The notes beneath the pieces were generated by a model. That model was not told where the DNA came from. It searched no databases and saw nothing but the letters and a program-made list of their open reading frames with translations. Source: Fredinandcohnia onubensis (GTDB lineage: Bacteria > Bacillota > Bacilli > Bacillales > Bacillaceae_L). From it: 64,000 nucleotides of DNA. Within the stretch, counting starts at the first letter, position 1, and every line of letters begins with the position of its first letter. Both the position numbers and the translations under genes were made by a program. Location: NCBI RefSeq assembly GCF_031181385.1, contig NZ_JAPSKV010000002.1, positions 1 through 64,000 of the forward strand, given 5' to 3'. Positions 1 through 64,000 of this stretch are shown piece after piece.

Positions 1-551
1 TCAACTTCCTGTTTTTAGGAGGTTTACGGTAGTCCAACTCTACTGGAGTTACATCAACTTCCTGTTTTTAGGAGGTTTACGGTAGTCCAACTCTACTGGA
101 GTTATACCAGTTCCCTTTTTTAGGAGGTTGACGGTAGTCCAACTCTACTGGAGTTACATCAACTTCCTGTTTTTAGGAGGTTGATGGTAGTCCAACTCTA
201 CTGGAGTTACATCAACTTCCTGTTTTTAGGAGGTTTACGGTAGTCCAACTCTACTGGAGTTACATCAACTTCCTGTTTTTAGGAGGTTGATGGTAGTCCA
301 ACTCTACTGGGGTTACACCAGTTCCCTTTTTTTAGGAGGTTGGCGGTAGTCCAACTCTACTGGAGTTACATCAACTTCCTGTTTTTAGGAGGTTTACGGT
401 AGTCCAACTCTACTGGAGTTACATCAACTTCCTGTTTTTAGGAGGTTTACGGTAGTCCAACTCTACTGGAGTTACATCAACTTCCTGTTTTTAGGAGGTT
501 GATGGTAGTCCAACTCTACTGTGGTTACATCAACTTCCTGTTTTTAGGAGA
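1..551. repeat. Tandem array of about ten 53-bp units (left edge truncated)
   Basis: Ten full units and a partial eleventh lie head to tail; unit starts fall at 1, 54 and then at steps of 52-53 up to 477 and 530. Each unit contains an inverted repeat with a T-rich loop (TCAACTTCCT, then GTTTTT, then AGGAGGTTGA) and a second short hairpin AACTC-TACTG-GAGTT. Variants differ mainly after AGGAGGTT (TACGG, GATGG, GACGG or GGCGG), and two units start CCAGTTCCC. The array lies downstream of the yjaZ-like gene, has no open reading frame and probably continues left of the window. It is not a CRISPR, since units abut without unique spacers. Confidence 0.95.
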
Positions 552-648
552 GTAATAGGACTTCAGCACATAGGTAAGCACCAGTTTACTATTTGGGGAA
601 CAAGTCTCTGTTTCGAAAAAAACAAAAACCCCATCCCCCACCCCACCA
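552..648 (-). other. Intergenic stretch with a G-rich run then T-run after yjaZ
   Basis: Directly after the stop codon of the leftward yjaZ-like gene the transcribed strand reads GG-T-GGGG-T-GGGGG-AT-GGGG (positions 629-647) followed by a T-rich tract (611-628). This could fold as a two-quartet G-quadruplex or simply act as a weak terminator. No ordinary stem-loop terminator is seen here, so how transcription ends is unclear. Confidence 0.35.
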
Positions 649-1296
649 TCAAAGATACTCCTTCACAAACTCCTTCGAGTCCACACCCATGATTGCGTTG
701 GTTTGTAACTTGTTAGCTTCCAAATATTGCTTAATTAAATAATAGCCTGCACAATAACCTGCCATCTTGGGGCTGAAGCCTTTTCCGTATAAAAGATCGT
801 TGTGTTTTCGTTCGTTTCTTTTTATAGTTCGGTTCGGAATTATTAGTTGTTTGACTAGTTTTTCAAGCTGTACATCGGAGTAATACTTCGTCCATCCCGC
901 TAGGTTCTCCGCCCCACAATGCTCACGAACTGCGTTTTCTGCAAGGCCCTCTAAGATCACCGTATCCAAAAAAGTTACGTCAGCTTCCTTCTTTTTATAT
1001 TTTTTCAAACGACACACATGATTGTATTCATGTGTGAGGACTGCTTTGATTTCGTCATGTGAATTATAAGGAGAGAAAAAAAGAAATAATTTGTCCTTAA
1101 AGGCAAGCCCTGATTTGCCATTATAATCTCTTTTGATTCTGGAGTTTGTTTCGTCTGCCGGGAAAATGAAGATTGGGACCTGCGGACCGTTCCATTTTTT
1201 TTGCAAGACACTATATTCTTTTTCTACTTTTCCCCATACGTTTTTAGGAAGGCTATCAAGTATGTTTCCAATAACTGACCTGTACATTCCGTGCAT
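649..1296 (-). CDS. yjaZ: YjaZ-like DUF2268 putative zinc protease, 5' end probably frameshifted
   Basis: A 215-residue product with HEYNH (residues 89-93), the HExxH zinc signature, followed by EGLAE (116-120), which probably supplies the third ligand; this is the DUF2268 family. It sits directly downstream of fabF as yjaZ does in B. subtilis, where the protein is about 46 residues longer. The frame stays open upstream to 1425 and would encode a plausible N-terminus (VIRTDQWLKES...), but no start codon lies in that frame. A GTG with a good Shine-Dalgarno (GGA, nine bases upstream) at 1419-1421 would be in frame if the G run at 1416-1419 had one more base. So the gene is either truncated by a one-base deletion, restarted at Met 1296, or affected by a sequencing error. 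Confidence 0.75.
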   Translation of the reverse strand: MHGMYRSVIGNILDSLPKNVWGKVEKEYSVLQKKWNGPQVPIFIFPADETNSRIKRDYNGKSGLAFKDKLFLFFSPYNSHDEIKAVLTHEYNHVCRLKKYKKKEADVTFLDTVILEGLAENAVREHCGAENLAGWTKYYSDVQLEKLVKQLIIPNRTIKRNERKHNDLLYGKGFSPKMAGYCAGYYLIKQYLEANKLQTNAIMGVDSKEFVKEYL

Positions 1297-1466
1297 TTTT
1301 AAATACTGATAAATCTCACGTTCTGAAGCCTTATTTGAAAAATAGCTCCTTAGTTTTTTACAAAGATTTACTGGATTTTCATGTGACTCCTTCAGCCATT
1401 GGTCTGTACGGATTACCCCACGTCACCACATCCTTTCTCCACCTCATTATCGTATTCAGTTTTCAT

Positions 1467-1501
1467 AAAAAAGGAGCCAGACCATTTGGCCTGACTCCTT
1501 G
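1467..1501 (-). terminator. Terminator after fabF
   Basis: Inverted repeat AAGGAGTCAGGCC / GGTCTGGCTCCTT with an AAAT loop and a following T run on the minus strand, 11 bases beyond the fabF stop. It separates fabF from the yjaZ-like gene. Confidence 0.8.
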
Positions 1502-1511
1502 GATTTACATG

Positions 1512-2750
1512 TTATTGATATTTCTTAAATAGAATTGTTGCGTTGTGTCCACCGAAACCAAGTGAGTTACTTAGTGCAACATTTACTTCTTGTTGTCTTG
1601 CTTTGTTTGGTACATAGTCTAAGTCACAATCTGGATCTGGTGTTTCATAGTTAATCGTTGGTGGAATGATACCTTCTTTAATTGCAAGTACTGAGAAGAT
1701 TGCTTCCACACCACCAGCTGCTCCAAGCAAGTGACCTGTCATCGATTTTGTAGAGCTGATCGCAACTTTATAAGCATGTTCACCGAGTACTTCTTTAATT
1801 GCTGCAGTTTCAAACTTATCATTGTAATCTGTGCTAGTTCCATGAGCGTTGATATAATCAACATCACTTGGATTTAGTCCTGCATCTGCAATTGCTTGGC
1901 GCATTGCGCGAGCTCCACCTTCACCGCCTGGTGCTGGAGCAGTTATATGATAAGCATCTCCTGTTGCCCCGTAGCCAACGATTTCTGCATAAATATTGGC
2001 TCCGCGTGCTAATGCATGTTCAAGTTCTTCAAGGACTAGAACTCCAGCCCCTTCACCCATTACAAATCCGTCTCGGTTTTTATCAAATGGACGGCTTGCT
2101 GTTTTTGGATCTGGGTTTAATGATACGGCTCTTGCTGAAACGAAACCAGCAAATGACATACTAGTTAATGGTGCTTCTGTTCCACCAGTAACCATGACGT
2201 CTGCATCTCCGCGTTGGATTACCTTAAACGCATCACCGATTGAGTTCGTGCCCGTCGCACATGCCGTAACTGTACAAGTATTAATTCCTTTTGCTCCGAT
2301 AGCGATGGATACCTGTCCAGCCGCCATGTCTGGAATCATCATTGGTACATAGAATGGACTTACACGACGATAGCCTTTTTCTAAGAAAATTTTATGCTGT
2401 TCTTCGTGAGTTTCCATTCCGCCAATACCTGAACCAAGCCATACTCCTACGCGCTCTGCATTATCTTCATTGATAGTTAAGTTTGCATCTTTAACAGCCA
2501 TGAATGAAGCAGCTATTGCATATTGTGTGAAGCGGTCCATACGACGTGCTTCTTTTTTGTCCATATAATTTTCCGGATTAAAATCCTTTAATTCCGCTGC
2601 CACCTTTGCAGGTAAGCCTTCAATTTGAACTCTTGTTAATGGACCGATACCTGAGACACCGTTTTTCGCGTTTTCCCACGTCGTTTTCACATCGTTACCT
2701 AACGGCGAAACCGTGCCTAATCCTGTTACTACTACACGCTTCTTTTCCAT
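1512..2750 (-). CDS. fabF: Beta-ketoacyl-ACP synthase II
   Basis: Elongating condensing enzyme of type II fatty acid synthesis: it condenses acyl-ACP with malonyl-ACP in the cytoplasm. The 412-residue length is typical of FabF. The catalytic triad is visible: Cys164 in VTACATG, His303 in NAHGTST and His340 in SMTGHLLGA. The glycine-rich C-terminal NSLGFGGHN is also present. The start at 2750 is preceded by GGAAGGAGAAAG. It lies 76 bases after fabH in the same direction, so the two form the fabHA-fabF operon controlled by the FapR operator upstream of fabH. Confidence 0.97.
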
Positions 2751-2826
2751 AATCTTTCTCCTTCCAGTCTATTTCAACATTTCTATTAAAAGTTGCGACA
2801 AATAATGTTCTTTTATGTTAGTTTCT

Positions 2827-3759
2827 TTAGCGACCCCATCTTATACAGATGGCACCCCAAGTTAGTCCTCCACCAAATCCTACCATAACAATTACGTCAT
2901 CATCCTTAATTTTTCCTGCTTCAATATCTTCAACAATCGAAATTGGAATGGATGCTGCTGATGTATTTCCGTATTTATTTACTGTTTTAGACATTTTTTC
3001 AACTGGTAGTTCGAGTCTTTCTCTTGAAGCTTCCATTATTCGAATGTTTGCTTGGTGTGGGATTAAATAATCAACATCTTCACGCTTTAATCCTGCTTTT
3101 TCTATTACATTTACACTTGATTCGCCCATTTGTCTTACTGCAAATTTGAAGACTTCGCGCCCATTCATAATGATGTGTTCATCTTGGTAAAGATGTTTAG
3201 CACCAGTTCCGTCTGCTCCTAATTCGAAAGAGAGGATTCCTCTTCCTTCTGAAACTTCACCAAGAACAACTGAACCTGCTCCATCTCCAAATAATACGGC
3301 TGTATTTCTGTCGCTCCAGTCCACAATTTTAGAGAGTTTTTCAACACCTACTACTAATACATGCTTATAATCACCATTTTCAATAAACTGTTTACCTGTA
3401 ATGATTCCGTACATAAATCCAGCACATGCTGCACTAATATCCATTGCCGCTGCATTTTTTGCACCAAGACGTTCTTGGATCATACATGCAACTGACGGAA
3501 ATGGATTGTCCGGTGTTACTGTAGCTACAATAATCAGGTCTAATGCTTCTGCGCTGATACCTGAATCTTCTAACGCTCTACGGGCTGCTTCATACGCCAT
3601 ATCAGAAGTATTTGTATCATCATCGGCAATTCTGCGTTCTTCTATTCCTGTTCTTGTACGAATCCATTCATCTGATGTATCTAAGATTTTTTCGAGATCT
3701 TTGTTTGTTACCACTCTTTCCGGTACAAATCGATTGATTCCAATTATTCCTACACCCAT
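2827..3759 (-). CDS. fabHA: Beta-ketoacyl-ACP synthase III
   Basis: Initiates fatty acid synthesis by condensing acetyl-CoA or branched acyl-CoA primers with malonyl-ACP; in bacilli FabH selects the branched primers that give iso/anteiso lipids. The 310-residue sequence has Cys112 (SAACAGF), His235 (IPHQANIRI) and Asn265 (YGNTSAAS), the complete FabH triad. It is first in the fabHA-fabF operon. Position next to fabF and the yjzB-like gene matches fabHA rather than the second B. subtilis paralogue fabHB. Confidence 0.96.
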
Positions 3760-3841
3760 ACAAACATCTCCCTTTTTATGAGAAAAACATAATTATTATC
3801 AAAAAAGCTTTTTTTATTCCGAGCTTTTCTTATTATCAATT

Positions 3842-3860
3842 ATTATGACTTGGTACTAAT
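3842..3860 (-). promoter_or_regulatory. FapR operator upstream of fabHA
   Basis: Read on the minus strand the site is ATTAGTACCAAGTCATAAT, closely matching the FapR consensus TTAGTACC-N-GGTACTAA family; the left half is perfect and the right half is degenerate. FapR is released by malonyl-CoA. The site lies about 85 bases upstream of the fabHA start in AT-rich promoter DNA. Confidence 0.75.
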
Positions 3861-4028
3861 TTTAATTCATTTTTTAATTGTTATCAACTCTTTGGTTTTA
3901 TTTTTTGAAAGATTCCATGTTAGCCTAGGGTTTTGAGTGATACTAGCCCATCTCATTTTTTGCGATGCATCATATGAATATAATAAAACTGTTGTGAAGA
4001 AAACTTCTAATGTGAGTTGGTGATAAAA

Positions 4029-4304
4029 ATGAGTAATGAGAATGAAGAATTTGATTTAAAAGAAGAAAAGAGAGAGCGTGATTCTTCTTCGATGGATCCG
4101 TTTGATCGCCTCATGTTTGGTCCTCGTCCGACAAAGAGAAATGAAAAAAATGCATCAGAAGAAAATTCCAATCAAAACCATGCTGATGGAGTAGATTTCA
4201 ACCAACTTATGGGACAAATTAGTGATATTATGACCTCCATTGACAAAATCAAACCAGCTTTAAAAGATCTTTCGCCACTCCTTGATTATTTTCGAAAAAA
4301 ATAG
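4029..4304 (+). CDS. yjzB: YjzB-like small protein
   Basis: A 91-residue, highly charged protein of unknown function with an acidic/basic N-terminal half containing DPFDRLMFGPRP and a C-terminal predicted helix (roughly 60-90). No membrane segment. The ATG at 4029 follows GGTGAT at proper spacing; an upstream TTG at 4017 is less likely. It is placed between med and fabHA in opposite orientation to both, the position of yjzB in B. subtilis; the name rests on synteny, not on a recognised motif. Confidence 0.6.
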   Translation: MSNENEEFDLKEEKRERDSSSMDPFDRLMFGPRPTKRNEKNASEENSNQNHADGVDFNQLMGQISDIMTSIDKIKPALKDLSPLLDYFRKK

Positions 4305-4342
4305 AAGAAGCTATCACCTGATGTGATAGCTTCTTCTATTTT
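4298..4342. terminator. Bidirectional terminator between yjzB and med
   Basis: A perfect 14-bp stem GAAGAAGCTATCAC / GTGATAGCTTCTTC with loop CTGAT, flanked by A and T runs. Its arms include the stop codons of both convergent genes, leaving no room for a comZ gene after med. Confidence 0.93.
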
Positions 4343-5292
4343 GATGGAAGATCTCCCGTTTCTTTATATTGTTTAATATAATCTTTTAGTTCTGCAATAA
4401 AGTTTTCATCAACTTTTGGGCTAAAAACCCCCATTGAAATGACTTCATCCTGAAAATCAAACGAGAGGTTTCCTGAAGCAAGTTCACCTTTATTGAACTT
4501 TTCGGCAACTAACATATAGAGTTGATCCACATGCTGAACAGTACTTGTATAGACAGTTTCTTTGCCCAGGTCTGATTGGTCTGATACATAACCTATTGCA
4601 TATAGGCCTTCTTCCTTAAGCTTTTCTATCACTGGTACATTGTAGCCATCTCCAGCAGGATAAATAATATCGACACCATCTGAAATCATTTTCTCAGCAA
4701 TCGAAATTGCCTTTTCGTCATCATCCCAGTTTTGAACATATCCAATATCTACATCGACTTCATCATTTTGAAATAAAACACCTTCATAAAACCCATTGAT
4801 TTCAGGTTGCCATTCAAAAGCAGCAACAATACCAACTTTGTTTGTTTCCGTCATTTCACCCGCAACCATGCCACCGAAAAATCCCATTGCATGAGCTTCA
4901 AAGTTTAAGCTCGTCACATTCTCTTTTCGCGTATTCCCATTAAAAAAAACAAAATGTACATCAGGGTATTCATCCGCAATATCATTAAAAATTGTAGCAT
5001 ATTCACTACCATGGCCAAATATTAAGTTGACACCTTTATCGACATATTCATCCACAGCAGATCTAGTTGCAGCTTCTGTCGTAATTCCTTCTTTGTAAAA
5101 GACATCAACCTCAAATTGAGATTTTATCTGTAATAAACCCTTATACCCTTTCGTTCCCCAAACTTGGTCATCTATTGTATCTGGTACAAGCAAACCTACT
5201 TTTTTGACCCCATTATCTGCATCTGTTTGTCCACAGGATACGAGAAAACTTAATAGGAATAAGAGCGTCACCCACCTAAACAACTTTTGCAT
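4336..5292 (-). CDS. med: Med-like BMP/PnrA-family lipoprotein
   Basis: A 318-residue lipoprotein: basic N-terminus, hydrophobic stretch and lipobox LVSC with acylated Cys20, then a periplasmic-binding-like BMP (PnrA) domain over the rest. In B. subtilis Med promotes competence through ComK, while BMP proteins elsewhere bind nucleosides. The start at 5292 is chosen because GAAGGAGTTG lies just upstream; a longer form from 5328 lacks this. The neighbours yjaV and yjaU support the med assignment. The comZ gene that follows med in B. subtilis is missing: a terminator begins at the stop codon. Confidence 0.8.
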   Translation of the reverse strand: MQKLFRWVTLLFLLSFLVSCGQTDADNGVKKVGLLVPDTIDDQVWGTKGYKGLLQIKSQFEVDVFYKEGITTEAATRSAVDEYVDKGVNLIFGHGSEYATIFNDIADEYPDVHFVFFNGNTRKENVTSLNFEAHAMGFFGGMVAGEMTETNKVGIVAAFEWQPEINGFYEGVLFQNDEVDVDIGYVQNWDDDEKAISIAEKMISDGVDIIYPAGDGYNVPVIEKLKEEGLYAIGYVSDQSDLGKETVYTSTVQHVDQLYMLVAEKFNKGELASGNLSFDFQDEVISMGVFSPKVDENFIAELKDYIKQYKETGDLPSK

Positions 5293-5381
5293 TACTACAA
5301 CTCCTTCAAAAACAAAAACCAAATTCATCTTCTATACTTTATTTTATTGTACTTTGTGCTACTTGAAAAGCAAAAGAAGTA

Positions 5382-5948
5382 CTAGCTGTCTAAGTTTTGG
5401 TGGATATATTCTTTATGGTCATTCTTTATTTGAATACCTTCAGCTAAACTTTTATTCGAAAAGTCGATAAACGTAAACAAAAACTCTATATTCTTCGTCC
5501 GGATCTTCCGATGTTCCCACAGACTATTTTCTAAATTTATTTTGGAATACCAACTCTCATCCAATTCTTCCTCAAAAGAGTTCTTTGCAACTCTGTTTAT
5601 ATTATGTGCCGAAACAAGAATAAGTTTCGTTTTTGAATCGTTGCAATAGTCGAATACAGATTGAAGTCTTTCCTCTATTTCCTCATTTCGATATGGATGG
5701 GTAGTGCTAAACCATGGATATATGACTGCATCTGTTTTGTCGATTAAACTCTGGTTTAATATTGCCTTTGAATTCTCGATAAAAAGAAAATAGGCATTAC
5801 GCCCAACATAGAGCATTTTATTTTCTTCCGGACTATTTTCCATCGGTTCTGCATCTACTCCAATGACATTGATTTCCTCTTCTAGCATCCTGCAGCAGAG
5901 TCCATATCCCACAAACGAGAAAGCATCGAATAGTATGACCTTCTTCAC
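5382..5948 (-). CDS. yjaV: YjaV-like protein with Rossmann-like N-terminus
   Basis: About 188 residues. The N-terminus (KKVILFDAFSFVGYG) resembles a degenerate dinucleotide-binding Rossmann strand-loop-helix, but the glycine motif is incomplete, so an enzymatic role cannot be claimed. The GTG at 5948 is preferred since GGGGG lies nine bases upstream; the in-frame ATG at 5957 is too close to it. It sits between med and yjaU as yjaV does in B. subtilis. Function is unknown; the assignment is by position and size. Confidence 0.6.
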   Translation of the reverse strand: MKKVILFDAFSFVGYGLCCRMLEEEINVIGVDAEPMENSPEENKMLYVGRNAYFLFIENSKAILNQSLIDKTDAVIYPWFSTTHPYRNEEIEERLQSVFDYCNDSKTKLILVSAHNINRVAKNSFEEELDESWYSKINLENSLWEHRKIRTKNIEFLFTFIDFSNKSLAEGIQIKNDHKEYIHQNLDS

Positions 5949-5976
5949 TTGTAACATCCCCCATATATTATTAATC

Positions 5977-6162
5977 AAATGCGCCTTGGTGTATTTGCCG
6001 CCCGATTTTTTTCGAGCCTGCTCGAAAAACTTCCATTGAAAAATCGTGGCATCCGCCGGAGGCTAACTTTATTCAGCCATAGTTTGAACTCCCACAAAAG
6101 ACTAAACCTTTACTCCTCATCCCCCCATTATATTAATAGGGACTTCTGCTGAATAAAGTTAC
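5977..6162. repeat. Dispersed palindromic repeat, copy 1
   Basis: The left part starts AAATGCGCCTTGG and includes nested inverted repeats (CGAG/CTCG; CGATTTTT/GAAAAATCG) and GGCATCCGCCGGAGGC. The right part is bounded by inverted ends ACTTTATTCAGC (6068) and GCTGAATAAAGT (6148-6159). Two more copies lie at 18005-18206 and 37621-37804. No coding capacity; it looks like a MITE- or REP-like element. Confidence 0.85.
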
Positions 6163-6186
6163 AGTATCGTATGCGGGTTGGTAAAT

Positions 6187-6223
6187 AAAAAGTCCCTATT
6201 CTTTCAAGAAACTGGGACTTTTT
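6187..6223 (-). terminator. Terminator after yjaU
   Basis: AAAAAGTCCC and GGGACTTTTT form the arms around a 17-base loop that itself contains TTTC/GAAA pairing. It overlaps the stop of the leftward yjaU-like gene. Confidence 0.75.
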
Positions 6224-6953
6224 ATAATTCCTTTTCATTTTCTTTATAGAAGCTACCAATCGAGCGACTGAATGCATACGTATTTTCACTGATATGATAA
6301 CTTAACGTGACTAGCTCGTTTCCACTTTGATATTTCTTACTGTGTATTTCAGGAGTGTATGTTCTTTCATTTGTGTTATGCCAAATTTTAATTGGAATAC
6401 CTGGGATTGCAAGACTTTCTTTTGGTGCTATATCTTTAATTTTGGATTCAACTTCTCGTTCCTCAAGGTGATAAGCTATTGCAACTTCTTTTAGCAATTT
6501 TTTATAAAAAAATTTATTTTTTCTTTCATTCTCAATATGGGCAACTAAATCAATACATGGATTTAGGAAGGCCATGGATCGTATTTCTCCTTGCATCCTT
6601 TTACTTAACTGCATGGCAGTTAATGCTCCCATCCCTTCTGCAAGAATATGGATGCGTGTGTTTAGGATTTCACGTTTCATCACGATGTGATACAACTGTT
6701 TTGCCAATTTAACGGAGGCAGGATTTCCCCAGTTTGCACCGTACAGGTTTGAATAAAATACCGTATATCCCTCATCCTTAAGGTATTCGAGAATTTGAGA
6801 CCTTGCGTAATTTTGAATCCAAAAGCTAGAGCTTTCTTCTACAAAATTCGTTTTATCCCCAATGATTAAAACAGCAAAGCCATTTGGACGTTTTGGCAAA
6901 TGAAGAGCAGACCACTCCGTATCGAGCTTAAAGAATTGTTTATTTTGTACCAT
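6222..6953 (-). CDS. yjaU: YjaU-like alpha/beta-hydrolase fold protein, apparently without nucleophile
   Basis: A 243-residue protein with an alpha/beta-hydrolase pattern: early strand FAVLIIGDK, a nucleophile-elbow region at ILAEGMGALTA and a C-terminal segment with YHISENTYAF. The usual GxSxG elbow reads AEGMG, so Gly stands where Ser should be; it is probably not a standard hydrolase. GGAGAAGAGGG precedes the ATG at 6953. Location beside yjzD matches yjaU in B. subtilis. Substrate and role unknown. Confidence 0.6.
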   Translation of the reverse strand: MVQNKQFFKLDTEWSALHLPKRPNGFAVLIIGDKTNFVEESSSFWIQNYARSQILEYLKDEGYTVFYSNLYGANWGNPASVKLAKQLYHIVMKREILNTRIHILAEGMGALTAMQLSKRMQGEIRSMAFLNPCIDLVAHIENERKNKFFYKKLLKEVAIAYHLEEREVESKIKDIAPKESLAIPGIPIKIWHNTNERTYTPEIHSKKYQSGNELVTLSYHISENTYAFSRSIGSFYKENEKEL

Positions 6954-7111
6954 TGCCCTCTTCTCCTACTCCTGATTTTCGTCCTTCATGATTAGTGTAT
7001 GATATGAAATAAAAGATGAAAGGGGGAAATGCCTATAAAATAGCTTTTCTTAAAGATGACAAATGTGGTAAACTATTTAAAGATATCGTTAAATTTAATG
7101 AGGTGAAAACA

Positions 7112-7300
7112 TTGCGTTATTTTTGGACTTTCTTTTGGACATTCCTCTTAATCCAAATGGCTTCATATGTTATTGGATCAATGCAGGCAGCTACATATTC
7201 ATTTCAAACAGCTTCAGTCGTTGCGGTGATTGTTACAGCCCTAATCATTATTTTAGGTTCTGTTATTCCAAACGAGCCTGTAGAGGAACCTCATCATTAA
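7112..7300 (+). CDS. yjzD: YjzD-like DUF2929 membrane protein
   Basis: A 62-residue protein with two hydrophobic helices (about 3-23 and 30-50) and a short acidic tail ending PNEPVEEPHH, fitting DUF2929. The TTG at 7112 is the likely start because GAGGTG lies six bases upstream; the longer frame beginning at 7016 has no such site. Its position opposite yjaU and next to yjzC is as in B. subtilis. Function unknown. Confidence 0.75.
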   Translation: MRYFWTFFWTFLLIQMASYVIGSMQAATYSFQTASVVAVIVTALIIILGSVIPNEPVEEPHH

Positions 7301-7304
7301 TATG

Positions 7305-7334
7305 CAAAAAAAGACCCGAACGGGTCTTTTTTTG
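7305..7334. terminator. Bidirectional terminator between yjzD and yjzC
   Basis: AAAAAAAGACCCG / CGGGTCTTTTTTT with loop AA serves the two convergent genes. Confidence 0.93.
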
Positions 7335-7338
7335 TTGT

Positions 7339-7518
7339 TTACGGCTTTCTTTTATATGACCATTTGCGGTTGTGGTTTGAGTTTTCCGGGAATGGGTCAC
7401 CAGCACTTAATTTTACACTTTTAGGGTTCTTAACCATATCTCCTTGCTCGCCGATTTCTACATAAATCCCATTATTCGGTGCTTTTTGCCCTGCACGAAA
7501 TTCATGACTTTGCCCCAT
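7339..7518 (-). CDS. yjzC: YjzC-like small protein
   Basis: A 59-residue soluble basic protein starting MGQSHEFRAGQ and containing NNGIYVEIGEQGD and a Lys/Arg-rich end. The second of two adjacent ATGs (7518) has the better spacing from AAAGGAGG. It is followed by yjzD and preceded by argF, the B. subtilis arrangement. Family of unknown function. Confidence 0.75.
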   Translation of the reverse strand: MGQSHEFRAGQKAPNNGIYVEIGEQGDMVKNPKSVKLSAGDPFPENSNHNRKWSYKRKP

Positions 7519-7580
7519 CATAATCCTCCTTTTTGAATAGTATTACAAGATTACTATTCCCACTACCCTTTAAAATCATG

Positions 7581-7616
7581 AAAAAAAGCCCCAGTACTTA
7601 AAAAGGACTGAGGCTT
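7581..7616 (-). terminator. Terminator at the end of the arginine cluster
   Basis: AAGCCTCAGTCC / GGGGCTTTTTTT-type imperfect stem ending in a T run on the minus strand, 13 bases after the argF stop. Confidence 0.8.
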
Positions 7617-7628
7617 CATAAAATTTGC

Positions 7629-8588
7629 TTATTCCATAATTGCTTTTAATACTGCTTTTTGAACGTGGAGACGATTTCCTGCTTGTTCGAATACAACTGA
7701 ATGTGGACCATCAATCACATCGGCCGTAACTTCTTCACCACGATGTGCTGGTAAACAGTGCATGAACATGTAGTCTTTATTAGCAGCACTTACAAGCTCT
7801 GAATTAACTTGATATTGCATAAACGCCTGAAGTCTTTCTTGCTGCTCCTTTTCTTGCCCCATGCTTGCCCATACATCTGTGTATATATAATCGGCACCTT
7901 CTAGGCCGCCAACAGGATCATGGCTAACATCAATAACTGCGTTTGTTTCTTTTGCAATTTCTTTTGCTTTCTCTACAATAAAAGCCTTCGGAGCATATTT
8001 AGGCGGACAAACTACCGTACAGTCCATTCCAACCTTTGCCGAAGCAATCATTAGTGAATGTGCAACATTATTGCCATCCCCAACATAGACAAGTTTGCTC
8101 CCTTTGAAGATTTTCTTTTTTTCATAAATCGTGAGTAAATCAGCTAATGCCTGGCATGGATGATAGTCTTCTGTTAGACCATTGATGACTGGAATACTTG
8201 CAAATTTAGCGAGCTCCTCAATTTTTTCATGCTCAAATGTACGAATCATGATGGCATCTACATATTCAGACAATACCATCGCTGTATCAGCAATTGATTC
8301 TCCTCTACCTAGCTGCATATCATTGCTATTTAGGTAGATTGCATTTCCACCAAGCTGAAGCATACCTGCCTCAAATGACACTCTTGTACGGGTTGAATGC
8401 TTTTCAAAGATCATCGCTAAGGTTTTTCCTTTTAAATACGGTGTCTCTTCCCCATTCTTATGCTTTTGCTTTATTTCAATAGCTGTATCCAACAAACTGA
8501 TAATTTCTTCACCCGTTAAATCAAGGAGAGTAAGTAAATCCTTTCCCTTTAGAACGTTGTTAGCATTATGTTTAATAGCAGTTGTCAT
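7629..8588 (-). CDS. argF: Ornithine carbamoyltransferase
   Basis: Transfers carbamoyl from carbamoyl phosphate to ornithine to form citrulline in arginine synthesis. The 319-residue sequence has the carbamoyl-phosphate loop STRTR (65-69), HPCQALAD and the C-terminal [10 protein letters not shown] ornithine motif. The start codon overlaps the carB stop by four bases, so translation is probably coupled. It is the last gene of the cluster. An anabolic role is inferred from the setting with carAB. Confidence 0.96.
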
Positions 8589-11500
8589 TTGCTAATCACT
8601 TCTTTCTGATTTTTGAATGTACCTCTACGCTCTTGAATCGACATGACTGTAAAATTCGATACACGGAACGCTTTTAAGAATGCATGTAATGTTTCAATTT
8701 CAGTGAATACATGAATTCGTTTTTGACTTGCCTCTACCTTATTCTTTTTCGCACTTTTCTCGCCTGTAAGGCTTACAAATGCTAAGGCCTTTTCGCTCTT
8801 ACTCCATTCTGAAATGTCGTTAGAAATATACGTTTTAAGTCCCATTTCCTCTGCTAATTGCTTCACTTCTTCAGGAATACTTTCCGCATCGAAGACAATT
8901 TCATCGGCGCCTTTTTTCGCAATGATATAGCTGTGGAAAACTTTTGTAAGTGCCTCATCAATTGTTGCAGCAATGCTAATTCCTTCACCGGTAGATTTCA
9001 TTTCAGGTCCTACTGTCGGATCTCCGAGTAGTTTATAAGTTGAGAAAACAGGATATTTCACTGTATAGTACGGTAAATCAGGTAATAATCCTTTTTCTGA
9101 TGTTACTTCTTGTAGAGATTTACCAAGCACAAGTTTTGAAGCAAGTTGAGCCATTGGGATCCCTGTAATTTTGCTAATTACTGGCACCGTACGGCTTGCT
9201 CTTGGGTTCACTTCGAGTACATAAATTTGATTGTCACTGATTACGAATTGAATGTTCATTATGCCTCTAAACTCTAATTCACGAACAATCTTAGTAGCAT
9301 AGATTTCAACCGTTTTTTTGTTATCTTCGGTTAAAGAAACTGCAGGCATAATTGCATGACTGTCACCAGAGTGAACACCTGCTTTTTCAATATGTTCAAC
9401 AATGGTAGGAATCAAAATCTCTTCCCCATCAGATAGTAAATCAACTTCAATTTCTAATCCAGGTACATACGCATCAATCAGGAGTGGATACGTATCTTCT
9501 GTTATGTCTTTTAAAAATGAAACAAGCTCGTCCTCATCATTTATTACAAGCATTCCCTTGCCACCTATAACATACGAAGGACGGATTAAGACAGGATAAC
9601 CTATCGCCTTAGCCTTCCCCACTAATTCTTCTGCCTTATCGGCAATCTCACCAGGGATATGTGGGATATTTGTTTTTTCTAAGAGCTTATAAAAACGGTC
9701 ACGGTCCTCAAGCTGGTCAATGATATCGTGTGTGATGCCGACAATTGAAATACCTTCCGCCTCTAATCCTTGGGCAAGATTAATCGCTGTTTGACCACCA
9801 AATTGAACCATTACTTGATCCACTTTTTCTGCTTCGATTACATTTAAAACATGTTCAAGGGTTAATGGTTCAAAAAATAATTTATCAGCAATTTCATAAT
9901 CGGTACTTACAGTTTCTGGATTGTTATTCATCAAAATGGTTTCGTAACCCTCGTCTTGTAGTGCAAATATCCCATGAACCGAGCTATAGTCAAACTCAAT
10001 GCCTTGACCGATTCGAATAGGTCCAGAGCCAAGAATTAATACCTTTTGCTTATCGGAAACGTCCAGCTCATTTTCACCAAAATAACTTGAATAATAATAA
10101 GCAGTTTGTGCGGCAAACTCTCCTGCACAGGTATCCACGCATTTGTAACTAGGAATAATGCCAAGTTCTTTTCGTTTTGCACGAACCATTGATTCCTCCA
10201 CTTGACAAAGGAACGCAATATGCTGATCAGAGTACCCCTTTTCCTTTACGATTTGCATAAATTCTATAGTAAAATCAGTAAGTGCAGTTTGTTGAATTCT
10301 TACTTCAGTGTCTACCAAGACCTTAAACGTCTCTAGGAAAAATAGATCTATTTTTGAAATTGAATGAAGTTCCCCGACAGTTGTTTCTCTTCTTAACAAT
10401 TCAAGAACAGCAAAGAAACGATTTTCACTTCCTTTTTCAACAAGCTGGAGAAGTTCCTCACTTGATTTATTTACAATTGCAGGTAAGCGAAGGCTTTTAT
10501 TATCGCCCTCTAGCGAATGTACTGCTTTTTGAATGGCACTTTCAAGATTTCGGTCAATGGCCATTACCTCACCCGTTGCTTTCATTTGTGTTCCAAGCGT
10601 AGTAGGAACATCTGTAAACTTATCAAATGGAAAGCGTGGGAATTTCACAACAACATAATCTAACGCCGGTTCAAAGCTAGCAAATGTTTTTCCTGTAACT
10701 GGGTTTACTAATTCATCTAATGTATATCCTACAGCAAGCTTTGCGGCCATTTTTGCAATTGGATAGCCCGTTGCTTTTGATGCTAGTGCCGAGGAACGAC
10801 TAACTCGTGGATTTACTTCAATTAGATAATAATTCTTACTAAAAGGATCTAAAGCAAATTGGATATTACAACCACCAATTATTCCTAAAGCAGAAATAAT
10901 TTTAATAGATGCAGATCGTAGCATTTGATATTCTTCATCTGTTAGTGTTTGTGATGGTGCCACAACGATTGAATCACCAGTATGGACTCCAACAGGGTCG
11001 ATATTTTCCATGTTACAGATGGTAATGCAGGTTCCCTTTTTGTCCCTCATTACCTCATATTCAATTTCTTTATATCCAGCAATACTTTTTTCAATCAAAC
11101 ATTGAGTAATTGGGCTTTCGGATAAGCCATTTTTCGTTAGTTCTTCTAATTGTTGCAATTCATGCGCAATGCCTCCTCCTGTTCCCCCCAATGTGTAAGC
11201 TGGACGAACAATGACAGGAAATCCAACCTTTTCTGCAAAAGTTTTTGCTTCTTCAACTGTTGTTACAATTTCACTATCCGGGACTGGCTCATTTAGTTCA
11301 TTCATTAAGCTTCGAAAGGCCTCACGGTCCTCGCCTTGTTTAATGGATTCAATATGAGTACCAAGGACTTTCACATTATACTTATCTAGAATACCTGTTT
11401 CACTTAAACTAAAAGCTAGGTTGAGACCTGTCTGACCTCCAAGTGTTGCGAGTAAACCGTCTGGACGTTCCTTTGCAATGACTTTTTCAAGGCTTTCAAC

Positions 11501-11710
11501 AGTTAATGGTTCAAAATATACAATGTCTGCATTGACTTCATCTGTCATGATGGTTGCAGGATTATTATTTACTAAGATGACTTTATAGCCTTCTTCACGT
11601 AGTGCTCTGCACCCCTGTGTCCCAGAATAATCAAATTCTGCTGCTTGCCCGATCACAATGGGCCCAGAGCCAATTACTAATATTGAGTGTATTGAATGAT
11701 CCTTAGGCAT
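8585..11710 (-). CDS. carB: Carbamoyl-phosphate synthase large subunit, arginine-linked
   Basis: Uses ammonia delivered by CarA, bicarbonate and two ATP to make carbamoyl phosphate. The 1041 residues show two duplicated ATP-grasp halves, each beginning with a ...GSGPIxIGQ... segment (near residues 14 and 560) and containing EVNPR motifs, then a C-terminal allosteric domain (after about 930). Position inside the arg cluster and adjacency to argF indicate the arginine-specific enzyme rather than the pyrimidine PyrAB. Start overlaps carA by eight bases. Confidence 0.96.
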
Positions 11711-12779
11711 ATATCTTTTCTCTCCTAACAGTACAGTTGTTTTCTATAAATTCATCAAAAACCCAACTGCTTTCAGATGGTCCTGGGTGTGCTTCCGGAT
11801 GAAATTGAACCGTTAAAATAGGAAGCGTTGAATGTGTTAATCCTTCTACTGACTTGTCATTGCAATTTATAAAGCGAGCTTTCAATTCTGTTTGACTCAA
11901 ACTGTCTTCATCAACAACATAACTGTGGTTTTGTGATGTAATATAAACTTTTTCATTCAGTAAATCTGTCACCGGTTGATTTGCGCCTCTATGGCCAAAT
12001 TTCAACTTCTTTGTATCTCCACCTAGGCTTAAGGCAACAAGCTGATGTCCTAGGCAAATGGCTAGTGTTGGAAAATATTCAATCATCTGCTTAATTGTCG
12101 GAAGATGTTCAGCTAGGGCCTTTGGATCTCCAGGACCATTTGACAAGACAATACCATTTGGTTGAAGTTGTTTGACCTTTTCAAAAGATGTAGTATAAGG
12201 AACTACAGTTACCTTACATCCCTTTGACAAAAGAGATTGTAAGATTGATTTTTTATACCCGAAATCAACTAATACAATGTGTTTGTCTCCTGTACCAAAA
12301 GTTTGCCACTCCTTACTTGATACTTCACTTACTGGATTAGCATTAACAGACATGGCTGGTACATCAAACGAAGGAGAATCACTAATTACAGCCTGCATGG
12401 TTCCTTCAGTTCTGATTCTCTTTACAATTGCACGTGTATCAACATGGGTAAGCAATGGTATATTCCATTTTTCAAGATACTGTTTTAAGGAATACTTTGC
12501 ATTATAGTGAGAATAAGCATCCTTTGTTTCATATACAATGACTCCAGCCACGTGAGGTTCTTTACTTTCAAAATCGAATTCATTAATTCCGTAATTTCCG
12601 ATTAGTGGGTATGTGAAAACAATGATTTGATTTTTATAAGAAGGGTCCGTTAACACTTCTTGATACCCGGTCATCCCAGTATAGAATACGATTTCTCCGT
12701 TCGTAACAGCCTTTTCAGAGGCTTGCGATAACGTTCCTTCAAAGCTTTCACCATTTTCTAAATGTAGATATCCCTTCAT
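11703..12779 (-). CDS. carA: Carbamoyl-phosphate synthase small subunit (glutaminase)
   Basis: Hydrolyses glutamine and channels ammonia to CarB. The 358-residue protein has an N-terminal CPSase domain (GMTGYQEVLTDPSY) and a C-terminal class I glutamine amidotransferase domain with nucleophile Cys in AICLGHQ and the partner HPE in QFHPEAHPG. GAGGTG precedes the ATG at 12779. It is separated from argD by 113 bases holding a hairpin and two ARG boxes, so carA-carB-argF probably has its own regulated promoter. Confidence 0.96.
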   Translation of the reverse strand: MKGYLHLENGESFEGTLSQASEKAVTNGEIVFYTGMTGYQEVLTDPSYKNQIIVFTYPLIGNYGINEFDFESKEPHVAGVIVYETKDAYSHYNAKYSLKQYLEKWNIPLLTHVDTRAIVKRIRTEGTMQAVISDSPSFDVPAMSVNANPVSEVSSKEWQTFGTGDKHIVLVDFGYKKSILQSLLSKGCKVTVVPYTTSFEKVKQLQPNGIVLSNGPGDPKALAEHLPTIKQMIEYFPTLAICLGHQLVALSLGGDTKKLKFGHRGANQPVTDLLNEKVYITSQNHSYVVDEDSLSQTELKARFINCNDKSVEGLTHSTLPILTVQFHPEAHPGPSESSWVFDEFIENNCTVRREKIYA

Positions 12780-12790
12780 TGTTTCACCTC

Positions 12791-12822
12791 GTATTTTTAT
12801 TTAAATAGACGTATTTTTATAC
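12791..12822 (-). promoter_or_regulatory. Paired ARG boxes upstream of carA
   Basis: GTATTTTTAT occurs at 12791-12800 and again at 12811-12820, the second extending to the palindrome GTATTTTTATAC (12811-12822). The 20-bp step equals that before argC. These fit binding sites of the arginine repressor (ArgR/AhrC). They end just before the carA ribosome binding site. Confidence 0.75.
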
Positions 12823-12854
12823 AATTACATTCAAAAAAAAATTAGCTTCTATGG

Positions 12855-12884
12855 CTGGTAGTTAGATAGATTCCCAACTACCAG
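12855..12884 (-). terminator. Stem-loop between argD and carA
   Basis: CTGGTAGTT and AACTACCAG pair around a 12-base loop, eight bases beyond the argD stop. The nearest T run on the minus strand lies 13 bases further on, so this may be a leaky terminator or a transcript-end stabiliser rather than a full stop. Confidence 0.5.
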
Positions 12885-12892
12885 CATCGAGC

Positions 12893-14044
12893 CTAGGCAA
12901 TATGCTCTGCCACAAGTGTTTCTTTAATCAACTTAACTGCTTTATCGATTTCTTCGTAAGAAATAGTTAATGGTGGTAATAAGCGGATGACATTCGGGCC
13001 AGCTGGAAGAGTTAAAAGCCCATTTTCTCGAAGTGACGTAATTGAAGCTGCCACCTCTTCTTTACAAGCAATCCCTACCATTAATCCACTACCACGAATC
13101 TCTGAAACTAATTCGTGATCTGCCAGTGCTGCAGTAAGCTCATCTTGTAAATAAGCCCCTTTTTTCTCAACTTCCGCTAAAAACTCATCCTCAAAAATAA
13201 TTGATAGAGTAGCTCTAGCAGCAGCTAATGAAATTGGGTTTCCACCGAAAGTTGACCCATGTGAACCAGGTCCAAATGCTTCCTTCAGCTTTTCTTTACC
13301 AAGCATAGCACCAACGGGTAGGCCGCTTCCTAAACCTTTTGCTAATGTAATAATATCTGGTGTAAGGTTGAAATGCTGGTGAGCAAAGGCCTTCCCAGTG
13401 CGACCAATCCCTGTTTGCACTTCATCTATAATAAATAGTGAACCATGTTTTGCACAAAGTGCTTGAATCTTTTTAAGGAACTCTTCTGTCCCAAGTACAA
13501 CTCCACCTTCACCCTGCACAACTTCTACCATAACCGCTGCAACTTCATCATCCATTTCGCGCTCTAACGCGTCACAGTCATTGTATGGCAAATAGATAAA
13601 TTCGTGCAATAATGGCCCAAATCCTGAATGAATTTTTTCTTGGCCCGTTGCTGCCATTGTTCCAAATGTTCTTCCATGGAAGGATTGTTTAAATGTAATG
13701 ACTTTTGATTTTTGTGTATATTTACGAGCGAGTTTTAAAGCTGCTTCATTTGCCTCAGCTCCACTATTACAATAGAAAACGGCATCTAGCTCTGAGTTTG
13801 ATACTAGCTGTTCAGCCACTTCTTGTTGAATATCGGACTTAAACAAATTTGATACATGCCAATATTTCTTCAACTGCTCTTCTACTGCTTTCATAACCTT
13901 AGGGTGGCGATGTCCTAGATTACAAACCGCGATCCCGGAAACGAAATCCAAGTATTTTTTTCCTTTATTGTCTACAATGATTGCACCTTCTGCAGATTCA
14001 ACTGTTAAATCCCATCTCGCATAGGTTGGAAATAGTGCATCCAT
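12893..14044 (-). CDS. argD: Acetylornithine aminotransferase
   Basis: PLP enzyme converting N-acetylglutamate semialdehyde and glutamate to N-acetylornithine and 2-oxoglutarate. The 383 residues show the class III pattern: [17 protein letters not shown], the PLP-contacting [13 protein letters not shown] and the Schiff-base Lys in [11 protein letters not shown]. The ATG overlaps the argB stop by one base. Part of the argCJBD block. Confidence 0.96.
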
Positions 14045-14820
14045 TATACCACCTCTAGTTCTTTTACAATTTTTGTTCCTTTCAATGTTCCATCTACTGA
14101 TAATAACGAGCTTTTCCCGTTAATAATCGTTATTTCATTAAGTCCCCCATCATTTAATGCTGAGAGAGCTGCTTTTACTTTTGGAATCATGCCTCCGTAG
14201 ATAGTCCCTTCATCGATGAGGGATAAAACAGAATCTGTTGAAAGCGATGGTAAAACTTCACCATCTTTTTTGATTCCATCTACATCGGTTACGAATAATA
14301 GATGTTTTGCCTTAAGAGCGATTGCAACACTTGCTGCTGCAGTGTCAGCATTGATATTGAATTTTGTAAAATCCTCACCAATCCCAATTGGAGAGATAAC
14401 AGGAACATAATTTTGAGAGATCAAGTATTCCAAGAATGAAACATTTACGTCGACAATTTCGCCAACATACCCCAATTGTTCAAGGTCCACTGGCTTCACT
14501 TTGATGAGTTCTGCATCACAGCCAGATAATCCAACTGAAGGAATACCAGCCTTCCCTAGCTCGACTACAACCTTTTTATTAACCGTTCCGGATAATACCA
14601 TCTCAACAACATTAAGTACTTCTTTTGTTGTTTTTCTTAATCCATTTACAAATTCGCTTTTTAAGTTCAGTGAGGAGAGGGTCTGAGCAATTTCAGGCCC
14701 GCCACCATGCACAACAACTACTTTATAACCACTGTCTTTTAATTCTTTAATACTATTAAAAAATGAGTCCGATAACTCACTAAGTATACTACCTCCACAT
14801 TTGATAACAATTGTCTCCAT
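14044..14820 (-). CDS. argB: Acetylglutamate kinase
   Basis: Phosphorylates N-acetylglutamate, second step of arginine synthesis. The 258-residue amino-acid kinase fold shows IKCGGSIL near the N-terminus, [10 protein letters not shown], and [17 protein letters not shown] in the substrate/ATP region. No N-terminal extension is present, which in this family correlates with a form not feedback-inhibited by arginine; that fits a cyclic pathway through ArgJ but is inference. Sits 11 bases after argJ. Confidence 0.95.
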
Positions 14821-14831
14821 TTCTAGTCTCC

Positions 14832-16061
14832 TTATGTTCGGTAGCTTGCATTTATCTTGACATAATCATAGGTTAAGTCACAGCCCCATGCTGTACCAGT
14901 ACCATTTCCTAAATGAAGGTTGACGTGAATAACAATATCAGTACCATCAAGATATTCTTTTGCAAACTCTTCAGAGAAAGCCACTGGCTGACTTCCTGAT
15001 AGCATTTGGATTGTTCCAATTGAGATATCCACATTATCAGGATTCACAGTAGCTGCACTGTGACCGATTGCTCCAATAATTCTACCCCAGTTCGCATCTG
15101 CTCCATAAATTGCTGTTTTAACAAGATTTGAACCGACGATTTTTTTCGCAATAATACGTGCATCTACATCCGATACAGCACCTGTTACATTCACTTCGAC
15201 TAGTTTTGTAGCCCCTTCTCCATCCTTTGCAATTTGCTTTGCAAGGTCTTCAAAAGTGGATTGAAGTGCTGAAACGAATGAATCCCATTCAGGATGTTCT
15301 TGTGTAAGTTGGTCATTTTCCGCTAGGCCACTTGCCATTACCAATACCATATCATTTGTTGAAGTCTCTCCATCAACGGTGATTTGATTAAAGGTCACAT
15401 CTGTCACTGTTTTCATTGCAGCTTGTAGGGAGTTTGAATCAATATTAGCATCAGTTGTTACAAAGCCTAGCATCGTTGCCATGTTTGGATGAATCATTCC
15501 AGAGCCTTTTGCAGCTCCACCAATTGTAATTGTCTTTCCATCAATTGTTGTTTGATAACATGCTTTTTTCATTACTAAATCCGTTGTTAAGATTGCTGTT
15601 TGGAAGCTTTGAGCTGCTTCTACTGTATCAGTAGGATTGAGTTGTTTAATGCCCGCTTTTATTTTGTCCATCGGTAATAGTTCACCGATGACACCTGTTG
15701 AAGCAACAGCAACCAAATGGTCGTCGATACCAAACTGAGCTGCTGATTCAGCTCTCATTTCGTATGCATCTAATAATCCTTGTTCACCTGTACACGCATT
15801 TGCACATGCACTATTGATTACGACAGCCTGTAATTTGTTCTCTACGGCAATACTCTCTTTCGTAACCTTTAAAGGAGGGGCTTGAAAATGACTTTGCGTA
15901 TATACAGCGGCACAGTTAGCCGGAACATCACAAACAATCGCTCCTAGGTCTTTCTTTTTATAGCGTAATCCGGCATGAACTCCTGCTGTTTTAAAACCTT
16001 TGGGGGTTACAACAGTTCCCTCTTCTACTTTTATTATTTGAATCTCCTTCATATCTATCAT
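14832..16061 (-). CDS. argJ: Ornithine acetyltransferase / N-acetylglutamate synthase
   Basis: Moves the acetyl group from N-acetylornithine to glutamate and recycles it; bifunctional members also use acetyl-CoA. The 409-residue precursor has the self-cleavage motif KGSGMIHPNMATMLGF, with Thr196 as the expected new N-terminal nucleophile, giving alpha and beta chains. AAGGAGTGAC supports the ATG at 16061. With argJ present, no separate argA or argE is needed here. Confidence 0.95.
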   Translation of the reverse strand: MIDMKEIQIIKVEEGTVVTPKGFKTAGVHAGLRYKKKDLGAIVCDVPANCAAVYTQSHFQAPPLKVTKESIAVENKLQAVVINSACANACTGEQGLLDAYEMRAESAAQFGIDDHLVAVASTGVIGELLPMDKIKAGIKQLNPTDTVEAAQSFQTAILTTDLVMKKACYQTTIDGKTITIGGAAKGSGMIHPNMATMLGFVTTDANIDSNSLQAAMKTVTDVTFNQITVDGETSTNDMVLVMASGLAENDQLTQEHPEWDSFVSALQSTFEDLAKQIAKDGEGATKLVEVNVTGAVSDVDARIIAKKIVGSNLVKTAIYGADANWGRIIGAIGHSAATVNPDNVDISIGTIQMLSGSQPVAFSEEFAKEYLDGTDIVIHVNLHLGNGTGTAWGCDLTYDYVKINASYRT

Positions 16062-16096
16062 GCAAAGTCACTCCTTATCTATCAATCTTAACTTAC

Positions 16097-17137
16097 TTAT
16101 GGGAATAGAGGGACATAGTGTAATCCCGTATTTTCGTCTAAACCTAACATAATATTTGCATTTTGGATGGCCTGACCAGCAGCCCCTTTAACTAAGTTAT
16201 CGATGACTGACACAACGGTAATTCGATTTGTTCGCTCATCCAATGCAAGGCCAATATCACAATAATTCGTTCCATAAACCTCTTTTGTGGCAGGAAATGT
16301 GCCTTTTTCTCGAATTCTCACAAATGGAGCATCTTGATAACTTTCCTTATATAGTTCATAAAGTTGGTCCATTGTAAGTGTATCGTTTGCACGATTTATA
16401 TACATCGTTGACATAATTCCCCTTGTCATTGGAACCAAATGGGTACTAAACGTAACGTATGGGATTGAATCATCCCAATCTTGGATCACCTGTTCAATTT
16501 CCGGAATATGTTGATGTTGATTTACCTTATAAATTGAAAAGTTTTCATTAGTTTCAGAGAAATGTGTAGTTCTAGAAGGGCTCTTTCCAGCTCCGGATAT
16601 TCCAGATTTAGCATCGATCACAATTGATTTTTCATCTATTAGTTTATGTTTTACTAACGGAGCTAAACCAAGGACTGTTGCAGTAGGATAGCACCCAGGA
16701 TTGGAAATAAAACTACTACTCTTAATTTCTTCCTTATTCCATTCAGGAAGACCATATGTAGCTTTGTCTAGGTCTGCTTGTAATGCGCTTGGCTTTTTAT
16801 ACCATTGTTGATATGCACTAGGATTTTTTAGACGATAATCCCCAGATAGATCAATAATCTTCACATTTTCTTTCAATAGTTCAGGTACGATTGTGGTTGA
16901 TACCCCTGATGGTGTAGAAAGAAAAACAACATCAACTTCATTTGCAATCTTAGGAATATCAATTTCTTCTAAAGAATGATTTACAAGATTGGTAACATGG
17001 GGGTAGACCTCTGAAAGCTTCATCCCTGTTTGAGACGAAGTGTGAACAGAATGAACGTCTATAGTTGGGTGGTTTGTCAATAATCTTAATAATTCAATTC
17101 CGCCATAACCAGTAACCCCTATAATTGCCGCTTTCAA
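16097..17137 (-). CDS. argC: N-acetyl-gamma-glutamyl-phosphate reductase
   Basis: NADPH-dependent reduction of acetylglutamyl phosphate to the semialdehyde. The N-terminal nucleotide-binding motif IIGVTGYGGIELLRLL and catalytic Cys149 in SNPGCYPTAT are visible. The TTG at 17137 is preferred over GTG at 17146, because AGGTGG lies just upstream and the product then begins MKAAIIG as expected. First gene of the arginine cluster. Confidence 0.95.
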   Translation of the reverse strand: MKAAIIGVTGYGGIELLRLLTNHPTIDVHSVHTSSQTGMKLSEVYPHVTNLVNHSLEEIDIPKIANEVDVVFLSTPSGVSTTIVPELLKENVKIIDLSGDYRLKNPSAYQQWYKKPSALQADLDKATYGLPEWNKEEIKSSSFISNPGCYPTATVLGLAPLVKHKLIDEKSIVIDAKSGISGAGKSPSRTTHFSETNENFSIYKVNQHQHIPEIEQVIQDWDDSIPYVTFSTHLVPMTRGIMSTMYINRANDTLTMDQLYELYKESYQDAPFVRIREKGTFPATKEVYGTNYCDIGLALDERTNRITVVSVIDNLVKGAAGQAIQNANIMLGLDENTGLHYVPLFP

Positions 17138-17188
17138 TATATCCACCTCATTGTTTTTATTAACTAATTAAATTTTGAAATATGTTTC

Positions 17189-17231
17189 ATTATAAGTCCG
17201 TATAAAAATAAAATCAATTGTATTTTTATAA
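17189..17231 (-). promoter_or_regulatory. argC promoter with two ARG boxes
   Basis: On the minus strand TTGATT (17212-17217) and TATAAT (17189-17194) are separated by 17 bases, a good SigA promoter. One ARG-box-like element (GTATAAAAATA, from 17200) fills the spacer; a second (GTATTTTTATA, 17220-17230) lies just upstream of the -35, 20 bp away. ArgR bound to both would block polymerase. Confidence 0.85.
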
Positions 17232-17250
17232 ATAATTCAGTTTTTTTATA

Positions 17251-17281
17251 CAAAAAAACCACCAGAAGTCGATGGTTTTAA
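17251..17281 (-). terminator. Terminator after moaD
   Basis: ACCATC / GGTGGT stem with loop GACTTCT and a following T run on the minus strand, starting right after the moaD stop and lying upstream of the argC promoter. Confidence 0.75.
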
Positions 17282-17283
17282 AA

Positions 17284-17517
17284 TTACCCTCCACTTACTG
17301 GTGGAATTAACGCTACTGTATCTCCTGCTTTTACAACGTCCTTATCAACTGCATACTCTTCGTTAATTGCAAACATAATTTGGTCAAGGTTTATTATACC
17401 ATGTTCGTTCGAAAGCTTTTCTTTCAAATCTGTTACAGATAGCTCATCTTCATATAAAGTTAATCTTTCTGTTCCCGCCATTTCCTGTAAATGGGCAAAG
17501 AATAAAACAGTTATCAT
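17284..17517 (-). CDS. moaD: Molybdopterin synthase small subunit
   Basis: A 77-residue ubiquitin-like sulfur carrier ending in VSGG; the C-terminal Gly-Gly is thiocarboxylated and donates sulfur to make molybdopterin dithiolene. Its ATG shares one base with the moaE stop, and GAGGAGG precedes it. Works as a complex with MoaE encoded immediately upstream. Confidence 0.95.
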   Translation of the reverse strand: MITVLFFAHLQEMAGTERLTLYEDELSVTDLKEKLSNEHGIINLDQIMFAINEEYAVDKDVVKAGDTVALIPPVSGG

Positions 17518-17984
17518 TATAGATCCTCCTCTTCAGGTTGACCGGTCGGGTATTGTTTTGTCTCTAATTGATCACCGATCCACATTTCTCCATCTTCCCA
17601 ATGTTCCTTTTTCCAAATCGGAACAATTTGTTTTATCCGTTCGATTGCATATTCGTTTGCTGCATAGGCATCCTTACGATGTGGTGTGGAGACTGCGATT
17701 ACAACAGCAGCTTCTGATATATCTAATCGACCTATTCGATGAATAATGGCCGTTTTGGCTTCTGGCCATTTTTCAGATATTTCCTCACCAATTTGAGCAA
17801 GCTTTTTTTCTGCCATTGGAACATATGCATCATATTCTAAATATAAGGTCCGTTTTCCCTTTGTGAATTCGCGGACTGTGCCGATAAAAGTAGTAACAGC
17901 ACCAGCCTCACGTCTAATAACCTTATTCGTAACCTCTTCAACATTTATTGGTTCTTTCGTAATTTTAAATAAAGCATTATTCAT
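17517..17984 (-). CDS. moaE: Molybdopterin synthase catalytic subunit
   Basis: About 155 residues. MoaE features include GAVTTFIGTVREFTKGK, YLEYDAYVPMAEKKL, the HRIG segment and HRKDAYAANEYAI with the catalytic Lys region (WKKEHW). It inserts two sulfurs into precursor Z with MoaD. The start at 17984 follows GGAGGT; a longer frame to 18047 would read into the dispersed repeat and is rejected. The 199-base gap to mobB is filled by repeat copy 2. Confidence 0.94.
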   Translation of the reverse strand: MNNALFKITKEPINVEEVTNKVIRREAGAVTTFIGTVREFTKGKRTLYLEYDAYVPMAEKKLAQIGEEISEKWPEAKTAIIHRIGRLDISEAAVVIAVSTPHRKDAYAANEYAIERIKQIVPIWKKEHWEDGEMWIGDQLETKQYPTGQPEEEDL

Positions 17985-18004
17985 TGATTTACCTCCTTCA
18001 ATCC

Positions 18005-18206
18005 AAATACGCCTAGGCGTATTTGCGCCCAGATTTTTTAGGCCCACAGGACGTGGCGTTCTTAGTCTTTGATCTTATGCTCGAAAACTTCCTTTAAAAA
18101 ATCTGTGGCATCCGCCGGAGGCATTTAACTTTATTCAACTCAGAATTGTTCCTTTAAATTTCATTACTTACGTATACTACATTTACTCTTTTTGAATAAA
18201 GTTAAA
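18005..18206. repeat. Dispersed palindromic repeat, copy 2, inside the Moco operon
   Basis: Begins with the perfect palindrome AATACGCCTAGGCGTATT, contains GGCATCCGCCGGAGGC, and is bounded on the right by ACTTTATTC (18127) and GAATAAAGT (18194-18202). It differs from copies 1 and 3 by an insertion of about 35 bases in the central hairpin loop. Its right end overlaps the last codons of mobB. It separates mobB from moaE in an otherwise tightly packed operon. Confidence 0.8.
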
Positions 18207-18695
18207 TACCCATTCTAAATAAATTTCTTCATCTTTTATATGAAAAAGAGGAAAATTAGATTCGATTGGAATCCAAGTAATAACTGCAACAATGTTTGTT
18301 AATGAAGTTAGCAACTCCATGTCAGCTTCATTCCTAATTAAAACAATTTTGGGATAATCAGCTAATTTAAAACCTTCAATTAATATCATATCATTTTCAA
18401 AAAAAGCATACAGCTGAATGAGCTTTTCTAAAGTCCACCCGGAAGTCTTTGCTTCTAACTGAAGACTTCCACCACCTTCAACAATGGTTGCAGTCGCGCC
18501 CGCTTTAAAGTGTCTGGAAGAATCTTTTTCTTTATTTAGTCCCTTCAGGTTGCTTGTATGTCCATGATGTTTAATTGTTGCAATACTAGCCCCAAGTTCT
18601 GTGCCTCTTTTTACAATTTTTTCAACTAGGGTAGTTTTCCCGCTGTTTTGATATCCAACAATTTGTAGAAGTGGAAACCTTATATCCAAGGCCAC
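18183..18695 (-). CDS. mobB: Molybdopterin-guanine dinucleotide accessory GTPase MobB
   Basis: A 170-residue P-loop protein with Walker A GYQNSGKTTL near residue 14 and IKHHGH, typical of MobB, which assists MobA in attaching GMP to molybdopterin. It starts inside the moeA 3' end (16-base overlap), implying translational coupling. The final residues NFIQKE are encoded by sequence that matches the end of the dispersed repeat family, so the original C-terminus may have been altered by insertion. Confidence 0.92.
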   Translation of the reverse strand: MALDIRFPLLQIVGYQNSGKTTLVEKIVKRGTELGASIATIKHHGHTSNLKGLNKEKDSSRHFKAGATATIVEGGGSLQLEAKTSGWTLEKLIQLYAFFENDMILIEGFKLADYPKIVLIRNEADMELLTSLTNIVAVITWIPIESNFPLFHIKDEEIYLEWVFNFIQKE

Positions 18696-19948
18696 ATACT
18701 TCCTTCCTGATCTTCCAGTAATAACACATCAACTTTGTCGCCTTTTCCAAATCCGCGTGTTCCACCAGGTAAGACCATTAATGCGTTCGCTCCGGCAAGC
18801 GAGGATACTACATTTGATTTATCAAGGCCACTTGGCGTCACCAAAATTTTTCCATCAGAAAAACTGATTCTACTCCGTACAAACCTTGTAAATGGGTTTG
18901 GTTTTGGAAAGTCAGCATTGAGTTCAGCTTTCATTTTTAATAGATGTGGTTGATTCGAATATAATCTAGTTCGCACCACTGGTCTAACTAACAATTCGAA
19001 ACCTACATAACAGGCAGAAGGATTGCCTGATAAGCCAAACAATAGCTTGCCATTTAACTGAGCAACCGTTGTGACACTACCAGGTCTCATTGCAATTTTA
19101 TTAAATAATACTTTAGCACCTAATTTTTCATAAATTGCCGGTAGATAATCATAATCCCCAACTGATACCCCGCCCGTTGTTATGAGAATATCAACGTCAT
19201 CTAATGCGTTTCTGATTGCCTCATAGCAAAGGTCAAAATCATCTGAGAGTTTACCGAAATATTTGGACACTGCACCTACTCTTTCAATTTGAGCACTTAC
19301 CATAAAGGAGTTGCTGTTACGAATTTTCCCAGGCACTAAATCTTCATTAACATCAAGCAACTCGGTTCCTGTAGCGTAAATGCCGATGACAGGCTTCTTT
19401 GCCACTTCTACTCTGTGATAGCCAAAGGTTGCTAAAAGTGCTTTTACTCCAGGATTAATGAATATTCCTTTTTCAACTAGGACAGAATCTTTTTTTGTAT
19501 CTTCACCCTGAAATGAAACATTATCACCGGACTTAAAAGGTCTTTTAATCGACATATATTTTTTGCCATTACGTTCGTATTCATTTGTCAACTCAAGCAT
19601 CACAACCGCATCGCATTCGGCCGGCATTTGAGCCCCTGTCATGATTCGAACTGCTTGAAAAGCTTCTACCTTTTTCTCAGCAACTGAACCTGCGCCAATT
19701 TCTTCAATAACTTCAAATTCAATCGGGTGATCCTGTCCGGCATTTGTTGTATCCGCTGCCCTTACCGCAAAGCCATCATATGGGGAACGATCAAAATGAG
19801 GGACATCGTGATCAGCAATTAAATTCTCTGCTAAAAATCGTCCGTAACTGGCCTCTATCGGTACTACTTCTTTATTACCTGTACCCGCAAATTCCATTAC
19901 ACGAGATACCGCTTCTGAAACCGGTATCGGTGTTCGTCTTTCAACCAT
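18680..19948 (-). CDS. moeA: Molybdopterin molybdenumtransferase
   Basis: Inserts molybdate into adenylylated molybdopterin. About 422 residues with the MoeA signatures PHFDRSPYDGFAVRA, IMTGAQMP, the MPT-binding TTGGVSVGDYD, FGLSGNPSACYVGFE, and a C-terminal beta domain. The ATG at 19948 is supported by upstream GAGTGG; a GTG nine bases earlier is possible. First gene of the leftward moeA-mobB-moaE-moaD operon. An Fnr-type palindrome lies about 75 bases upstream. Confidence 0.95.
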   Translation of the reverse strand: MVERRTPIPVSEAVSRVMEFAGTGNKEVVPIEASYGRFLAENLIADHDVPHFDRSPYDGFAVRAADTTNAGQDHPIEFEVIEEIGAGSVAEKKVEAFQAVRIMTGAQMPAECDAVVMLELTNEYERNGKKYMSIKRPFKSGDNVSFQGEDTKKDSVLVEKGIFINPGVKALLATFGYHRVEVAKKPVIGIYATGTELLDVNEDLVPGKIRNSNSFMVSAQIERVGAVSKYFGKLSDDFDLCYEAIRNALDDVDILITTGGVSVGDYDYLPAIYEKLGAKVLFNKIAMRPGSVTTVAQLNGKLLFGLSGNPSACYVGFELLVRPVVRTRLYSNQPHLLKMKAELNADFPKPNPFTRFVRSRISFSDGKILVTPSGLDKSNVVSSLAGANALMVLPGGTRGFGKGDKVDVLLLEDQEGSMWPWI

Positions 19949-20021
19949 ATTATCCACTCGCTTTTTTTATCTACTTTTTTCCTATTGTAGTATATTTAAA
20001 CAAAAACCACTACTTTCTTGC

Positions 20022-20037
20022 AGTGATTCACGTCACT
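20022..20037. promoter_or_regulatory. Fnr/Crp-type palindrome between moeA and ric
   Basis: AGTGATTCACGTCACT is a perfect AGTGA-N6-TCACT inverted repeat. Toward moeA a weak -10 (TAAATA, 19993-19998) lies at a similar distance as in other boxes here; alternatively it is a distal second site for ric. Confidence 0.6.
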
Positions 20038-20072
20038 CCCATCCTAATTTATGACGTTTTTTTAAGCATATG

Positions 20073-20115
20073 TGTGATTCACATCACCTCATTTAACTGT
20101 GTTACAAGCTATGCT
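20073..20115 (+). promoter_or_regulatory. Fnr-type promoter of ric
   Basis: TGTGATTCACATCACC (20073-20088) matches TGTGA-N6-TCACA at 9 of 10 positions. A -10 TATGCT (20110-20115) is centred 32 bp downstream, placing the box at about -41.5, the position of a class II activator. Confidence 0.8.
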
Positions 20116-20145
20116 ATAAGTAGCTTACTAAATAGGAGGTAGAAC

Positions 20146-20853
20146 ATGGAACAAACTTTTACTGAACAACATATCATTGGAGAAATTGTAACTGAGTTTC
20201 CGAAGGCTGGAGACCTTTTCAAAAAACTTCGAATTGATTTTTGCTGTGGCGGTAACCGACCACTTATAGATGCAATTGAGGAAAGAAATCTTTCAAAGGA
20301 TGAAGTATTAACAAAATTAAATGATCTTTACCAGGACATGAAAGAATTAAATGAAAAAACCGTGGATTGGAAGGCTGCAAGCTATTCCGAATTAATTGAT
20401 CATATCGTTAATAAACACCATCGTTATTTAAATGAAGAACTTCCACAACTTAGTCCATATGTTACAAAGGTATTACGTGTTCACGGTGGAAATCATCCAC
20501 ACCTAGCAAGAGTACATTCACTTTTTAATCAATTGAAGGTTGAACTAGAACAACATACTATCAAAGAAGAAGCAGATTCTTTTCCTCTTATCCTAAAATT
20601 TGAAAAAAAACCAACTGCTGAAAATCATGAATTAGTGAAAAAGCATGTAATAGAACTAGAAGACGACCATGATGAAGCCGGAAATATTATTAAAGAAATT
20701 CGTGACATCACAAATGACTTCCAACCACCAATCGGTGCATGTGGAACGTATCGTCTTGTCTACCAACGTCTTGAGGCACTTGAAGCAGATTTATTCCAGC
20801 ACATTCATTTAGAAAATAATATACTCTTTCCAAGAGCTGCAGCAGGCAACTAA
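20146..20853 (+). CDS. ric: RIC/ScdA-family iron-sulfur cluster repair di-iron protein
   Basis: A 235-residue protein with an N-terminal ScdA domain (DFCCGGNRPL near residue 43, with its Cys pair) and a C-terminal hemerythrin-like domain with scattered His and Glu ligands (HHRYLNEELP, HGGNHPH, HTIKEE, HDEAG, HIHLENNILFP). The family repairs Fe-S clusters damaged by NO or oxidants. GGAGGT precedes the ATG. The Fnr-type promoter and the NO-reductase-like operon on the opposite strand agree with a nitrosative-stress role. Confidence 0.93.
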   Translation: MEQTFTEQHIIGEIVTEFPKAGDLFKKLRIDFCCGGNRPLIDAIEERNLSKDEVLTKLNDLYQDMKELNEKTVDWKAASYSELIDHIVNKHHRYLNEELPQLSPYVTKVLRVHGGNHPHLARVHSLFNQLKVELEQHTIKEEADSFPLILKFEKKPTAENHELVKKHVIELEDDHDEAGNIIKEIRDITNDFQPPIGACGTYRLVYQRLEALEADLFQHIHLENNILFPRAAAGN

Positions 20854-20856
20854 CAC

Positions 20857-20882
20857 CAACTAGGGTTTATACCCTGGTTGGT
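20857..20882 (+). terminator. Hairpin directly after ric
   Basis: CCAACTAGGGT / ACCCTGGTTGG with loop TTAT, one G-T pair, no T run of its own. It is followed by the stronger bidirectional terminator at 20893-20925 and by GAATAAAGT, the end motif of the dispersed repeat. Confidence 0.55.
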
Positions 20883-20892
20883 TGAATAAAGT

Positions 20893-20925
20893 CAAAAAGA
20901 GCTGATTTCATGTCAGCTCTTTTTT
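20893..20925. terminator. Bidirectional terminator between ric and the oxidase-like operon
   Basis: AAAAAGAGCTGA / TCAGCTCTTTTTT with loop TTTCATG, serving two convergent transcripts. Confidence 0.92.
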
Positions 20926-21565
20926 ATGTCATCCGTTCATCCAGTTCTTTTGTTTTTATATTCAGGTTTATATATTTCTGTTTTTCTTTGGTTGGATTCT
21001 TACTGATTTCAGGCTTCCCTAAAAAAACTCGCCCAATAAATATAATACAGATCACTAATCCTAATACAAACATCGCTTTTCCAAGCTGTTGTTGGGCTGT
21101 CACTAAGTAGTTATTACAAAGACGGGCTGGTGATACTGAATAAAGCCAGCTCATCACAAAAATCATAGAAATCACATTAGCCCAAATAAAAGCTTTACTG
21201 ATAGGGCCTAACAGTTGCCAGCTATAAAACAATAATACCCCTGCAAGTAGTGATAGGCTCATATATTTCGTAATCTCCAAGATTGGCTCATTCAGTGCGG
21301 CATCCACGGACCTAGGCAGTACCCAAAACCCTACAACACATATTGTAATTAATATACCCGCGATTCCATTTTCATTGTAATATACAAAGAAGCCTCGCCA
21401 TTTTCTCGGAAACCCCTTTGCAAGAACATATCCACTCCCTATCAATAGTGGGTATTGAATGAGCATGGTTCCAACCATGCTCTCTTCTAACAATGACCTT
21501 ATATACGGAAGTGAAACAAATAGAAGTAAAAGTAGCCCTATCATTACATATCGAAAACGGTACAT
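20924..21565 (-). CDS. Polytopic membrane protein of the heme-copper reductase operon
   Basis: About 213 residues with six to seven hydrophobic segments and a basic C-terminal tail; no recognised motif. AGAGGTGG precedes the ATG at 21565; a longer frame from 21631 overlaps the SCO gene and lacks such a site. Last gene of the operon cbaB-like, cbaA-like, SCO, this gene. An assembly or accessory function for the reductase is inferred only from position. Confidence 0.65.
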   Translation of the reverse strand: MYRFRYVMIGLLLLLFVSLPYIRSLLEESMVGTMLIQYPLLIGSGYVLAKGFPRKWRGFFVYYNENGIAGILITICVVGFWVLPRSVDAALNEPILEITKYMSLSLLAGVLLFYSWQLLGPISKAFIWANVISMIFVMSWLYSVSPARLCNNYLVTAQQQLGKAMFVLGLVICIIFIGRVFLGKPEISKNPTKEKQKYINLNIKTKELDERMT

Positions 21566-21575
21566 ATTTCCACCT

Positions 21576-22184
21576 CTAAAATAGGATAGAATCCATATAT
21601 TCCACAACAACTTGTGGTGTTTGGTAATCAAAGATATTAGTTAATTTTCCTTCTGGATTAATCACATAAAATGCAGAATTGTGCTCATAGCCCCCGTATT
21701 CATTAGGTATAACAACTACTTCAAGAGCGTCAAGGACATTCTGTAATTCCTGCTCATCTTGAATGGTAGCCATTTTCCAATGCTCCCCATCCGCACCAAA
21801 ATGATTAGAATATGATTGTAATACCAATGGAGAATCATTCTCTGGGTCAAAGCTTATACTTACAAGCACAACTTCTTCCCCTAGGACATCATTAGGAATA
21901 TTTCCATAGATTTCTGCAAAATTTCTTTCTAAAACCGGACATATGTCCCCACACGATGTATACATAAAGGTTAAAAGCGTATATTTCCCCTCTAACTCTT
22001 GTAGTTGAAAGTTTTCCGAATTTGAATCAATTAATGTAGCAGAAGGGAGCTTTGGTTGCTCCCTTTCTAATTCGATAATTCTTGCTTTCTCAGCAGTAAA
22101 GGCCCGTAATCCATCTGTACCTATCCATAGCAATGAAAGACCCGCTATAAGTGCAAATAGAATTCCAACACTTTTACGCAACAT
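21576..22184 (-). CDS. SCO1/SenC-family copper chaperone
   Basis: A 202-residue membrane-anchored thioredoxin-fold protein: one N-terminal helix (about 5-24), then the copper site Cys78-Cys82 in TSCGDICP and His168 in YEHNSAF. SCO proteins build the CuA centre of subunit II; the CuA subunit is encoded in the same operon. Its ATG lies inside the 3' end of the subunit I gene (11-base overlap). Confidence 0.92.
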   Translation of the reverse strand: MLRKSVGILFALIAGLSLLWIGTDGLRAFTAEKARIIELEREQPKLPSATLIDSNSENFQLQELEGKYTLLTFMYTSCGDICPVLERNFAEIYGNIPNDVLGEEVVLVSISFDPENDSPLVLQSYSNHFGADGEHWKMATIQDEQELQNVLDALEVVVIPNEYGGYEHNSAFYVINPEGKLTNIFDYQTPQVVVEYMDSILF

Positions 22185-23661
22185 GACGATCTGATCCTAT
22201 TTTTTCTTGAAACTTATAATCAATTGATCTTGAGAAATTCCAAAAACGGATTATAAATATCAAAACTGCAAGGACTATAAAGATACCGAAGATAGCTCCC
22301 ATACGGTCATATGGAATCCACTCTGGAAAGTGCTCAGCCCATCTTCTTGGAGCTCCAACTTTTCCGGAGAATAGAAACGATCCACATAATCCAATGAAAA
22401 ACATGATGTATACCCAAAAGCTGATTCCATCGATTGCTGTTTCCTTCTCTTTTCTATTCACTTTTGCTAAGTAATACATAAATCCAAATAACATTGCAGT
22501 TGCACCTAATCCCATATACATATGGAAATGCCCAGGTACCCATTTTGTGTTATGCATGACATGGTTTACAACAATTGTTGCATCAATAATTGCTGGTACG
22601 ACACCGATTACCCAACCAAACATGGATAAAAACATGAATGATGAGGCAATGTCCCATTTAATTCCTGAACGATAGACAATCATTAGCGCACCATATGCTG
22701 TGATAACTAATACTGGTAATCCGTTTGCATATGAGAGCACTTGACCCAAAATGATCATCCACTTAGGTAATGCAAAGTCCATTAACAAATGGTGAGTATA
22801 GATTGTAATCGTAAATAAAGTTGAACAGTTCCAGGCAATTAAGAATGGGCGGTTCGCCTTCCATGGACGATTTGTGTAAGCTGCTAATATCTCATAAACT
22901 GCAATAACTCCCATGTAAATAATCGAGTTTGCAAAGATATGACCAAATGCATATGTTAGATTTTTTGCAAGCATTGGATCAATTGTGATAGATGGAATAA
23001 ATAGATTAATAAGGTTCATAACGAGCGCTGTTGCACCTGCAATTAATGCAGTAGTGTTTACAATTGAAACCATTGTACTAGCCACGACAGCCGCAGGAGG
23101 ACCATAGCCTTTTTCCTTGCCGAAGACGATAGACCACCCTAAACCTCCGCCTAAACTTCCATATTGTTTAATAATCGCTCTAGCAACATCCAAATTTAAT
23201 AATAAGAATCCCACACCGAGTATGAGCATACCACCTAAAGATAGTGTTGCTCCCGTCATCGCCCATCCACCAGCGGAGATAGCTGGTAGTGGATATAAGA
23301 ACGTCCAAGCACCGGCAAAGTCAAATACAAATATTCCTACCAATACCATTACGACACCCATTGTGAAGGTGAAAAAATTTGTGATTAAAATAGCTTTGCT
23401 TAATTTTACATACTTACTTAAGAAGTACCACATGACTGCAGCTGCGGCTAACGCCGCGGCCCCTATCATCCCCGTTCCATGGACGGTCATAATTTCATAA
23501 AAGAATGCAGGGTCCACTTCAATCATTTTTCCTTGTGCAAGTAGCATTAAGACTCCAAATACCATCATTGATAGAATGATGAGGCTACCTGTTAGTAGAT
23601 AAATAGCGATTGTTTTGTTTCGGGAGTTATTTGTCCCTCCCATTACCATATTAGTAGACAT
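22174..23661 (-). CDS. Heme-copper reductase subunit I, ba3-like, lacking the oxidase Tyr
   Basis: A 495-residue, about 12-helix catalytic subunit. Metal ligands are all visible: His61 (heme, VHGTGM), His241 (AFGHIFAN), His290-His291 (THHLLMD), His378 and His380 (PGHFHMY). In oxygen reductases the residue four after the helix VI His is the Tyr cross-linked to it; here it is Asn245, and the HPxVY motif is absent. NO reductases also lack this Tyr, and related CuA-containing enzymes of bacilli (often annotated CbaA) reduce NO. So an NO reductase of the qCuANOR/CbaA type is favoured over a ba3 oxidase; activity is not proven by sequence. AAGGAGGGAG precedes the ATG. Confidence 0.85.
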   Translation of the reverse strand: MSTNMVMGGTNNSRNKTIAIYLLTGSLIILSMMVFGVLMLLAQGKMIEVDPAFFYEIMTVHGTGMIGAAALAAAAVMWYFLSKYVKLSKAILITNFFTFTMGVVMVLVGIFVFDFAGAWTFLYPLPAISAGGWAMTGATLSLGGMLILGVGFLLLNLDVARAIIKQYGSLGGGLGWSIVFGKEKGYGPPAAVVASTMVSIVNTTALIAGATALVMNLINLFIPSITIDPMLAKNLTYAFGHIFANSIIYMGVIAVYEILAAYTNRPWKANRPFLIAWNCSTLFTITIYTHHLLMDFALPKWMIILGQVLSYANGLPVLVITAYGALMIVYRSGIKWDIASSFMFLSMFGWVIGVVPAIIDATIVVNHVMHNTKWVPGHFHMYMGLGATAMLFGFMYYLAKVNRKEKETAIDGISFWVYIMFFIGLCGSFLFSGKVGAPRRWAEHFPEWIPYDRMGAIFGIFIVLAVLIFIIRFWNFSRSIDYKFQEKIGSDRHVA

Positions 23662-23675
23662 TGTTAACTCCCTCC

Positions 23676-24200
23676 TTAATTTGTTACGACAATTTCACCA
23701 ACCATGAGATGATGAGCAAGGCCACAGTATTCCATACATAAAATTTGATATGTCCCAGGCTCTGAGAATGTATAGTTAACAGTGTTTATATAATCTGGCA
23801 TTGCCTGAGTTTGTGCTAATAAATTCATGTCTTTGTCATAGATACCAAAGCCATGGTTAACATCTGAGCTTGTGATATCGAATTCAATTGGCTCCCCCAC
23901 TTTGAATTCAGTTTGGCTCATGTTCCATCCAAATTGCACAGCTTCAACATCGGCAATAACTGGATTTTCTTCTTGTCCATATACCGGTCTTTCAAATGGA
24001 AGATCTTGTAGTGTGAAATACGTTAAAGTTCCAAATACAACGAGTAGTACTAAGAAATAAATTGTTCTGAAACGGTACCATTTTTTCTGAATTGGTTCAT
24101 ACTCTCTTCGTTTATTGGTTTTTAATACGACGGTAATAAAAATAACAGTAATTAAGGACATTAAAATAATGGAAAGATACCAAGCCGCTGTTTGGTACAA
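23676..24200 (-). CDS. Heme-copper reductase subunit II with CuA centre
   Basis: A 174-residue protein with two N-terminal hydrophobic helices (about 5-27 and 44-64) and an extracytoplasmic cupredoxin domain. A full CuA site is present: His116, Cys155, Cys159, His163, Met166 in CMEYCGLAHHLM. It takes electrons from a c-type cytochrome or menaquinol and passes them to subunit I. The TTG start at 24200 follows GGAGG at nine bases. First gene of a four-gene operon with an Fnr-type promoter. Confidence 0.9.
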   Translation of the reverse strand: MYQTAAWYLSIILMSLITVIFITVVLKTNKRREYEPIQKKWYRFRTIYFLVLLVVFGTLTYFTLQDLPFERPVYGQEENPVIADVEAVQFGWNMSQTEFKVGEPIEFDITSSDVNHGFGIYDKDMNLLAQTQAMPDYINTVNYTFSEPGTYQILCMEYCGLAHHLMVGEIVVTN

Positions 24201-24233
24201 AGAAACCCCCTCCTAATTTCTCTTTTCAGCAAG

Positions 24234-24277
24234 ATTGTCACATATTGCTCGACCATAAATCTGTTAAGTTTGTCACA
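24234..24277 (-). promoter_or_regulatory. Fnr-type promoter of the CuA reductase operon
   Basis: TGTTAAGTTTGTCACA (24262-24277) reads TGTGA-N6-TAACA on the minus strand, 9 of 10 matches. A -10-like GACAAT (24234-24239) is centred about 33 bp downstream, giving class II spacing. Confidence 0.7.
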
Positions 24278-24292
24278 AAATGGGACTGAAAC

Positions 24293-24329
24293 AAAAAAAG
24301 ACACATTCTTGTCAAGAATGCATCTTTTT
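24293..24329 (-). terminator. Terminator after modB
   Basis: AAAAAGATGCATTCTTGAC / AAGAATGTGTCTTTTTTT imperfect stem with a T run on the minus strand, just after the modB stop and before the reductase promoter. Confidence 0.8.
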
Positions 24330-24336
24330 ATGAGGA

Positions 24337-24990
24337 TTATTTAATTAAATAGGTTGACGCCAGCATCATGAATGAGATGAAGACTGTTGTTAATACCCAT
24401 AGCCAAGCCAATTCCATATTTCCGCTATCAATGGCAACATAAATTGCTGTTGGCAGCGTTTGTGTTTTTCCAGGTATATTACCAGCAAACATCAGGGTGG
24501 CACCAAACTCCCCAAGTGCTCGAGTAAAGCTTAAGATAAAACCCGTTACAATTGCTTTAATCGATAATGGAATCGAAATGTACAGAAATATACTAAATTC
24601 ATTTGCTCCATCCGTTCTAGCAGCATCCTCAATTTCCGTATTTACTGTTTGAAAGCCTGTCTTAACAGATTGGTACATTAACGGAAATGCAACAACAGTA
24701 GAAGCAATAACAGCAGCCCACCACGTAAACATAATCGGTTGTCCTGTTAATTTCTCAAGAAACGTTCCTACAAAACTATTTCTTCCAAAAATCACAATTA
24801 ATAAAAAACCAACAACTGATGGGGGCAGAACCAGTGGCAGCATTAACAATGTTTCCAGAAAGAGCTTACCTTTAAATTGCTTATGTGCCATCCATTTACC
24901 TATTATTAGGCCAAGGAGTAAGACAATACAACCTGCCGTTATGGCGATGGTGATTGATAGTTTAATAGGTGACCAAAAAGTAAGTTCCAT
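24337..24990 (-). CDS. modB: Molybdate ABC transporter permease
   Basis: A 217-residue permease with about five helices and the EAA loop (EDAARTDGANEFSIF) that docks on the ATPase; FTRALGEFGATLMFAGNIPG is characteristic of ModB. GAGGTT precedes the ATG. No modA or modC gene is adjacent on either side, so its binding protein and ATPase must be encoded elsewhere or the gene is a remnant. Molybdate uptake fits the Moco genes nearby. It diverges from fnr. Confidence 0.9.
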   Translation of the reverse strand: MELTFWSPIKLSITIAITAGCIVLLLGLIIGKWMAHKQFKGKLFLETLLMLPLVLPPSVVGFLLIVIFGRNSFVGTFLEKLTGQPIMFTWWAAVIASTVVAFPLMYQSVKTGFQTVNTEIEDAARTDGANEFSIFLYISIPLSIKAIVTGFILSFTRALGEFGATLMFAGNIPGKTQTLPTAIYVAIDSGNMELAWLWVLTTVFISFMMLASTYLIK

Positions 24991-25074
24991 TATTCAAACC
25001 TCAATTGTTAAAAAATGTTCAAAATGTCAGGAATCCTTATTTTCAAAGGTATTATGCTTCAAAAATGAAGTAAG

Positions 25075-25117
25075 TGTGATTTATTATACACCTACTGTAT
25101 GCCTAACATTATATGAT
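25075..25117 (+). promoter_or_regulatory. Possible autoregulatory Fnr-type promoter of fnr
   Basis: TGTGATTTATTATACA (25075-25090) has one perfect and one weak half-site. A -10 TATGAT (25112-25117) is centred 32 bp downstream, the same geometry as the other boxes in this region. Confidence 0.6.
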
Positions 25118-25162
25118 TTCCTTAGAAACAAGTATAGCATTCCTATATGGAAGGTGGTACCT

Positions 25163-25867
25163 ATGAGTCAATTAGCATTACATCAATCAACCATTTCAGA
25201 TGAATTAAACGAGCTTCTTAAATCAGCTAATCAAGTCATCAATATGAAAAAAGGAACCTATTTATTTCGCGAAGGAATGAAAGCTTCCGAGCTCTATCTG
25301 ATTCTATCAGGACGTGTAAAGGTAAGTAAAGGGACATCGGATGGCAATGAATTATCGCTTCGAATCTGTAGCCAAAATGAAATTGTTGGAGAGTTGACAT
25401 TATTTACAGATCAACCTAAATATTTATTTGATTGCAGGATATTGGAGGATTGTGAAATTGCTGTCATTCAAAAGGATGAATTAGAAAAAAAACTTTTTGA
25501 AAATACAACTCTTGCATTTGAATTTATGAAGTGGATGAGTGATCATTTTCGAAAAACACAAACAAAGTTTAGAGACCTTGTTTTATTAGGTAAAAAAGGA
25601 GCATTATATTCCACCTTAATTAGGATGACCAACAGCTATGGGGTTGAAAAGGAAAACGGCACTTTAATAGACCTACGTCTGACAAATCAGGAACTAGCTA
25701 ATTTTTGTGCAACCACAAGAGAAAGTGTAAACCGTATGCTGCATGATTTACGAGTAAAAGATATCATTTCTGTTCACAAGAGCTATATCACCATTCACGA
25801 TTTAGGATATATCAAAAAAGCAATACAGTGCGAGGAGTGTCCAGCTAAATATTGTAGTATTGAATAA
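25163..25867 (+). CDS. fnr: Fnr, oxygen-sensing transcription regulator
   Basis: A 234-residue Crp/Fnr protein: cyclic-nucleotide-binding-like domain (about 10-125), dimer helix, winged helix with recognition segment TTRESVNRML (184-193). The C-terminus carries CEECPAKYC (Cys223, Cys226, Cys231), with the same C-x2-C-x4-C spacing as the Fe-S ligands of Bacillus Fnr; Asp138 (FRDLVL) could be the fourth ligand. The ATG at 25163 follows GGAAGGTGG; a longer frame from 24941 would overlap modB. It most likely binds the TGTGA-N6-TCACA boxes found around it. Confidence 0.95.
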   Translation: MSQLALHQSTISDELNELLKSANQVINMKKGTYLFREGMKASELYLILSGRVKVSKGTSDGNELSLRICSQNEIVGELTLFTDQPKYLFDCRILEDCEIAVIQKDELEKKLFENTTLAFEFMKWMSDHFRKTQTKFRDLVLLGKKGALYSTLIRMTNSYGVEKENGTLIDLRLTNQELANFCATTRESVNRMLHDLRVKDIISVHKSYITIHDLGYIKKAIQCEECPAKYCSIE

Positions 25868-25912
25868 CCAAGAAAGACCCCTGGGCGCGCTCCCATGGGT
25901 CTTTCTTTTGGT
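25868..25912. terminator. Bidirectional terminator between fnr and the radical SAM gene
   Basis: AAGAAAGACCC / GGGTCTTTCTT with an inner TGGG/CCCA pairing and short flanking A and T tracts. Confidence 0.9.
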
Positions 25913-27036
25913 TATTGTAATGTTTTTTCTTTCTTACGAAGTGATTCCGGAATATATACACAGAATGGTTCGCTCTCCATGTAATCACCTGTCATGGCAT
26001 ATGCACGAGAACGTGATCCACCACATACATGTCTAAATTCACATACTCCACATTTTCCTTTATATTTGTCAGGATTACGCAAATCTTTGAAGATTGGGGA
26101 TTCACGATAAATTTCAGCAAGTGGGGTCTCACGAACATTTCCTGCTTTTACAGGTAATAATCCACTTGGATACACATCTCCAGTATGAGAAATAAAGACA
26201 AATCCATTCCCATCGTTTACACCTTGTGGTGCTCTTCCAAGTCCGTCAATTTGCCCTGTTTTCCCTTGCATAAGGGCATCTTTATAGCGGATTTGATGCA
26301 CAGCATCCTTTGTTTCACGCATTTTTGATTGAATAACTACACGGCGATAGTGTTGCGCAGCAGTCGTTTTTATATCAAATTTTACTCGTTTACTTAGGTC
26401 ATACATCCAACGGAATACTTTTTCATGTTCAACTGGGGTAATCATGTCCGTATCCTTTCCACGACCAGTAGGTACAAGGAAAAAGACGCTCCATAATACA
26501 CAATCGAGATCCTCAACTAATTTTGCCATTTCATCTAATGCATGTACATTATATCTTGAAATGACAGTGTTGATCTGAATAGGAATTTCAAGTTCATGTA
26601 AATATTTAATGGCTCTCATTGTTAAATCGAATGAGCCATTTGTTCCGCGGAAATGGTCATGAATTTCAGCAGTTGGACCATCTAAGCTAAATGCCCAACG
26701 AGCTAATCCTACTTCTTTCGCCTTTTGAATGGCTTCTTTTGTTACATTTGGTGTTGCACTTGGTGTCATGGAGACGCGCACACCTTTTTTAATTGCATAT
26801 TCGGCAATATCATAGACGTCAGGTCGCATTAAAGGGTCCCCACCTGTGAACACAAGCAATGGATTATTCATCTCATATATTTGGTCGATTAGCTTTTTCC
26901 CCTCTTCAAAGGACAGCTCTCTAGGATCTCTTTTATACTGAGCTTCGGCACGGCAATGTAAACATTTTAATTGGCAAGCCCTTGTAAGCTCCCAAATCAC
27001 AATAAATGGATCTTCGTTATAGTCTCTTTCAAACAT
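25912..27036 (-). CDS. Radical SAM/SPASM protein
   Basis: A 374-residue enzyme with the SAM-binding Fe-S motif CQLKCLHC (Cys21, Cys25, Cys28), TGGDPLMRPD, and a C-terminal SPASM-like cluster domain (CGVCEFRHVCGG ... EPFC). It resembles the heme-biosynthesis and NirJ/AhbD-type group and the TIGR04053 family; the substrate cannot be deduced. AAAGGAGG precedes the ATG at 27036. A near-ideal Fnr-type promoter drives it, so expression under anoxia is expected. Confidence 0.88.
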   Translation of the reverse strand: MFERDYNEDPFIVIWELTRACQLKCLHCRAEAQYKRDPRELSFEEGKKLIDQIYEMNNPLLVFTGGDPLMRPDVYDIAEYAIKKGVRVSMTPSATPNVTKEAIQKAKEVGLARWAFSLDGPTAEIHDHFRGTNGSFDLTMRAIKYLHELEIPIQINTVISRYNVHALDEMAKLVEDLDCVLWSVFFLVPTGRGKDTDMITPVEHEKVFRWMYDLSKRVKFDIKTTAAQHYRRVVIQSKMRETKDAVHQIRYKDALMQGKTGQIDGLGRAPQGVNDGNGFVFISHTGDVYPSGLLPVKAGNVRETPLAEIYRESPIFKDLRNPDKYKGKCGVCEFRHVCGGSRSRAYAMTGDYMESEPFCVYIPESLRKKEKTLQ

Positions 27037-27064
27037 AAGGCAAACCTCCTTTGTTAATGTACAC

Positions 27065-27107
27065 ATTTTAGCACTATAAAATAGTGAGCAATGTGAGGTA
27101 CATCACA
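27065..27107 (-). promoter_or_regulatory. Fnr-type promoter of the radical SAM gene
   Basis: TGTGAGGTACATCACA (27092-27107) is a perfect TGTGA-N6-TCACA palindrome. The minus-strand -10 TAAAAT (27065-27070) is centred 32 bp downstream. Confidence 0.9.
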
Positions 27108-27140
27108 GAAAACGGAGGTGTTTAAAATTGTTCACAAATT

Positions 27141-27260
27141 AAGGAAAGCGGAAAGTGCCCGTCTATCGGCGACTAGCATAAGACAAGCGCTGACAGAAGG
27201 TGCAATCTCCTCTGAAGCGATTGGCTTATGACCTCGAGCCGATGGCACTTGGAGCTAGAC
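27141..27260. repeat. Single copy of a Bacillus-type intergenic repeat element
   Basis: Inverted ends AAGTGCC (27153-27159) ... ATCGGC and GCCGAT-GGCACTT (27238-27250) bracket about 100 bases of non-coding DNA starting GGAAAGCGGAAAGTGCCCG. Similar elements are common between genes of bacilli (from memory). Only one copy lies here; it occupies most of the 27037-27307 gap. Confidence 0.6.
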
Positions 27261-27307
27261 ATCAACACTATATGAAAATTGAATTGAAGAATTATTCTTT
27301 GAAGAAA

Positions 27308-27601
27308 TTAAATGTAATTGAGGGTTAACACTACAGCTACAAGTAGGTTTGGAGCCCCCATGAGGAAAAACAAATAGGAATATCGAATTCTTTTTTTGCG
27401 GTCTTTTTTGCTTTCGGTGTAATAGTTCGCTCTTGCCCGATCGCCACTTATAAAGGTATCAGATACAATCCCAGCAAGCAAAAAGCATATTATACCCATG
27501 GTCCCAGAAATAACTGAATATGTTTCAAATTGGCGAGTAGACAAACCAACTATTAGTAGAAGTCCAGAGGTTACTATACCTAATATTAAGCCTACTCTCA
27601 A
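27308..27601 (-). CDS. DUF5316-like small membrane protein
   Basis: A 97-residue protein with three hydrophobic segments (about 2-20, 28-48, 74-95) separated by a basic loop (KKDRKKRIRYS). TTG at 27601 follows GGAGGG at eight bases; an ATG slightly upstream is out of frame. Family assignment is from general resemblance. Stands alone between the radical SAM gene and mobA. Confidence 0.6.
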   Translation of the reverse strand: MRVGLILGIVTSGLLLIVGLSTRQFETYSVISGTMGIICFLLAGIVSDTFISGDRARANYYTESKKDRKKRIRYSYLFFLMGAPNLLVAVVLTLNYI

Positions 27602-27712
27602 ACATAATCCCTCCTTCCAGATAACTCTATATTCTTATTTTATCACATTTTTCTGAAAATTATGAGTGATAGGCTTGAATAAGAAAAACAAAAGCCATTG
27701 AGTTGTTTGAGG

Positions 27713-27750
27713 AAAAAAGACGTTGCCACGTCCTATGGCAACGTCTTTTT
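27713..27750. terminator. Terminator downstream of mobA
   Basis: AAAAAAGACGTTGCCA / TGGCAACGTCTTTTT with loop CGTCCTA, 20 bases from the mobA stop; strong in either direction. Confidence 0.9.
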
Positions 27751-27769
27751 GACACATATCGTGTGGTCC

Positions 27770-28378
27770 TCAAATTGGCTTCTGCTTTATTTTTTCATAT
27801 TCAGTTTTATTATTGATATTCTCAAATTCCATACCTTGAAGCTGAAGGTCATGATCGGTTATAAATTTAACATTGCAAGTGTCTAATAATTGGCTCATTT
27901 TTAGTTTATTTTCTTTAAGTAATTGTTCTATTTTATTTGCAACCCTAGCATGATACACGGCAATTAATGGTTGTTGTCTGTCATTGATAATAGGTACGAT
28001 TGCATCAATACTACTTTGATCCTTAGTAAAAGAAATAAGCTGCTTTACTAGTTTGTCTGTAACAAAAGGTGTATCACAAGGTAAAATTACATACCAATCA
28101 GAGGATGTTTTTTGCATGACTGTGAAAATGCCAGCGAGTGGTCCCCTTCCCTGATATCCAGGTAAATCCTGAATAATAGAAACCGAGGATTCGTATCGAA
28201 AATGCTCTTCTAATATAGGATGACTCACAATATAAAGTTGGTCCACGTTATCTTTTAATGCATCAATTGCATATTCGTAAAAATATTTATTTTGAAATTG
28301 GGCAAATGCCTTAGGGCTTCCAAATCTCCTTGATTCCCCACCAGCCAAAAGAACACCTATGATTGTCGTTATTTTCAT
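27770..28378 (-). CDS. mobA: Molybdenum cofactor guanylyltransferase
   Basis: About 202 residues. The N-terminal nucleotide-binding motif LLAGGESRRFGSPKA and the metal-binding LPCDTPFV are diagnostic of MobA, which adds GMP to Mo-molybdopterin to form MGD for enzymes such as nitrate reductase. Two adjacent ATGs (28381 and 28378) follow AAGGGTG; the second has better spacing. It is separated from the other Moco genes by about 8 kb but lies in the same block. Confidence 0.92.
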   Translation of the reverse strand: MKITTIIGVLLAGGESRRFGSPKAFAQFQNKYFYEYAIDALKDNVDQLYIVSHPILEEHFRYESSVSIIQDLPGYQGRGPLAGIFTVMQKTSSDWYVILPCDTPFVTDKLVKQLISFTKDQSSIDAIVPIINDRQQPLIAVYHARVANKIEQLLKENKLKMSQLLDTCNVKFITDHDLQLQGMEFENINNKTEYEKIKQKPI

Positions 28379-28456
28379 CATTAAACACCCTTTTGCTTTT
28401 TTCTTCATAGTAGCATGATTGGAACAGCCTACCAAACGAAAAATCAAAGTGAACGA

Positions 28457-28498
28457 TAAAAAAGTGTAGACAAAGCCTTTAAAGACAATGCCTACACT
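28457..28498 (-). terminator. Terminator after the DUF2249 gene
   Basis: GTGTAGGCA / TGTCTACAC pairing with extended inner stem and T run on the minus strand, about 30 bases after the stop. Confidence 0.8.
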
Positions 28499-28528
28499 AT
28501 GTGAGAGATCGGAATCTGTGATTGATTA

Positions 28529-28759
28529 TTACTTTTTACCGATAGCAACGCGCCATACTTCTGGGCCTTGTTCAAGGTATTCCCAAGTGAATGCATCACC
28601 GCGCTCCATCATAAACTGATATTGGAGTGGTCTTGGATCATGGTCATTTGATAGCTCCATGATTTCACCTGGTTGTAAACTATCAAATGTTCTAAATATT
28701 GTTGGGTGCTTATCCTTCGGTGCATAATCTGGTGCGTTTACTTTCGCTGCAAATACCAT
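28529..28759 (-). CDS. DUF2249 protein
   Basis: A 76-residue soluble protein fitting DUF2249 (TIFRTFDSLQPGEIMEL, DHDPRPLQYQF, GDAFTWEYLEQGP, WRVAIGKK). This fold resembles SirA/TusA-like domains and is often found near NO and anaerobic genes; no biochemical role is established. AAAGGAGG precedes the ATG. Its promoter carries an AGTGA-N6-TCACT box. Two further DUF2249 genes lie at 30069-30514. Confidence 0.85.
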   Translation of the reverse strand: MVFAAKVNAPDYAPKDKHPTIFRTFDSLQPGEIMELSNDHDPRPLQYQFMMERGDAFTWEYLEQGPEVWRVAIGKK

Positions 28760-28790
28760 ATTAATATTCCTCCTTTTGATTTATGGGTCC

Positions 28791-28834
28791 ATTGTACCCG
28801 AGTCTTTTTAGATCATGTAGTGAAGCTAATCACT
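28791..28834 (-). promoter_or_regulatory. Fnr-type promoter of the DUF2249 gene
   Basis: AGTGAAGCTAATCACT (28819-28834) is an AGTGA-N6-TCACT palindrome on both strands. The minus-strand -10 TACAAT (28791-28796) is centred 33 bp downstream. Confidence 0.8.
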
Positions 28835-28965
28835 AAGTACGTATGTTTTTTATCATATGTGCCGAAAACTATGCGATAATTAGATTGAACATGAATATCC
28901 CACGTAAACATCTTGTCATTCTTCATGATTGTGGAGTTTAAAAGAAATAACGGGGTGAAGAATAT

Positions 28966-29103
28966 ATGAAGGAATTTGTAGGAAAATGTAAGGAATGTGA
29001 AAAAGAAATCTATTGTTTAGATGGTTTTATAAATGGTGTTGTATTAGATGATAAAAATGGGATACTTTGCTTTGATTGTGCTGAAGAAAAGCAAGCTAAC
29101 TAA
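28966..29103 (+). CDS. 45-residue double-CxxC mini-protein
   Basis: The product begins MKEFVGKCKECEKEIYC and has two CxxC knuckles, Cys8/Cys11 and Cys35/Cys38, spaced 23 residues apart, as in a small zinc ribbon. GGGGTG lies seven bases before the ATG and a strong terminator follows the stop at once, so it is a well-formed monocistronic gene. Family not recognised. Zinc or Fe-S binding is inference. Confidence 0.8.
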   Translation: MKEFVGKCKECEKEIYCLDGFINGVVLDDKNGILCFDCAEEKQAN

Positions 29104-29132
29104 GCTAGGAGTTTTGCTCCTAGCTTTTTTGT
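29102..29132 (+). terminator. Terminator of the CxxC mini-gene
   Basis: AAGCTAGGAG / CTCCTAGCTTTTTT with loop TTTTG, beginning in the stop codon. Confidence 0.92.
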
Positions 29133-29169
29133 GTCCATTTTTCGAACATTGATTGTCATTCTCACCGAC

Positions 29170-29211
29170 TATGATTTAAATCACTGTCTTAAAAAGTGGA
29201 ATTGTTACACT
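29170..29211 (+). promoter_or_regulatory. Fnr-type promoter of the second Crp/Fnr gene
   Basis: TATGATTTAAATCACT (29170-29185) has one consensus half (TCACT) and one weaker half. TACACT (29206-29211) is centred 31 bp downstream as a possible -10. Confidence 0.55.
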
Positions 29212-29261
29212 AAAAGTTGAGTAACCGCATATATAGTTTATTTGAACAAGGAGTGAGACAG

Positions 29262-29951
29262 ATGGGACTACCATCGATTCGTGAACAATTGAAAGGAGTA
29301 CCCTTGTTTCGGGAACTAACATCAGAAGAACTCGACCCAATTGTAGAAATTTCACAGTCACGATTATATAGACAAAAGATGTTTATCTTTATGCAAGACG
29401 ATCCACTTGATTGTGTATTTTTCATCCAATCCGGAAAAGTAAAAATTTATAAGTCTGATATGCACGGGAAGGAACAAATTGTTTCCGTTCTAGAAGCAGG
29501 TGAAATGTTTCCTCATGCTGGCTTTTTTCGAAAAGGCGGTTATCCCGCACATGCCGAAGTAATCGAGGATTCAAATATCATCTTCACCCCCATTGATAAG
29601 TTTGAAGAGATATTGCTAAAATATCCTGAGCTTTGCATTAAAATTTTTAAAGTGCTTGGTGAAAAAATTATAGACCTTCAAAAACGTCTAGAAGAACAAA
29701 TTTTATTAAGCACCCAAGAACAAATCATTATGCTTTTACTTCGTCTATGTAGGAGTAATGGTGAAAAGACAGGAAATCGCTTTAAACTTACAACTCATTT
29801 TACAAATCGAGAACTCGCTAATATGATCGGAACAACACGTGAATCGGTAAGTCGAACGATCTCTGTTTTGAAAAAGAAACAGATTGTTGATCTGACTACA
29901 GATGGTTATTACTTATTAGATCATATGAAGCTGCATGATGAAATTTTCTGA
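29262..29951 (+). CDS. Crp/Fnr-family regulator without Fe-S cysteines
   Basis: A 229-residue protein with an N-terminal effector domain (about 15-130; SGKVKIYKSDMHGKEQIV), a long dimerisation helix, and a winged helix with TTRESVSRTISVLKKK. The E-S-V-S-R recognition pattern is that of Fnr/Crp, so it may read the same TGTGA boxes. No C-terminal Cys cluster exists, so oxygen sensing as in Fnr is unlikely; a heme- or NO-responsive DNR/NnrR-like role is possible but unproven. The ATG at 29262 follows AGGAGTGAG. Confidence 0.85.
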   Translation: MGLPSIREQLKGVPLFRELTSEELDPIVEISQSRLYRQKMFIFMQDDPLDCVFFIQSGKVKIYKSDMHGKEQIVSVLEAGEMFPHAGFFRKGGYPAHAEVIEDSNIIFTPIDKFEEILLKYPELCIKIFKVLGEKIIDLQKRLEEQILLSTQEQIIMLLLRLCRSNGEKTGNRFKLTTHFTNRELANMIGTTRESVSRTISVLKKKQIVDLTTDGYYLLDHMKLHDEIF

Positions 29952-29991
29952 GCTAATTTCAGCCTGATTGACAATCAACAAAATTTGCATT

Positions 29992-30034
29992 TGTGATTCA
30001 TGTCACACCGTTTCTAATTGAAAATGATTATCAT
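29992..30034 (+). promoter_or_regulatory. Overlapping Fnr box and Fur box before the DUF2249 operon
   Basis: TGTGATTCATGTCACA (29992-30007) is a perfect Fnr-type palindrome. Its predicted -10 TATCAT (30029-30034) lies within TGAAAATGATTATCA (30019-30033), which matches the 7-1-7 Fur motif TGATAAT-N-ATTATCA at all but one position. Activation by Fnr and repression by Fur at one promoter is therefore plausible. Confidence 0.75.
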
Positions 30035-30068
30035 TAGATTATAAACGTTAGATAAGGGGGACATTTAA

Positions 30069-30308
30069 GTGAAATCAAAAGTAGTAGAAGTAGATGTTAG
30101 GGAAGATCTTAAAAATAAAATTGAGCCTTTTCAAAAGATTATGGAAGCCGTTAAACCTTTAAAGGATGGGGATACCTTTATTTTACACGCGCCTTTTAAA
30201 CCGACTCCTTTATTTCCAATTTTAAAGGCAAAAGGATTTTCAAACGAGGCAGAGCAAATTGATAAAAAACATTGGAAGGTTACCTTTACTAAAAGAGGTG
30301 ACAAATAA
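30069..30308 (+). CDS. DUF2249 protein, first of a pair
   Basis: A 79-residue DUF2249-type protein (EVDVREDLKNKIEPF, LKDGDTFILHAPFKPTPLFP, HWKVTFTKRG). GTG at 30069 follows AAGGGGGAC. The stop overlaps the start of the next gene (TAATG), so the two are coupled. First gene of an operon with an Fnr-type promoter overlapped by a Fur motif. Confidence 0.85.
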   Translation: MKSKVVEVDVREDLKNKIEPFQKIMEAVKPLKDGDTFILHAPFKPTPLFPILKAKGFSNEAEQIDKKHWKVTFTKRGDK

Positions 30309-30514
30309 TGAAATTAGATAATCGAGGTCTTGAGCCACCAACTCCAATGATGCGTACGTTAAAGGCTCTCGAGAAACTAAACAAAGGTGAAACATTGACG
30401 ATTATTAATGACCGTAGACCCATGTTTTTATATGAACAGCTTGAAGAACTTGGCTACAAGCACATAACAGAACCACATCCTGAGGGCGGCTTTCAAATTG
30501 AGATTACAAAATAA
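30308..30514 (+). CDS. DUF2249 protein, second of a pair
   Basis: A 68-residue protein resembling the previous one and the product at 28529 (NRGLEPPTPMMRTLKAL, NDRRPMFLYEQLEELG, GGFQIEITK). AAAAGAGGTG lies upstream of its ATG inside the first gene. Three DUF2249 copies in 2 kb suggest a duplicated family with specialised partners. Confidence 0.85.
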   Translation: MKLDNRGLEPPTPMMRTLKALEKLNKGETLTIINDRRPMFLYEQLEELGYKHITEPHPEGGFQIEITK

Positions 30515-30528
30515 GGAGCTGCTTGATA

Positions 30529-31770
30529 ATGATACCTCAATTATCAAATGAAACAAATATCAGGCTACCGCTTTCATTCATTATTTTTAGTGTTGTGGCA
30601 TTGGTCGCATCCCAAGTCATCCTCCTATTCAATGGACATATGGTGATTGAAGGGAACTTTAGAAACCCCGCCATCTTATCATCAGCCCATTTACTTATCC
30701 TGGGTTGGGCCTTAATGGTTGCGATGGGGGCTATGTATCAGCTTGTACCAGTAGCCTTTTTAACTCCGATTTGGAGTGAAAAATTTGGATTTATTCAATT
30801 TTGGATAACTGCAATTGGTTTTGGTGGATTTGGTATCACTCTTTCCTTTTCACCTACCATTTCTATTTTTACAGGTTCACTTGCTGTAATTGGAATATTA
30901 TTATTTCTTGTTCAAATGTTTATGACAATGAAAAAACAGGCAAAGAAAAACATTCTAACTGTTTTAGTTGGTAGTGCTTTAATTTGTTTGCTATTCACAA
31001 TTTCACTAGGAATTCTATTGATTGTTAATTTAGGAGCTGGAATAGCACACCTTGATCATTTCGCTGTTTTAAAAAGTCATATTCTACTAGGTGTGGCAGG
31101 ATGGTTTACATTTTTAATTTTCGGCTTTTCTTATAAAATGGTCCCTATGTTTTCGTTAACACACCGATTTTCGATGAAACTATCAAGTTGGGTCTATACT
31201 GTTTACGCCATCGGACTAGTAGTAACCATTTGGAGCTTTATTACTGAAGTGAACCTATTGTTACAAGTTGGTATGGTCTTGCTTTTTGTAGGTTTCTCCT
31301 TATTTTCTTACCATATTTCCACTATCATCAAGTTTAGATTAAAGAAAAAGCTTGATAAACCATTTATTTTTTCATTAGTTTCCATCTGTTTTGGCTTAGT
31401 TATTCACTTTTTCGGAATGGTTCTTGCGTTCATACCAGGGTATTACGAAATTTATGGCGTCCTTGTCTTTCTTTATATTTTTTTGTGGATTGCAGGTAGC
31501 ATTCTTGGCTACTTATATAAAATTATTCCTTTTCTCTGGTGGACTCATAAATATAGCAAATTGATTGGTAAAAGTAATGTACCTACTTTAAAACAAATGA
31601 TTGATGAAAAAATCGCAATTCCCATTTTCACAGGTTTCGCTGCTGGATGTGTTGTCGTAATTTTAGCCATTGCAACTGGCCAATTGCTCATTTTTTCGAT
31701 TGGCCAAAGTTTTGTTGTCGCTTCAACTTTCTTTTTCAGCTACAGCATTATAAAAGTACTATTTAAATAA
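30529..31770 (+). CDS. Twelve-helix membrane protein, NnrS/heme-copper-like
   Basis: About 413 residues, almost wholly hydrophobic, with some 12 predicted helices. Recurrent His sit in helices or their edges (SSAHLLILGWALMV, GIAHLDHFAVLKSHILLG, SLTHRF, WWTHKY), a pattern shared with NnrS and with distant subunit I-like proteins. The HH pair and GHFH motifs of real heme-copper oxidases are absent. Located behind two DUF2249 genes under the Fnr/Fur promoter; a heme- or NO-related role is inferred. Confidence 0.7.
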   Translation: MIPQLSNETNIRLPLSFIIFSVVALVASQVILLFNGHMVIEGNFRNPAILSSAHLLILGWALMVAMGAMYQLVPVAFLTPIWSEKFGFIQFWITAIGFGGFGITLSFSPTISIFTGSLAVIGILLFLVQMFMTMKKQAKKNILTVLVGSALICLLFTISLGILLIVNLGAGIAHLDHFAVLKSHILLGVAGWFTFLIFGFSYKMVPMFSLTHRFSMKLSSWVYTVYAIGLVVTIWSFITEVNLLLQVGMVLLFVGFSLFSYHISTIIKFRLKKKLDKPFIFSLVSICFGLVIHFFGMVLAFIPGYYEIYGVLVFLYIFLWIAGSILGYLYKIIPFLWWTHKYSKLIGKSNVPTLKQMIDEKIAIPIFTGFAAGCVVVILAIATGQLLIFSIGQSFVVASTFFFSYSIIKVLFK

Positions 31771-31785
31771 AAGGGGAGAAACACA

Positions 31786-32085
31786 ATGGAATTAAAAGAG
31801 AAAATCCTTGAGCAGTTAAAACAAGTGATTGACCCTGAATTAAATATTAATGTTGTTGATTTAGGACTTATTTATGAAATTAATATTAAAGAAAATAATA
31901 ATGTATATATTGAAATGACGCTAACTACTCCTGGTTGCCCACTACATGATAGTATTACCAGTGGAGTGAAGCATGCAGTTGCCTACCTTGAGGAAGTAAA
32001 TGATATTGAGGTATTAATGGTATGGCATCCTGCTTGGTCTCCTGAACGCATGTCTGAAGCCGCCATGAAGCAACTCAGAGGTTAA
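31786..32085 (+). CDS. MIP18-family (DUF59) Fe-S maturation protein
   Basis: A 99-residue protein with DPELNINVVDLGLIYEI and the conserved Cys in TTPGCPLHDS, then WHPAWSPERMSEAA, the DUF59/SufT/PaaD pattern. Such proteins help deliver Fe-S clusters. AGGGGAG precedes the ATG. Last gene of the DUF2249 operon; its stop is followed by TTAACTTTATTCAGC, one end of the dispersed repeat. It is a paralogue of the adjacent YitW. Confidence 0.88.
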   Translation: MELKEKILEQLKQVIDPELNINVVDLGLIYEINIKENNNVYIEMTLTTPGCPLHDSITSGVKHAVAYLEEVNDIEVLMVWHPAWSPERMSEAAMKQLRG

Positions 32086-32175
32086 CTTTATTCAGCAAAA
32101 AAGCAGGGGATTTCACATTCTTAGTTTGTTTCGTTATACTTTAAATAAGCTATTTCTCGAAAGGAGAGGTTTTAA

Positions 32176-32484
32176 ATGGATGAAGCTTTAAAGGAAAATA
32201 TGTTGGGGGCACTTGAGCAAGTAGTTGACCCTGAATTAGGTATTGATATTGTTAATCTAGGTCTTGTCTATGATGTGGATATGAATGATGAGGGTGTCGC
32301 TCAAGTTACGATGACATTAACATCAATGGGCTGCCCACTTGCTGGAACGATTGCAATGGACGTAAAACGCGTTCTTACTGAACTACCTGAAGTAAAAGAC
32401 GTAGATGTTAACATCGTTTGGAATCCACCTTGGAACAAGGATATGATGAGCCGTTACGCAAAAATTGCTCTAGGAATTAGATGA
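32176..32484 (+). CDS. yitW: YitW, MIP18-family Fe-S maturation protein
   Basis: A 102-residue DUF59 protein: DPELGIDIVNLGLVYDV, Cys in TSMGCPLAGT, VWNPPWNKDMMS. It marks the return to the conserved backbone, since yitW, yitV and yitU stand together in B. subtilis. AAAGGAGAGG lies before the ATG. Role in Fe-S cluster assembly is known for the family. Confidence 0.9.
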   Translation: MDEALKENMLGALEQVVDPELGIDIVNLGLVYDVDMNDEGVAQVTMTLTSMGCPLAGTIAMDVKRVLTELPEVKDVDVNIVWNPPWNKDMMSRYAKIALGIR

Positions 32485-32498
32485 AATAAATAGAAAAA

Positions 32499-32529
32499 GA
32501 ACGTGTCAACCTGTGACACGTTCTTTTTA
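32499..32529. terminator. Bidirectional terminator between yitW and yitV
   Basis: AAAGAACGTGTCA / TGACACGTTCTTT around ACCTG; shared by the convergent genes and reaching the yitV stop. Confidence 0.93.
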
Positions 32530-33294
32530 TAAATGCTTTTTAAACCATTCAACTGATGCGAGAAGCCCTTCTCTTGTCACTTTATGATCTGCCCGTGTGT
32601 CAGCAATAAAAGAAAGATTCTCCTCTTTCCCCTTATACAGTGGTTTAATTTCTTGGTAAAAATCATACGTATATTTGAAAGGAACCATTTTGTCTTTTTC
32701 ACCATGCCAGAAAAATAATGGTCTTCCGTTTACTTTTTTAGGTTGCATGCTTAAATCATATTTCCGTAGCTCTGCATATTTTTCTTCCAACTCAGCATCT
32801 GAGAAAGGAAGTTCAATGTCATGTCGTTTCAATTCCTCAATTTGCCCCCGGCAGAACTCTTCATAATATGGACTCCCCATTAAACTTACTGCAGTCTTAA
32901 TCCAAGGGTATTGGGTCAATGCCCCTAACGTCACGATACCTCCCATTGAAGTACCTGCCACGCCGATTCTTGCCTCGTCAATTTGGCCTTGGTTTTGTAG
33001 TTCGTCCTTAATGATTTGAAGTTCTTTAATTTCATTGACGACAATATCCCAAAACTTAAAATCCATTTCATGATCATCTATGCCCTTATCTCTTTCACCA
33101 TGATAGTCTGCTTCAGGCAAAACTACACGAAATCCTTGTTCTGCATAAAGATAGGCATAGTGTAAATTATGTTCTTTCGCACTACCAAATCCATGAACAA
33201 AGAGGATCAACGGCAACGCTTCATCCTTTAACTGATTTTTAACAATATGTAATGCTGGTATTTTCGCATATTTCCTATTTTCAATAATAATCAT
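32527..33294 (-). CDS. yitV: YitV-like alpha/beta hydrolase (esterase/peptidase type)
   Basis: A 255-residue cytoplasmic hydrolase: oxyanion motif FVHGFGSAKEHN, nucleophile elbow GTSMGG, Asp in WHGEKDKMVP and His in DHKVTREG complete the triad. No signal peptide. AGGAG precedes the ATG. Convergent to yitW and divergent from yitU as in B. subtilis. Substrate unknown. Confidence 0.88.
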   Translation of the reverse strand: MIIIENRKYAKIPALHIVKNQLKDEALPLILFVHGFGSAKEHNLHYAYLYAEQGFRVVLPEADYHGERDKGIDDHEMDFKFWDIVVNEIKELQIIKDELQNQGQIDEARIGVAGTSMGGIVTLGALTQYPWIKTAVSLMGSPYYEEFCRGQIEELKRHDIELPFSDAELEEKYAELRKYDLSMQPKKVNGRPLFFWHGEKDKMVPFKYTYDFYQEIKPLYKGKEENLSFIADTRADHKVTREGLLASVEWFKKHL

Positions 33295-33370
33295 CTTTTG
33301 TGTGTACTCCTTTAAAGAAAACTTTTACCATCCTCTAGTGTATCATTTGTTGGAAGTTTATTGAAAAATA

Positions 33371-33399
33371 TTGACTTTTCAATTGACGATTATTTTAAT
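33371..33399 (+). promoter_or_regulatory. SigA-type promoter of yitU
   Basis: TTGACT (33371-33376) and TTTAAT (33394-33399) are 17 bases apart, about 50 bases before the start codon. Confidence 0.75.
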
Positions 33400-33447
33400 A
33401 TCTGTTTAAGTTAAGGAAAGAGATAATAGGTTCACAAGGAGATTGAT

Positions 33448-34269
33448 ATGACTAAACAACACTTAATTGCACTTGACCTAGACGGTACTCTACTAAAAGA
33501 TGATAAAACGATCTCAAAAAGAACAAAAGACACGATAGAAAAAGCCAAAAAAGCCGGCCATATGGTGATGATTGCGACGGGAAGACCTTTCCGTTCGAGC
33601 TCAATGTATTACCAAGAACTTAGTCTTACAACACCAATCGTTAACTTTAATGGAGCCTTTGTCCATCACCCACTTGATCAAAAATGGGGAGTGTATCACG
33701 ATACACTCGATTTAAAAACAGTAAAAGAAATTGTTGATGTTGCCGATGAGCTCCGTGTAAAAAATATTTTAGCGGAAGTAATAGATGATGTGTATTTTCA
33801 TTTTCACGATGAAACAATGTTAGATATTTTTGGAATGGGGAAACCAAATATTGAAACGGGTGATTTACGAAAGATTTTAAAACATGATCCAACTTCATTA
33901 TTAATTCACCCTGATGAAGAAATTGCAGATACAATCCGAAAGTATCTTTCTGACATCCATGCTGAAGTAGTTGATCACCGCAAATGGGCCGCCCCTTGGC
34001 ATGTGATTGAAATTGTTAAATCTGGATTAAATAAAGCTGTTGGTATTCAGAAAGTTGCTGACTTTTATCAAATTCCAAAAGACAGAATTATTGCTTTTGG
34101 AGATGAAGACAATGATTTGGAAATGATTGAATACGCTGGTCACGGGATTGCCATGGGTAACGGGATTGACGAGCTAAAGAGTATTGCTAACCATGTAACA
34201 ATGACTAATGAAGAAGACGGAATTGCTCTTTATTTAGAGGATGTTCTAAAATTGGAGAAAAATAAGTAG
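33448..34269 (+). CDS. yitU: YitU-like HAD-superfamily (Cof type) phosphatase
   Basis: A 273-residue HAD hydrolase with motif I DLDGTLLKDD, motif II ATGRPF, a Cof-type cap, the Lys of motif III and motif IV FGDEDNDLEMIEYAG. B. subtilis YitU is one of the HADs that dephosphorylate a flavin precursor in vitro; substrate here is not proven. AAGGAGATTG precedes the ATG. A weak hairpin (AGTGCT/AGCACT, 34328-34346) follows. Confidence 0.92.
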   Translation: MTKQHLIALDLDGTLLKDDKTISKRTKDTIEKAKKAGHMVMIATGRPFRSSSMYYQELSLTTPIVNFNGAFVHHPLDQKWGVYHDTLDLKTVKEIVDVADELRVKNILAEVIDDVYFHFHDETMLDIFGMGKPNIETGDLRKILKHDPTSLLIHPDEEIADTIRKYLSDIHAEVVDHRKWAAPWHVIEIVKSGLNKAVGIQKVADFYQIPKDRIIAFGDEDNDLEMIEYAGHGIAMGNGIDELKSIANHVTMTNEEDGIALYLEDVLKLEKNK

Positions 34270-34378
34270 CTTGGTTCAGAAATAATTACCTGATATAACC
34301 CAAACGTAAAACTCAAACAATATAACTAGTGCTACAAAGAAGCACTTCTTTTAAAGCTGTTAAAGGGGGAATTTACGG

Positions 34379-34528
34379 ATGGGTAGTAATAAATCAAAAC
34401 GATTTGTTCATCAAGGTGCAGATGCTGTTCAACAACATGCTCAGCGCTTTCCTTACCGTTCCACTCTAGCTGAAGCAGAAGCAAAGAAAAAAGCGAATGT
34501 CGAAAACTCATCTCTTGGAGGAATTTAA
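34379..34528 (+). CDS. Conserved-looking 49-residue protein
   Basis: The product starts MGSNKSKRFVHQGADAVQ and contains QRFPYRSTLAEAEAKKKAN; it is soluble, basic and probably helical. AAAGGGGGAA precedes the ATG, and its last codons include the ribosome binding site (GGAGG) of the next gene, so both are one transcript. No family recognised; size and composition recall small Bacillus proteins of sporulating cells, which is only an impression. Confidence 0.75.
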   Translation: MGSNKSKRFVHQGADAVQQHAQRFPYRSTLAEAEAKKKANVENSSLGGI

Positions 34529-34529
34529 T

Positions 34530-34727
34530 ATGGGAAACCGTTTATTCCAAAAGGCTCGTGAAACCGTAGAAGTTGCGAAATTAGCGAGTGCTGGCCAAAG
34601 TGATACATCCTTACAGGATGCCGTTTCGGTTGCTAAAAATGCACTTTCTTCTGCATATGCTAACTCTACAACAGCCGAAAAAGAACAACTCCGCGAATTG
34701 CAAAATGAATTAGACCAACTTCAATAA
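34530..34727 (+). CDS. DUF3813-like small protein
   Basis: A 65-residue helical protein (MGNRLFQKARETVEVAKLAS; EKEQLRELQNELDQL) fitting DUF3813, as found next to yitU in B. subtilis. Its start is one base after the preceding stop. Function unknown. Confidence 0.8.
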   Translation: MGNRLFQKARETVEVAKLASAGQSDTSLQDAVSVAKNALSSAYANSTTAEKEQLRELQNELDQLQ

Positions 34728-34746
34728 CCTTTGGCTAATTCAAGAA

Positions 34747-34786
34747 AAAAATAGGGTCAGACTCAACGTCTGACCCTCCCCTATTT
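34747..34786. terminator. Bidirectional terminator
   Basis: GGGTCAGAC / GTCTGACCC with loop TCAAC, extended by AATAG/CTATT, between the DUF3813 gene and the convergent lipoprotein gene. Confidence 0.92.
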
Positions 34787-35668
34787 TTATTGGAATTGCT
34801 GAAGTTTTGCATGATAAAGATTTGTGATCGAACCGTCTTTTGCACTTCTTTCGTATAAATGAAGTATCAATGCTCCGTTTGTCGGAAATTTATCCTTAGG
34901 AATCGATATATTAATTTCAAATGGTGACCATGCTGGTGCACCCTCTGATGCCGTTTGCAGTGTTTCAGGAATTACATAATCATGTCCATCCTCTACTGCA
35001 TAAAAGAAGGTTGCTTCAAATACTCTTACTTCCCCAGTTACCGTATATTCACCATTTTCACCAAGTACTTGAACATTACGAAATGCTGTATTTCCTTCTT
35101 CAGGAATTGTAAAACTCTCTTCTGCCTGTAATGCATTGTTTTCAATTTTTTGTCCATTAACTTCTGATGCTGTTATGAAAATATGTGCTTTATATTCTCC
35201 GGGAGCAAGCCTCGTTCCATCATTTGATGTGTAATCCCATTGCTCTTCCCAAACCTTTTCTTGACCAGGCTTTAATTCCATTTCCTCTATTGACTGGATA
35301 AACATTTTATCGATTGAATAGCGGTAAACTTCCTTTCCATCTGCATCCTTCACAATAATTTCATATTTTTGACCAGATGGTATCGTCATTTTTACTGAAT
35401 TGTCGCTTGTATTTTTTACTGTAATAGTAAAGGTTGCTTCGGTTTCCCCTGTTTTAATTGAAAGGTCAGTTTGAAGTTTTTCAACCACGTTCTCTTCACC
35501 TCCAGGTACCTCACCCTCTTGTGCTGGTGGTGTTTCTTTTTCTGTATCTACTTCTTCACCACCACCTGAATTTACTGGAAGTGCCTCTTCTGTTTTAGTT
35601 GAGCCACATCCTGTGATGATAAATAGACTCATTATAAATACTAAAGTCACTAGAAGCCATTTTCTCAT
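34787..35668 (-). CDS. Lipoprotein with BsuPI and Gmad2 domains
   Basis: A 293-residue protein: signal peptide with lipobox ITGC (Cys21), an acidic Gly/Glu/Pro-rich linker (about 25-60), a BsuPI domain (about 62-175; TFTITVKNTSDNSVKMTI, WDYTSNDGTRLAPGEYKA), then a Gmad2 immunoglobulin-like domain (about 190-293; VTGEVRVFEATFFYAVEDG). BsuPI is the fold of the intracellular proteinase inhibitor Ipi; here it is exported and fused to a germination/sporulation-type domain. B. subtilis has ipi at this locus. The ATG at 35668 follows AAAGGGGTG. Confidence 0.82.
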   Translation of the reverse strand: MRKWLLVTLVFIMSLFIITGCGSTKTEEALPVNSGGGEEVDTEKETPPAQEGEVPGGEENVVEKLQTDLSIKTGETEATFTITVKNTSDNSVKMTIPSGQKYEIIVKDADGKEVYRYSIDKMFIQSIEEMELKPGQEKVWEEQWDYTSNDGTRLAPGEYKAHIFITASEVNGQKIENNALQAEESFTIPEEGNTAFRNVQVLGENGEYTVTGEVRVFEATFFYAVEDGHDYVIPETLQTASEGAPAWSPFEINISIPKDKFPTNGALILHLYERSAKDGSITNLYHAKLQQFQ

Positions 35669-35717
35669 GTTTGTCACCCCTTTACTCTATTTGACGAAGT
35701 CTCCTACTAAAAAGTTA

Positions 35718-36560
35718 CTACTCTTTGCGAAATAATCCATAAACGCCAATTGTTTGTACAATATTTGTAAATGCTTGAGGATCAACTTCTTTTATTATAC
35801 GTTCTAAATCATATAATTCATATCTTGTTAAAACAATCATTAACATGTCCTTTGTCTCACTTGAAAATGCTCCTTTGGCAGGGATCAACGTAATTCCTCT
35901 TACTAAATTTGAATGAATTGCACTTTTCAATTCGTCCGCTTTCTTCGTAACAATCATCGCTGTAACCTTTACATGACTTGTATGAACTGTATCGATAACC
36001 TTAGTCAACACATACAAAGCAACAAGTGTATATAATGCCTTTTCCCAACCAAATAAAAATCCTGCAGTAATTATGATTAGCCCGTTAAGTGTAAAAATAT
36101 AGGTACCAATTGGTTTATCTTTTGATCTTGATAATACAAGCGCTATAATATCAAGACCACCTGTAGATGCTCCCCACTTTAAGGTAAGTCCGATTCCAAT
36201 GGCTTGAATGACGGCACCAAATACAGCATTCAGTAAAATATCATTGGAGATACGTTCGAGTGGGATAATCGCCAAGAATAAAGTTGTCAGCGCAACAGAA
36301 ATAAAGCTATAAAGGGTAAATGACTTACCTACCTTTTTCCATCCTAAAATCGCAACGGGTATGTTTAATAATAGTAGTATTACACCTGTTGAAATATGAA
36401 TTGGCGTGTAATCACCAAGGATTCTAAACAAAAGCTGTGATATGCCAGTAAAGCCAGAAGAATAAACATCAGCTGGAATTAAAAATAGATTTAGGGCAGC
36501 AGCATTTAGTATTGCACCAAATGTCACAATCAATATTTTTTTCACTTCTCTATTCACCAT
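35718..36560 (-). CDS. yitT: YitT-family membrane protein
   Basis: A 280-residue protein with five to six N-terminal helices and a C-terminal DUF2179 cytosolic domain (RGITLIPAKGAFS, DMLMIVLTRYELYDLERII). Family has unknown function. GGAGGAC precedes the ATG. Position between ipi-like and degV-like genes is that of yitT. Confidence 0.9.
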   Translation of the reverse strand: MVNREVKKILIVTFGAILNAAALNLFLIPADVYSSGFTGISQLLFRILGDYTPIHISTGVILLLLNIPVAILGWKKVGKSFTLYSFISVALTTLFLAIIPLERISNDILLNAVFGAVIQAIGIGLTLKWGASTGGLDIIALVLSRSKDKPIGTYIFTLNGLIIITAGFLFGWEKALYTLVALYVLTKVIDTVHTSHVKVTAMIVTKKADELKSAIHSNLVRGITLIPAKGAFSSETKDMLMIVLTRYELYDLERIIKEVDPQAFTNIVQTIGVYGLFRKE

Positions 36561-36717
36561 TCAAATAGTCCTCCTGGAACAACATTCTTCAATCCTAGTA
36601 GTAAATTAGTCGTCATACAAAATTTTTCCTCAATTGTTGTATTTTTATCCAATACTCGCTACACTTACGATAGGCAAGTTTGTTTCAAATTTGACCAAAG
36701 AAAAGAAGGTGAGACTT

Positions 36718-37581
36718 TTGACCGTTAGAATTCTTACTGATAGCGGTAGTGACCTACCACTTCAATTTTTTAAAGAAAATAATGTTACATTATTCTCCTT
36801 AGGAGTTCATCTAGATGGGCAAGATTATGAAGATATTGCAACAATTAACCCTGTAAAAGTATTTGAAGCGATGCGAAATGGGAGTGCACCAAAAACATCC
36901 CAAGTTCCTCCACACCGTTTTAAAGAGGTTTTTACTGAAATTGCAAAAGAAAAACAATCTGCTGTCTATATTTCCTTTTCATCACAATTGTCAGGAACCT
37001 ATCAAACGGCAGTGATGATGAGCGAGGAAGTAAGAGAAGAGTACCCAGACCTTGACTTAACAATTGTGGACACAAAATGTGCATCCCTTGGCCAAGGTCT
37101 TGTTGTTAAAGCTGCTGCTGAGCTTGCCAGCAAAGGTGCTTCAAAGGATGAAGTTGTGAACCTTGCGAAATTTTACAGTACTCATATGGAGCATCTTTTC
37201 ACTGTGGATGACCTTGAATATTTAGCACGTGGGGGAAGAATTAGTAAGGCTTCCGCTTTTGTTGGTGGACTTTTAAACATAAAGCCACTTTTAAATGTTG
37301 AAGATGGAAAGCTTATTCCACTGGAAAAAATTCGAGGTAAAAAGAAAGTGTATAAGCGAATCGTTGAGTTGATGGAAGAGCGCGGGACTGATTTATCAAA
37401 GCAAACGATTGGAATTAGTCACGGAGATGTAGAAAATGAGGCACTTGAGGTAAAGAAATTATTTGAAGAAAAATTCGGATGTGACTCCTTCTTCATTAAT
37501 GTAATCGGTGCTGCGATTGGATCTCATGCTGGTCCAGGAACGATTGCAATTTTCTTCTTAGACGAATTGCCAAATAGCTGA
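36718..37581 (+). CDS. yitS: DegV-family fatty acid-binding protein (YitS)
   Basis: A 287-residue DegV protein: ILTDSGSDLP at the N-terminus, SQLSGTYQTA, GGRISKASAFVGGLLNIKPLL and HAGPGTIAIFF at the end. DegV/FakB proteins present fatty acids to the kinase FakA. TTG at 36718 follows AAGGTGAG; an upstream ATG frame start at 36634 lacks a site. Confidence 0.9.
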   Translation: MTVRILTDSGSDLPLQFFKENNVTLFSLGVHLDGQDYEDIATINPVKVFEAMRNGSAPKTSQVPPHRFKEVFTEIAKEKQSAVYISFSSQLSGTYQTAVMMSEEVREEYPDLDLTIVDTKCASLGQGLVVKAAAELASKGASKDEVVNLAKFYSTHMEHLFTVDDLEYLARGGRISKASAFVGGLLNIKPLLNVEDGKLIPLEKIRGKKKVYKRIVELMEERGTDLSKQTIGISHGDVENEALEVKKLFEEKFGCDSFFINVIGAAIGSHAGPGTIAIFFLDELPNS

Positions 37582-37620
37582 TTTTACATAGTTTGAAAAA
37601 CAACTGGATATCCTAATATC

Positions 37621-37804
37621 AAATGCGCCTTGGCGTATTTGCGCCCGATTTTTTTCGAGTTATCTCGAAAAATTTCCTTTGAAAAATCGTGGCATCCGCC
37701 GGAGGCTTTTACTTTATTCAGCTCGGATTAAATCCAACACTGAATTGTTAAGTATGACTCCATTTCACCTAGAAAAAGTAGTGGAAACGCGGAATAAAGT
37801 TACA
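37621..37804. repeat. Dispersed palindromic repeat, copy 3
   Basis: Begins AAATGCGCCTTGGCGTATTT, contains CGAG/CTCG and GATTTTT/AAAAATC inverted repeats and GGCATCCGCCGGAGGC, and is bounded by ACTTTATTCAGC (37709) and GGAATAAAGT (37791-37800). Nearly identical to copy 1 in its first 90 bases. Confidence 0.85.
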
Positions 37805-37833
37805 CGGATTGAGGATTGAAGGGAGTGTTATTT

Positions 37834-37965
37834 ATGCCAAAAACAAGTGACAATGATAAAAAAGCTAAAGATAACAATGCATTACGCCATGAGAAGAATA
37901 TGATGAGAGAAAAGAATCGTCAGGCGGGCAAACATCAATATTCAAAGAAAACAGATCATCTTTAA
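37834..37965 (+). CDS. DUF3941-like 43-residue protein
   Basis: Very hydrophilic, Lys/Asn/His-rich peptide starting MPKTSDNDKKAKDNNALRHE and ending KKTDHL. GGGAGTG precedes the ATG. It matches DUF3941, small proteins limited to bacilli. The dispersed repeat ends 30 bases upstream, so its promoter lies at or in the repeat's right end. Confidence 0.8.
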   Translation: MPKTSDNDKKAKDNNALRHEKNMMREKNRQAGKHQYSKKTDHL

Positions 37966-37973
37966 AATGAAAC

Positions 37974-38005
37974 GAAACGCATCGGTAGTTGCCGATGCGT
38001 TTTTC
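37974..38005. terminator. Bidirectional terminator
   Basis: AAACGCATCGG / CCGATGCGTTT with loop TAGTTG between the DUF3941 gene and convergent yitL. Confidence 0.9.
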
Positions 38006-38006
38006 T

Positions 38007-38870
38007 TTACTCTTCTTTTTTAAAGTATGTCCAACCATCCTCTTGGTATACTTTTCCTTCTTTCATTAGCTTACCCATTGCTCGTTTAAACGCTGCTTTA
38101 CTCATGTCAAATCTGGCTGAAATATCTTCAGGAGAGCTTTTATCCCAATATGGCATAGCCCCACCACGGCTTTCCATATACTGATAAATTTTCCCAGCAT
38201 CGTCTCCCATTATTTCATGACTTCGACCCATTAGTGACACATTAACAGTCCCGTCTTCCTTTACGTCAATAATTCTTCCTTGCACCTTTTCTCCGACTCT
38301 TGGTTCCCTTGTTCTTTGAGATTCGTGGATAAAGCCAAGGAACCCTTCCTCTGAAATCATAAAAGAGCCCACCATTAATAATCGGTACACAGTTCCTGTT
38401 ATGTTTTTATTAAAATCTTTTCTTGTAGCCGGTTTTGAAATAGAACGAATGACATCTTCAGTTGCAAGCTTTCCAAAGAGTCGTCCATTTTTATCTGTTC
38501 GCAATGAAATATATAGTTGATCGCCTGGCTCTGGCCAGAGATCCCACACCTCATGCAAATCATCTTTTGAGACTAATATATCCTTACTAATCCCAATATC
38601 AACAAAAGCGCCCAATTCACGTTTGACTTCAACCACACTGGCCCAATCATAGGAATCGATTTGAATAGTCGGTATTGTCATAGAGGCTGCCAGTCTTCCT
38701 TGATGATCTTGAAAAAGAAAAACAGTTACGTCCCCTTCCGGATCAAATCCGTCTATAATTTCATTTTCATGTAAAAGCACATCTTCTTCACCATTTGTTA
38801 AAAAATATCCAAAGGGAGCGTCTCTATCTACACGTAAAGTTACAACCGTACCCGGTATTAATTCATTCAT
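38007..38870 (-). CDS. yitL: CvfB-family S1 RNA-binding protein (YitL)
   Basis: A 287-residue protein with consecutive S1-like OB domains (for example ELGAFVDIGISKDILV and GEKVQGRIIDVKEDGTVNVSL) and a C-terminal winged helix (FDMSKAAFKRAMGKLMKEGKVY). Staphylococcal CvfB affects virulence gene expression by RNA binding. The gene runs opposite to the yajQ-like gene, as in B. subtilis yitL/yitK. Confidence 0.92.
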   Translation of the reverse strand: MNELIPGTVVTLRVDRDAPFGYFLTNGEEDVLLHENEIIDGFDPEGDVTVFLFQDHQGRLAASMTIPTIQIDSYDWASVVEVKRELGAFVDIGISKDILVSKDDLHEVWDLWPEPGDQLYISLRTDKNGRLFGKLATEDVIRSISKPATRKDFNKNITGTVYRLLMVGSFMISEEGFLGFIHESQRTREPRVGEKVQGRIIDVKEDGTVNVSLMGRSHEIMGDDAGKIYQYMESRGGAMPYWDKSSPEDISARFDMSKAAFKRAMGKLMKEGKVYQEDGWTYFKKEE

Positions 38871-38971
38871 TTATTATAGCCCTCTTTCTTATGTACTTAG
38901 CTTATCTTGCTATTGTCTTACATAGTATAGACGTTTACGACCATCATTTACTAGTATTGTTTTGGAAAAAG

Positions 38972-39000
38972 TTGTCCTAATTGCTAAGATTGACTATAAT
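38972..39000 (+). promoter_or_regulatory. SigA-type promoter of yitK
   Basis: TTGTCC (38972-38977), 17-base spacer, TATAAT (38995-39000), 35 bases before the start codon. Confidence 0.85.
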
Positions 39001-39034
39001 CAAGGGAAATAAACTATTTTTTTGGAGGTTGGCA

Positions 39035-39526
39035 ATGGCAAAGGAAAGCTCATTCGATATTGTGTCAAAGGTAGATTTGCCTGAAGTAACAAATGCAATA
39101 AGTATTGCAAAAAAAGAGATTCAAACTCGGTACGATTTCAAAGGTAGTAAAAGTGACATCACGCTTGATAAGGAAGAACTTGTTTTAGTATCTGATGACG
39201 AGTACAAACTGGAGCAACTGAAGGATGTCCTGATCAGTAAAATGATTAAGCGTGGGGTTCCAACTCGTAATATTGATTATGGAAAAATTGAAAATGCATC
39301 TGGTGGAACCGTACGTCAACGTGCGAAACTTATTCAAGGCATTGACAAGGAGAACGCGAAGAAGATTAACACCATTATTAAAAACAGCGGCCTAAAAGTA
39401 AAGAGCCAGGTTCAGGATGACCAAGTTCGTGTAACAGGAAAAAGCAGAGATGATCTTCAACAAATTATCAACGCCATCCGTGAAGCCGATTTACCGATTG
39501 ATGTGCAGTTTATAAACTACAGATAA
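39035..39526 (+). CDS. yitK: YajQ-family nucleotide-binding protein (YitK)
   Basis: A 163-residue protein with the YajQ fold signature: [48 protein letters not shown]. Members bind nucleotides, in some bacteria cyclic di-GMP. The ATG at 39035 follows GGAGGTTGG; the frame is open further left but without a site. Confidence 0.94.
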
Positions 39527-39562
39527 TAAAAATGCAGCGGACTAAATATCCGTTGCATTTTT
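39527..39562. terminator. Bidirectional terminator
   Basis: AAAATGCAGCGGA / TCCGTTGCATTTTTTT with loop CTAAATA between yitK and ytoQ. Confidence 0.92.
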
Positions 39563-40003
39563 TTATTCAAATATGTAAGTTAACACTTCTAGTGCTTGAT
39601 CAACTGTTTCAACAGTGACGTTTGCTTTATTGGAAAGTTCCTTTAATGGATGAATCAGTGATGGTGGTCTAACAATAATGGTTGGTTTATTCATCGTAAT
39701 GGCTGCACTCGCATCCATGGCTGTATTCCACTGTTTGTACTTTTCCCCAAACAAAGCAATGACCACATCAGACTTTTGCATTAATACTTGTGTTCTGAAA
39801 TTATTAATGGCTGATGCTGCATCATCCTTGTAATAACTACCAGGTTGTTCGCCCAAAATTTGTTCCCCAATATCATCAGACTTATCATGGTCGGTTTGTG
39901 GTCCAACAAATATTAACGGAAGATTTTTTGATTTCGCCTTATCCTTAATTTCCTCACGCCAATTGTCATGAATTTGCCCAGCTAAATATACTGTTATTTC
40001 CAT
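39563..40003 (-). CDS. ytoQ: YtoQ-family protein
   Basis: A 146-residue protein with YLAGQIHDNWREEI, FVGPQTDHDKSDDIGE, and a C-terminal SDVVIALFGEKYKQWNTAMDA segment, the YtoQ family, which resembles nucleoside 2-deoxyribosyltransferase-like folds. GGAGGGAGAA precedes the ATG. In B. subtilis ytoQ lies in another region, so this marks departure from backbone order. Confidence 0.85.
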   Translation of the reverse strand: MEITVYLAGQIHDNWREEIKDKAKSKNLPLIFVGPQTDHDKSDDIGEQILGEQPGSYYKDDAASAINNFRTQVLMQKSDVVIALFGEKYKQWNTAMDASAAITMNKPTIIVRPPSLIHPLKELSNKANVTVETVDQALEVLTYIFE

Positions 40004-40051
40004 GTTTTCTCCCTCCTATTATCTTTTCATTATCTTATCATACATCTATGA

Positions 40052-40560
40052 CTATTTTACAAATTTATACATTATGATTTCATCTTCATAATGTGTACCA
40101 CTAAATTTAACAAACTTAACTTTTCGCCCTTCCTCTTGGAAGCCAAATTTTTTATATAGATGGATTGCTCTATGATTATGTGAAAACACCTCGAGACATA
40201 CCTTTTCAAGAACAGGCTCTTCTTGTGCCCAATCAAGCAAACAATTCATTAGGTTGCTGCCAATTCCCTGATTACAATATGCTTCTTGAATACTTATTCC
40301 AAAGTAACCTAGATGAGAGAGGCGCTTCCGTATCGATGTCTTGAAATTTAAATTGCCAACAATTTCCCCATCCTTTTCGGCTACTATAATTAATTCCCTG
40401 GCTTTGAATGCTCCTCAATCCATTTTTCCTCATCCTCAATACTTGTGTTAAATTCTTCAGGTGACGTCAGCATGTATGTGGATTCATTAAGAACGATTTT
40501 TGTGTGTTCAATTAACTGTAGTGCATCCTCTTTTCTAGCAGGTCTAATATTAAACCCCAT
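40052..40560 (-). pseudogene. Frameshifted GNAT acetyltransferase
   Basis: Read from ATG 40560 the product begins MGFNIRPARKEDALQLIEH and stops after EEHSKPGN. A one-base shift at the CCAGGG at 40396-40401 (minus strand) restores RELIIVAEKDGEIVG, LGYFGISIQEAYCNQGIG and the C-terminal half ending EDEIIMYKFVK, a complete GNAT fold of about 169 residues including the acetyl-CoA loop (NQGIGSNL). Thus one base is missing. A real mutation or a sequencing error are both possible. Confidence 0.88.
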
Positions 40561-40677
40561 AAAAAACCTCCACTCTCGAATTAGTATTTATAATTTATTT
40601 CTCTAAATATATTGATATTCCTTTTAAATAATAATAAAAAGAAGACCCTCCACTTAAGGAAAGTCTCCTGACTAAAC

Positions 40678-40881
40678 TTAGTAAAAACCAACAACTTGCA
40701 AAACAATCACGCCCACGATTGATACGATACTGCCTGTTAAAAGCACGATAAGAAAAGTCCTTAATTTCCTTGTATCTATCCAAACGACGCCCCCAACCAA
40801 AATTGTAAATAGCAATCCAAAAAAGAGAGAAGCATATGGATTTGTCGGGGTGATCCAATCGTTAATACTTAAGAAATTCAT
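40678..40881 (-). CDS. 67-residue membrane protein, end of the M48 operon
   Basis: Two hydrophobic helices (about 17-35 and 42-65) with a basic turn (DTRKLR); YASLFFGLLFTILVGGVVW. AGGAGTTGAG precedes the ATG at 40881, 16 bases after the preceding small gene. Family not recognised. An imperfect terminator (AGGAGAC/GTCTTCT, 40628-40672) follows. Confidence 0.75.
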   Translation of the reverse strand: MNFLSINDWITPTNPYASLFFGLLFTILVGGVVWIDTRKLRTFLIVLLTGSIVSIVGVIVLQVVGFY

Positions 40882-40897
40882 TTACTCAACTCCTACT

Positions 40898-41044
40898 CTA
40901 GGATTGTATCGCAGGTGTACTCAAGAAAACTGTAAGTCCCCCTGCAATCGCCAAAACCACGCCTACGGGGGTATATGACGATAAGTAAATACCTAACGGA
41001 AAAACAAGCGCCCCAAGGACAAATAATACCTTTGCGATTTTCAT
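40898..41044 (-). CDS. 48-residue two-helix membrane protein
   Basis: The product starts MKIAKVLFVLGALVFPLGIY and contains VGVVLAIAGGLTVFLS, giving two membrane helices and a short tail. GGTGAGGTT stands immediately before the ATG, which is 13 bases after the M48 gene. Lies between the peptidase and another small membrane gene, so it probably works with them. No known family. Confidence 0.75.
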   Translation of the reverse strand: MKIAKVLFVLGALVFPLGIYLSSYTPVGVVLAIAGGLTVFLSTPAIQS

Positions 41045-41057
41045 AACCTCACCTCTT

Positions 41058-42782
41058 CTATCTAGATACTGACTCCTTCAAACGATCAACCATCCAGCGA
41101 TTTCGGATTTTTCTCCCCCAGCCCGCTTTGTTTTCTCTTAAGGACCGGACTCTCCAATACATTGGTGGGTGAAGCATGAACTGAAATTCAACAAACCTCC
41201 ATAAAAATGAATCTCGCTCAATCGATGACTTTGGCTCATCTTTCTCGCCCTTTAGAACTGTACTATATGAGAGTGATTTATTAATCGCTTCGTCCTGTTT
41301 CTCTGCTAAAGCTATTAAACTGTTTGACATTTGCTCACTTCCCCCATCTAGCAGCGATGCTCCTAGGTGATCTGCACGGACTTCCATCCACTGCGAACAA
41401 AAAGATTGGATGATCGGGAATAGAATCATTAAAATCCATATTAATAAGAAAATTGGTATTCTATATTCTTCAATGTTTGCAATATATTTTTGAATGGACA
41501 AAACCACAACAAGAACCATTAACAAATAACCGAGTCTCCAAAGCTGTCCCCACAACACATCCCGCTTTTTAACATGAATTGCTTCATGGGCAAGGATACC
41601 TTCTATTGCCTCAGATGGTAATTTTAAAGTAGCAGTAGTTAGGGTAACCATCGCTTTACCAATATTCATACCTGTCGCAAGCCCATTATACTCGCTGCTT
41701 TCGGTTTCATAGAGTCGGATATTCGGAACACCGGCCTTTTCAAAGATCCGTTGAGATGTTTCGATTAGTTGTGGATTCTTAGTCTCCTTTGAATCCATTG
41801 CTACTTTTAAAACCTGGTCCGAAATATAGAGATTAAAAAGCCAGTAGGCTAAAATGACTGTAACCATGATCCAAGGCGCAACTTCGAAATAATATAAAAG
41901 GAGAAGTAAACCTGTGTAGGCTGAAATACCTTTTACCGTTGTTGCAAAATAAAGCTTTCCAATTAATCGTTTTAAATTTTTCCGATGCCAAAATGGTAGA
42001 ACGATTTGTGGCTCTTTTACACTTTCCTCAACTTTGGTCATTTCCTCGAACAATCTTTTCCATTTTTCCGGTTCTAGGATCGTTAAATAAATTGTCTCAC
42101 CAGGTACAGATAAACGTAATACCTTCTGAAAGTTTGTTGTCAAATCAGTATTAGAAGAAAACATCGTAAATAATGGATGAAGCTTTAATAAGTCTACAGT
42201 CGTTTCTAGTTTCACTTCCTCCAAATCTTCTATAGGAATCTTTCGAGATTCAAAACGTGAGGTGAGATATAATTGCTTTTCTTCTATATCAAAAAATATT
42301 TTTACAGTTGCATAACTGCCGATTCTTTTTATGACTTCTGTAAATGTACTGACCAGTCCGAAAACAATAATGTATTTTAACGGACTGTATTCAGGACCAA
42401 AGATGTAAAACATGATACCACCAAACACAACTAATCCAGTCATCAATAGATCGGATGCAATTCTCTTCAAATTACGTTTTAAAGTGATTTCCTCCACTAC
42501 TATCTGACGTAATTCTTTTTCAATTTCAATACGTTTTTCATTTCCTGTAGTTAGCGAGATTGCAAGAAAATAGCCACTTGAAATAAACGCGATATAGATG
42601 AACCCATTCATAAACGAATATTGATAAAACACAAACCCGATCGAAAGAAGACCCAGGAGTATTTCAATTGTCGTTCCTACTTTTTTATTTAACGTCCCGC
42701 AAACCAAACCAATAATTTGAATTCCGGCCCCTACTAATATATACAATACGATCAAATGCCAACTTGGTAGCAAAGGCCCCAC
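41058..42782 (-). CDS. Membrane-embedded M48-family zinc peptidase
   Basis: A 574-residue protein: about five N-terminal helices, a soluble PH-like region (about 160-255), two further helices (about 285-320), then the M48 catalytic domain with HEAIH (His399, Glu400, His403) and third ligand Glu467 (MEVRADHLG), ending with more helices. M48/HtpX enzymes cleave damaged or regulatory membrane proteins. GTG at 42782 overlaps the end of the lipoprotein gene; a TTG at 42773 is an alternative. Fourth gene of the RR-HK-lipoprotein operon. Confidence 0.85.
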   Translation of the reverse strand: MGPLLPSWHLIVLYILVGAGIQIIGLVCGTLNKKVGTTIEILLGLLSIGFVFYQYSFMNGFIYIAFISSGYFLAISLTTGNEKRIEIEKELRQIVVEEITLKRNLKRIASDLLMTGLVVFGGIMFYIFGPEYSPLKYIIVFGLVSTFTEVIKRIGSYATVKIFFDIEEKQLYLTSRFESRKIPIEDLEEVKLETTVDLLKLHPLFTMFSSNTDLTTNFQKVLRLSVPGETIYLTILEPEKWKRLFEEMTKVEESVKEPQIVLPFWHRKNLKRLIGKLYFATTVKGISAYTGLLLLLYYFEVAPWIMVTVILAYWLFNLYISDQVLKVAMDSKETKNPQLIETSQRIFEKAGVPNIRLYETESSEYNGLATGMNIGKAMVTLTTATLKLPSEAIEGILAHEAIHVKKRDVLWGQLWRLGYLLMVLVVVLSIQKYIANIEEYRIPIFLLIWILMILFPIIQSFCSQWMEVRADHLGASLLDGGSEQMSNSLIALAEKQDEAINKSLSYSTVLKGEKDEPKSSIERDSFLWRFVEFQFMLHPPMYWRVRSLRENKAGWGRKIRNRWMVDRLKESVSR

Positions 42783-43859
42783 CTACTTTTCATTATTGAG
42801 TACCATTTTTTCCGTCATCTCGAGAATATCTTCCATTGCTAAATCGGGATTTTGATTGATAATTGTATAACGCAGACCGTTCTCATCCCAGCTTAACGCA
42901 TCAATAAAATCATCATATTCTGCATTCTGGCCACGCACTTGCCATTTTCCAGGTTTAATTTCCGTTCCTGCTTCTTCTGGAGTTGGAAAGATTGAAACTA
43001 ATACAGAAGGGACAGCTTCATATAAATAATAAACAGTAATTTCTGGACGATTAACTACACCTTGAAGGTTTACAACTTCAACATTTTCGACAGTCAAGTC
43101 TTCTGCTGAAAAAACAAGGAATGGTTGTGTTAATGCTGTTTGTGCATCTTCAAGTGACCCATAAGATGGTTCAAGTTGTGACTCAATTGGGGTTATCGTC
43201 ACATTTTCAGGTATTTCTAAAGTGAATGTATCCTGCTTAAAATTTGGTGAAAAATCGAGCACCTTATATTCAAACACAGATTTCGTATCTCCGACGACAG
43301 ACATCGATTTCACTACAAACCAAGTCTTTTGATCAATCCAGAATTCAACTTCTCCAAATAAATTAGAATCTGTATTCGGCGTTGCCTTTATATGATATAC
43401 ATTTAAGTCTAATAATTTTTCTTCACCAACAATTTCATATTCATGTGTTTTTTTAATAGCATCTAGCGTTGTCATGAGTTGTTCTTTCGGTGAGGCATCT
43501 AATAACGGCATGCCTTCCTCTGTTAGATCGATACTTAATGCCGTTTCACTCCCAGTTTCATAGGAAATCACTTGTTTTCCGTCGTTTAACACATATGATT
43601 CAAGGTCATTCGTAAGACCTGTTGTAATGATTTTTCGTTTTCCATCTTCTGCAGCGTACTCTTTAAAACTAGCATCTTCAGTGACCTCACCATTTGTCTC
43701 AAGCTTTATGACACCTTCTCCATAATAAGAAAGCTTACCTTCCTTAGATGATAAGACTTTTGTGACAATTTCTTCTGACGACACAGCCATATCCCCCTTA
43801 CAACCTGATAAAATCCCCATTATTAGAATAGCAATTAGCAAGAATCGTTTTTTCTTCAT
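42783..43859 (-). CDS. LolA/RseB-like lipoprotein with DUF4367-like C-terminus
   Basis: A 358-residue lipoprotein: MKKKRFLLIAILIMGILSGC with lipobox Cys20, a LolA-type beta half-barrel region (about 40-215; EVEFWIDQKTWFVVKSM), and a C-terminal DUF4367-like domain (about 230-350; WQVRGQNAEYDDF, LRYTIINQNPD). In Gram-negatives this fold senses lipoproteins or lipids (RseB). ATG at 43859 follows GAAGGAAGG and lies one base after the kinase stop. Likely sensor or substrate of this signalling operon (inference). Confidence 0.82.
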   Translation of the reverse strand: MKKKRFLLIAILIMGILSGCKGDMAVSSEEIVTKVLSSKEGKLSYYGEGVIKLETNGEVTEDASFKEYAAEDGKRKIITTGLTNDLESYVLNDGKQVISYETGSETALSIDLTEEGMPLLDASPKEQLMTTLDAIKKTHEYEIVGEEKLLDLNVYHIKATPNTDSNLFGEVEFWIDQKTWFVVKSMSVVGDTKSVFEYKVLDFSPNFKQDTFTLEIPENVTITPIESQLEPSYGSLEDAQTALTQPFLVFSAEDLTVENVEVVNLQGVVNRPEITVYYLYEAVPSVLVSIFPTPEEAGTEIKPGKWQVRGQNAEYDDFIDALSWDENGLRYTIINQNPDLAMEDILEMTEKMVLNNEK

Positions 43860-43860
43860 A

Positions 43861-45324
43861 TTAATCCCTTCCTTCTTTAATCCAGCAAGCGAGTAATGTT
43901 CCGTCTTTTTCCGCTGACCAGATTCCAATTTTTCCGTTTTGTTGTTCCATTAACATTTTTGCAATACTTAATCCTAACCCAGAACTTCCACCATTATTCC
44001 TAGCATTCTCTGCCTGATAAAAGGGGTGGAATACTTGGTCCAGTTGTTCTTTCGGAATTCCTTTTCCCTCGTTTTGAATTAAAATGACGGTACCTGCTTT
44101 TCTCCATGTTTCAAGTTCTACCTGAAATTCTTTAAATACCCAATCTGGTAGTTTTGTGTCACTTGAAATAGCAGCAAGCCAAATTTGTTTACCTGTTTCA
44201 GTATGACGAATAGCATTACCCATGATGTTATCTACAACTCGCACCATTTGTTTTGGGTCAACCTTATAGGATTTTTTTACAGATTGAAGTACATGTAGTG
44301 AAACTTCTTTTCGAATACATGGTTCATCATATCCTGATAACAACATCTCAAAATATTCTTCCCCTTCTACTTCAACAAGCTCAGTCCGTTGTTTAGAGGA
44401 TTGTAATGCAGTATACATTGTTAAGTCATCAAGCATACGTTTCATGTACTCAAGCTTCTGAAACAAGATTTCCTTATATTCTCCCCTTTCATGCTCGGTT
44501 AGCGTTCTATCATTCTGGAGGACTTCAGTATAAGCTTGTATCACCGTTAAAGGTGTTTTTAAATCATGTGATAATGACGCCACAATAAATTCTTTTTCCT
44601 TTTGTTGAACAGCTAATGCCTCTTGCGTTTGTTCAATCTGTGCTTTCATTTTCCAAAAATGTTTAATTAAATCCCCTATTTCATCATTTGATTCCCGAAT
44701 TTGAGTTGATGGACTTTCCCCATTTGCAAAAGCAGTCATTTGAGCTTGTAACTGGCTTAAAGGACGATTCAACTTTCGATTTAATAGAATCACTACAATC
44801 GTATAGAGTAGGATAAAAAAGATACTAAAAAATACACCCAAATAGATATAACGGTTTGTTACTCCTTCAATCCACTCGTCTCTAGCAATGGATATTTCAA
44901 AAATCCCAACAACACTGCCATCTTTACTAACAGGTTTTTTCAACGAATAAGTACGAGCATTCTTTTGGAGATCATTTAAATTTCGATATACCTGTTCCAT
45001 GTTTATCGTAGGAAATCCATATGAACCAGGTTCAGGTAAACTAGAAAATAAAACGACTCCATCAGCTCGATATAATGTAATTTTGATAGATTCATTTGTT
45101 AAAGCCTTAACAGAATCATACATTTCTATTGATTGTGGTCTGTATAAATTAGGATCCAGGAGCTTTGGCTCAATTTCCTCCATTTTATTAGTCATCTCAA
45201 CGTATTCCACAAATGCTTGCTTATCATCGAGGTTACTTATACTTATATAAAGAAAATAAAGTGCAACAACCGGAAGCAGCATCACAATAAAAAAGCTGAC
45301 CATCAACCACTGTTTAATTCTCAT
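43861..45324 (-). CDS. Sensor histidine kinase
   Basis: A 487-residue kinase: helix 1 (about 6-29), extracytoplasmic sensor domain (30-158), helix 2 (159-182), HAMP (183-235), phosphoacceptor His253 in SLSHDLKTPLT, N box NIMGNAIRH, G boxes EGKGIPKEQL and SSGLGLSIAK. The start codon lies inside the 3' end of the response regulator gene (11-base overlap). Signal unknown. Confidence 0.94.
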   Translation of the reverse strand: MRIKQWLMVSFFIVMLLPVVALYFLYISISNLDDKQAFVEYVEMTNKMEEIEPKLLDPNLYRPQSIEMYDSVKALTNESIKITLYRADGVVLFSSLPEPGSYGFPTINMEQVYRNLNDLQKNARTYSLKKPVSKDGSVVGIFEISIARDEWIEGVTNRYIYLGVFFSIFFILLYTIVVILLNRKLNRPLSQLQAQMTAFANGESPSTQIRESNDEIGDLIKHFWKMKAQIEQTQEALAVQQKEKEFIVASLSHDLKTPLTVIQAYTEVLQNDRTLTEHERGEYKEILFQKLEYMKRMLDDLTMYTALQSSKQRTELVEVEGEEYFEMLLSGYDEPCIRKEVSLHVLQSVKKSYKVDPKQMVRVVDNIMGNAIRHTETGKQIWLAAISSDTKLPDWVFKEFQVELETWRKAGTVILIQNEGKGIPKEQLDQVFHPFYQAENARNNGGSSGLGLSIAKMLMEQQNGKIGIWSAEKDGTLLACWIKEGRD

Positions 45325-46030
45325 ACAAGTGTTCTCCTATAAAACGATAGCCAACGCCCCAGACCGTTTGGATAAACTTTGCAGATCGTGTATCATCCGT
45401 TAATTTAGATCGTAAGCTTTTAATATGAACAGTGACTGTATTATTTCCGTCGACATCCTCCTGCTGCCAAATATGCTCATAAATCTCTGTCTTCGAAAAT
45501 GTTTGTAATGGATTTTTTGCTAAGAGAAACAATAACTCTCTCTCCTTAGAGCTTATCTGAACAACGTCACCGTTTAAATAAACAAGATCATTTGTAAAAT
45601 CAATGGTCAACCCATTCATATAAGTAATGCGATTATCATTTACTGTCTTATTGTTATATCTTCTGTATCTTCTTAAATGAGAGCTAATTCTCGCACTCAA
45701 TTCCTCAAGACTGAATGGCTTTGTAACATAATCATCAGCCCCAATATTTAAGCCTTTTATTTTGCTCTCATCCTCATTTCGTGCACTCAAAATGAGTAAT
45801 GGAATTTCACTTTCCAATCGAATGGTCTTACATAATGTATACCCATCCATTTCAGGTAACATTAAATCAATTAAGGCAAGGTCAAATTGATCCGCTTTAA
45901 AATCCTCCCACCCTTCTTTTCCAGTCGATGCCCATGTTACGGTATAGCCTTCTTTCCGTAAATGATCACAAACAATACGGGCGATTTCCTTATCATCTTC
46001 AACAAGTAGAATTTTTTCAGGTTTTTCCAT
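45314..46030 (-). CDS. OmpR/PhoB-family response regulator
   Basis: A 238-residue regulator: receiver domain with acidic pair EDD (11-13), phosphoacceptor Asp55 (LIDLMLPEMDGY) and Lys in VTKPF; C-terminal winged helix with HIKSLRSKL and VWGVGYRF. Start follows GAGGGG. First gene of a six-gene leftward operon (regulator, kinase, lipoprotein, M48 peptidase, two small membrane proteins). TATAAT at 46058-46063 (minus) is the best -10; no clear -35. Confidence 0.94.
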   Translation of the reverse strand: MEKPEKILLVEDDKEIARIVCDHLRKEGYTVTWASTGKEGWEDFKADQFDLALIDLMLPEMDGYTLCKTIRLESEIPLLILSARNEDESKIKGLNIGADDYVTKPFSLEELSARISSHLRRYRRYNNKTVNDNRITYMNGLTIDFTNDLVYLNGDVVQISSKERELLFLLAKNPLQTFSKTEIYEHIWQQEDVDGNNTVTVHIKSLRSKLTDDTRSAKFIQTVWGVGYRFIGEHLYEN

Positions 46031-46187
46031 GGATAACCCCTCTTTCTATCTATTTTCATTATAAAGGATGTTCCTGAGAGTAATTGGATTTTTTATAAAT
46101 GCTTTATATTTATCCTGAATGTATATTAATGGCCCTTTTATAAAAAAGTAAGTAAAGTGCAGTTACTACATAAAAGAGGTGTTTATT

Positions 46188-47054
46188 TTGTCTAAAAGTC
46201 AAGGGAAGAATATCTTGCCTCCACAACATCAAAATCAACAGCCCGGAACAGAAACGGAAATGGTACCAAGACCTGTCTCCGAGGATCATTCTTATCAAGG
46301 CAGCAATAAGTTAGCAAATAAAGTTGCCATTATTACAGGTGGGGATAGTGGAATAGGAAAGGCAGTTGCGATTCATTATGCAAAGGAAGGCGCAAATGTT
46401 GTCATCGTATATTTAAATGAACATGAGGATGCTAAAGAAACAAAGCGCCAAGTAGAAGAAGAAGGACAAAAATGCTTACTTTTATCTGGTGATATTGGAA
46501 ATGAAGAGTTCTGTAAGGAAATAGTAAAGAAAACAATTGATACATTTGGACAGCTAGATATTTTGGTCAATAATGCAGCTGAACAGCATCCCCAAAAAAG
46601 TATTTCTGCTATCACAGCTGAGCAGCTTGAAAAAACATTCCGAACCAATATCTTTTCTTATTTTTATTTAACGAAGGCCGCTCTTCCCCACTTAAAACAG
46701 GGTAGTTCAATCATTAATACTGCATCTGTCACAGCTTATAAGGGGAATGAACAACTTGTTGATTATTCTGCAACAAAAGGAGCCGTTGTCTCTTTTACTA
46801 GGTCACTTTCCATGCAATTGGTCGGTAAGGGAATCCGTGTCAACGGAGTAGCACCAGGACCGATTTGGACGCCACTTATTCCATCTACCTTTACAAGTGA
46901 TCAAGTTGCGAAATTTGGTTCGACAACACCGATGAAACGCCCTGGACAGCCTGAGGAAGTCGCACCCTGCTATATCTTCCTAGCTAGTGATGATGCTTCC
47001 TATATGTCAGGCCAAATCCTTCACGTTAACGGTGGAGAAATTGTAAATGGATAA
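46188..47054 (+). CDS. Short-chain dehydrogenase/reductase (general-stress type)
   Basis: A 288-residue SDR with a 40-residue N-terminal extension (QHQNQQPGTETEMVPRP), cofactor motif GGDSGIGKA, NNAAEQHP, catalytic Ser-Tyr-Lys (TASVTAY...DYSATKG) and PGPIWTPLIP. This extended group includes YhdF/YhxD-like stress SDRs of Bacillus; substrate unknown. TTG at 46188 follows AGAGGTG. Gap to the left (46031-46187) holds promoters of both divergent genes. Confidence 0.88.
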   Translation: MSKSQGKNILPPQHQNQQPGTETEMVPRPVSEDHSYQGSNKLANKVAIITGGDSGIGKAVAIHYAKEGANVVIVYLNEHEDAKETKRQVEEEGQKCLLLSGDIGNEEFCKEIVKKTIDTFGQLDILVNNAAEQHPQKSISAITAEQLEKTFRTNIFSYFYLTKAALPHLKQGSSIINTASVTAYKGNEQLVDYSATKGAVVSFTRSLSMQLVGKGIRVNGVAPGPIWTPLIPSTFTSDQVAKFGSTTPMKRPGQPEEVAPCYIFLASDDASYMSGQILHVNGGEIVNG

Positions 47055-47095
47055 AAAAAGAAAGCATCACCCAATGTTGGATGATGCTTTCTTTA
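47055..47095. terminator. Bidirectional terminator
   Basis: AAAGAAAGCATCA / TGATGCTTTCTTT with inner CCAA/TTGG pairing between the SDR and amylase-like genes. Confidence 0.93.
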
Positions 47096-48487
47096 TTATT
47101 CAGGTTTCTGGCGTCCATGCCTTTTTTTATTTAAATAAATGAACCCAATCATTAACACTGGTACGATAAATACAGCAAAGAATAAGGTATAATTAATTTT
47201 CGTCGTGTCCCGAACCACGAAAACTTCTGAGATATCTCTATTTACAACAACATGAAATTCACCATCTGTCGGACGGATAAGGTCCTCCGTAATCAGTCCG
47301 GTTAATTCTTTGTCTTCACCAACTTGATCCGTTGTTAGAGTGAAGCTTTGAGTTTTCGTTGTGTTATTAATCGCCACAAATGCTATTTGCCCCTCAAACT
47401 CTCTTTTAAAAACTAATAAACCTGCATCATTTTTAACTAATTCAATGGAACCCTTTGTTAAAGCAGGTACTCCTGAACGGATCTTTGATAGCAATGTTAT
47501 ATATTCCACAAGCTCTTGGTCTGTTCGAAAATCCATTAATCCAAGATTGTCTGGTGGCTCACTCCCATTTAATGCTATTTCCGTCCCATAAAATACAATA
47601 GGAATTCCAGGTGTTGTATACAAATACGTTAATGCTGACTTTATGCGTGGCGCTGGGTGCTCATTCGATTCTGTTGCCAAGTATGTAAATCGAACCGTAT
47701 TCAAGTTATCCATATAATTAATTAAGGAATTGGGATTTTCAAATTCTTGATTCTGCTCCCATATTGTATCTACATTGTTAAAAGGTTGATCTGGAACACT
47801 AAAACTCGTGATTCCTTCATAAGGAGTCGGATTGAAAACTGAATCAAGTCCTGCTGCTTCAAACTCTCTTAGATTATCTAAACCAGCAGACTCACCAATT
47901 AAAATCAAATTTTCTTTTTTTGATGTAAGCTCTGCTGATAAAGTAGATATATCATTTGGTGAAACCCCTTCTACGAGATCTAACTTATATCCATCAATAT
48001 CTGTTTCTTGAACCCAGCTTAATGCTGTCTTGACTAATTCACCATTAAGAGGACCTTCGTTTGAATTGATTCCAAGGTCTAGAATAATTTTCATATCCTT
48101 CTTATGTGCTTCTTTTACAAGTTGTTTTAAGTCATCTTTCGTACCATAATGCTTATTGATTTCTTGCCTGTCAGTTACATGATAAGGATAAAATGTATTC
48201 GAATCATTTTCAAAAACAGGAGATAATAATAGTGAGGTAAACCCCATATCCTTTATGTAATCGAGTTGGCCAATAATTCCCTGAATGTCTCCTCCATGGT
48301 AGGCGATTGGACTTGAACGATCCACATCAAGATCATTCGTACTGTCTCCATTATTAAAACGATCGACCACTATGTAATAAATACTTTCTTCTTCTATCTT
48401 AAAATCATCAGCAGCCACAACAGGCATGGCTAACATAAGTAACAATGGTAGTAGAAACGCTACTATGTATAACTTCTTCTTCATCAT
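47096..48487 (-). CDS. Membrane-anchored GH13 alpha-amylase homologue with altered motifs
   Basis: A 463-residue exported protein: signal peptide (1-25), GH13 barrel (about 30-370), beta domain, C-terminal helix (about 436-454) and basic tail, so it stays on the cell surface. The three carboxylates are in place: Asp170 (GYKLD), Glu199 (IGES), Asp260 (NYMD). But the usual Arg two before the nucleophile is Lys168, the region I His is Ser142, and the region IV His is Met259. It may act on an unusual glucan, have little activity, or bind sugar. GGAGTT precedes the ATG pair. Confidence 0.85.
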   Translation of the reverse strand: MMKKKLYIVAFLLPLLLMLAMPVVAADDFKIEEESIYYIVVDRFNNGDSTNDLDVDRSSPIAYHGGDIQGIIGQLDYIKDMGFTSLLLSPVFENDSNTFYPYHVTDRQEINKHYGTKDDLKQLVKEAHKKDMKIILDLGINSNEGPLNGELVKTALSWVQETDIDGYKLDLVEGVSPNDISTLSAELTSKKENLILIGESAGLDNLREFEAAGLDSVFNPTPYEGITSFSVPDQPFNNVDTIWEQNQEFENPNSLINYMDNLNTVRFTYLATESNEHPAPRIKSALTYLYTTPGIPIVFYGTEIALNGSEPPDNLGLMDFRTDQELVEYITLLSKIRSGVPALTKGSIELVKNDAGLLVFKREFEGQIAFVAINNTTKTQSFTLTTDQVGEDKELTGLITEDLIRPTDGEFHVVVNRDISEVFVVRDTTKINYTLFFAVFIVPVLMIGFIYLNKKRHGRQKPE

Positions 48488-48696
48488 TTAACTCCTATCG
48501 TATTAGTAATCATCATACTTAAAAGTAACCTTTCCCCCCCTAAAAATCAAATATAACAACGGTTTGTTCAAATTTTGTACAAATTTAACATCTAAAAAAT
48601 TCGGGATTATTCCCAAAAAAATTACGTATCTTTCCCTCATTAAACTGTGATAAACTAATATAGTTTTACACCTATGAAACAAAGGGAGTGGACCAC

Positions 48697-50067
48697 TTGG
48701 CAACTTCTAACAATACGAAAAAATTAACACTGTTTGCATTGACATGGCCAATTTTTATTGAATTACTTCTACATATGTTAATGGGTAATGCAGATACATT
48801 AATGCTAAGCTTGTATTCCGATAATTCAGTTGCGGCTGTTGGGGTTGCAAATCAAATCTTATCCTTAATTATTGTCATGTTTGGTTTTATCGCAACCGGT
48901 ACTGCCGTATTAGTGGCCCAAAATTTTGGTGCAAATAATGAAAAAAGCGCAGCGGAAGTTTCGGTTGTCTCAATTATTGCGAACCTAGTATTTGGTCTTA
49001 TTTTAAGTCTTATCGTTTTTATTTGGAGTAGAAAGCTCTTGCTATTAATGGATTTACCTGTTGAATTATTAGACGAAGCAGATAGCTATCTAAGAATAGT
49101 AGGATTATTCTCCTTCCTCCAAGCACTAATTATGACGATTGGCGCAGTCATACGGAGCTATGGTTTTACACGGGACACCATGTACGTAACGATCGGTATG
49201 AATATCCTAAATGTGATTGGTAACTATATTTTTATCTTTGGTCCTTTTGGATTGCCTGTACTCGGGGTTGAAGGAGTTGCCATTTCTACTTCTGTCAGTA
49301 GATTAGTAGGCTTACTTGTTATCACCTATCTCTTAATCAAGCGAGTAGATCATGGTCTTCCATTTAAGAAGTTTTTCACTTTACCAAAACAGCATATCCA
49401 AAACCTTCTTAAAATAGGGATACCTTCTGCCGGTGAACAACTCTCTTATAATTCCTCCCAGATGATTATCACCTATTTCATTACAATTATGGGGACACAA
49501 GCGCTGACTACGAAGGTATACGCACAGAATATAATGATGTTCATTTTTTTATTTAGTATTGCGATTAGTCAGGGAACACAGATTTTAGTTGGACAAATGA
49601 TTGGAGCCAGTCAGATTAACGATGCATATCAAAGGGCATTAAAAAGTCTAAACCTCGCAATTTTAATCTCAGCTGCAATAGCTATTATTTTTTCAATCTT
49701 TAAAGAACCACTGCTCTCTATCTTTACAAATAACCAAGACATAATAAAAACCGGTGGTGTCCTCATTCTTTTAACCATTATTCTTGAACCCGGCCGAGCC
49801 TTTAACCTTGTCCTCATTAATGCATTAAGGGCTGCTGGAGATGTTAAATTACCGGTTTATATGGGAATTCTTTCGATGTGGGGGATTTGTGTACCGATTG
49901 CCTATGTGCTTGGAGTCCATTTTGATTTAGGATTAATAGGTATTTGGATTTCCTTTATTGTGGATGAATGGCTCCGCGGAATCGTAATGCTGTGGAGATG
50001 GCGTTCTCGGGCTTGGGAACAGAAATCACTTGTTACGCCTGTTGAGAATCCAAACATAACAGCCTGA
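48697..50067 (+). CDS. MATE-family efflux transporter
   Basis: A 456-residue, 12-helix antiporter of the MATE family: TWPIFIELLLHMLMGNADT, the mirrored second half from about residue 235 (IGIPSAGEQLSYNSSQM), GAVIRSYGFTR. Exports cationic compounds against Na+ or H+. TTG at 48697 follows GGGAGTG. Stands alone, followed by its own terminator. Confidence 0.92.
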   Translation: MATSNNTKKLTLFALTWPIFIELLLHMLMGNADTLMLSLYSDNSVAAVGVANQILSLIIVMFGFIATGTAVLVAQNFGANNEKSAAEVSVVSIIANLVFGLILSLIVFIWSRKLLLLMDLPVELLDEADSYLRIVGLFSFLQALIMTIGAVIRSYGFTRDTMYVTIGMNILNVIGNYIFIFGPFGLPVLGVEGVAISTSVSRLVGLLVITYLLIKRVDHGLPFKKFFTLPKQHIQNLLKIGIPSAGEQLSYNSSQMIITYFITIMGTQALTTKVYAQNIMMFIFLFSIAISQGTQILVGQMIGASQINDAYQRALKSLNLAILISAAIAIIFSIFKEPLLSIFTNNQDIIKTGGVLILLTIILEPGRAFNLVLINALRAAGDVKLPVYMGILSMWGICVPIAYVLGVHFDLGLIGIWISFIVDEWLRGIVMLWRWRSRAWEQKSLVTPVENPNITA

Positions 50068-50090
50068 TAGAAACAGGCTGTTTTTTTATG
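50056..50090 (+). terminator. Terminator after the MATE gene
   Basis: AACAGCCTG / CAGGCTGTTTTTTT with loop ATAGAAA, overlapping the stop codon. Confidence 0.9.
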
Positions 50091-50205
50091 GAGGAAATAA
50101 TCCAAACTATGGGTAAAATCCTTGGTTATAAATTTCCTTCTTTTTGTCTAAAAAGAGGATAACACAACTTATTATAGATAACACAAGATGGATGGAGGAT
50201 TTGCA

Positions 50206-50769
50206 TTGGATTTACAACAACGTCTCGGCAGCATAAATGAACAAAAACGCTCTTTTATTATGGGAACGACGGAATGTATAAATGACCAGTGGATCTTCTT
50301 TGATGCAGAAACAGATGAAGCATCTATGCTTGAAGAAATGATTGGGAAGGAAGTAGAAGTTTTCACTTTGAACAAATGGGAAAAAGGTATTTTTGTGGAG
50401 GATAGCCTTATCCAAATGAATAGTTATTTTTACAAGCTTGATAATGGGGACTGCCTTCGTTTTCGTAAAAAGTTATCACTTGCCTATAAGGAACTTTTGG
50501 AAAATTTCTCAGAAGATCAGTTTTTACGCTTTACGTCTACCTTAAATAAACTTTCCTTCTCAATATATGATTGCATCCATTGTCATAATCAATTGATGTA
50601 CCAAATAGACAATGGAGAAAATGAGGGTGTTAATTTTATCATGTTTGATAATACAGAGATGCTCCTATCTGTTCACCATCACTTTTCACGAGGAAAATTA
50701 AAAAAGGATCGTTTTGAATTTACGTTAGCAAATGGAAAGAGAGCGGTTCTTTCGACACTATGCAAATAA
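50206..50769 (+). CDS. DUF2777-like protein
   Basis: A 187-residue soluble protein with ECINDQWIFFDAETDEASMLEE type N-terminal half, a CIHCHNQL segment (possible metal site) and FTLANGKRAVL near the end. It resembles DUF2777, a Bacillus family without known function. TTG at 50206 follows GGATGGAGG. Confidence 0.65.
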   Translation: MDLQQRLGSINEQKRSFIMGTTECINDQWIFFDAETDEASMLEEMIGKEVEVFTLNKWEKGIFVEDSLIQMNSYFYKLDNGDCLRFRKKLSLAYKELLENFSEDQFLRFTSTLNKLSFSIYDCIHCHNQLMYQIDNGENEGVNFIMFDNTEMLLSVHHHFSRGKLKKDRFEFTLANGKRAVLSTLCK

Positions 50770-50771
50770 CA

Positions 50772-50805
50772 ATAGGGCTGTTCATCCGTGAACAGCCCTT
50801 TTTAT
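50772..50805. terminator. Bidirectional terminator
   Basis: AGGGCTGTTCA / TGAACAGCCCT with loop TCCG and a T run, between two convergent genes. Confidence 0.93.
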
Positions 50806-50807
50806 TT

Positions 50808-52256
50808 TTACAATGCCTTAAGTTTAGCTAGTCCATTCTCAAATTCTTCACTTTTCATTGGTTTATCAATATAAAATCCTTGTGCATAATGGCAATCAAG
50901 TTCTTTTAGTAATTCGATTTGCTCAACGGTTTCAACACCTTCAGCCACTACCTTTACAGATAAACCATGCCCCATCGTAATAATCGCCTTAACGATCGCA
51001 ATATCAGAGGTATTGACCCTCAGATTATTAATAAAGGTCCGATCAATTTTCAAGGTATTGATAGGTAAATCCTTCAAATAACTTAAAGATGAATAACCCG
51101 TTCCAAAATCATCAATAGACACCTTTACACCGAGCTTTTGCAGCTCTTTCATCACAAATACACTGTGTGTGATATTTCGAAGCATTACACCTTCTGTGAG
51201 CTCAAGTGTTAAAAATTGCGGTGGAAGACCTGTTTCTAATAATGCCTCCTTCACCTCATCGATAAAGCTAATTTGTTGAAACTGATTAGCAGATACATTA
51301 ACAGCTATGGTTAAATAATCATACCCCATATCATGCCATTTTTTATTTTCCTGACAGGCTTTTGTTAAAACCCATTTGCCGATATCATGAATCAAACCTG
51401 TTTCTTCAGCTAATGGAATGAATTCCCCTGGTGAAACTAGTCCAAGCTTTGGATGTTCCCATCTTAAGAGAGCTTCACTGCCATAGACCCTTCCTGAGGC
51501 TAAGTCTATAAGGGGCTGGTAGCATAAATGAAATTCATTTTTCTCAAGGGCTCTGCGCAAATAACCTTCAAGCTCAAGCTTATACAAAACTTGCTGATTC
51601 ATTTCCGCCCGGTAAAATTTCATTTTGTTTCCCCCCTGCTGCTTTGCAAGGTTCATCGCGGTATCAGCATGCTTAAATAGCAATTCAGTTGTTATACCAT
51701 CATTAGGATAAAAACTAGCTCCAATACTCCCCGTTAAAAAGAACTCACGTGCTTCAAACATAATTGGTTTGGCGATATCATGCAAAAGACTTTGTCCAAG
51801 GTCAACAATCTTTTCAATCTCAACATCATTGGTTATTAAAATCGTAAATTTATCACCGCTAAATCTTGCAAGATAGCTCTTAGTGGGGAGTAAAGCTTTT
51901 ATCCGATTTGCAAGTTCCTTTAATATAATATCTCCCGCATAATGTCCCACTGTATCATTAATAATTTTAAAACGGTCTAAATCTATAAATAACACAGCAA
52001 ATTTATTATGTTTCTTTTTCTGCTTAAACCTTTTCACATATTGCTCTACTTGATTCGTAAAATGTTGACGATTCGGCAAGCCAGTGTCCGCATCATAAAA
52101 GGCTAATCGCTTAATCTTTTCCTCAGCCTTTTTTTTATAAAATGCCTCAATATTTTTATTTTTTTCGGTAGTAAGTTGGTGTTGCTCTATTAATTCAATG
52201 ATATCTATCAATTGTTTATATACAAAGCCATTCGTTCTCAATACGAGATTCACCAC
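50808..52256 (-). CDS. GGDEF-EAL protein, probable cyclic di-GMP phosphodiesterase
   Basis: A 482-residue cytosolic protein: short coiled N-terminus (1-50), degenerate GGDEF domain (about 50-215) whose signature reads FSGDKFT, and an intact EAL domain (about 225-480) with EALLRWEHP, NVSANQ, ELTEGVM, DDFGTGYSSL, KIDRTF and AEGVE. The GGDEF half should not make cyclic di-GMP; it may bind GTP and tune the EAL half. GTG at 52256. No membrane helix or PAS domain. Confidence 0.92.
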   Translation of the reverse strand: MVNLVLRTNGFVYKQLIDIIELIEQHQLTTEKNKNIEAFYKKKAEEKIKRLAFYDADTGLPNRQHFTNQVEQYVKRFKQKKKHNKFAVLFIDLDRFKIINDTVGHYAGDIILKELANRIKALLPTKSYLARFSGDKFTILITNDVEIEKIVDLGQSLLHDIAKPIMFEAREFFLTGSIGASFYPNDGITTELLFKHADTAMNLAKQQGGNKMKFYRAEMNQQVLYKLELEGYLRRALEKNEFHLCYQPLIDLASGRVYGSEALLRWEHPKLGLVSPGEFIPLAEETGLIHDIGKWVLTKACQENKKWHDMGYDYLTIAVNVSANQFQQISFIDEVKEALLETGLPPQFLTLELTEGVMLRNITHSVFVMKELQKLGVKVSIDDFGTGYSSLSYLKDLPINTLKIDRTFINNLRVNTSDIAIVKAIITMGHGLSVKVVAEGVETVEQIELLKELDCHYAQGFYIDKPMKSEEFENGLAKLKAL

Positions 52257-52330
52257 TCTTTTTCCCTCAAGAAGTATGTATATCTATTCATAAAGATAGC
52301 ATAGATTTTGTCGAAAAACATAGAAAAAAA

Positions 52331-52361
52331 AGAAAAAGCCACCCAGATTGGTAGCTTTTTC
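52331..52361 (-). terminator. Terminator after yisL
   Basis: AAAAAGCTACCAA / TGGGTGGCTTTTT with loop TC and T run on the minus strand, just past the yisL stop. Confidence 0.85.
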
Positions 52362-52370
52362 ACAAAATTT

Positions 52371-52730
52371 TTAGAAACTCCACATACCTAGTGGAAGTTT
52401 TGCCCCTAACACAATGGTTAAGATTAACACAAGAATAAACAATACCCAGAATAGTCCATTAGATTTCCCTTTACTGGAACGTGCTAAGATCATTTCCATA
52501 AATCCAATCGTTAATATGCCAAGTATTGCTTTTCCTATGTATTCACCGTTAATCTCAAATACACTAAATAAAAGCAGTAAACCGGTTGCTAAAATGAATA
52601 AATAAAATAAACGTAAAGTCATTTTAACAATTTTTTGAGATTTTTCTTTTCCAGCCTTATTTAAAACTGTTGCTGCAATTACAAAAAGAATAATAGCAAC
52701 TACCCAAGAGGTAACATGTGCGTGTGTCAT
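52371..52730 (-). CDS. yisL: YisL-family membrane protein
   Basis: A 119-residue protein with four hydrophobic helices (about 8-22, 38-57, 63-82, 92-110), matching DUF1516/YisL. AGGAGGAG precedes the ATG. Adjacent to yisK in the same orientation, as in B. subtilis. Function unknown. Confidence 0.9.
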   Translation of the reverse strand: MTHAHVTSWVVAIILFVIAATVLNKAGKEKSQKIVKMTLRLFYLFILATGLLLLFSVFEINGEYIGKAILGILTIGFMEMILARSSKGKSNGLFWVLFILVLILTIVLGAKLPLGMWSF

Positions 52731-52866
52731 GTACTACTCCTCCTTTTCTTTTTTATTCCAGAGATTATCATAGCATGTTTATCAGGAATTTCAAAAGGTT
52801 ACATCTATCCTTTTTCACTGTGCACATAGTAAATATGTCTTTTTTGTGAAATCGTATTCCCTTCAA

Positions 52867-53772
52867 TTATTCCTCAATTTTATTTCGCAATGTTCCAAGG
52901 CCATCTATTGTAATTTCAATGACGTCTCCGCCTTTTAAGAAACGTGGAGGATTAAAACCTTTCCCAACTCCTGATGGTGTTCCTGTAGCAATAATATCTC
53001 CAGCCTCAAGCGTCATTCCTTGTGAAATGACCGAAATAATCGTTTCAATCGGGAAAATCAATTGACTAGTATTACCTGACTGACGAACCTCCCCATTTAC
53101 CTTCGTCTTTACGGACAGATTACTCGGATCTGGAATCAACGATTTATGTACGAGCACTGGACCCATTGGACATGTCGTATCTAGGCTTTTTCCAAGAAAA
53201 AATTGTTTATGTCTTGATTGAATATCACGGGCAGTTATATCGTTTAGGATTGTATATCCAAAAACATATTCAAAAGCTTCATTTACTTTAATGCCTCGAC
53301 CAGTTTTGCCAATAACAACTGCTAACTCTCCTTCGTAATCTAACTGTTCAGTGATATGTTTATGATTTAGCACAGTTTCTTCTGGACCAACTACTGTTGT
53401 TGGTGTTTTTGTGAACATTACAACATGCTCAGGAATATCCTTTGCACTTCCCATTTCAATAACGTGTTCTGCATAATTTTTACCGACACAGAAAATATTT
53501 TTGCTCGGTCTTGGAATTGGAGCCTTTAACGTAATTTCTTCAATGGGATAAATACAACCAGTATCAGGATTTTCGCGAACCCACAATTCAATCTCCCGAA
53601 CTCTCTCAAGACACTCTTCCCCTTGAGCAATCGCTTCAATCATTGTTTCTGGAATAGTTGTTGTGCCATTCATTTTCATTTCAGCAACTTTTACATCTAT
53701 AACTTGATTAAGCTGCTCGTTTACGATTCCAATAAATTGTTTTCCATTCTTTTCAGCTGTTACATACCTCAT
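52867..53772 (-). CDS. yisK: YisK, fumarylacetoacetate hydrolase-family enzyme
   Basis: A 301-residue FAH-fold protein: NIFCVGKNYAEHVIEMG, EGELAVVIGKTG with the metal-binding Glu residues, DITARDIQSRHKQFFLGKS, GTPSGVGKGFNPP. B. subtilis YisK is an oxaloacetate decarboxylase that also interacts with cell-shape proteins. ATG at 53772 follows AGAGGTGAT and gives the B. subtilis length; upstream GTG/ATG codons overlap that site. Confidence 0.92.
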   Translation of the reverse strand: MRYVTAEKNGKQFIGIVNEQLNQVIDVKVAEMKMNGTTTIPETMIEAIAQGEECLERVREIELWVRENPDTGCIYPIEEITLKAPIPRPSKNIFCVGKNYAEHVIEMGSAKDIPEHVVMFTKTPTTVVGPEETVLNHKHITEQLDYEGELAVVIGKTGRGIKVNEAFEYVFGYTILNDITARDIQSRHKQFFLGKSLDTTCPMGPVLVHKSLIPDPSNLSVKTKVNGEVRQSGNTSQLIFPIETIISVISQGMTLEAGDIIATGTPSGVGKGFNPPRFLKGGDVIEITIDGLGTLRNKIEE

Positions 53773-54002
53773 TTTCATCACCTCTTATTTTGTCTTTTAC
53801 TTAATTCTATTTTAGATGTTGAATTTCCTCTTTCTATACTTTTTGTAGAATTTTGTATGTTTTTGTAACATTATAAGAGGTTTTAGCGAACTTGTTTTAA
53901 TCCCTGTAAAGGCAGGTATAATAATGGTACAAAGCTTGTATGTACTACTTTAGACTAAGCGTTCATGATTATAATGTACTAAAAAAAAATGGAGAAACGA
54001 AA

Positions 54003-54170
54003 ATGTTCATGTTGAAGATTGCAATTGAATTAAAACGCCGAAAAATGTCAACCTTGGCAAATCGGCACGGCTTTACTGCTTGGGAGACAGTAAAGTGTAG
54101 TCAAGAGTTAGATCAATTATTGAATATTTATCAAAAGACAAAACAAAAGAAACTAAAGATGGTAAATTGA
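54003..54170 (+). CDS. yisI: Spo0E-like aspartyl-phosphate phosphatase (YisI)
   Basis: A 55-residue two-helix protein with the Spo0E signature SQELDQLL and the preceding HGFTAWETVK. Such proteins dephosphorylate Spo0A~P and delay sporulation. ATG at 54003 follows GGAGAAACG; a longer frame from 53940 lacks a site. TATAAT at 53917-53922 is a possible -10. Confidence 0.88.
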   Translation: MFMLKIAIELKRRKMSTLANRHGFTAWETVKCSQELDQLLNIYQKTKQKKLKMVN

Positions 54171-54203
54171 AAAGACTATTCGCATTAGCGAATAGCCTTT
54201 TTT
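54171..54203. terminator. Bidirectional terminator
   Basis: GACTATTCGC / GCGAATAGCC with loop ATTA, flanked by A and T runs; between yisI and the DUF418 gene. Confidence 0.9.
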
Positions 54204-55381
54204 CTTATATCAACCTTTTTAGCATATGTTAATGTTCTCCAAACCCATTCAAATGGACCGAATCGGAATTTTTTCAACCAGAAATAACTTAGGATGATTT
54301 GAACAATGTAAATACCAATAGTAAGAAGGAAACCTATAAATGGCTGTAGCTTGCCATATAATCCAAAACCATATCCATAAAACAATAAGGTACAGACTAT
54401 TGATTGGAATAGATAATTACTCAGCGAAAGCCTTCCAACAAGAGTTAGTGGAGATAACAGCCTTTTCCAAACGGGTAATCTCATTAACAGGACTATCGAT
54501 GTTGCATATAATAAGGCTGTGCTCGGACCGCCAATTGTATCCTGTAAATAATCAGTTGCCGGATTTTTAGCCGTGTAGTAGGGGAGCAGTTTCATAGGAA
54601 CCCCAATTACCAGTGAGATCAACCAAAGAATCTTAACCTTCTTAACGTCGTCATCACGGCCTTCAAACCATTTTTTCTTAGCGATAAAGGCACCTAGGAG
54701 GAACATTGGTAGCAATGTAATAATCATTACAAATATGCTTGCAACGTTATTCACAAAATACCAATCTTGATATCTTTGAATCGTAATCTCCCAAAACCCA
54801 CCGTTCGCATAAATTTCTGCTGATTTTAAAGCAAGCTGTTCATTGTACATCACAGCATTTAATCCTGGTTCAAACAAGACCGCTACAAACATAAGTCCAC
54901 CGAGAACTACATTTGGTACAAAGATAAGGACTAATGCCCAAATAAGCAAGGTAATCGGCTTTGCTTTATGGAACAATAATAAAATCGCGCCAATTACAGC
55001 ATAGGTGATTAAAATATCACCGTGCCAAACGAAAAATGCATGTAAACATCCAAAAAGTAATAGCACAATTAATCTTCTTGAAATCAATGGATAAAACGAA
55101 TAGCCTTTAGCAACCGCTCTTTCCTTAAACAAAATAAAACCAAAGCCAAAAAGAAAAGAAAATAAAGTATAAAAACTGGCTTGTGCAAAAATATCAATGA
55201 TCCTATTTGTCCACTGATTGAGTTCCCCTGTCCACCATGTTTCTGGATTTAAATAGAGAATGGGTGCAAAAAACGATGGCATATTGACAAAAAATATCCC
55301 TAATATCGCTAACCCTCTTATCACATCAATTGAGTGAATCCGCTCTGCTCCTAATACGGGACTAAATCGTTCATTACTCAT
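54185..55381 (-). CDS. DUF418-family membrane protein (YeiB-like)
   Basis: A 398-residue protein with about ten helices. HSIDVIRGLAILGIFFVNM at the N-terminus, LFGFGFILFKERA, and the C-terminal DUF418 part (LVGRLSLSNYLFQSIVC) are family marks. Related to acyltransferase-like membrane proteins; substrate unknown. It sits between yisI and gerPA on the opposite strand. Confidence 0.88.
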   Translation of the reverse strand: MSNERFSPVLGAERIHSIDVIRGLAILGIFFVNMPSFFAPILYLNPETWWTGELNQWTNRIIDIFAQASFYTLFSFLFGFGFILFKERAVAKGYSFYPLISRRLIVLLLFGCLHAFFVWHGDILITYAVIGAILLLFHKAKPITLLIWALVLIFVPNVVLGGLMFVAVLFEPGLNAVMYNEQLALKSAEIYANGGFWEITIQRYQDWYFVNNVASIFVMIITLLPMFLLGAFIAKKKWFEGRDDDVKKVKILWLISLVIGVPMKLLPYYTAKNPATDYLQDTIGGPSTALLYATSIVLLMRLPVWKRLLSPLTLVGRLSLSNYLFQSIVCTLLFYGYGFGLYGKLQPFIGFLLTIGIYIVQIILSYFWLKKFRFGPFEWVWRTLTYAKKVDIRKKAIR

Positions 55382-55494
55382 TCATACAACCCCTTACCAT
55401 TTTACATATATTCGATTATAAGAGAACTAAATTTGAAACACTAGAAAAATTTTCTAATATTGATTTTAGACTTCTGGGACTATGTTAAAAAATC

Positions 55495-55522
55495 ACATCT
55501 TCTGGGCATTTCTCATAGAATA
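55495..55522 (+). promoter_or_regulatory. SigK-type promoter of the gerP operon
   Basis: AC (55495-55496), 17-base spacer and CATAGAATA (55514-55522) match the late mother-cell SigK pattern AC-N16/17-CATANNNTA, about 80 bases before gerPA. gerP is expressed in the mother cell during coat formation. Confidence 0.75.
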
Positions 55523-55600
55523 AAAAAACTGTTAATATCCGTACCGATGATATCACTATTCGTAATTCTTCAAATTCGTTTTGTAAAAGGGTGTTTTTGT

Positions 55601-55822
55601 ATGCCAGCAATCGTAGGAGCCGTAAAAGTAAATAGTGTTGGAAATAGCAGTGTCTTCAATATTGGTGATGTCTTTCAAATCTCCCCTACCAGCACTGCTA
55701 AGACTTTTGCAGGGGCTGGCTCATTTAATACAGGGGATGGTCTTCGAGTCTATAATAATCAAAGTGTTACGAACACTTACGATACAGATAAAATTGACAA
55801 TGTCATTGTTGGGAATGCTTAA
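55601..55822 (+). CDS. gerPA: Spore germination protein GerPA
   Basis: A 73-residue protein starting [20 protein letters not shown] with [13 protein letters not shown]. GerP proteins lie in the inner spore coat and let germinants reach their receptors. A weak AAGGGTG lies before the ATG; a longer frame from 55460 starts in the promoter region and is rejected. First gene of gerPABCDEF. It resembles GerPF at 57385. Confidence 0.92.
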
Positions 55823-55836
55823 GGAGGGATGAGGAC

Positions 55837-56055
55837 ATGAACTTTTATATTAACCAAAGTATTTGTATTCATACATTGCGAGTGGGCAGTGTTAGTAATT
55901 CATCGGTATTACAAATTGGAAGCGCTGGTCTGATAAAGCCATCATCTCACCTTTATAACACAGGAGAATTTACGGAACCAGCTCCAGAAATCGGCTCTCA
56001 GACCTCACCAATTGAAAAACCAGTTGTTCCACTAGCCGCCCCAACTCCATCATAG
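55837..56055 (+). CDS. gerPB: Spore germination protein GerPB
   Basis: A 72-residue protein with MNFYINQSICIHTLRVGSVS, SSVLQIGSAGLIKP and a Pro-rich C-terminus (VPLAAPTPS). AAGGAGGGATGAGG precedes the ATG, 14 bases after gerPA. Confidence 0.9.
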   Translation: MNFYINQSICIHTLRVGSVSNSSVLQIGSAGLIKPSSHLYNTGEFTEPAPEIGSQTSPIEKPVVPLAAPTPS

Positions 56056-56061
56056 GCATTC

Positions 56062-56089
56062 ACCCATATTAATGTTCATGCATACTGTA
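56062..56089 (+). promoter_or_regulatory. Possible internal SigK-type promoter before gerPC
   Basis: AC (56062-56063), 17 bases, CATACTGTA (56081-56089). Motif is short, but it sits in the only sizeable gap between gerPB and gerPC. Confidence 0.45.
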
Positions 56090-56116
56090 AACCATCAATG
56101 TTTATAGAAAGGGTGA

Positions 56117-56749
56117 ATGCCGTTGTACACTTATCCTTATGACATCAACTCTTATATCCGAAGCCTGCATTACTATATGGAACAACAGAATCAACGAATC
56201 TCACAATTAGAAGAGATGCTGCAGCTCATCCAGGGGGAACTTAAAGAAATCAAAAATAAACCAACTACTCATATAGAAAGAATTGAATATAAATTTGATC
56301 AACTTAAGGTTGAAACGTTGGAAGGTACATTAAATATCGGATTAAACCCTATGAACGGAGAACAAATTGAAGATTTTGCAGTATCACAAACTAAGATGAA
56401 TATTCCTGACGTCCGACATACCCATAAAGACTTAATTGGTGAGATTGAAAATGAAATAGATGAATACTTAAGTAATGATTGCTCTGTTTATATCCAAAGT
56501 AAGTTAAACCAACAAAGGACTTCAATCCCTGATGAGCATGTTCAGTTTGTTGTGGAGGATATTCGTAAGCAAATCAATGAACGAATCATTTTTTATTTAG
56601 AACAAAAGCAAGCTGAACTCCAAGATCCTACACGGATTCATGAGGTATATTCAGCCATTGTTGAAAGAATAAAAATTGATATTCAAAACTCAATCACAGC
56701 TTATCTGAATAATCTTCCAGATAATTTGAAAGAGGGTCAAGATACATGA
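56117..56749 (+). CDS. gerPC: Spore germination protein GerPC
   Basis: A 210-residue, largely helical protein: N-terminal coiled coil (about 10-55; NQRISQLEEMLQLIQGEL), central TLNIGLNPMNGEQIEDF, and helical C-terminal half. The middle gene of gerP; localisation of other GerP proteins depends on members of this operon. GAAAGGGTGAAT precedes the start near 56117. The stop overlaps gerPD by four bases. Confidence 0.9.
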   Translation: MPLYTYPYDINSYIRSLHYYMEQQNQRISQLEEMLQLIQGELKEIKNKPTTHIERIEYKFDQLKVETLEGTLNIGLNPMNGEQIEDFAVSQTKMNIPDVRHTHKDLIGEIENEIDEYLSNDCSVYIQSKLNQQRTSIPDEHVQFVVEDIRKQINERIIFYLEQKQAELQDPTRIHEVYSAIVERIKIDIQNSITAYLNNLPDNLKEGQDT

Positions 56750-56925
56750 ACTTTACTGTTGTAAATAAAGAAATCCATGTTGGGAATATTGAAATCGTTG
56801 GAGTATCCACTTCATCTGTTTTTATTATCGGGGACGCTAAAACAATTTCAATGGCATCTGCCTTTGATACTCCACCGGAATCACTGATTATTGGACCATA
56901 CGTTCCATTAGCACCACAAGGTTGA
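56746..56925 (+). CDS. gerPD: Spore germination protein GerPD
   Basis: A 59-residue protein: MNFTVVNKEIHVGNIEIVGV, SSSVFIIGDAKTISMAS-like core and PYVPLAPQG end, similar in layout to GerPB. AGAGGGTC precedes the ATG, which overlaps the gerPC stop. Short but firmly placed by operon order. Confidence 0.92.
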   Translation: MNFTVVNKEIHVGNIEIVGVSTSSVFIIGDAKTISMASAFDTPPESLIIGPYVPLAPQG

Positions 56926-56930
56926 TGTCC

Positions 56931-57314
56931 ATGCAACGAATATCCGTTGTCGATCTTATTTATGTCAATTCTGTATCTTTTAGTAGTATTTTAGAAATTG
57001 GTGATTCCAAAAAAATCACCCCTGTTTCTCAGGCACTTGCAGTACAAAGAGAGGTTCCACTTTTTTTTACAAATGAAGGAGATTTTTCACAATATCCTAT
57101 TTATTCAAGGGAACTTCCGAAAGTAAAAGTGACCGAAACAGTTAATATGAAGATATTTAATCAAAGCCCAGTTATTAAGGTAGATTCCATAAAGGTCAAC
57201 GGGGTTTCGTCAGCTGCCGTTATGCACATTGGCTCAACGGAAACCATTCACACTGAATCAAAGGTAAAGCATATTCGAAAGCTCCTTGATGACAAATCAA
57301 ATACGAACAGGTAA
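56931..57314 (+). CDS. gerPE: Spore germination protein GerPE
   Basis: About 127 residues: MQRISVVDLIYVNSVSFSS, ILEIGDSKKITPVSQALAVQ and a second related segment VDSIKVNGVSSAAVMHIGST, so it carries two GerPB/PD-like repeats. ATG at 56931 follows AAGGTTGATG, which overlaps the gerPD stop; ATG 56925 is an alternative. Confidence 0.88.
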   Translation: MQRISVVDLIYVNSVSFSSILEIGDSKKITPVSQALAVQREVPLFFTNEGDFSQYPIYSRELPKVKVTETVNMKIFNQSPVIKVDSIKVNGVSSAAVMHIGSTETIHTESKVKHIRKLLDDKSNTNR

Positions 57315-57340
57315 CGAAATACCTAGTTTTTCATAAAGTA
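57314..57340 (+). promoter_or_regulatory. Possible SigK-type promoter before gerPF
   Basis: AC (57314-57315), 16 bases, CATAAAGTA (57332-57340), 45 bases before gerPF. Confidence 0.45.
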
Positions 57341-57384
57341 ATAGTATGAATAATTAAATTGTACACTTAAAAGGATGACGCGAT

Positions 57385-57603
57385 ATGCCCTCAATAGTAG
57401 GACCAATCAAAATCAATAGTGTCGGTGGTGGAGTCGTTAATTTCGGGGACTCCTTCTATGTTTCACCAAAGAGCACAGGCAAGACATATTCAGGCTCAGG
57501 CTCGTTTAATACAGGTGACTTTATCTGTACAAATAACGGTTTGAATGCTACAAATACAAATGATGAAGATTTTGCAGACCAACTTATAAAAAAGAATGCG
57601 TAG
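57385..57603 (+). CDS. gerPF: Spore germination protein GerPF
   Basis: A 72-residue paralogue of GerPA: MPSIVGPIKINSVGGGVVNF, SPKSTGKTYSGSGSFNTGDF. AAAGGATGACG precedes the ATG. Last of the six gerP genes; no hairpin terminator follows at once, the 53-bp array begins about 65 bases downstream. Confidence 0.92.
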   Translation: MPSIVGPIKINSVGGGVVNFGDSFYVSPKSTGKTYSGSGSFNTGDFICTNNGLNATNTNDEDFADQLIKKNA

Positions 57604-57669
57604 AAAAATACTAACAGTAAGTAATTTTAACACGATGCGATGGCTAGATTCTTAAGCTAATGTTTTTTT

Positions 57670-58236
57670 GGTATATTACCGTATCGTTTTACGATAAGTG
57701 GTATATCGATTTGATTTTATTCGGGATACCTACACATCGTTTTTCGATAAGTGGTATACCGTTTAGGCTCTTTTCGGGATACCTACACATCGTTTTACGA
57801 TAAGTGGTATACCGATTAGACTCTATTCGGGATATCTCCACATCGTTTTTCGTAAATGCTATATCGATTAGGCTCTATTCGGGATACCTATACATCGTTT
57901 TACGATAAATAGTATATCGATTAGGCTCTATTCGGGATACCTACACATCGTTTTTCGATAAATGCTATATCGATTAGGCTTTATTCGGGATACCTACACA
58001 TCGTTTTACGGTAAGTGGTATACCGATTAGGCTCTTTTCGGGATACCTGCACATCGTTTTTCGATAAGTGGTATACCGATTAGGCTCTTTTCGGGATACC
58101 TATACATCGTTTTACGATAAATAGTATATCGATTAGGCTCTTTTCGGGATACCTATACATCGTTTTACGATAAATAGTATATCGATTAGGCTCTATTCGG
58201 GATACCTACACATCGTTTTACGGTAAGTGCTATACC
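57670..58236. repeat. Second tandem array of 53-bp units, about 11 copies
   Basis: Unit pattern GGGATACCTACACATCG, T-rich loop, CGATAAGTGGTATACC, GATTAGGCTCT; unit starts advance by 53 bases (for example TCGGGAT at 57721 and 57774). Each unit has a hairpin around ATCG-TTTTT-CGAT and a second possible pairing GGTATACCGA with TCGGGATACC. Loop variants TTTTA and TTTTT alternate strictly through the first nine copies, giving a 106-bp super-period. Located between convergent gerPF and sbcC. No coding function. Confidence 0.95.
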
Positions 58237-58301
58237 TCAACGGCCTAATGAATATATTTCGACCACGAATGTTTCGGCTACTACTTGCATTGTTCAGTAG
58301 A

Positions 58302-58327
58302 AAAAGGCCATTTCTGGCCTTTTTTCT
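58302..58327. terminator. Terminator after sbcC
   Basis: GAAAAAGGCCA / TGGCCTTTTTC with loop TTTC, just beyond the sbcC stop and beside the array. Confidence 0.88.
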
Positions 58328-58331
58328 TTTT

Positions 58332-61300
58332 CTATAAAGTTTCTAATTTTACAAGCGTACCTCTGCCCGAAGGCTCTGCTGGTTCAACAATTAGACGTTT
58401 TGGCAATCTTGCCCTTAATTCCTGAACATGGCTAATGACGCCTACCGCTAACTGTTTTGAGTGAAGTTTTTCAAGTGCCGATACAACCGTATCCAATAAA
58501 TCTGCGTCCAGTGTTCCGAAGCCTTCGTCTAGGAAGAAGAATTGTAATGGATATTCTCCCCTTAGCTGGATTTGAGCAGAAAGTGATAATGCCAACGCCA
58601 ATGATGTTAAGAACGTTTCTCCACCGGAAAGGGTTGTCACAGGTCTTCTTACACCACCATTTGCATCATCCCTCATAATAAATCCGCCCTGCGAATCCAC
58701 TTCAACAGCATAACGCTGCCTTGTTAAAATACTAAGTCGCTCTGTAGCATCATGACTTACTTGAACGAGTTGTTCTTCGGCAATATATTCTACGAAGCTA
58801 TTTCCTTTGAATACGGATTGTAGCTTATTATATTGCTCTACTAATTTATCTAATTTAATGCGGTTATCTTCAAGCTCGTTGAAACGCTCATGTTTATCTA
58901 AAAGCACTTGGAGAGCTTTTAAAGCTGCTCCTTTCGCTTCTACTGCTTGATTTAGCATCTCTTTCATTTCCGTACGGATTATTTGGATTTCTTCCCATTT
59001 TTCTTTTGTTAGTTCTTCGCCATTAAGTAAATCATTTACTTTTTGCAAATCAGTTTGGATTTGCTTGTAACGATCCCAAAACAAGTCGATTTGTTTTTGT
59101 AGTTCTTCCTGCACTTGTTTGGAAAGAAGCGATTCCTTCACATCGGATATTGAATTGAAACTTGTAGTCTCAAGCACATCTGTCCATTTTGCTGTTGCTT
59201 TTTCACTTCGAACCTTATCATCTTGTACGGCCTGTATGGCGGCATGGGTTTCGTTTTCGAGTTTTTGACATTGTGATTGGACCATTTGCCAAGCTTCATA
59301 CGCGATACTCTCAGTTTCTTCAAGCTTTTTAACCATTTGCTCGGTTTCAGCCATGAGCTGCTTGATGTTGTTGTCTCCAACTTCTTTTGAAAGCTTTTCA
59401 TGTGCCTCAGTTAATGCCTCGAGTTTACCCTTTAAGGTTGAATTGATTTCAACAATTTGGCGATCAATGCTATTACAGTCATCCTGATATTTCTTCTTTT
59501 CCTGTTCTTTTCGTTCTAATAGATTATTTCCATTTTCGATTTCAACAGAAAGACTTTGTGCCAACTTATCATTTTTGGAGATTTCCCCAAGCTTCGCTTC
59601 AATTGTTTCAAAATCAAGCTGATGGAAAGTTCGCTTCCAATTCATGAACTGTTCCTTCATTTTTTCTTGTAAACTCGCAACCCGCACTTCCAGTTCATGA
59701 TAAGATTTCGTGCTAATTGATATTGTCTGTTCAAGCTGACTTACTTTTTGCATGACAGCTCGAATCTCTTGGATCACTTTTCTTCCTGTTTCTTGAATCT
59801 TTAAGTAATCCTGATGTAATGATTTTTGTTCGACAATAAGAAATTGAAGTTTTTCGGTGACATCTTCCATTTCCTGATCGTTTACCACCATATTAGCTTT
59901 TGGAGGGATAGTCATTTCACCTGGATATTCTTGTACAAGCCCCCCAGAAATTTGTTCAAGTTTAATTTTTAATGTAGAAAACTCTTGTTTTACATTACGG
60001 GCTGTTGCAATCTCATTTGTCAATTTTTCAATTTGTGTTTCTAAGGCATCTCCATAATCCTCATGAACAACTGGATTCGGGTGATGGGTAGATCCACAGA
60101 CTGGACATGGTTGCCCAGATTGAAGCTGGCTAGCAAGTCTGATGGCAAGATTATTTCTACGGCTATCCTCTAATTCTTGCTTAAGCCTAGATAATTTAAC
60201 CTCAGCAAATCCTATAACTTTTTCGCATTCTTTATCCCGTTCACAAACCGTTTCATATGTTGATGCATTTTTTATAAAGATGGTTTCCATTTTGTGTTTA
60301 GCTTGGGCAAGATTCTCATTCTGAGAATGCAGCTTTTCTTGCGTTTGCTCAAGCTGTACGCGACTCTTTTCTAATTCCGTCTGTTGTTCCTTAAGGTTTT
60401 CTGTGGAGAACATAATGGATTGTTTCATTTGATTCGCTTTTTGAAGCTCTTCACGAACATCCGCTGAAACAGTTAACTGAGTCAGTTTTTCTCTCCGTTC
60501 TTTTTGCATTCCTGAGTCTGATGTAATGGAAACTGTGATCGCTTCAACCTGATTTTGTTTTTCACGTACAAGTGATTGTAAGTTATTCACCTTTTGTTGT
60601 AGTTCATTTACTTCCTTTTCAAGACCGTTTGCTCTTTCCTGAACAATGATCGCATCTGAAAGTTTTTGCTTCTTGGTTAGATAATACGGTAGCTTTTCAG
60701 TCTTTTCCTCACGTGCCTGATGATACTCATTGGCCTTGATTTCATTTTCCTCTTTTTTTGCCGTTAACTGGCTTTGTAGGGATTGATAACGAACAGTTGC
60801 TTTTTCTAAAGCATCCTTCGCCGTTTCATATTCCTCCAGATAAGGCAGGATAAGAGCAGCTGTTTCTGCATTCTCCCGTTTTTCTTCTAGCTGAAGAATT
60901 TGCGGCTTCTCTTGTTCAATTTCAACTAATTTTTGTGATAAAGCGCTCTTTTCCAGCTGCCATTGCCATATATTTTTGCTTTTTTCAAAATCAGCCTCTA
61001 TGTTATTAACTTCGTTTTGACGTTTATTAAGAAGGACCTCTGTTTCTTTTAGCTCTTGTTCTGCAGCTTTAATTGCTTCTGTTGAAGCATCCCCAAGACC
61101 AGCCTGCTCAGCTGTTACTTCGTTTAACTCATTTTTTGCTTTCGTTAGCTTATTCTTTAACTTTTTATTAAGCTTGTCCCCATATTGTTCAAGATTGAAT
61201 AGACGTTGAAGCATTTGTCTACGGTCCGCACCCTTCAGTGATAAGAACTCTGAGAATTTCCCTTGTGGTAATACGACTGCTCTCGTAAAGTCATCAATCG

Positions 61301-61718
61301 TCAAGCCTAATAAATCCTGTACGCACTGATTTACCTCACCTATTTTATCAGCCAGGACAACTGATTCCTCTCCTACTTCAATGATCCGACTCACTGAAGA
61401 TTTGACCTTTAAGTCGTCCTGTCGTTTAAAGCTACGTTCAATCATATATCGGTTTGTTCCTTTGGCATTTTCAAGTTCAAAAATAAAAGAAACATGAAGC
61501 TGATTTTCTGCATGATTCAGAATCCCATGGGTATTATTCGATGCGCGCTCCACCTTTCCATACAAGGCAAGTGTCATAGCATCAAGGATTGAGGATTTTC
61601 CACTTCCAGTTGGACCAAATATCCCAAAAACTCCCTCTTCACAAAGGGAACCAAAATCAACAGTTTGTTTCTCTCGGAAGCTATGAAGCCCCGCTACTGT
61701 GAGTGTAATTGGTTTCAT
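58332..61718 (-). CDS. sbcC: SbcC, ATPase subunit of the SbcCD nuclease
   Basis: A 1128-residue Rad50-like SMC protein: Walker A GPTGSGKSSILDAM near residue 35, long coiled coils, zinc hook QPCPVCGSTHHP near the middle, ABC signature TTLSGGETFLTSLALA and Walker B FFLDEGFGTLD near the end. With SbcD it cleaves hairpins and blocked DNA ends. Its ATG overlaps the sbcD stop (ATGA). The two hairpin-rich arrays in this window are the sort of structure SbcCD attacks. Confidence 0.96.
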   Translation of the reverse strand: MKPITLTVAGLHSFREKQTVDFGSLCEEGVFGIFGPTGSGKSSILDAMTLALYGKVERASNNTHGILNHAENQLHVSFIFELENAKGTNRYMIERSFKRQDDLKVKSSVSRIIEVGEESVVLADKIGEVNQCVQDLLGLTIDDFTRAVVLPQGKFSEFLSLKGADRRQMLQRLFNLEQYGDKLNKKLKNKLTKAKNELNEVTAEQAGLGDASTEAIKAAEQELKETEVLLNKRQNEVNNIEADFEKSKNIWQWQLEKSALSQKLVEIEQEKPQILQLEEKRENAETAALILPYLEEYETAKDALEKATVRYQSLQSQLTAKKEENEIKANEYHQAREEKTEKLPYYLTKKQKLSDAIIVQERANGLEKEVNELQQKVNNLQSLVREKQNQVEAITVSITSDSGMQKERREKLTQLTVSADVREELQKANQMKQSIMFSTENLKEQQTELEKSRVQLEQTQEKLHSQNENLAQAKHKMETIFIKNASTYETVCERDKECEKVIGFAEVKLSRLKQELEDSRRNNLAIRLASQLQSGQPCPVCGSTHHPNPVVHEDYGDALETQIEKLTNEIATARNVKQEFSTLKIKLEQISGGLVQEYPGEMTIPPKANMVVNDQEMEDVTEKLQFLIVEQKSLHQDYLKIQETGRKVIQEIRAVMQKVSQLEQTISISTKSYHELEVRVASLQEKMKEQFMNWKRTFHQLDFETIEAKLGEISKNDKLAQSLSVEIENGNNLLERKEQEKKKYQDDCNSIDRQIVEINSTLKGKLEALTEAHEKLSKEVGDNNIKQLMAETEQMVKKLEETESIAYEAWQMVQSQCQKLENETHAAIQAVQDDKVRSEKATAKWTDVLETTSFNSISDVKESLLSKQVQEELQKQIDLFWDRYKQIQTDLQKVNDLLNGEELTKEKWEEIQIIRTEMKEMLNQAVEAKGAALKALQVLLDKHERFNELEDNRIKLDKLVEQYNKLQSVFKGNSFVEYIAEEQLVQVSHDATERLSILTRQRYAVEVDSQGGFIMRDDANGGVRRPVTTLSGGETFLTSLALALSLSAQIQLRGEYPLQFFFLDEGFGTLDADLLDTVVSALEKLHSKQLAVGVISHVQELRARLPKRLIVEPAEPSGRGTLVKLETL

Positions 61719-62899
61719 GCTTCGTCACCTTCCTCATCTTCGTCTTCGGTTATGAGTTCTAAAAACAATCGGGTAAGTTCAGGCTCTGGTTTAGCCCCAC
61801 CGGTTTGTTTTTCATAAAAACGTGCAAAAAGTTCATCGATTGGGGTATTCGTACTTACAGTCCGTTCCAGTTTATCTTTTTCAAGTTCTTCAAATACAGG
61901 CCGAATATGGATTAAGCCGCTATGATACTTACGCAATCTATGAATCTCTTCGATTGATAACGCATTTGTTACATGAATTTCAAGGTCAATCCATGCGTTT
62001 GCATCCTTGCCTTCATCAAGCCAACTGTATACTTGAGAAAGCCCTTCTTTTGCCTTCCATCTTACAAGTGGCCTTCCACTTGATAAAAATACCTCAGACA
62101 TTTCAACCGGTTGGCCAGGTTTTGCGTCTAAAATTGTGACTGACTTTGCATAACCAGCTTCTGAGAAACTATAGGCTAATGGTGAACCTGAATATCTTGC
62201 CATTGTTTTCGCTCTTGATACCATTTGCGGGCGATGCAAATGCCCTAATGCAACATATTGTGCTGCTTCCGGAAGGCTTGTGGCTGCAACGGTGTACGCT
62301 CCGCCAACTTCTATTGGTCGCTCAGAATCAGTGCTACTGCCACCTGTCACATAGATATGGCTCATTGCGATATTAATCGTTTCAGGTGTGAAAGATTTAC
62401 TCATTTGTTCAAAGATCCCTTGAATCCGTTGGTCATATTTATCGCGAAGCATTAATTCTTCATGAGATTCAGATAGTACTTCAGCCAATCGTGACTCAGA
62501 CGGGTATGGTAATGCTGCTAGTTTAAGAGTTTCATTTGTAGAGGGTACATAGATGGTTTGGACATCCATCGTTGGCAAGCCCAGCAATTGAATTCCCTGA
62601 CCGTGCGCAAGTGGTGATGCTGCTGACAAGCGGTCAGGGTTATCATGGTTTCCTGCAATGATTGATATTGGTCTCTTACCCCCATTTGATAAACGAGAAA
62701 TACTTTCATAGAATAAGCTTTCAGCTGCAGCGGGTGGATTCACTGTATCGAAGGCATCTCCAGCCATTAGCACAACATCGATTTTTTCTTCCTCGACAAT
62801 TTTTACAAGCTCATCCAAGAATTGTGCTTGTTCTTCTAATCTACTTCTTCCCTCAAGTGATCGACCTAAATGCCAATCGGCGGTGTGAAGAATTCTCAT
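61715..62899 (-). CDS. sbcD: SbcD, nuclease subunit of SbcCD
   Basis: A 394-residue Mre11-like metallophosphoesterase: HTADWHLGR, MAGDAFDTVNPP, GNHDNPDRLS and GHLHRPQ supply the two-metal site. GGGGAC precedes the ATG at 62899. Lies between addA and sbcC, the conserved Bacillus addBA-sbcDC arrangement. Confidence 0.96.
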   Translation of the reverse strand: MRILHTADWHLGRSLEGRSRLEEQAQFLDELVKIVEEEKIDVVLMAGDAFDTVNPPAAAESLFYESISRLSNGGKRPISIIAGNHDNPDRLSAASPLAHGQGIQLLGLPTMDVQTIYVPSTNETLKLAALPYPSESRLAEVLSESHEELMLRDKYDQRIQGIFEQMSKSFTPETINIAMSHIYVTGGSSTDSERPIEVGGAYTVAATSLPEAAQYVALGHLHRPQMVSRAKTMARYSGSPLAYSFSEAGYAKSVTILDAKPGQPVEMSEVFLSSGRPLVRWKAKEGLSQVYSWLDEGKDANAWIDLEIHVTNALSIEEIHRLRKYHSGLIHIRPVFEELEKDKLERTVSTNTPIDELFARFYEKQTGGAKPEPELTRLFLELITEDEDEEGDEA

Positions 62900-62990
62900 T
62901 TGAAAGTCCCCTTTCTAAACCGTAATCCAGTACTATTATTTTAACATAGGAGGCTGCCTAGAAATGGTAGAGTTAACTGGAAATTGACAT

Positions 62991-63026
62991 AAAAAGCACT
63001 GCCCTTAAAGAAGAGCAGTACTTCTT
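62991..63026 (-). terminator. Terminator after addA
   Basis: AAGTACTGCTC / GGGCAGTGCTTTTT stem with loop TTCTTTAA, minus strand, a few bases after the addA stop. Confidence 0.8.
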
Positions 63027-63029
63027 AAA

Positions 63030-64000
63030 CTACACCTCTAACAAATGGCCACCATCAAAAAAGTATAAATACTTTTCTGTGAGTGGTTTTCTCCAAATGT
63101 GTTCAATGGCCTTACTATATAATTCAAGCTGTACACGATAACGTTCTTCAAGTTCAGGCTTTGCATCTTCAAAACTTCTGAACTTACCAGTAATCGTATC
63201 TGTTTTATAATCAATCAGAACAATTCCTTTATCATCTTCAAAAATACAGTCAATGACCCCTTGGATGAGGACATTTTCCTGTTGTTCATCAGACCAGTCC
63301 GCATAGGCTTCAATAGCCGGAATAGCTACACTAAACGGAACTTCTCGTCTTACATTTTCAGCTGTAAGCATCCGCTTTGTAAGATCCGATTTAAAAAATC
63401 CCGAAATACTTGCTACATCAATAACATCCGCCTGCTCCTGTGTTATTAATTCATGATGAACCATTTTTTGAATCTGCTCGCGAATTGATTCTTCATTTAT
63501 TGGTTCACTAAGGCTAATATGTTGCATAACCATGTGCATCGCTGTACCACGTTCTGCAGGTGTTAATGATTTTTGCTGCATGAACCTTGGCCGGTCTGCA
63601 GAGCTTGAGCGGAACTTTGGAAGAAAGAGTGTGTCACTATGTTCATCCATGCTCTCTCTTTGTCTTTTGATTTCTGAAACAGACTGTTTGGAACGCTTAT
63701 TTGCTGCAGATTTAAATGGATATTTCCAAGTTAATTGATGTTCAATTCTTTCTAAAAGTTCACTACTAACTGGAATTGGCTTTCCATCTTTCATTGCTGC
63801 TTCTATTTGTTCTTGCTTGCTTTCTTCCCCAACCTCAATTTTTTGTAACTCTACAGAAGGGATTGTCCGAATCTTCCATTTTGCTGGATGATTTACGATA
63901 TCTGCTGGGAGTTGGTCTACTGATTCTTCCCCTCGTAGCAACACAGCATCCTTATGTCGAATTAAACCGTGGCCGATCCAATCTAAATAGGTTTTTGCAC
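63030..64000 (-). CDS. addA: AddA helicase-nuclease, C-terminal part (truncated by window edge)
   Basis: The frame is open to the right edge (upstream residues read AKTYLDWIGHGLIRHKDA), so only the last 320 or so residues are visible. They contain the RecB-like nuclease domain: GTAMHMVMQH, GVIDCIFEDD, IDYKTD and QLELYSKAIE, the metal and catalytic residues. AddAB processes double-strand breaks to Chi sites for recombination. A start within the window (GTG near 63944) is not real. Confidence 0.95.
   Translation of the reverse strand, partial: AKTYLDWIGHGLIRHKDAVLLRGEESVDQLPADIVNHPAKWKIRTIPSVELQKIEVGEESKQEQIEAAMKDGKPIPVSSELLERIEHQLTWKYPFKSAANKRSKQSVSEIKRQRESMDEHSDTLFLPKFRSSSADRPRFMQQKSLTPAERGTAMHMVMQHISLSEPINEESIREQIQKMVHHELITQEQADVIDVASISGFFKSDLTKRMLTAENVRREVPFSVAIPAIEAYADWSDEQQENVLIQGVIDCIFEDDKGIVLIDYKTDTITGKFRSFEDAKPELEERYRVQLELYSKAIEHIWRKPLTEKYLYFFDGGHLLEV

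Follow-up and report, generated by a model that had tools for sequence, protein, structure and literature searches.

Tandem arrays of 53-bp units in Fredinandcohnia onubensis belong to a class of intergenic satellites in which unrelated families share one unit length

The DNA analyzed here, a window of 64,000 bp from Fredinandcohnia onubensis, contains two tandem arrays, each of which consists of 10.4 units of 53 bp according to Tandem Repeats Finder (TRF). Array 1 (1..550, forward strand, 92% matches, 0% indels) represents family A (cluster FAM 1) and array 2 (57683..58234, reverse strand, 89% matches, 0% indels) represents family B (cluster FAM 0). A preliminary description made from the letters of the window had placed two 53-bp arrays with about ten to eleven copies at 1-551 and 57670-58236, had noted the lack of obvious similarity between them and had located both downstream of leftward genes, the second one between convergent genes. 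All of this stands: TRF returned the same period, the earlier start at 57670 merely takes in a degenerate edge of array 2, the units of the two arrays fall into different clusters (joining score 28, null maximum 16), and the neighbors, called as longest open reading frames and not taken from an annotation, were identified by Pfam. The 3' end of a yjaZ-like gene (652..1422, reverse strand; Pfam PF10026, E 6.8e-58) points towards array 1. Its product is a predicted DUF2268 protease, and relatives of the gene are present in 17 of 17 genomes of the family. Array 2 is flanked by the 3' ends of a spore germination gene of the gerPA/gerPF type (57385..57603, forward strand; PF10676, E 1.5e-29) and of sbcC (58332..61718, reverse strand; Pfam AAA_23 and SbcC_Walker_B). 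Between the germination gene and array 2 lies the left edge of an inserted segment (57604..57682), which by eye consists in part of degenerate array units; its right edge (58235..58299), recognized by comparison with empty gaps in relatives, is followed by a terminator-like hairpin next to the sbcC stop codon (58300..58325, forward strand), which was identified by a terminator scan together with the gap comparison, the scan having found one hairpin where 1.2 were expected from shuffles.

Array 1 begins at base 1 of contig C29 in an assembly of 39 contigs and is truncated by the contig start. The end of a second contig, C37, is formed by the same repeat in the same orientation (93% identity), and the last gene on C37 encodes a NERD domain (Pfam); orthologues of this gene adjoin the yjaZ array in four relatives (G001, G003, G004 and G005). 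Since both the shared repeat and the position of the NERD gene orthologues point to it, C37 and C29 very probably meet inside array 1, where the assembly would have broken. Array 1 is then very probably longer than 551 bp and, like array 2, situated between convergent genes.

Are the two arrays of equal unit length by accident? Non-coding arrays with at least 2.5 copies were collected from three genomes of the genus that had been sampled regardless of arrays, namely 604 kb of the F. onubensis genome itself (G000), which include the window, along with 400 kb from G007 and 380 kb from G006. Periods of 52, 53 or 104 bp accounted for 20 of the 32 arrays, periods of 20-21 or 40-42 bp for a further ten, and the remaining two had units of 187 and 294 bp; arrays in coding DNA of the same sample had periods that were mostly multiples of three. 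When 83 kb of intergenic DNA from G000 were examined in a lag spectrum, there were 716 counting windows at lag 52 and 966 at lag 53, five at lag 60 and zero at lags 45-51 and 54-59, which rules out a chance match of two periods. The spectrum of G007 was similar, with 25 additional counting windows at lag 51; in G006 there were 20-34 at each other lag and 86 at lag 60. Representatives of two other genera of the family followed suit (lags 51, 52 and some 50 in G010; lag 52 and some 51 in G015), and no such arrays were found in 100 kb sampled from each of three genomes of other families. The equal length that the preliminary description had singled out is therefore an instance of a genome-wide rule that also holds in the samples from the two other genera, and the broad spread of unit lengths that would have spoken against it was not observed, the other intergenic classes being those of 20-21 and 40-42 bp and a few long repeats. 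Some 52-bp arrays are organized in higher-order units of 104 bp with alternating monomer types (L086 7368-7860, L189 9881-10210 and L050 1180-1547).

A total of 89 distinct arrays with periods of 45-60 bp formed 16 clusters (threshold 28, null maximum 16), several unlike clusters of 52-53 bp coexisting in each of G000, G006 and G007. All 87 arrays of the genus in this period range had units of either 52 bp (18 arrays) or 53 bp (69 arrays), although most of them were retrieved by their resemblance to the window arrays and some clusters are maybe remote relatives of one another. With the exception of one FAM 0 array, the period was constant inside every cluster of the genus. The same constancy is seen at the level of single units: all 578 whole units measured 51-54 bp, and the modal length was found for 437 of the 474 units in 53-bp arrays and for 96 of the 104 units in 52-bp arrays. 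When the 87 arrays were aligned to their own consensus sequences, 188 indel events were counted along with 2723 substitutions (0.069 indels per substitution), compared to 83 indel events per 508 substitutions (0.163) in orthologous flanks from three genomes, a contrast that may be inflated because TRF disfavors indels. The arrays are intergenic, and the length of 52-53 bp persists over many families as copy number, sites and the family residing at one and the same site vary.

Families A and B are themselves narrowly distributed. Whole-genome searches of G000 returned eight places for family A, two of which overlap a single array and two of which are the ends of C37 and C29, and eleven for family B. 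Among 80 genomes (own included), family A occurred in six and family B in eight, all of one genus, and neither was detected in any of the 71 genomes outside the genus. A motif scan for family B in named genomes matched 44 stretches, of which about four are to be expected by chance; 38 of them belong to Bacillus timonensis, F. onubensis and the Bacillus strains REN16 and HNG, and the other six are single matches in unrelated taxa.

Repeats of constant length in Bacilli were reportedly first described as a class in a 2020 paper in the Journal of Bacteriology. Subirana and Messeguer (2021; PMC8161180, considered here in part) reported Bacillus repeats of 51-53 and 20-21 nt with constant size and variable sequence, the 51-53 nt repeats being present in about 30% of the Bacillus species examined there, and roles in nucleoid protein binding or as small RNAs have already been proposed there. 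Arrays 1 and 2 are new members of these satellites. They share with the part of the published account considered here the unit length, the presence of several unlike families per genome, mostly 4-20 copies, the companion class of 20-21 bp and a partial conservation of arrays between related genomes with variable copy number; they differ in that the units of families A and B measure 53 bp instead of 52 bp and that both families were detected in one genus only. Units of 51-53 bp in several unrelated families per genome, partially conserved and accompanied by few other non-coding lengths, are what our samples contain. Three results presented below, i.e., arrays at the ends of rRNA operons, the comparison with empty sites and a hairpin unit that crosses genus borders, are not described in the part of PMC8161180 considered, whose main text does not contain the words terminator, ribosomal, convergent, hairpin or palindrom-.

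The preliminary description had also ascribed a common stem-loop architecture to both arrays. Two units of array 1 or of array 2 indeed give better folds than shuffled units placed in tandem (60 shuffles each) on both strands, with p values of 0.016-0.033, but compensatory changes in the stems are not convincing in either family, as the observed percentage of stem pairing was equalled by 162 of 500 shuffles in family A and by 23 of 500 in family B. As a general rule for all arrays, the proposal is not supported: the mean folding z score was below -1 in 11 of the 16 clusters, and five clusters gave no clear excess folding. Hairpins are common, yet they are not the feature that all arrays share, and the idea that each family has a hairpin or a half-period dyad was likewise not supported across the clusters. 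Nor does either window array look like a string of intrinsic terminators, as none was scored in array 2 and two were scored in array 1, overall not above shuffles. Searches of Rfam 15 at gathering scores gave no match within the window, and only rRNA, tRNA, T-box and purine riboswitch families reached the threshold at the other array loci; on these searches, membership of the arrays in a known structured RNA family was rejected.

One alternative is that the arrays act as RNA. Read-through transcription would produce chains of hairpins with a role in fail-safe termination, in protection of 3' ends, as sponges or as small RNAs, and the unit length would be set by folding or processing. The excess folding of the window arrays on both strands and the z scores of the 11 clusters speak for such a role, and transcription of 52-nt repeats has been reported for B. 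coagulans (PMC8625621, considered in part). The five clusters that keep the length without clear excess folding, the window families with their unconvincing compensation and the failure of Rfam to match the arrays speak against it. We regard an RNA role as the explanation of unit length as somewhat unlikely, and several of the observations below bear on it.

One 52-bp family, present with 85 adjacent pairs in the F. onubensis genome, is built on the core TTCAT-N7-ATGAA, and its units are laid out as a palindrome of about 27 bp alternating with a linker of about 25 bp. This layout is reminiscent of CRISPR. The window arrays, however, repeat their linkers as well, as whole 53-bp units at 89-92%, where CRISPR has unique spacers, and a likeness to CRISPR was remarked and dismissed by the describers of the constant-length repeats (PMC8161180, the part considered). 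At the array loci collected, outer stem positions 4 and 5 pair in 91 and 75 of 106 cases, above the maxima of 69 and 61 reached in 1000 shuffles, and pairing at positions 1-3 does not exceed the shuffles (both strands counted, units non-independent).

A search for two such cores separated by a free gap that allowed units of 37-67 bp was carried out in 396 genomes of the order and matched in 56 genomes belonging to 28 of 135 genera. The reversed pattern gave a single match in one of the 396 genomes; a control palindrome of the same layout, TTACT-N7-AGTAA, matched in none of them and its reverse in four. In a sample of 398 genomes from the phylum, the core pair was found only in F. onubensis itself, apart from one match with a unit of 45 that we take for chance. 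For 54 hand-chosen rows from 18 genomes among the matches listed, the unit was 52 bp in 50 cases, 51 in two, 53 in one and 57 in one. The 57-bp row (G090) was dropped as a chance match, which left 53 rows from 17 genomes for a test of compensation. Among these rows, outer pair 2 was CG in 32, TA in seven and AT in four rows, outer pair 3 was TA in 26, GC in 14 and AT in four, and outer pair 5 was TA in 40 and AT in seven; the sixth position does not pair. With one consensus per genome for the 17 genomes, none of 5000 shuffles reached the pairing observed among the matches listed, and the outer stem of the TTCAT unit varies with compensation across these genomes. Two units in print, one from B. 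coagulans (8_52_18) and one from B. litoralis (42_52_9), also contain the TTCAT core by eye (PMC8161180, Table 1, paper considered in part).

The compensated TTCAT-N7-ATGAA stem in 17 genomes supports a role as RNA; such compensation is compatible with a hairpin, be it of RNA or of single-stranded DNA, and just as well with a dyad-symmetric site in duplex DNA. A surplus of G-U over A-C wobbles on the sense strand, as defined by the upstream gene, did not emerge: 16 G-U cells stand against 30 A-C cells, all of them non-independent and 20 of the 30 A-C cells coming from just two arrays that follow rRNA operons of related species. This, too, argues against RNA.

A preference for gene ends and especially for 3'-3' gaps had been suspected on the basis of the two window arrays. 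Ten of 38 classifiable arrays (44 less six at edges) are located in convergent gaps, compared with 115 convergent ones among 928 array-free gaps (p=0.02), with the proviso that 12 of the 38 originate from stretches picked for arrays and that some are orthologues. In the part sampled regardless of arrays, the count is 5 of 26 (p=0.36). Of 16 arrays in codirectional gaps, 13 are nearer to the 3' end of the upstream gene (p=0.02, two gaps counted twice); when calculated per gene end, 3' ends (17 of 1075) and 5' ends (16 of 1083) do not differ. A preference of the arrays for gene ends is weakly supported. The genes beside the arrays are of many kinds.

The ends of rRNA operons, on the other hand, are enriched for arrays. 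Out of 55 5S rRNA matches in seven genomes, 51 were inspected on their downstream side; at 11 of these an array of 51-53 or 104 bp occurred within 1400 bp, and these arrays belong to several families. Considering operon ends without a following tRNA in the genus, 7 of 12 carry an array, compared to 17 of 1075 gene 3' ends; the corresponding p value of 7e-10 should not be taken at face value, because operon copies are non-independent and because the count was prompted by family B arrays abutting 5S genes. Decayed family B units can be seen by eye at one of the operon ends for which no array was called (C14), and additional arrays of family B in G004, G005 and G006 stop near 5S ends where contigs break. 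At the rRNA operons, the array is placed beyond a hairpin that resembles the rRNA terminator, a position that is unfavorable for an RNA role. Family B was oriented opposite to transcription in 14 codirectional gaps and along with it in three, and opposite in 8 of 8 cases at rRNA operons; because the loci include many orthologues and operon copies, no conclusion on an orientation rule was drawn.

Comparison of orthologous gaps provides information about the birth of the arrays. In G001, G002, G003, G007 and G008, only 30-35 bp separate the gerPA/gerPF-type gene from sbcC, and they contain a terminator-like hairpin without any array. G000, G004 and G006 have kept the terminator-like hairpin by the sbcC stop codon, and the array with its edges precedes it; these orthologous arrays contain 10.4, 6.8 and 16.8 units, respectively. 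G005 has no close sbcC match. The sbcC array thus arose in a gap of which five relatives have the short form with nothing but a terminator-like hairpin. Positioned between the stop codon of the gerP-type gene and the kept terminator in G000, G004 and G006, it may be part of that transcript, which would be in favor of an RNA role.

The yjaZ gap tells of exchange. It contains the 53-bp family A in G000, G001, G003 and G005, and the two genomes closest to G000, namely G004 and G006, carry a different family of 52 bp there. For G002, G007 and G008 no array call was made, although units like those of G004 are visible by eye in G007. The NERD gene's terminator-like hairpin has a loop similar to the array unit in both G004 and G006 (L237 978-1090 and L238 1128-1239), with only 1 and 0 of 500 shuffles scoring as high, and the distance from the hairpin to the first unit is 104 bp in G004 and 103 bp in G006, equal to two periods.

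These observations lend themselves to an account without function, in which a mutational process yields arrays of 52-53 bp, mostly at terminators and transcription ends; hairpins might cause the slippage, or a polymerase, a nuclease or a repair patch might fix the length that is copied. The new array in the terminator-only sbcC gap, the unlike families in the same yjaZ gap, the concentration of arrays from several families at rRNA operon ends and the terminator loop that resembles an array unit 103-104 bp before the first one in G004 and G006 speak for it. Against it stand the lower number of indels per substitution in arrays than in flanks, the compensated TTCAT unit, whose length of 52 bp is maintained in 28 genera, which pure mutation does not predict, and the absence of arrays from whole clades of the order and from three sampled genomes. 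We consider this account unlikely.

Spreading of the arrays as mobile elements also has to be considered. Array flanks match mainly at orthologous loci and between rRNA operon copies, no fixed element end was seen, and a mobile element with fixed ends was rejected for this reason, short flank matches across families notwithstanding. Repeats of the REP/BIME type are likewise intergenic palindromes that are enriched in convergent and codirectional gaps and often near 3' ends (PMC3733652, considered in part), and an origin through a RAYT transposase would accord with the palindromic structure of many families, their intergenic sites and some enrichment in convergent gaps. The arrays differ from REP/BIME in that whole units follow head to tail at a fixed pitch and that the Y1_Tnp matches and the flank comparison showed neither a tagged solitary element nor a clear RAYT gene. 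The genome has only two Y1_Tnp matches, one of them partial and each with an internal stop codon, which are at most candidates for a RAYT. On the basis of these matches and the flank comparison, such an origin was discarded as highly improbable. Intergenic minisatellites with units in a similar size range are known from mycobacteria as MIRU.

What all families have in common is length. Equal length without equal sequence points to a geometric constraint, the cause of which was posed as a question by the describers of the class. One turn of the DNA helix takes 10.5 bp, and 52-53 bp correspond to about five turns. The reading that we tentatively prefer, though we hold it to be somewhat less likely than not, is selection on the spacing of sites along duplex DNA, i.e., helically phased binding by one or several proteins at the ends of transcription units. 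Each unit would turn the same face to a protein, or to several related ones; the putative protein would assemble along the array and hold or bridge the DNA at transcription-unit ends; slippage and unequal recombination would make and homogenize the copies, and units out of phase would be lost. We favor phased binding to duplex DNA because length is the sole feature common to all families, because clusters whose folding shows no clear excess retain it, and because each of the two length classes lies close to a whole number of turns, the 20-21 bp class corresponding to about two (likewise noted in the part of PMC8161180 considered). Also counted in its favor were the lag spectrum of G000, the 87 arrays of the genus at 52 or 53 bp, the fewer indels per substitution in arrays, the 52-bp spacing of the TTCAT core, its compensation, which suits a symmetric duplex site as much as a hairpin, and the missing G-U surplus on the sense strand.

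On the opposite side, we know of no protein that binds the arrays. The TTCAT half-sites are about 17 bp apart, which is not a whole number of turns, and with sequences so different between families, several proteins or a single one that reads shape would be required. The weak 3'-end preference and the transcription of arrays reported for B. coagulans (PMC8625621, the part considered) were counted against phased binding as well. A kind of bacterial satellite chromatin, in which an ancient TTCAT-N7-ATGAA hairpin or dyad and its functional equivalents of different sequence, all set at five turns, would be bound by a putative conserved protein and maintain local topology where rRNA operons and further transcription units end, seems to us unlikely. 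The rRNA operon ends, the birth of an array in a terminator gap and the hairpin found in 28 genera supply concrete sites and a motif with which binding, RNA and mutational accounts can be separated.

Further repeats came to light in the same samples. The second intergenic class with units of 20-21 or 40-42 bp, which is the published 20-21 nt class, contains short cores such as TTAGGGCACAAT, AGTGGCAGTA and TATGGGACA (L055 18130-18231, L062 9493-9618, L068 10669-10783, L085 19304-19419, L153 6555-6942 and L195 15392-15601). Repeats of 153-154 bp with a GCATACGCATTTC...GCGTATGC hairpin are present at several places in two species (L070 12581-12949; L071 1347-1668 and 16019-16394; L154 19634-20000). 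The 187-bp repeat of G006 (4.9 copies, L183 7485-8398) carries a GCCTTCCGG...CCGGAAGGC hairpin that is followed by T-rich DNA and looks terminator-like by eye.
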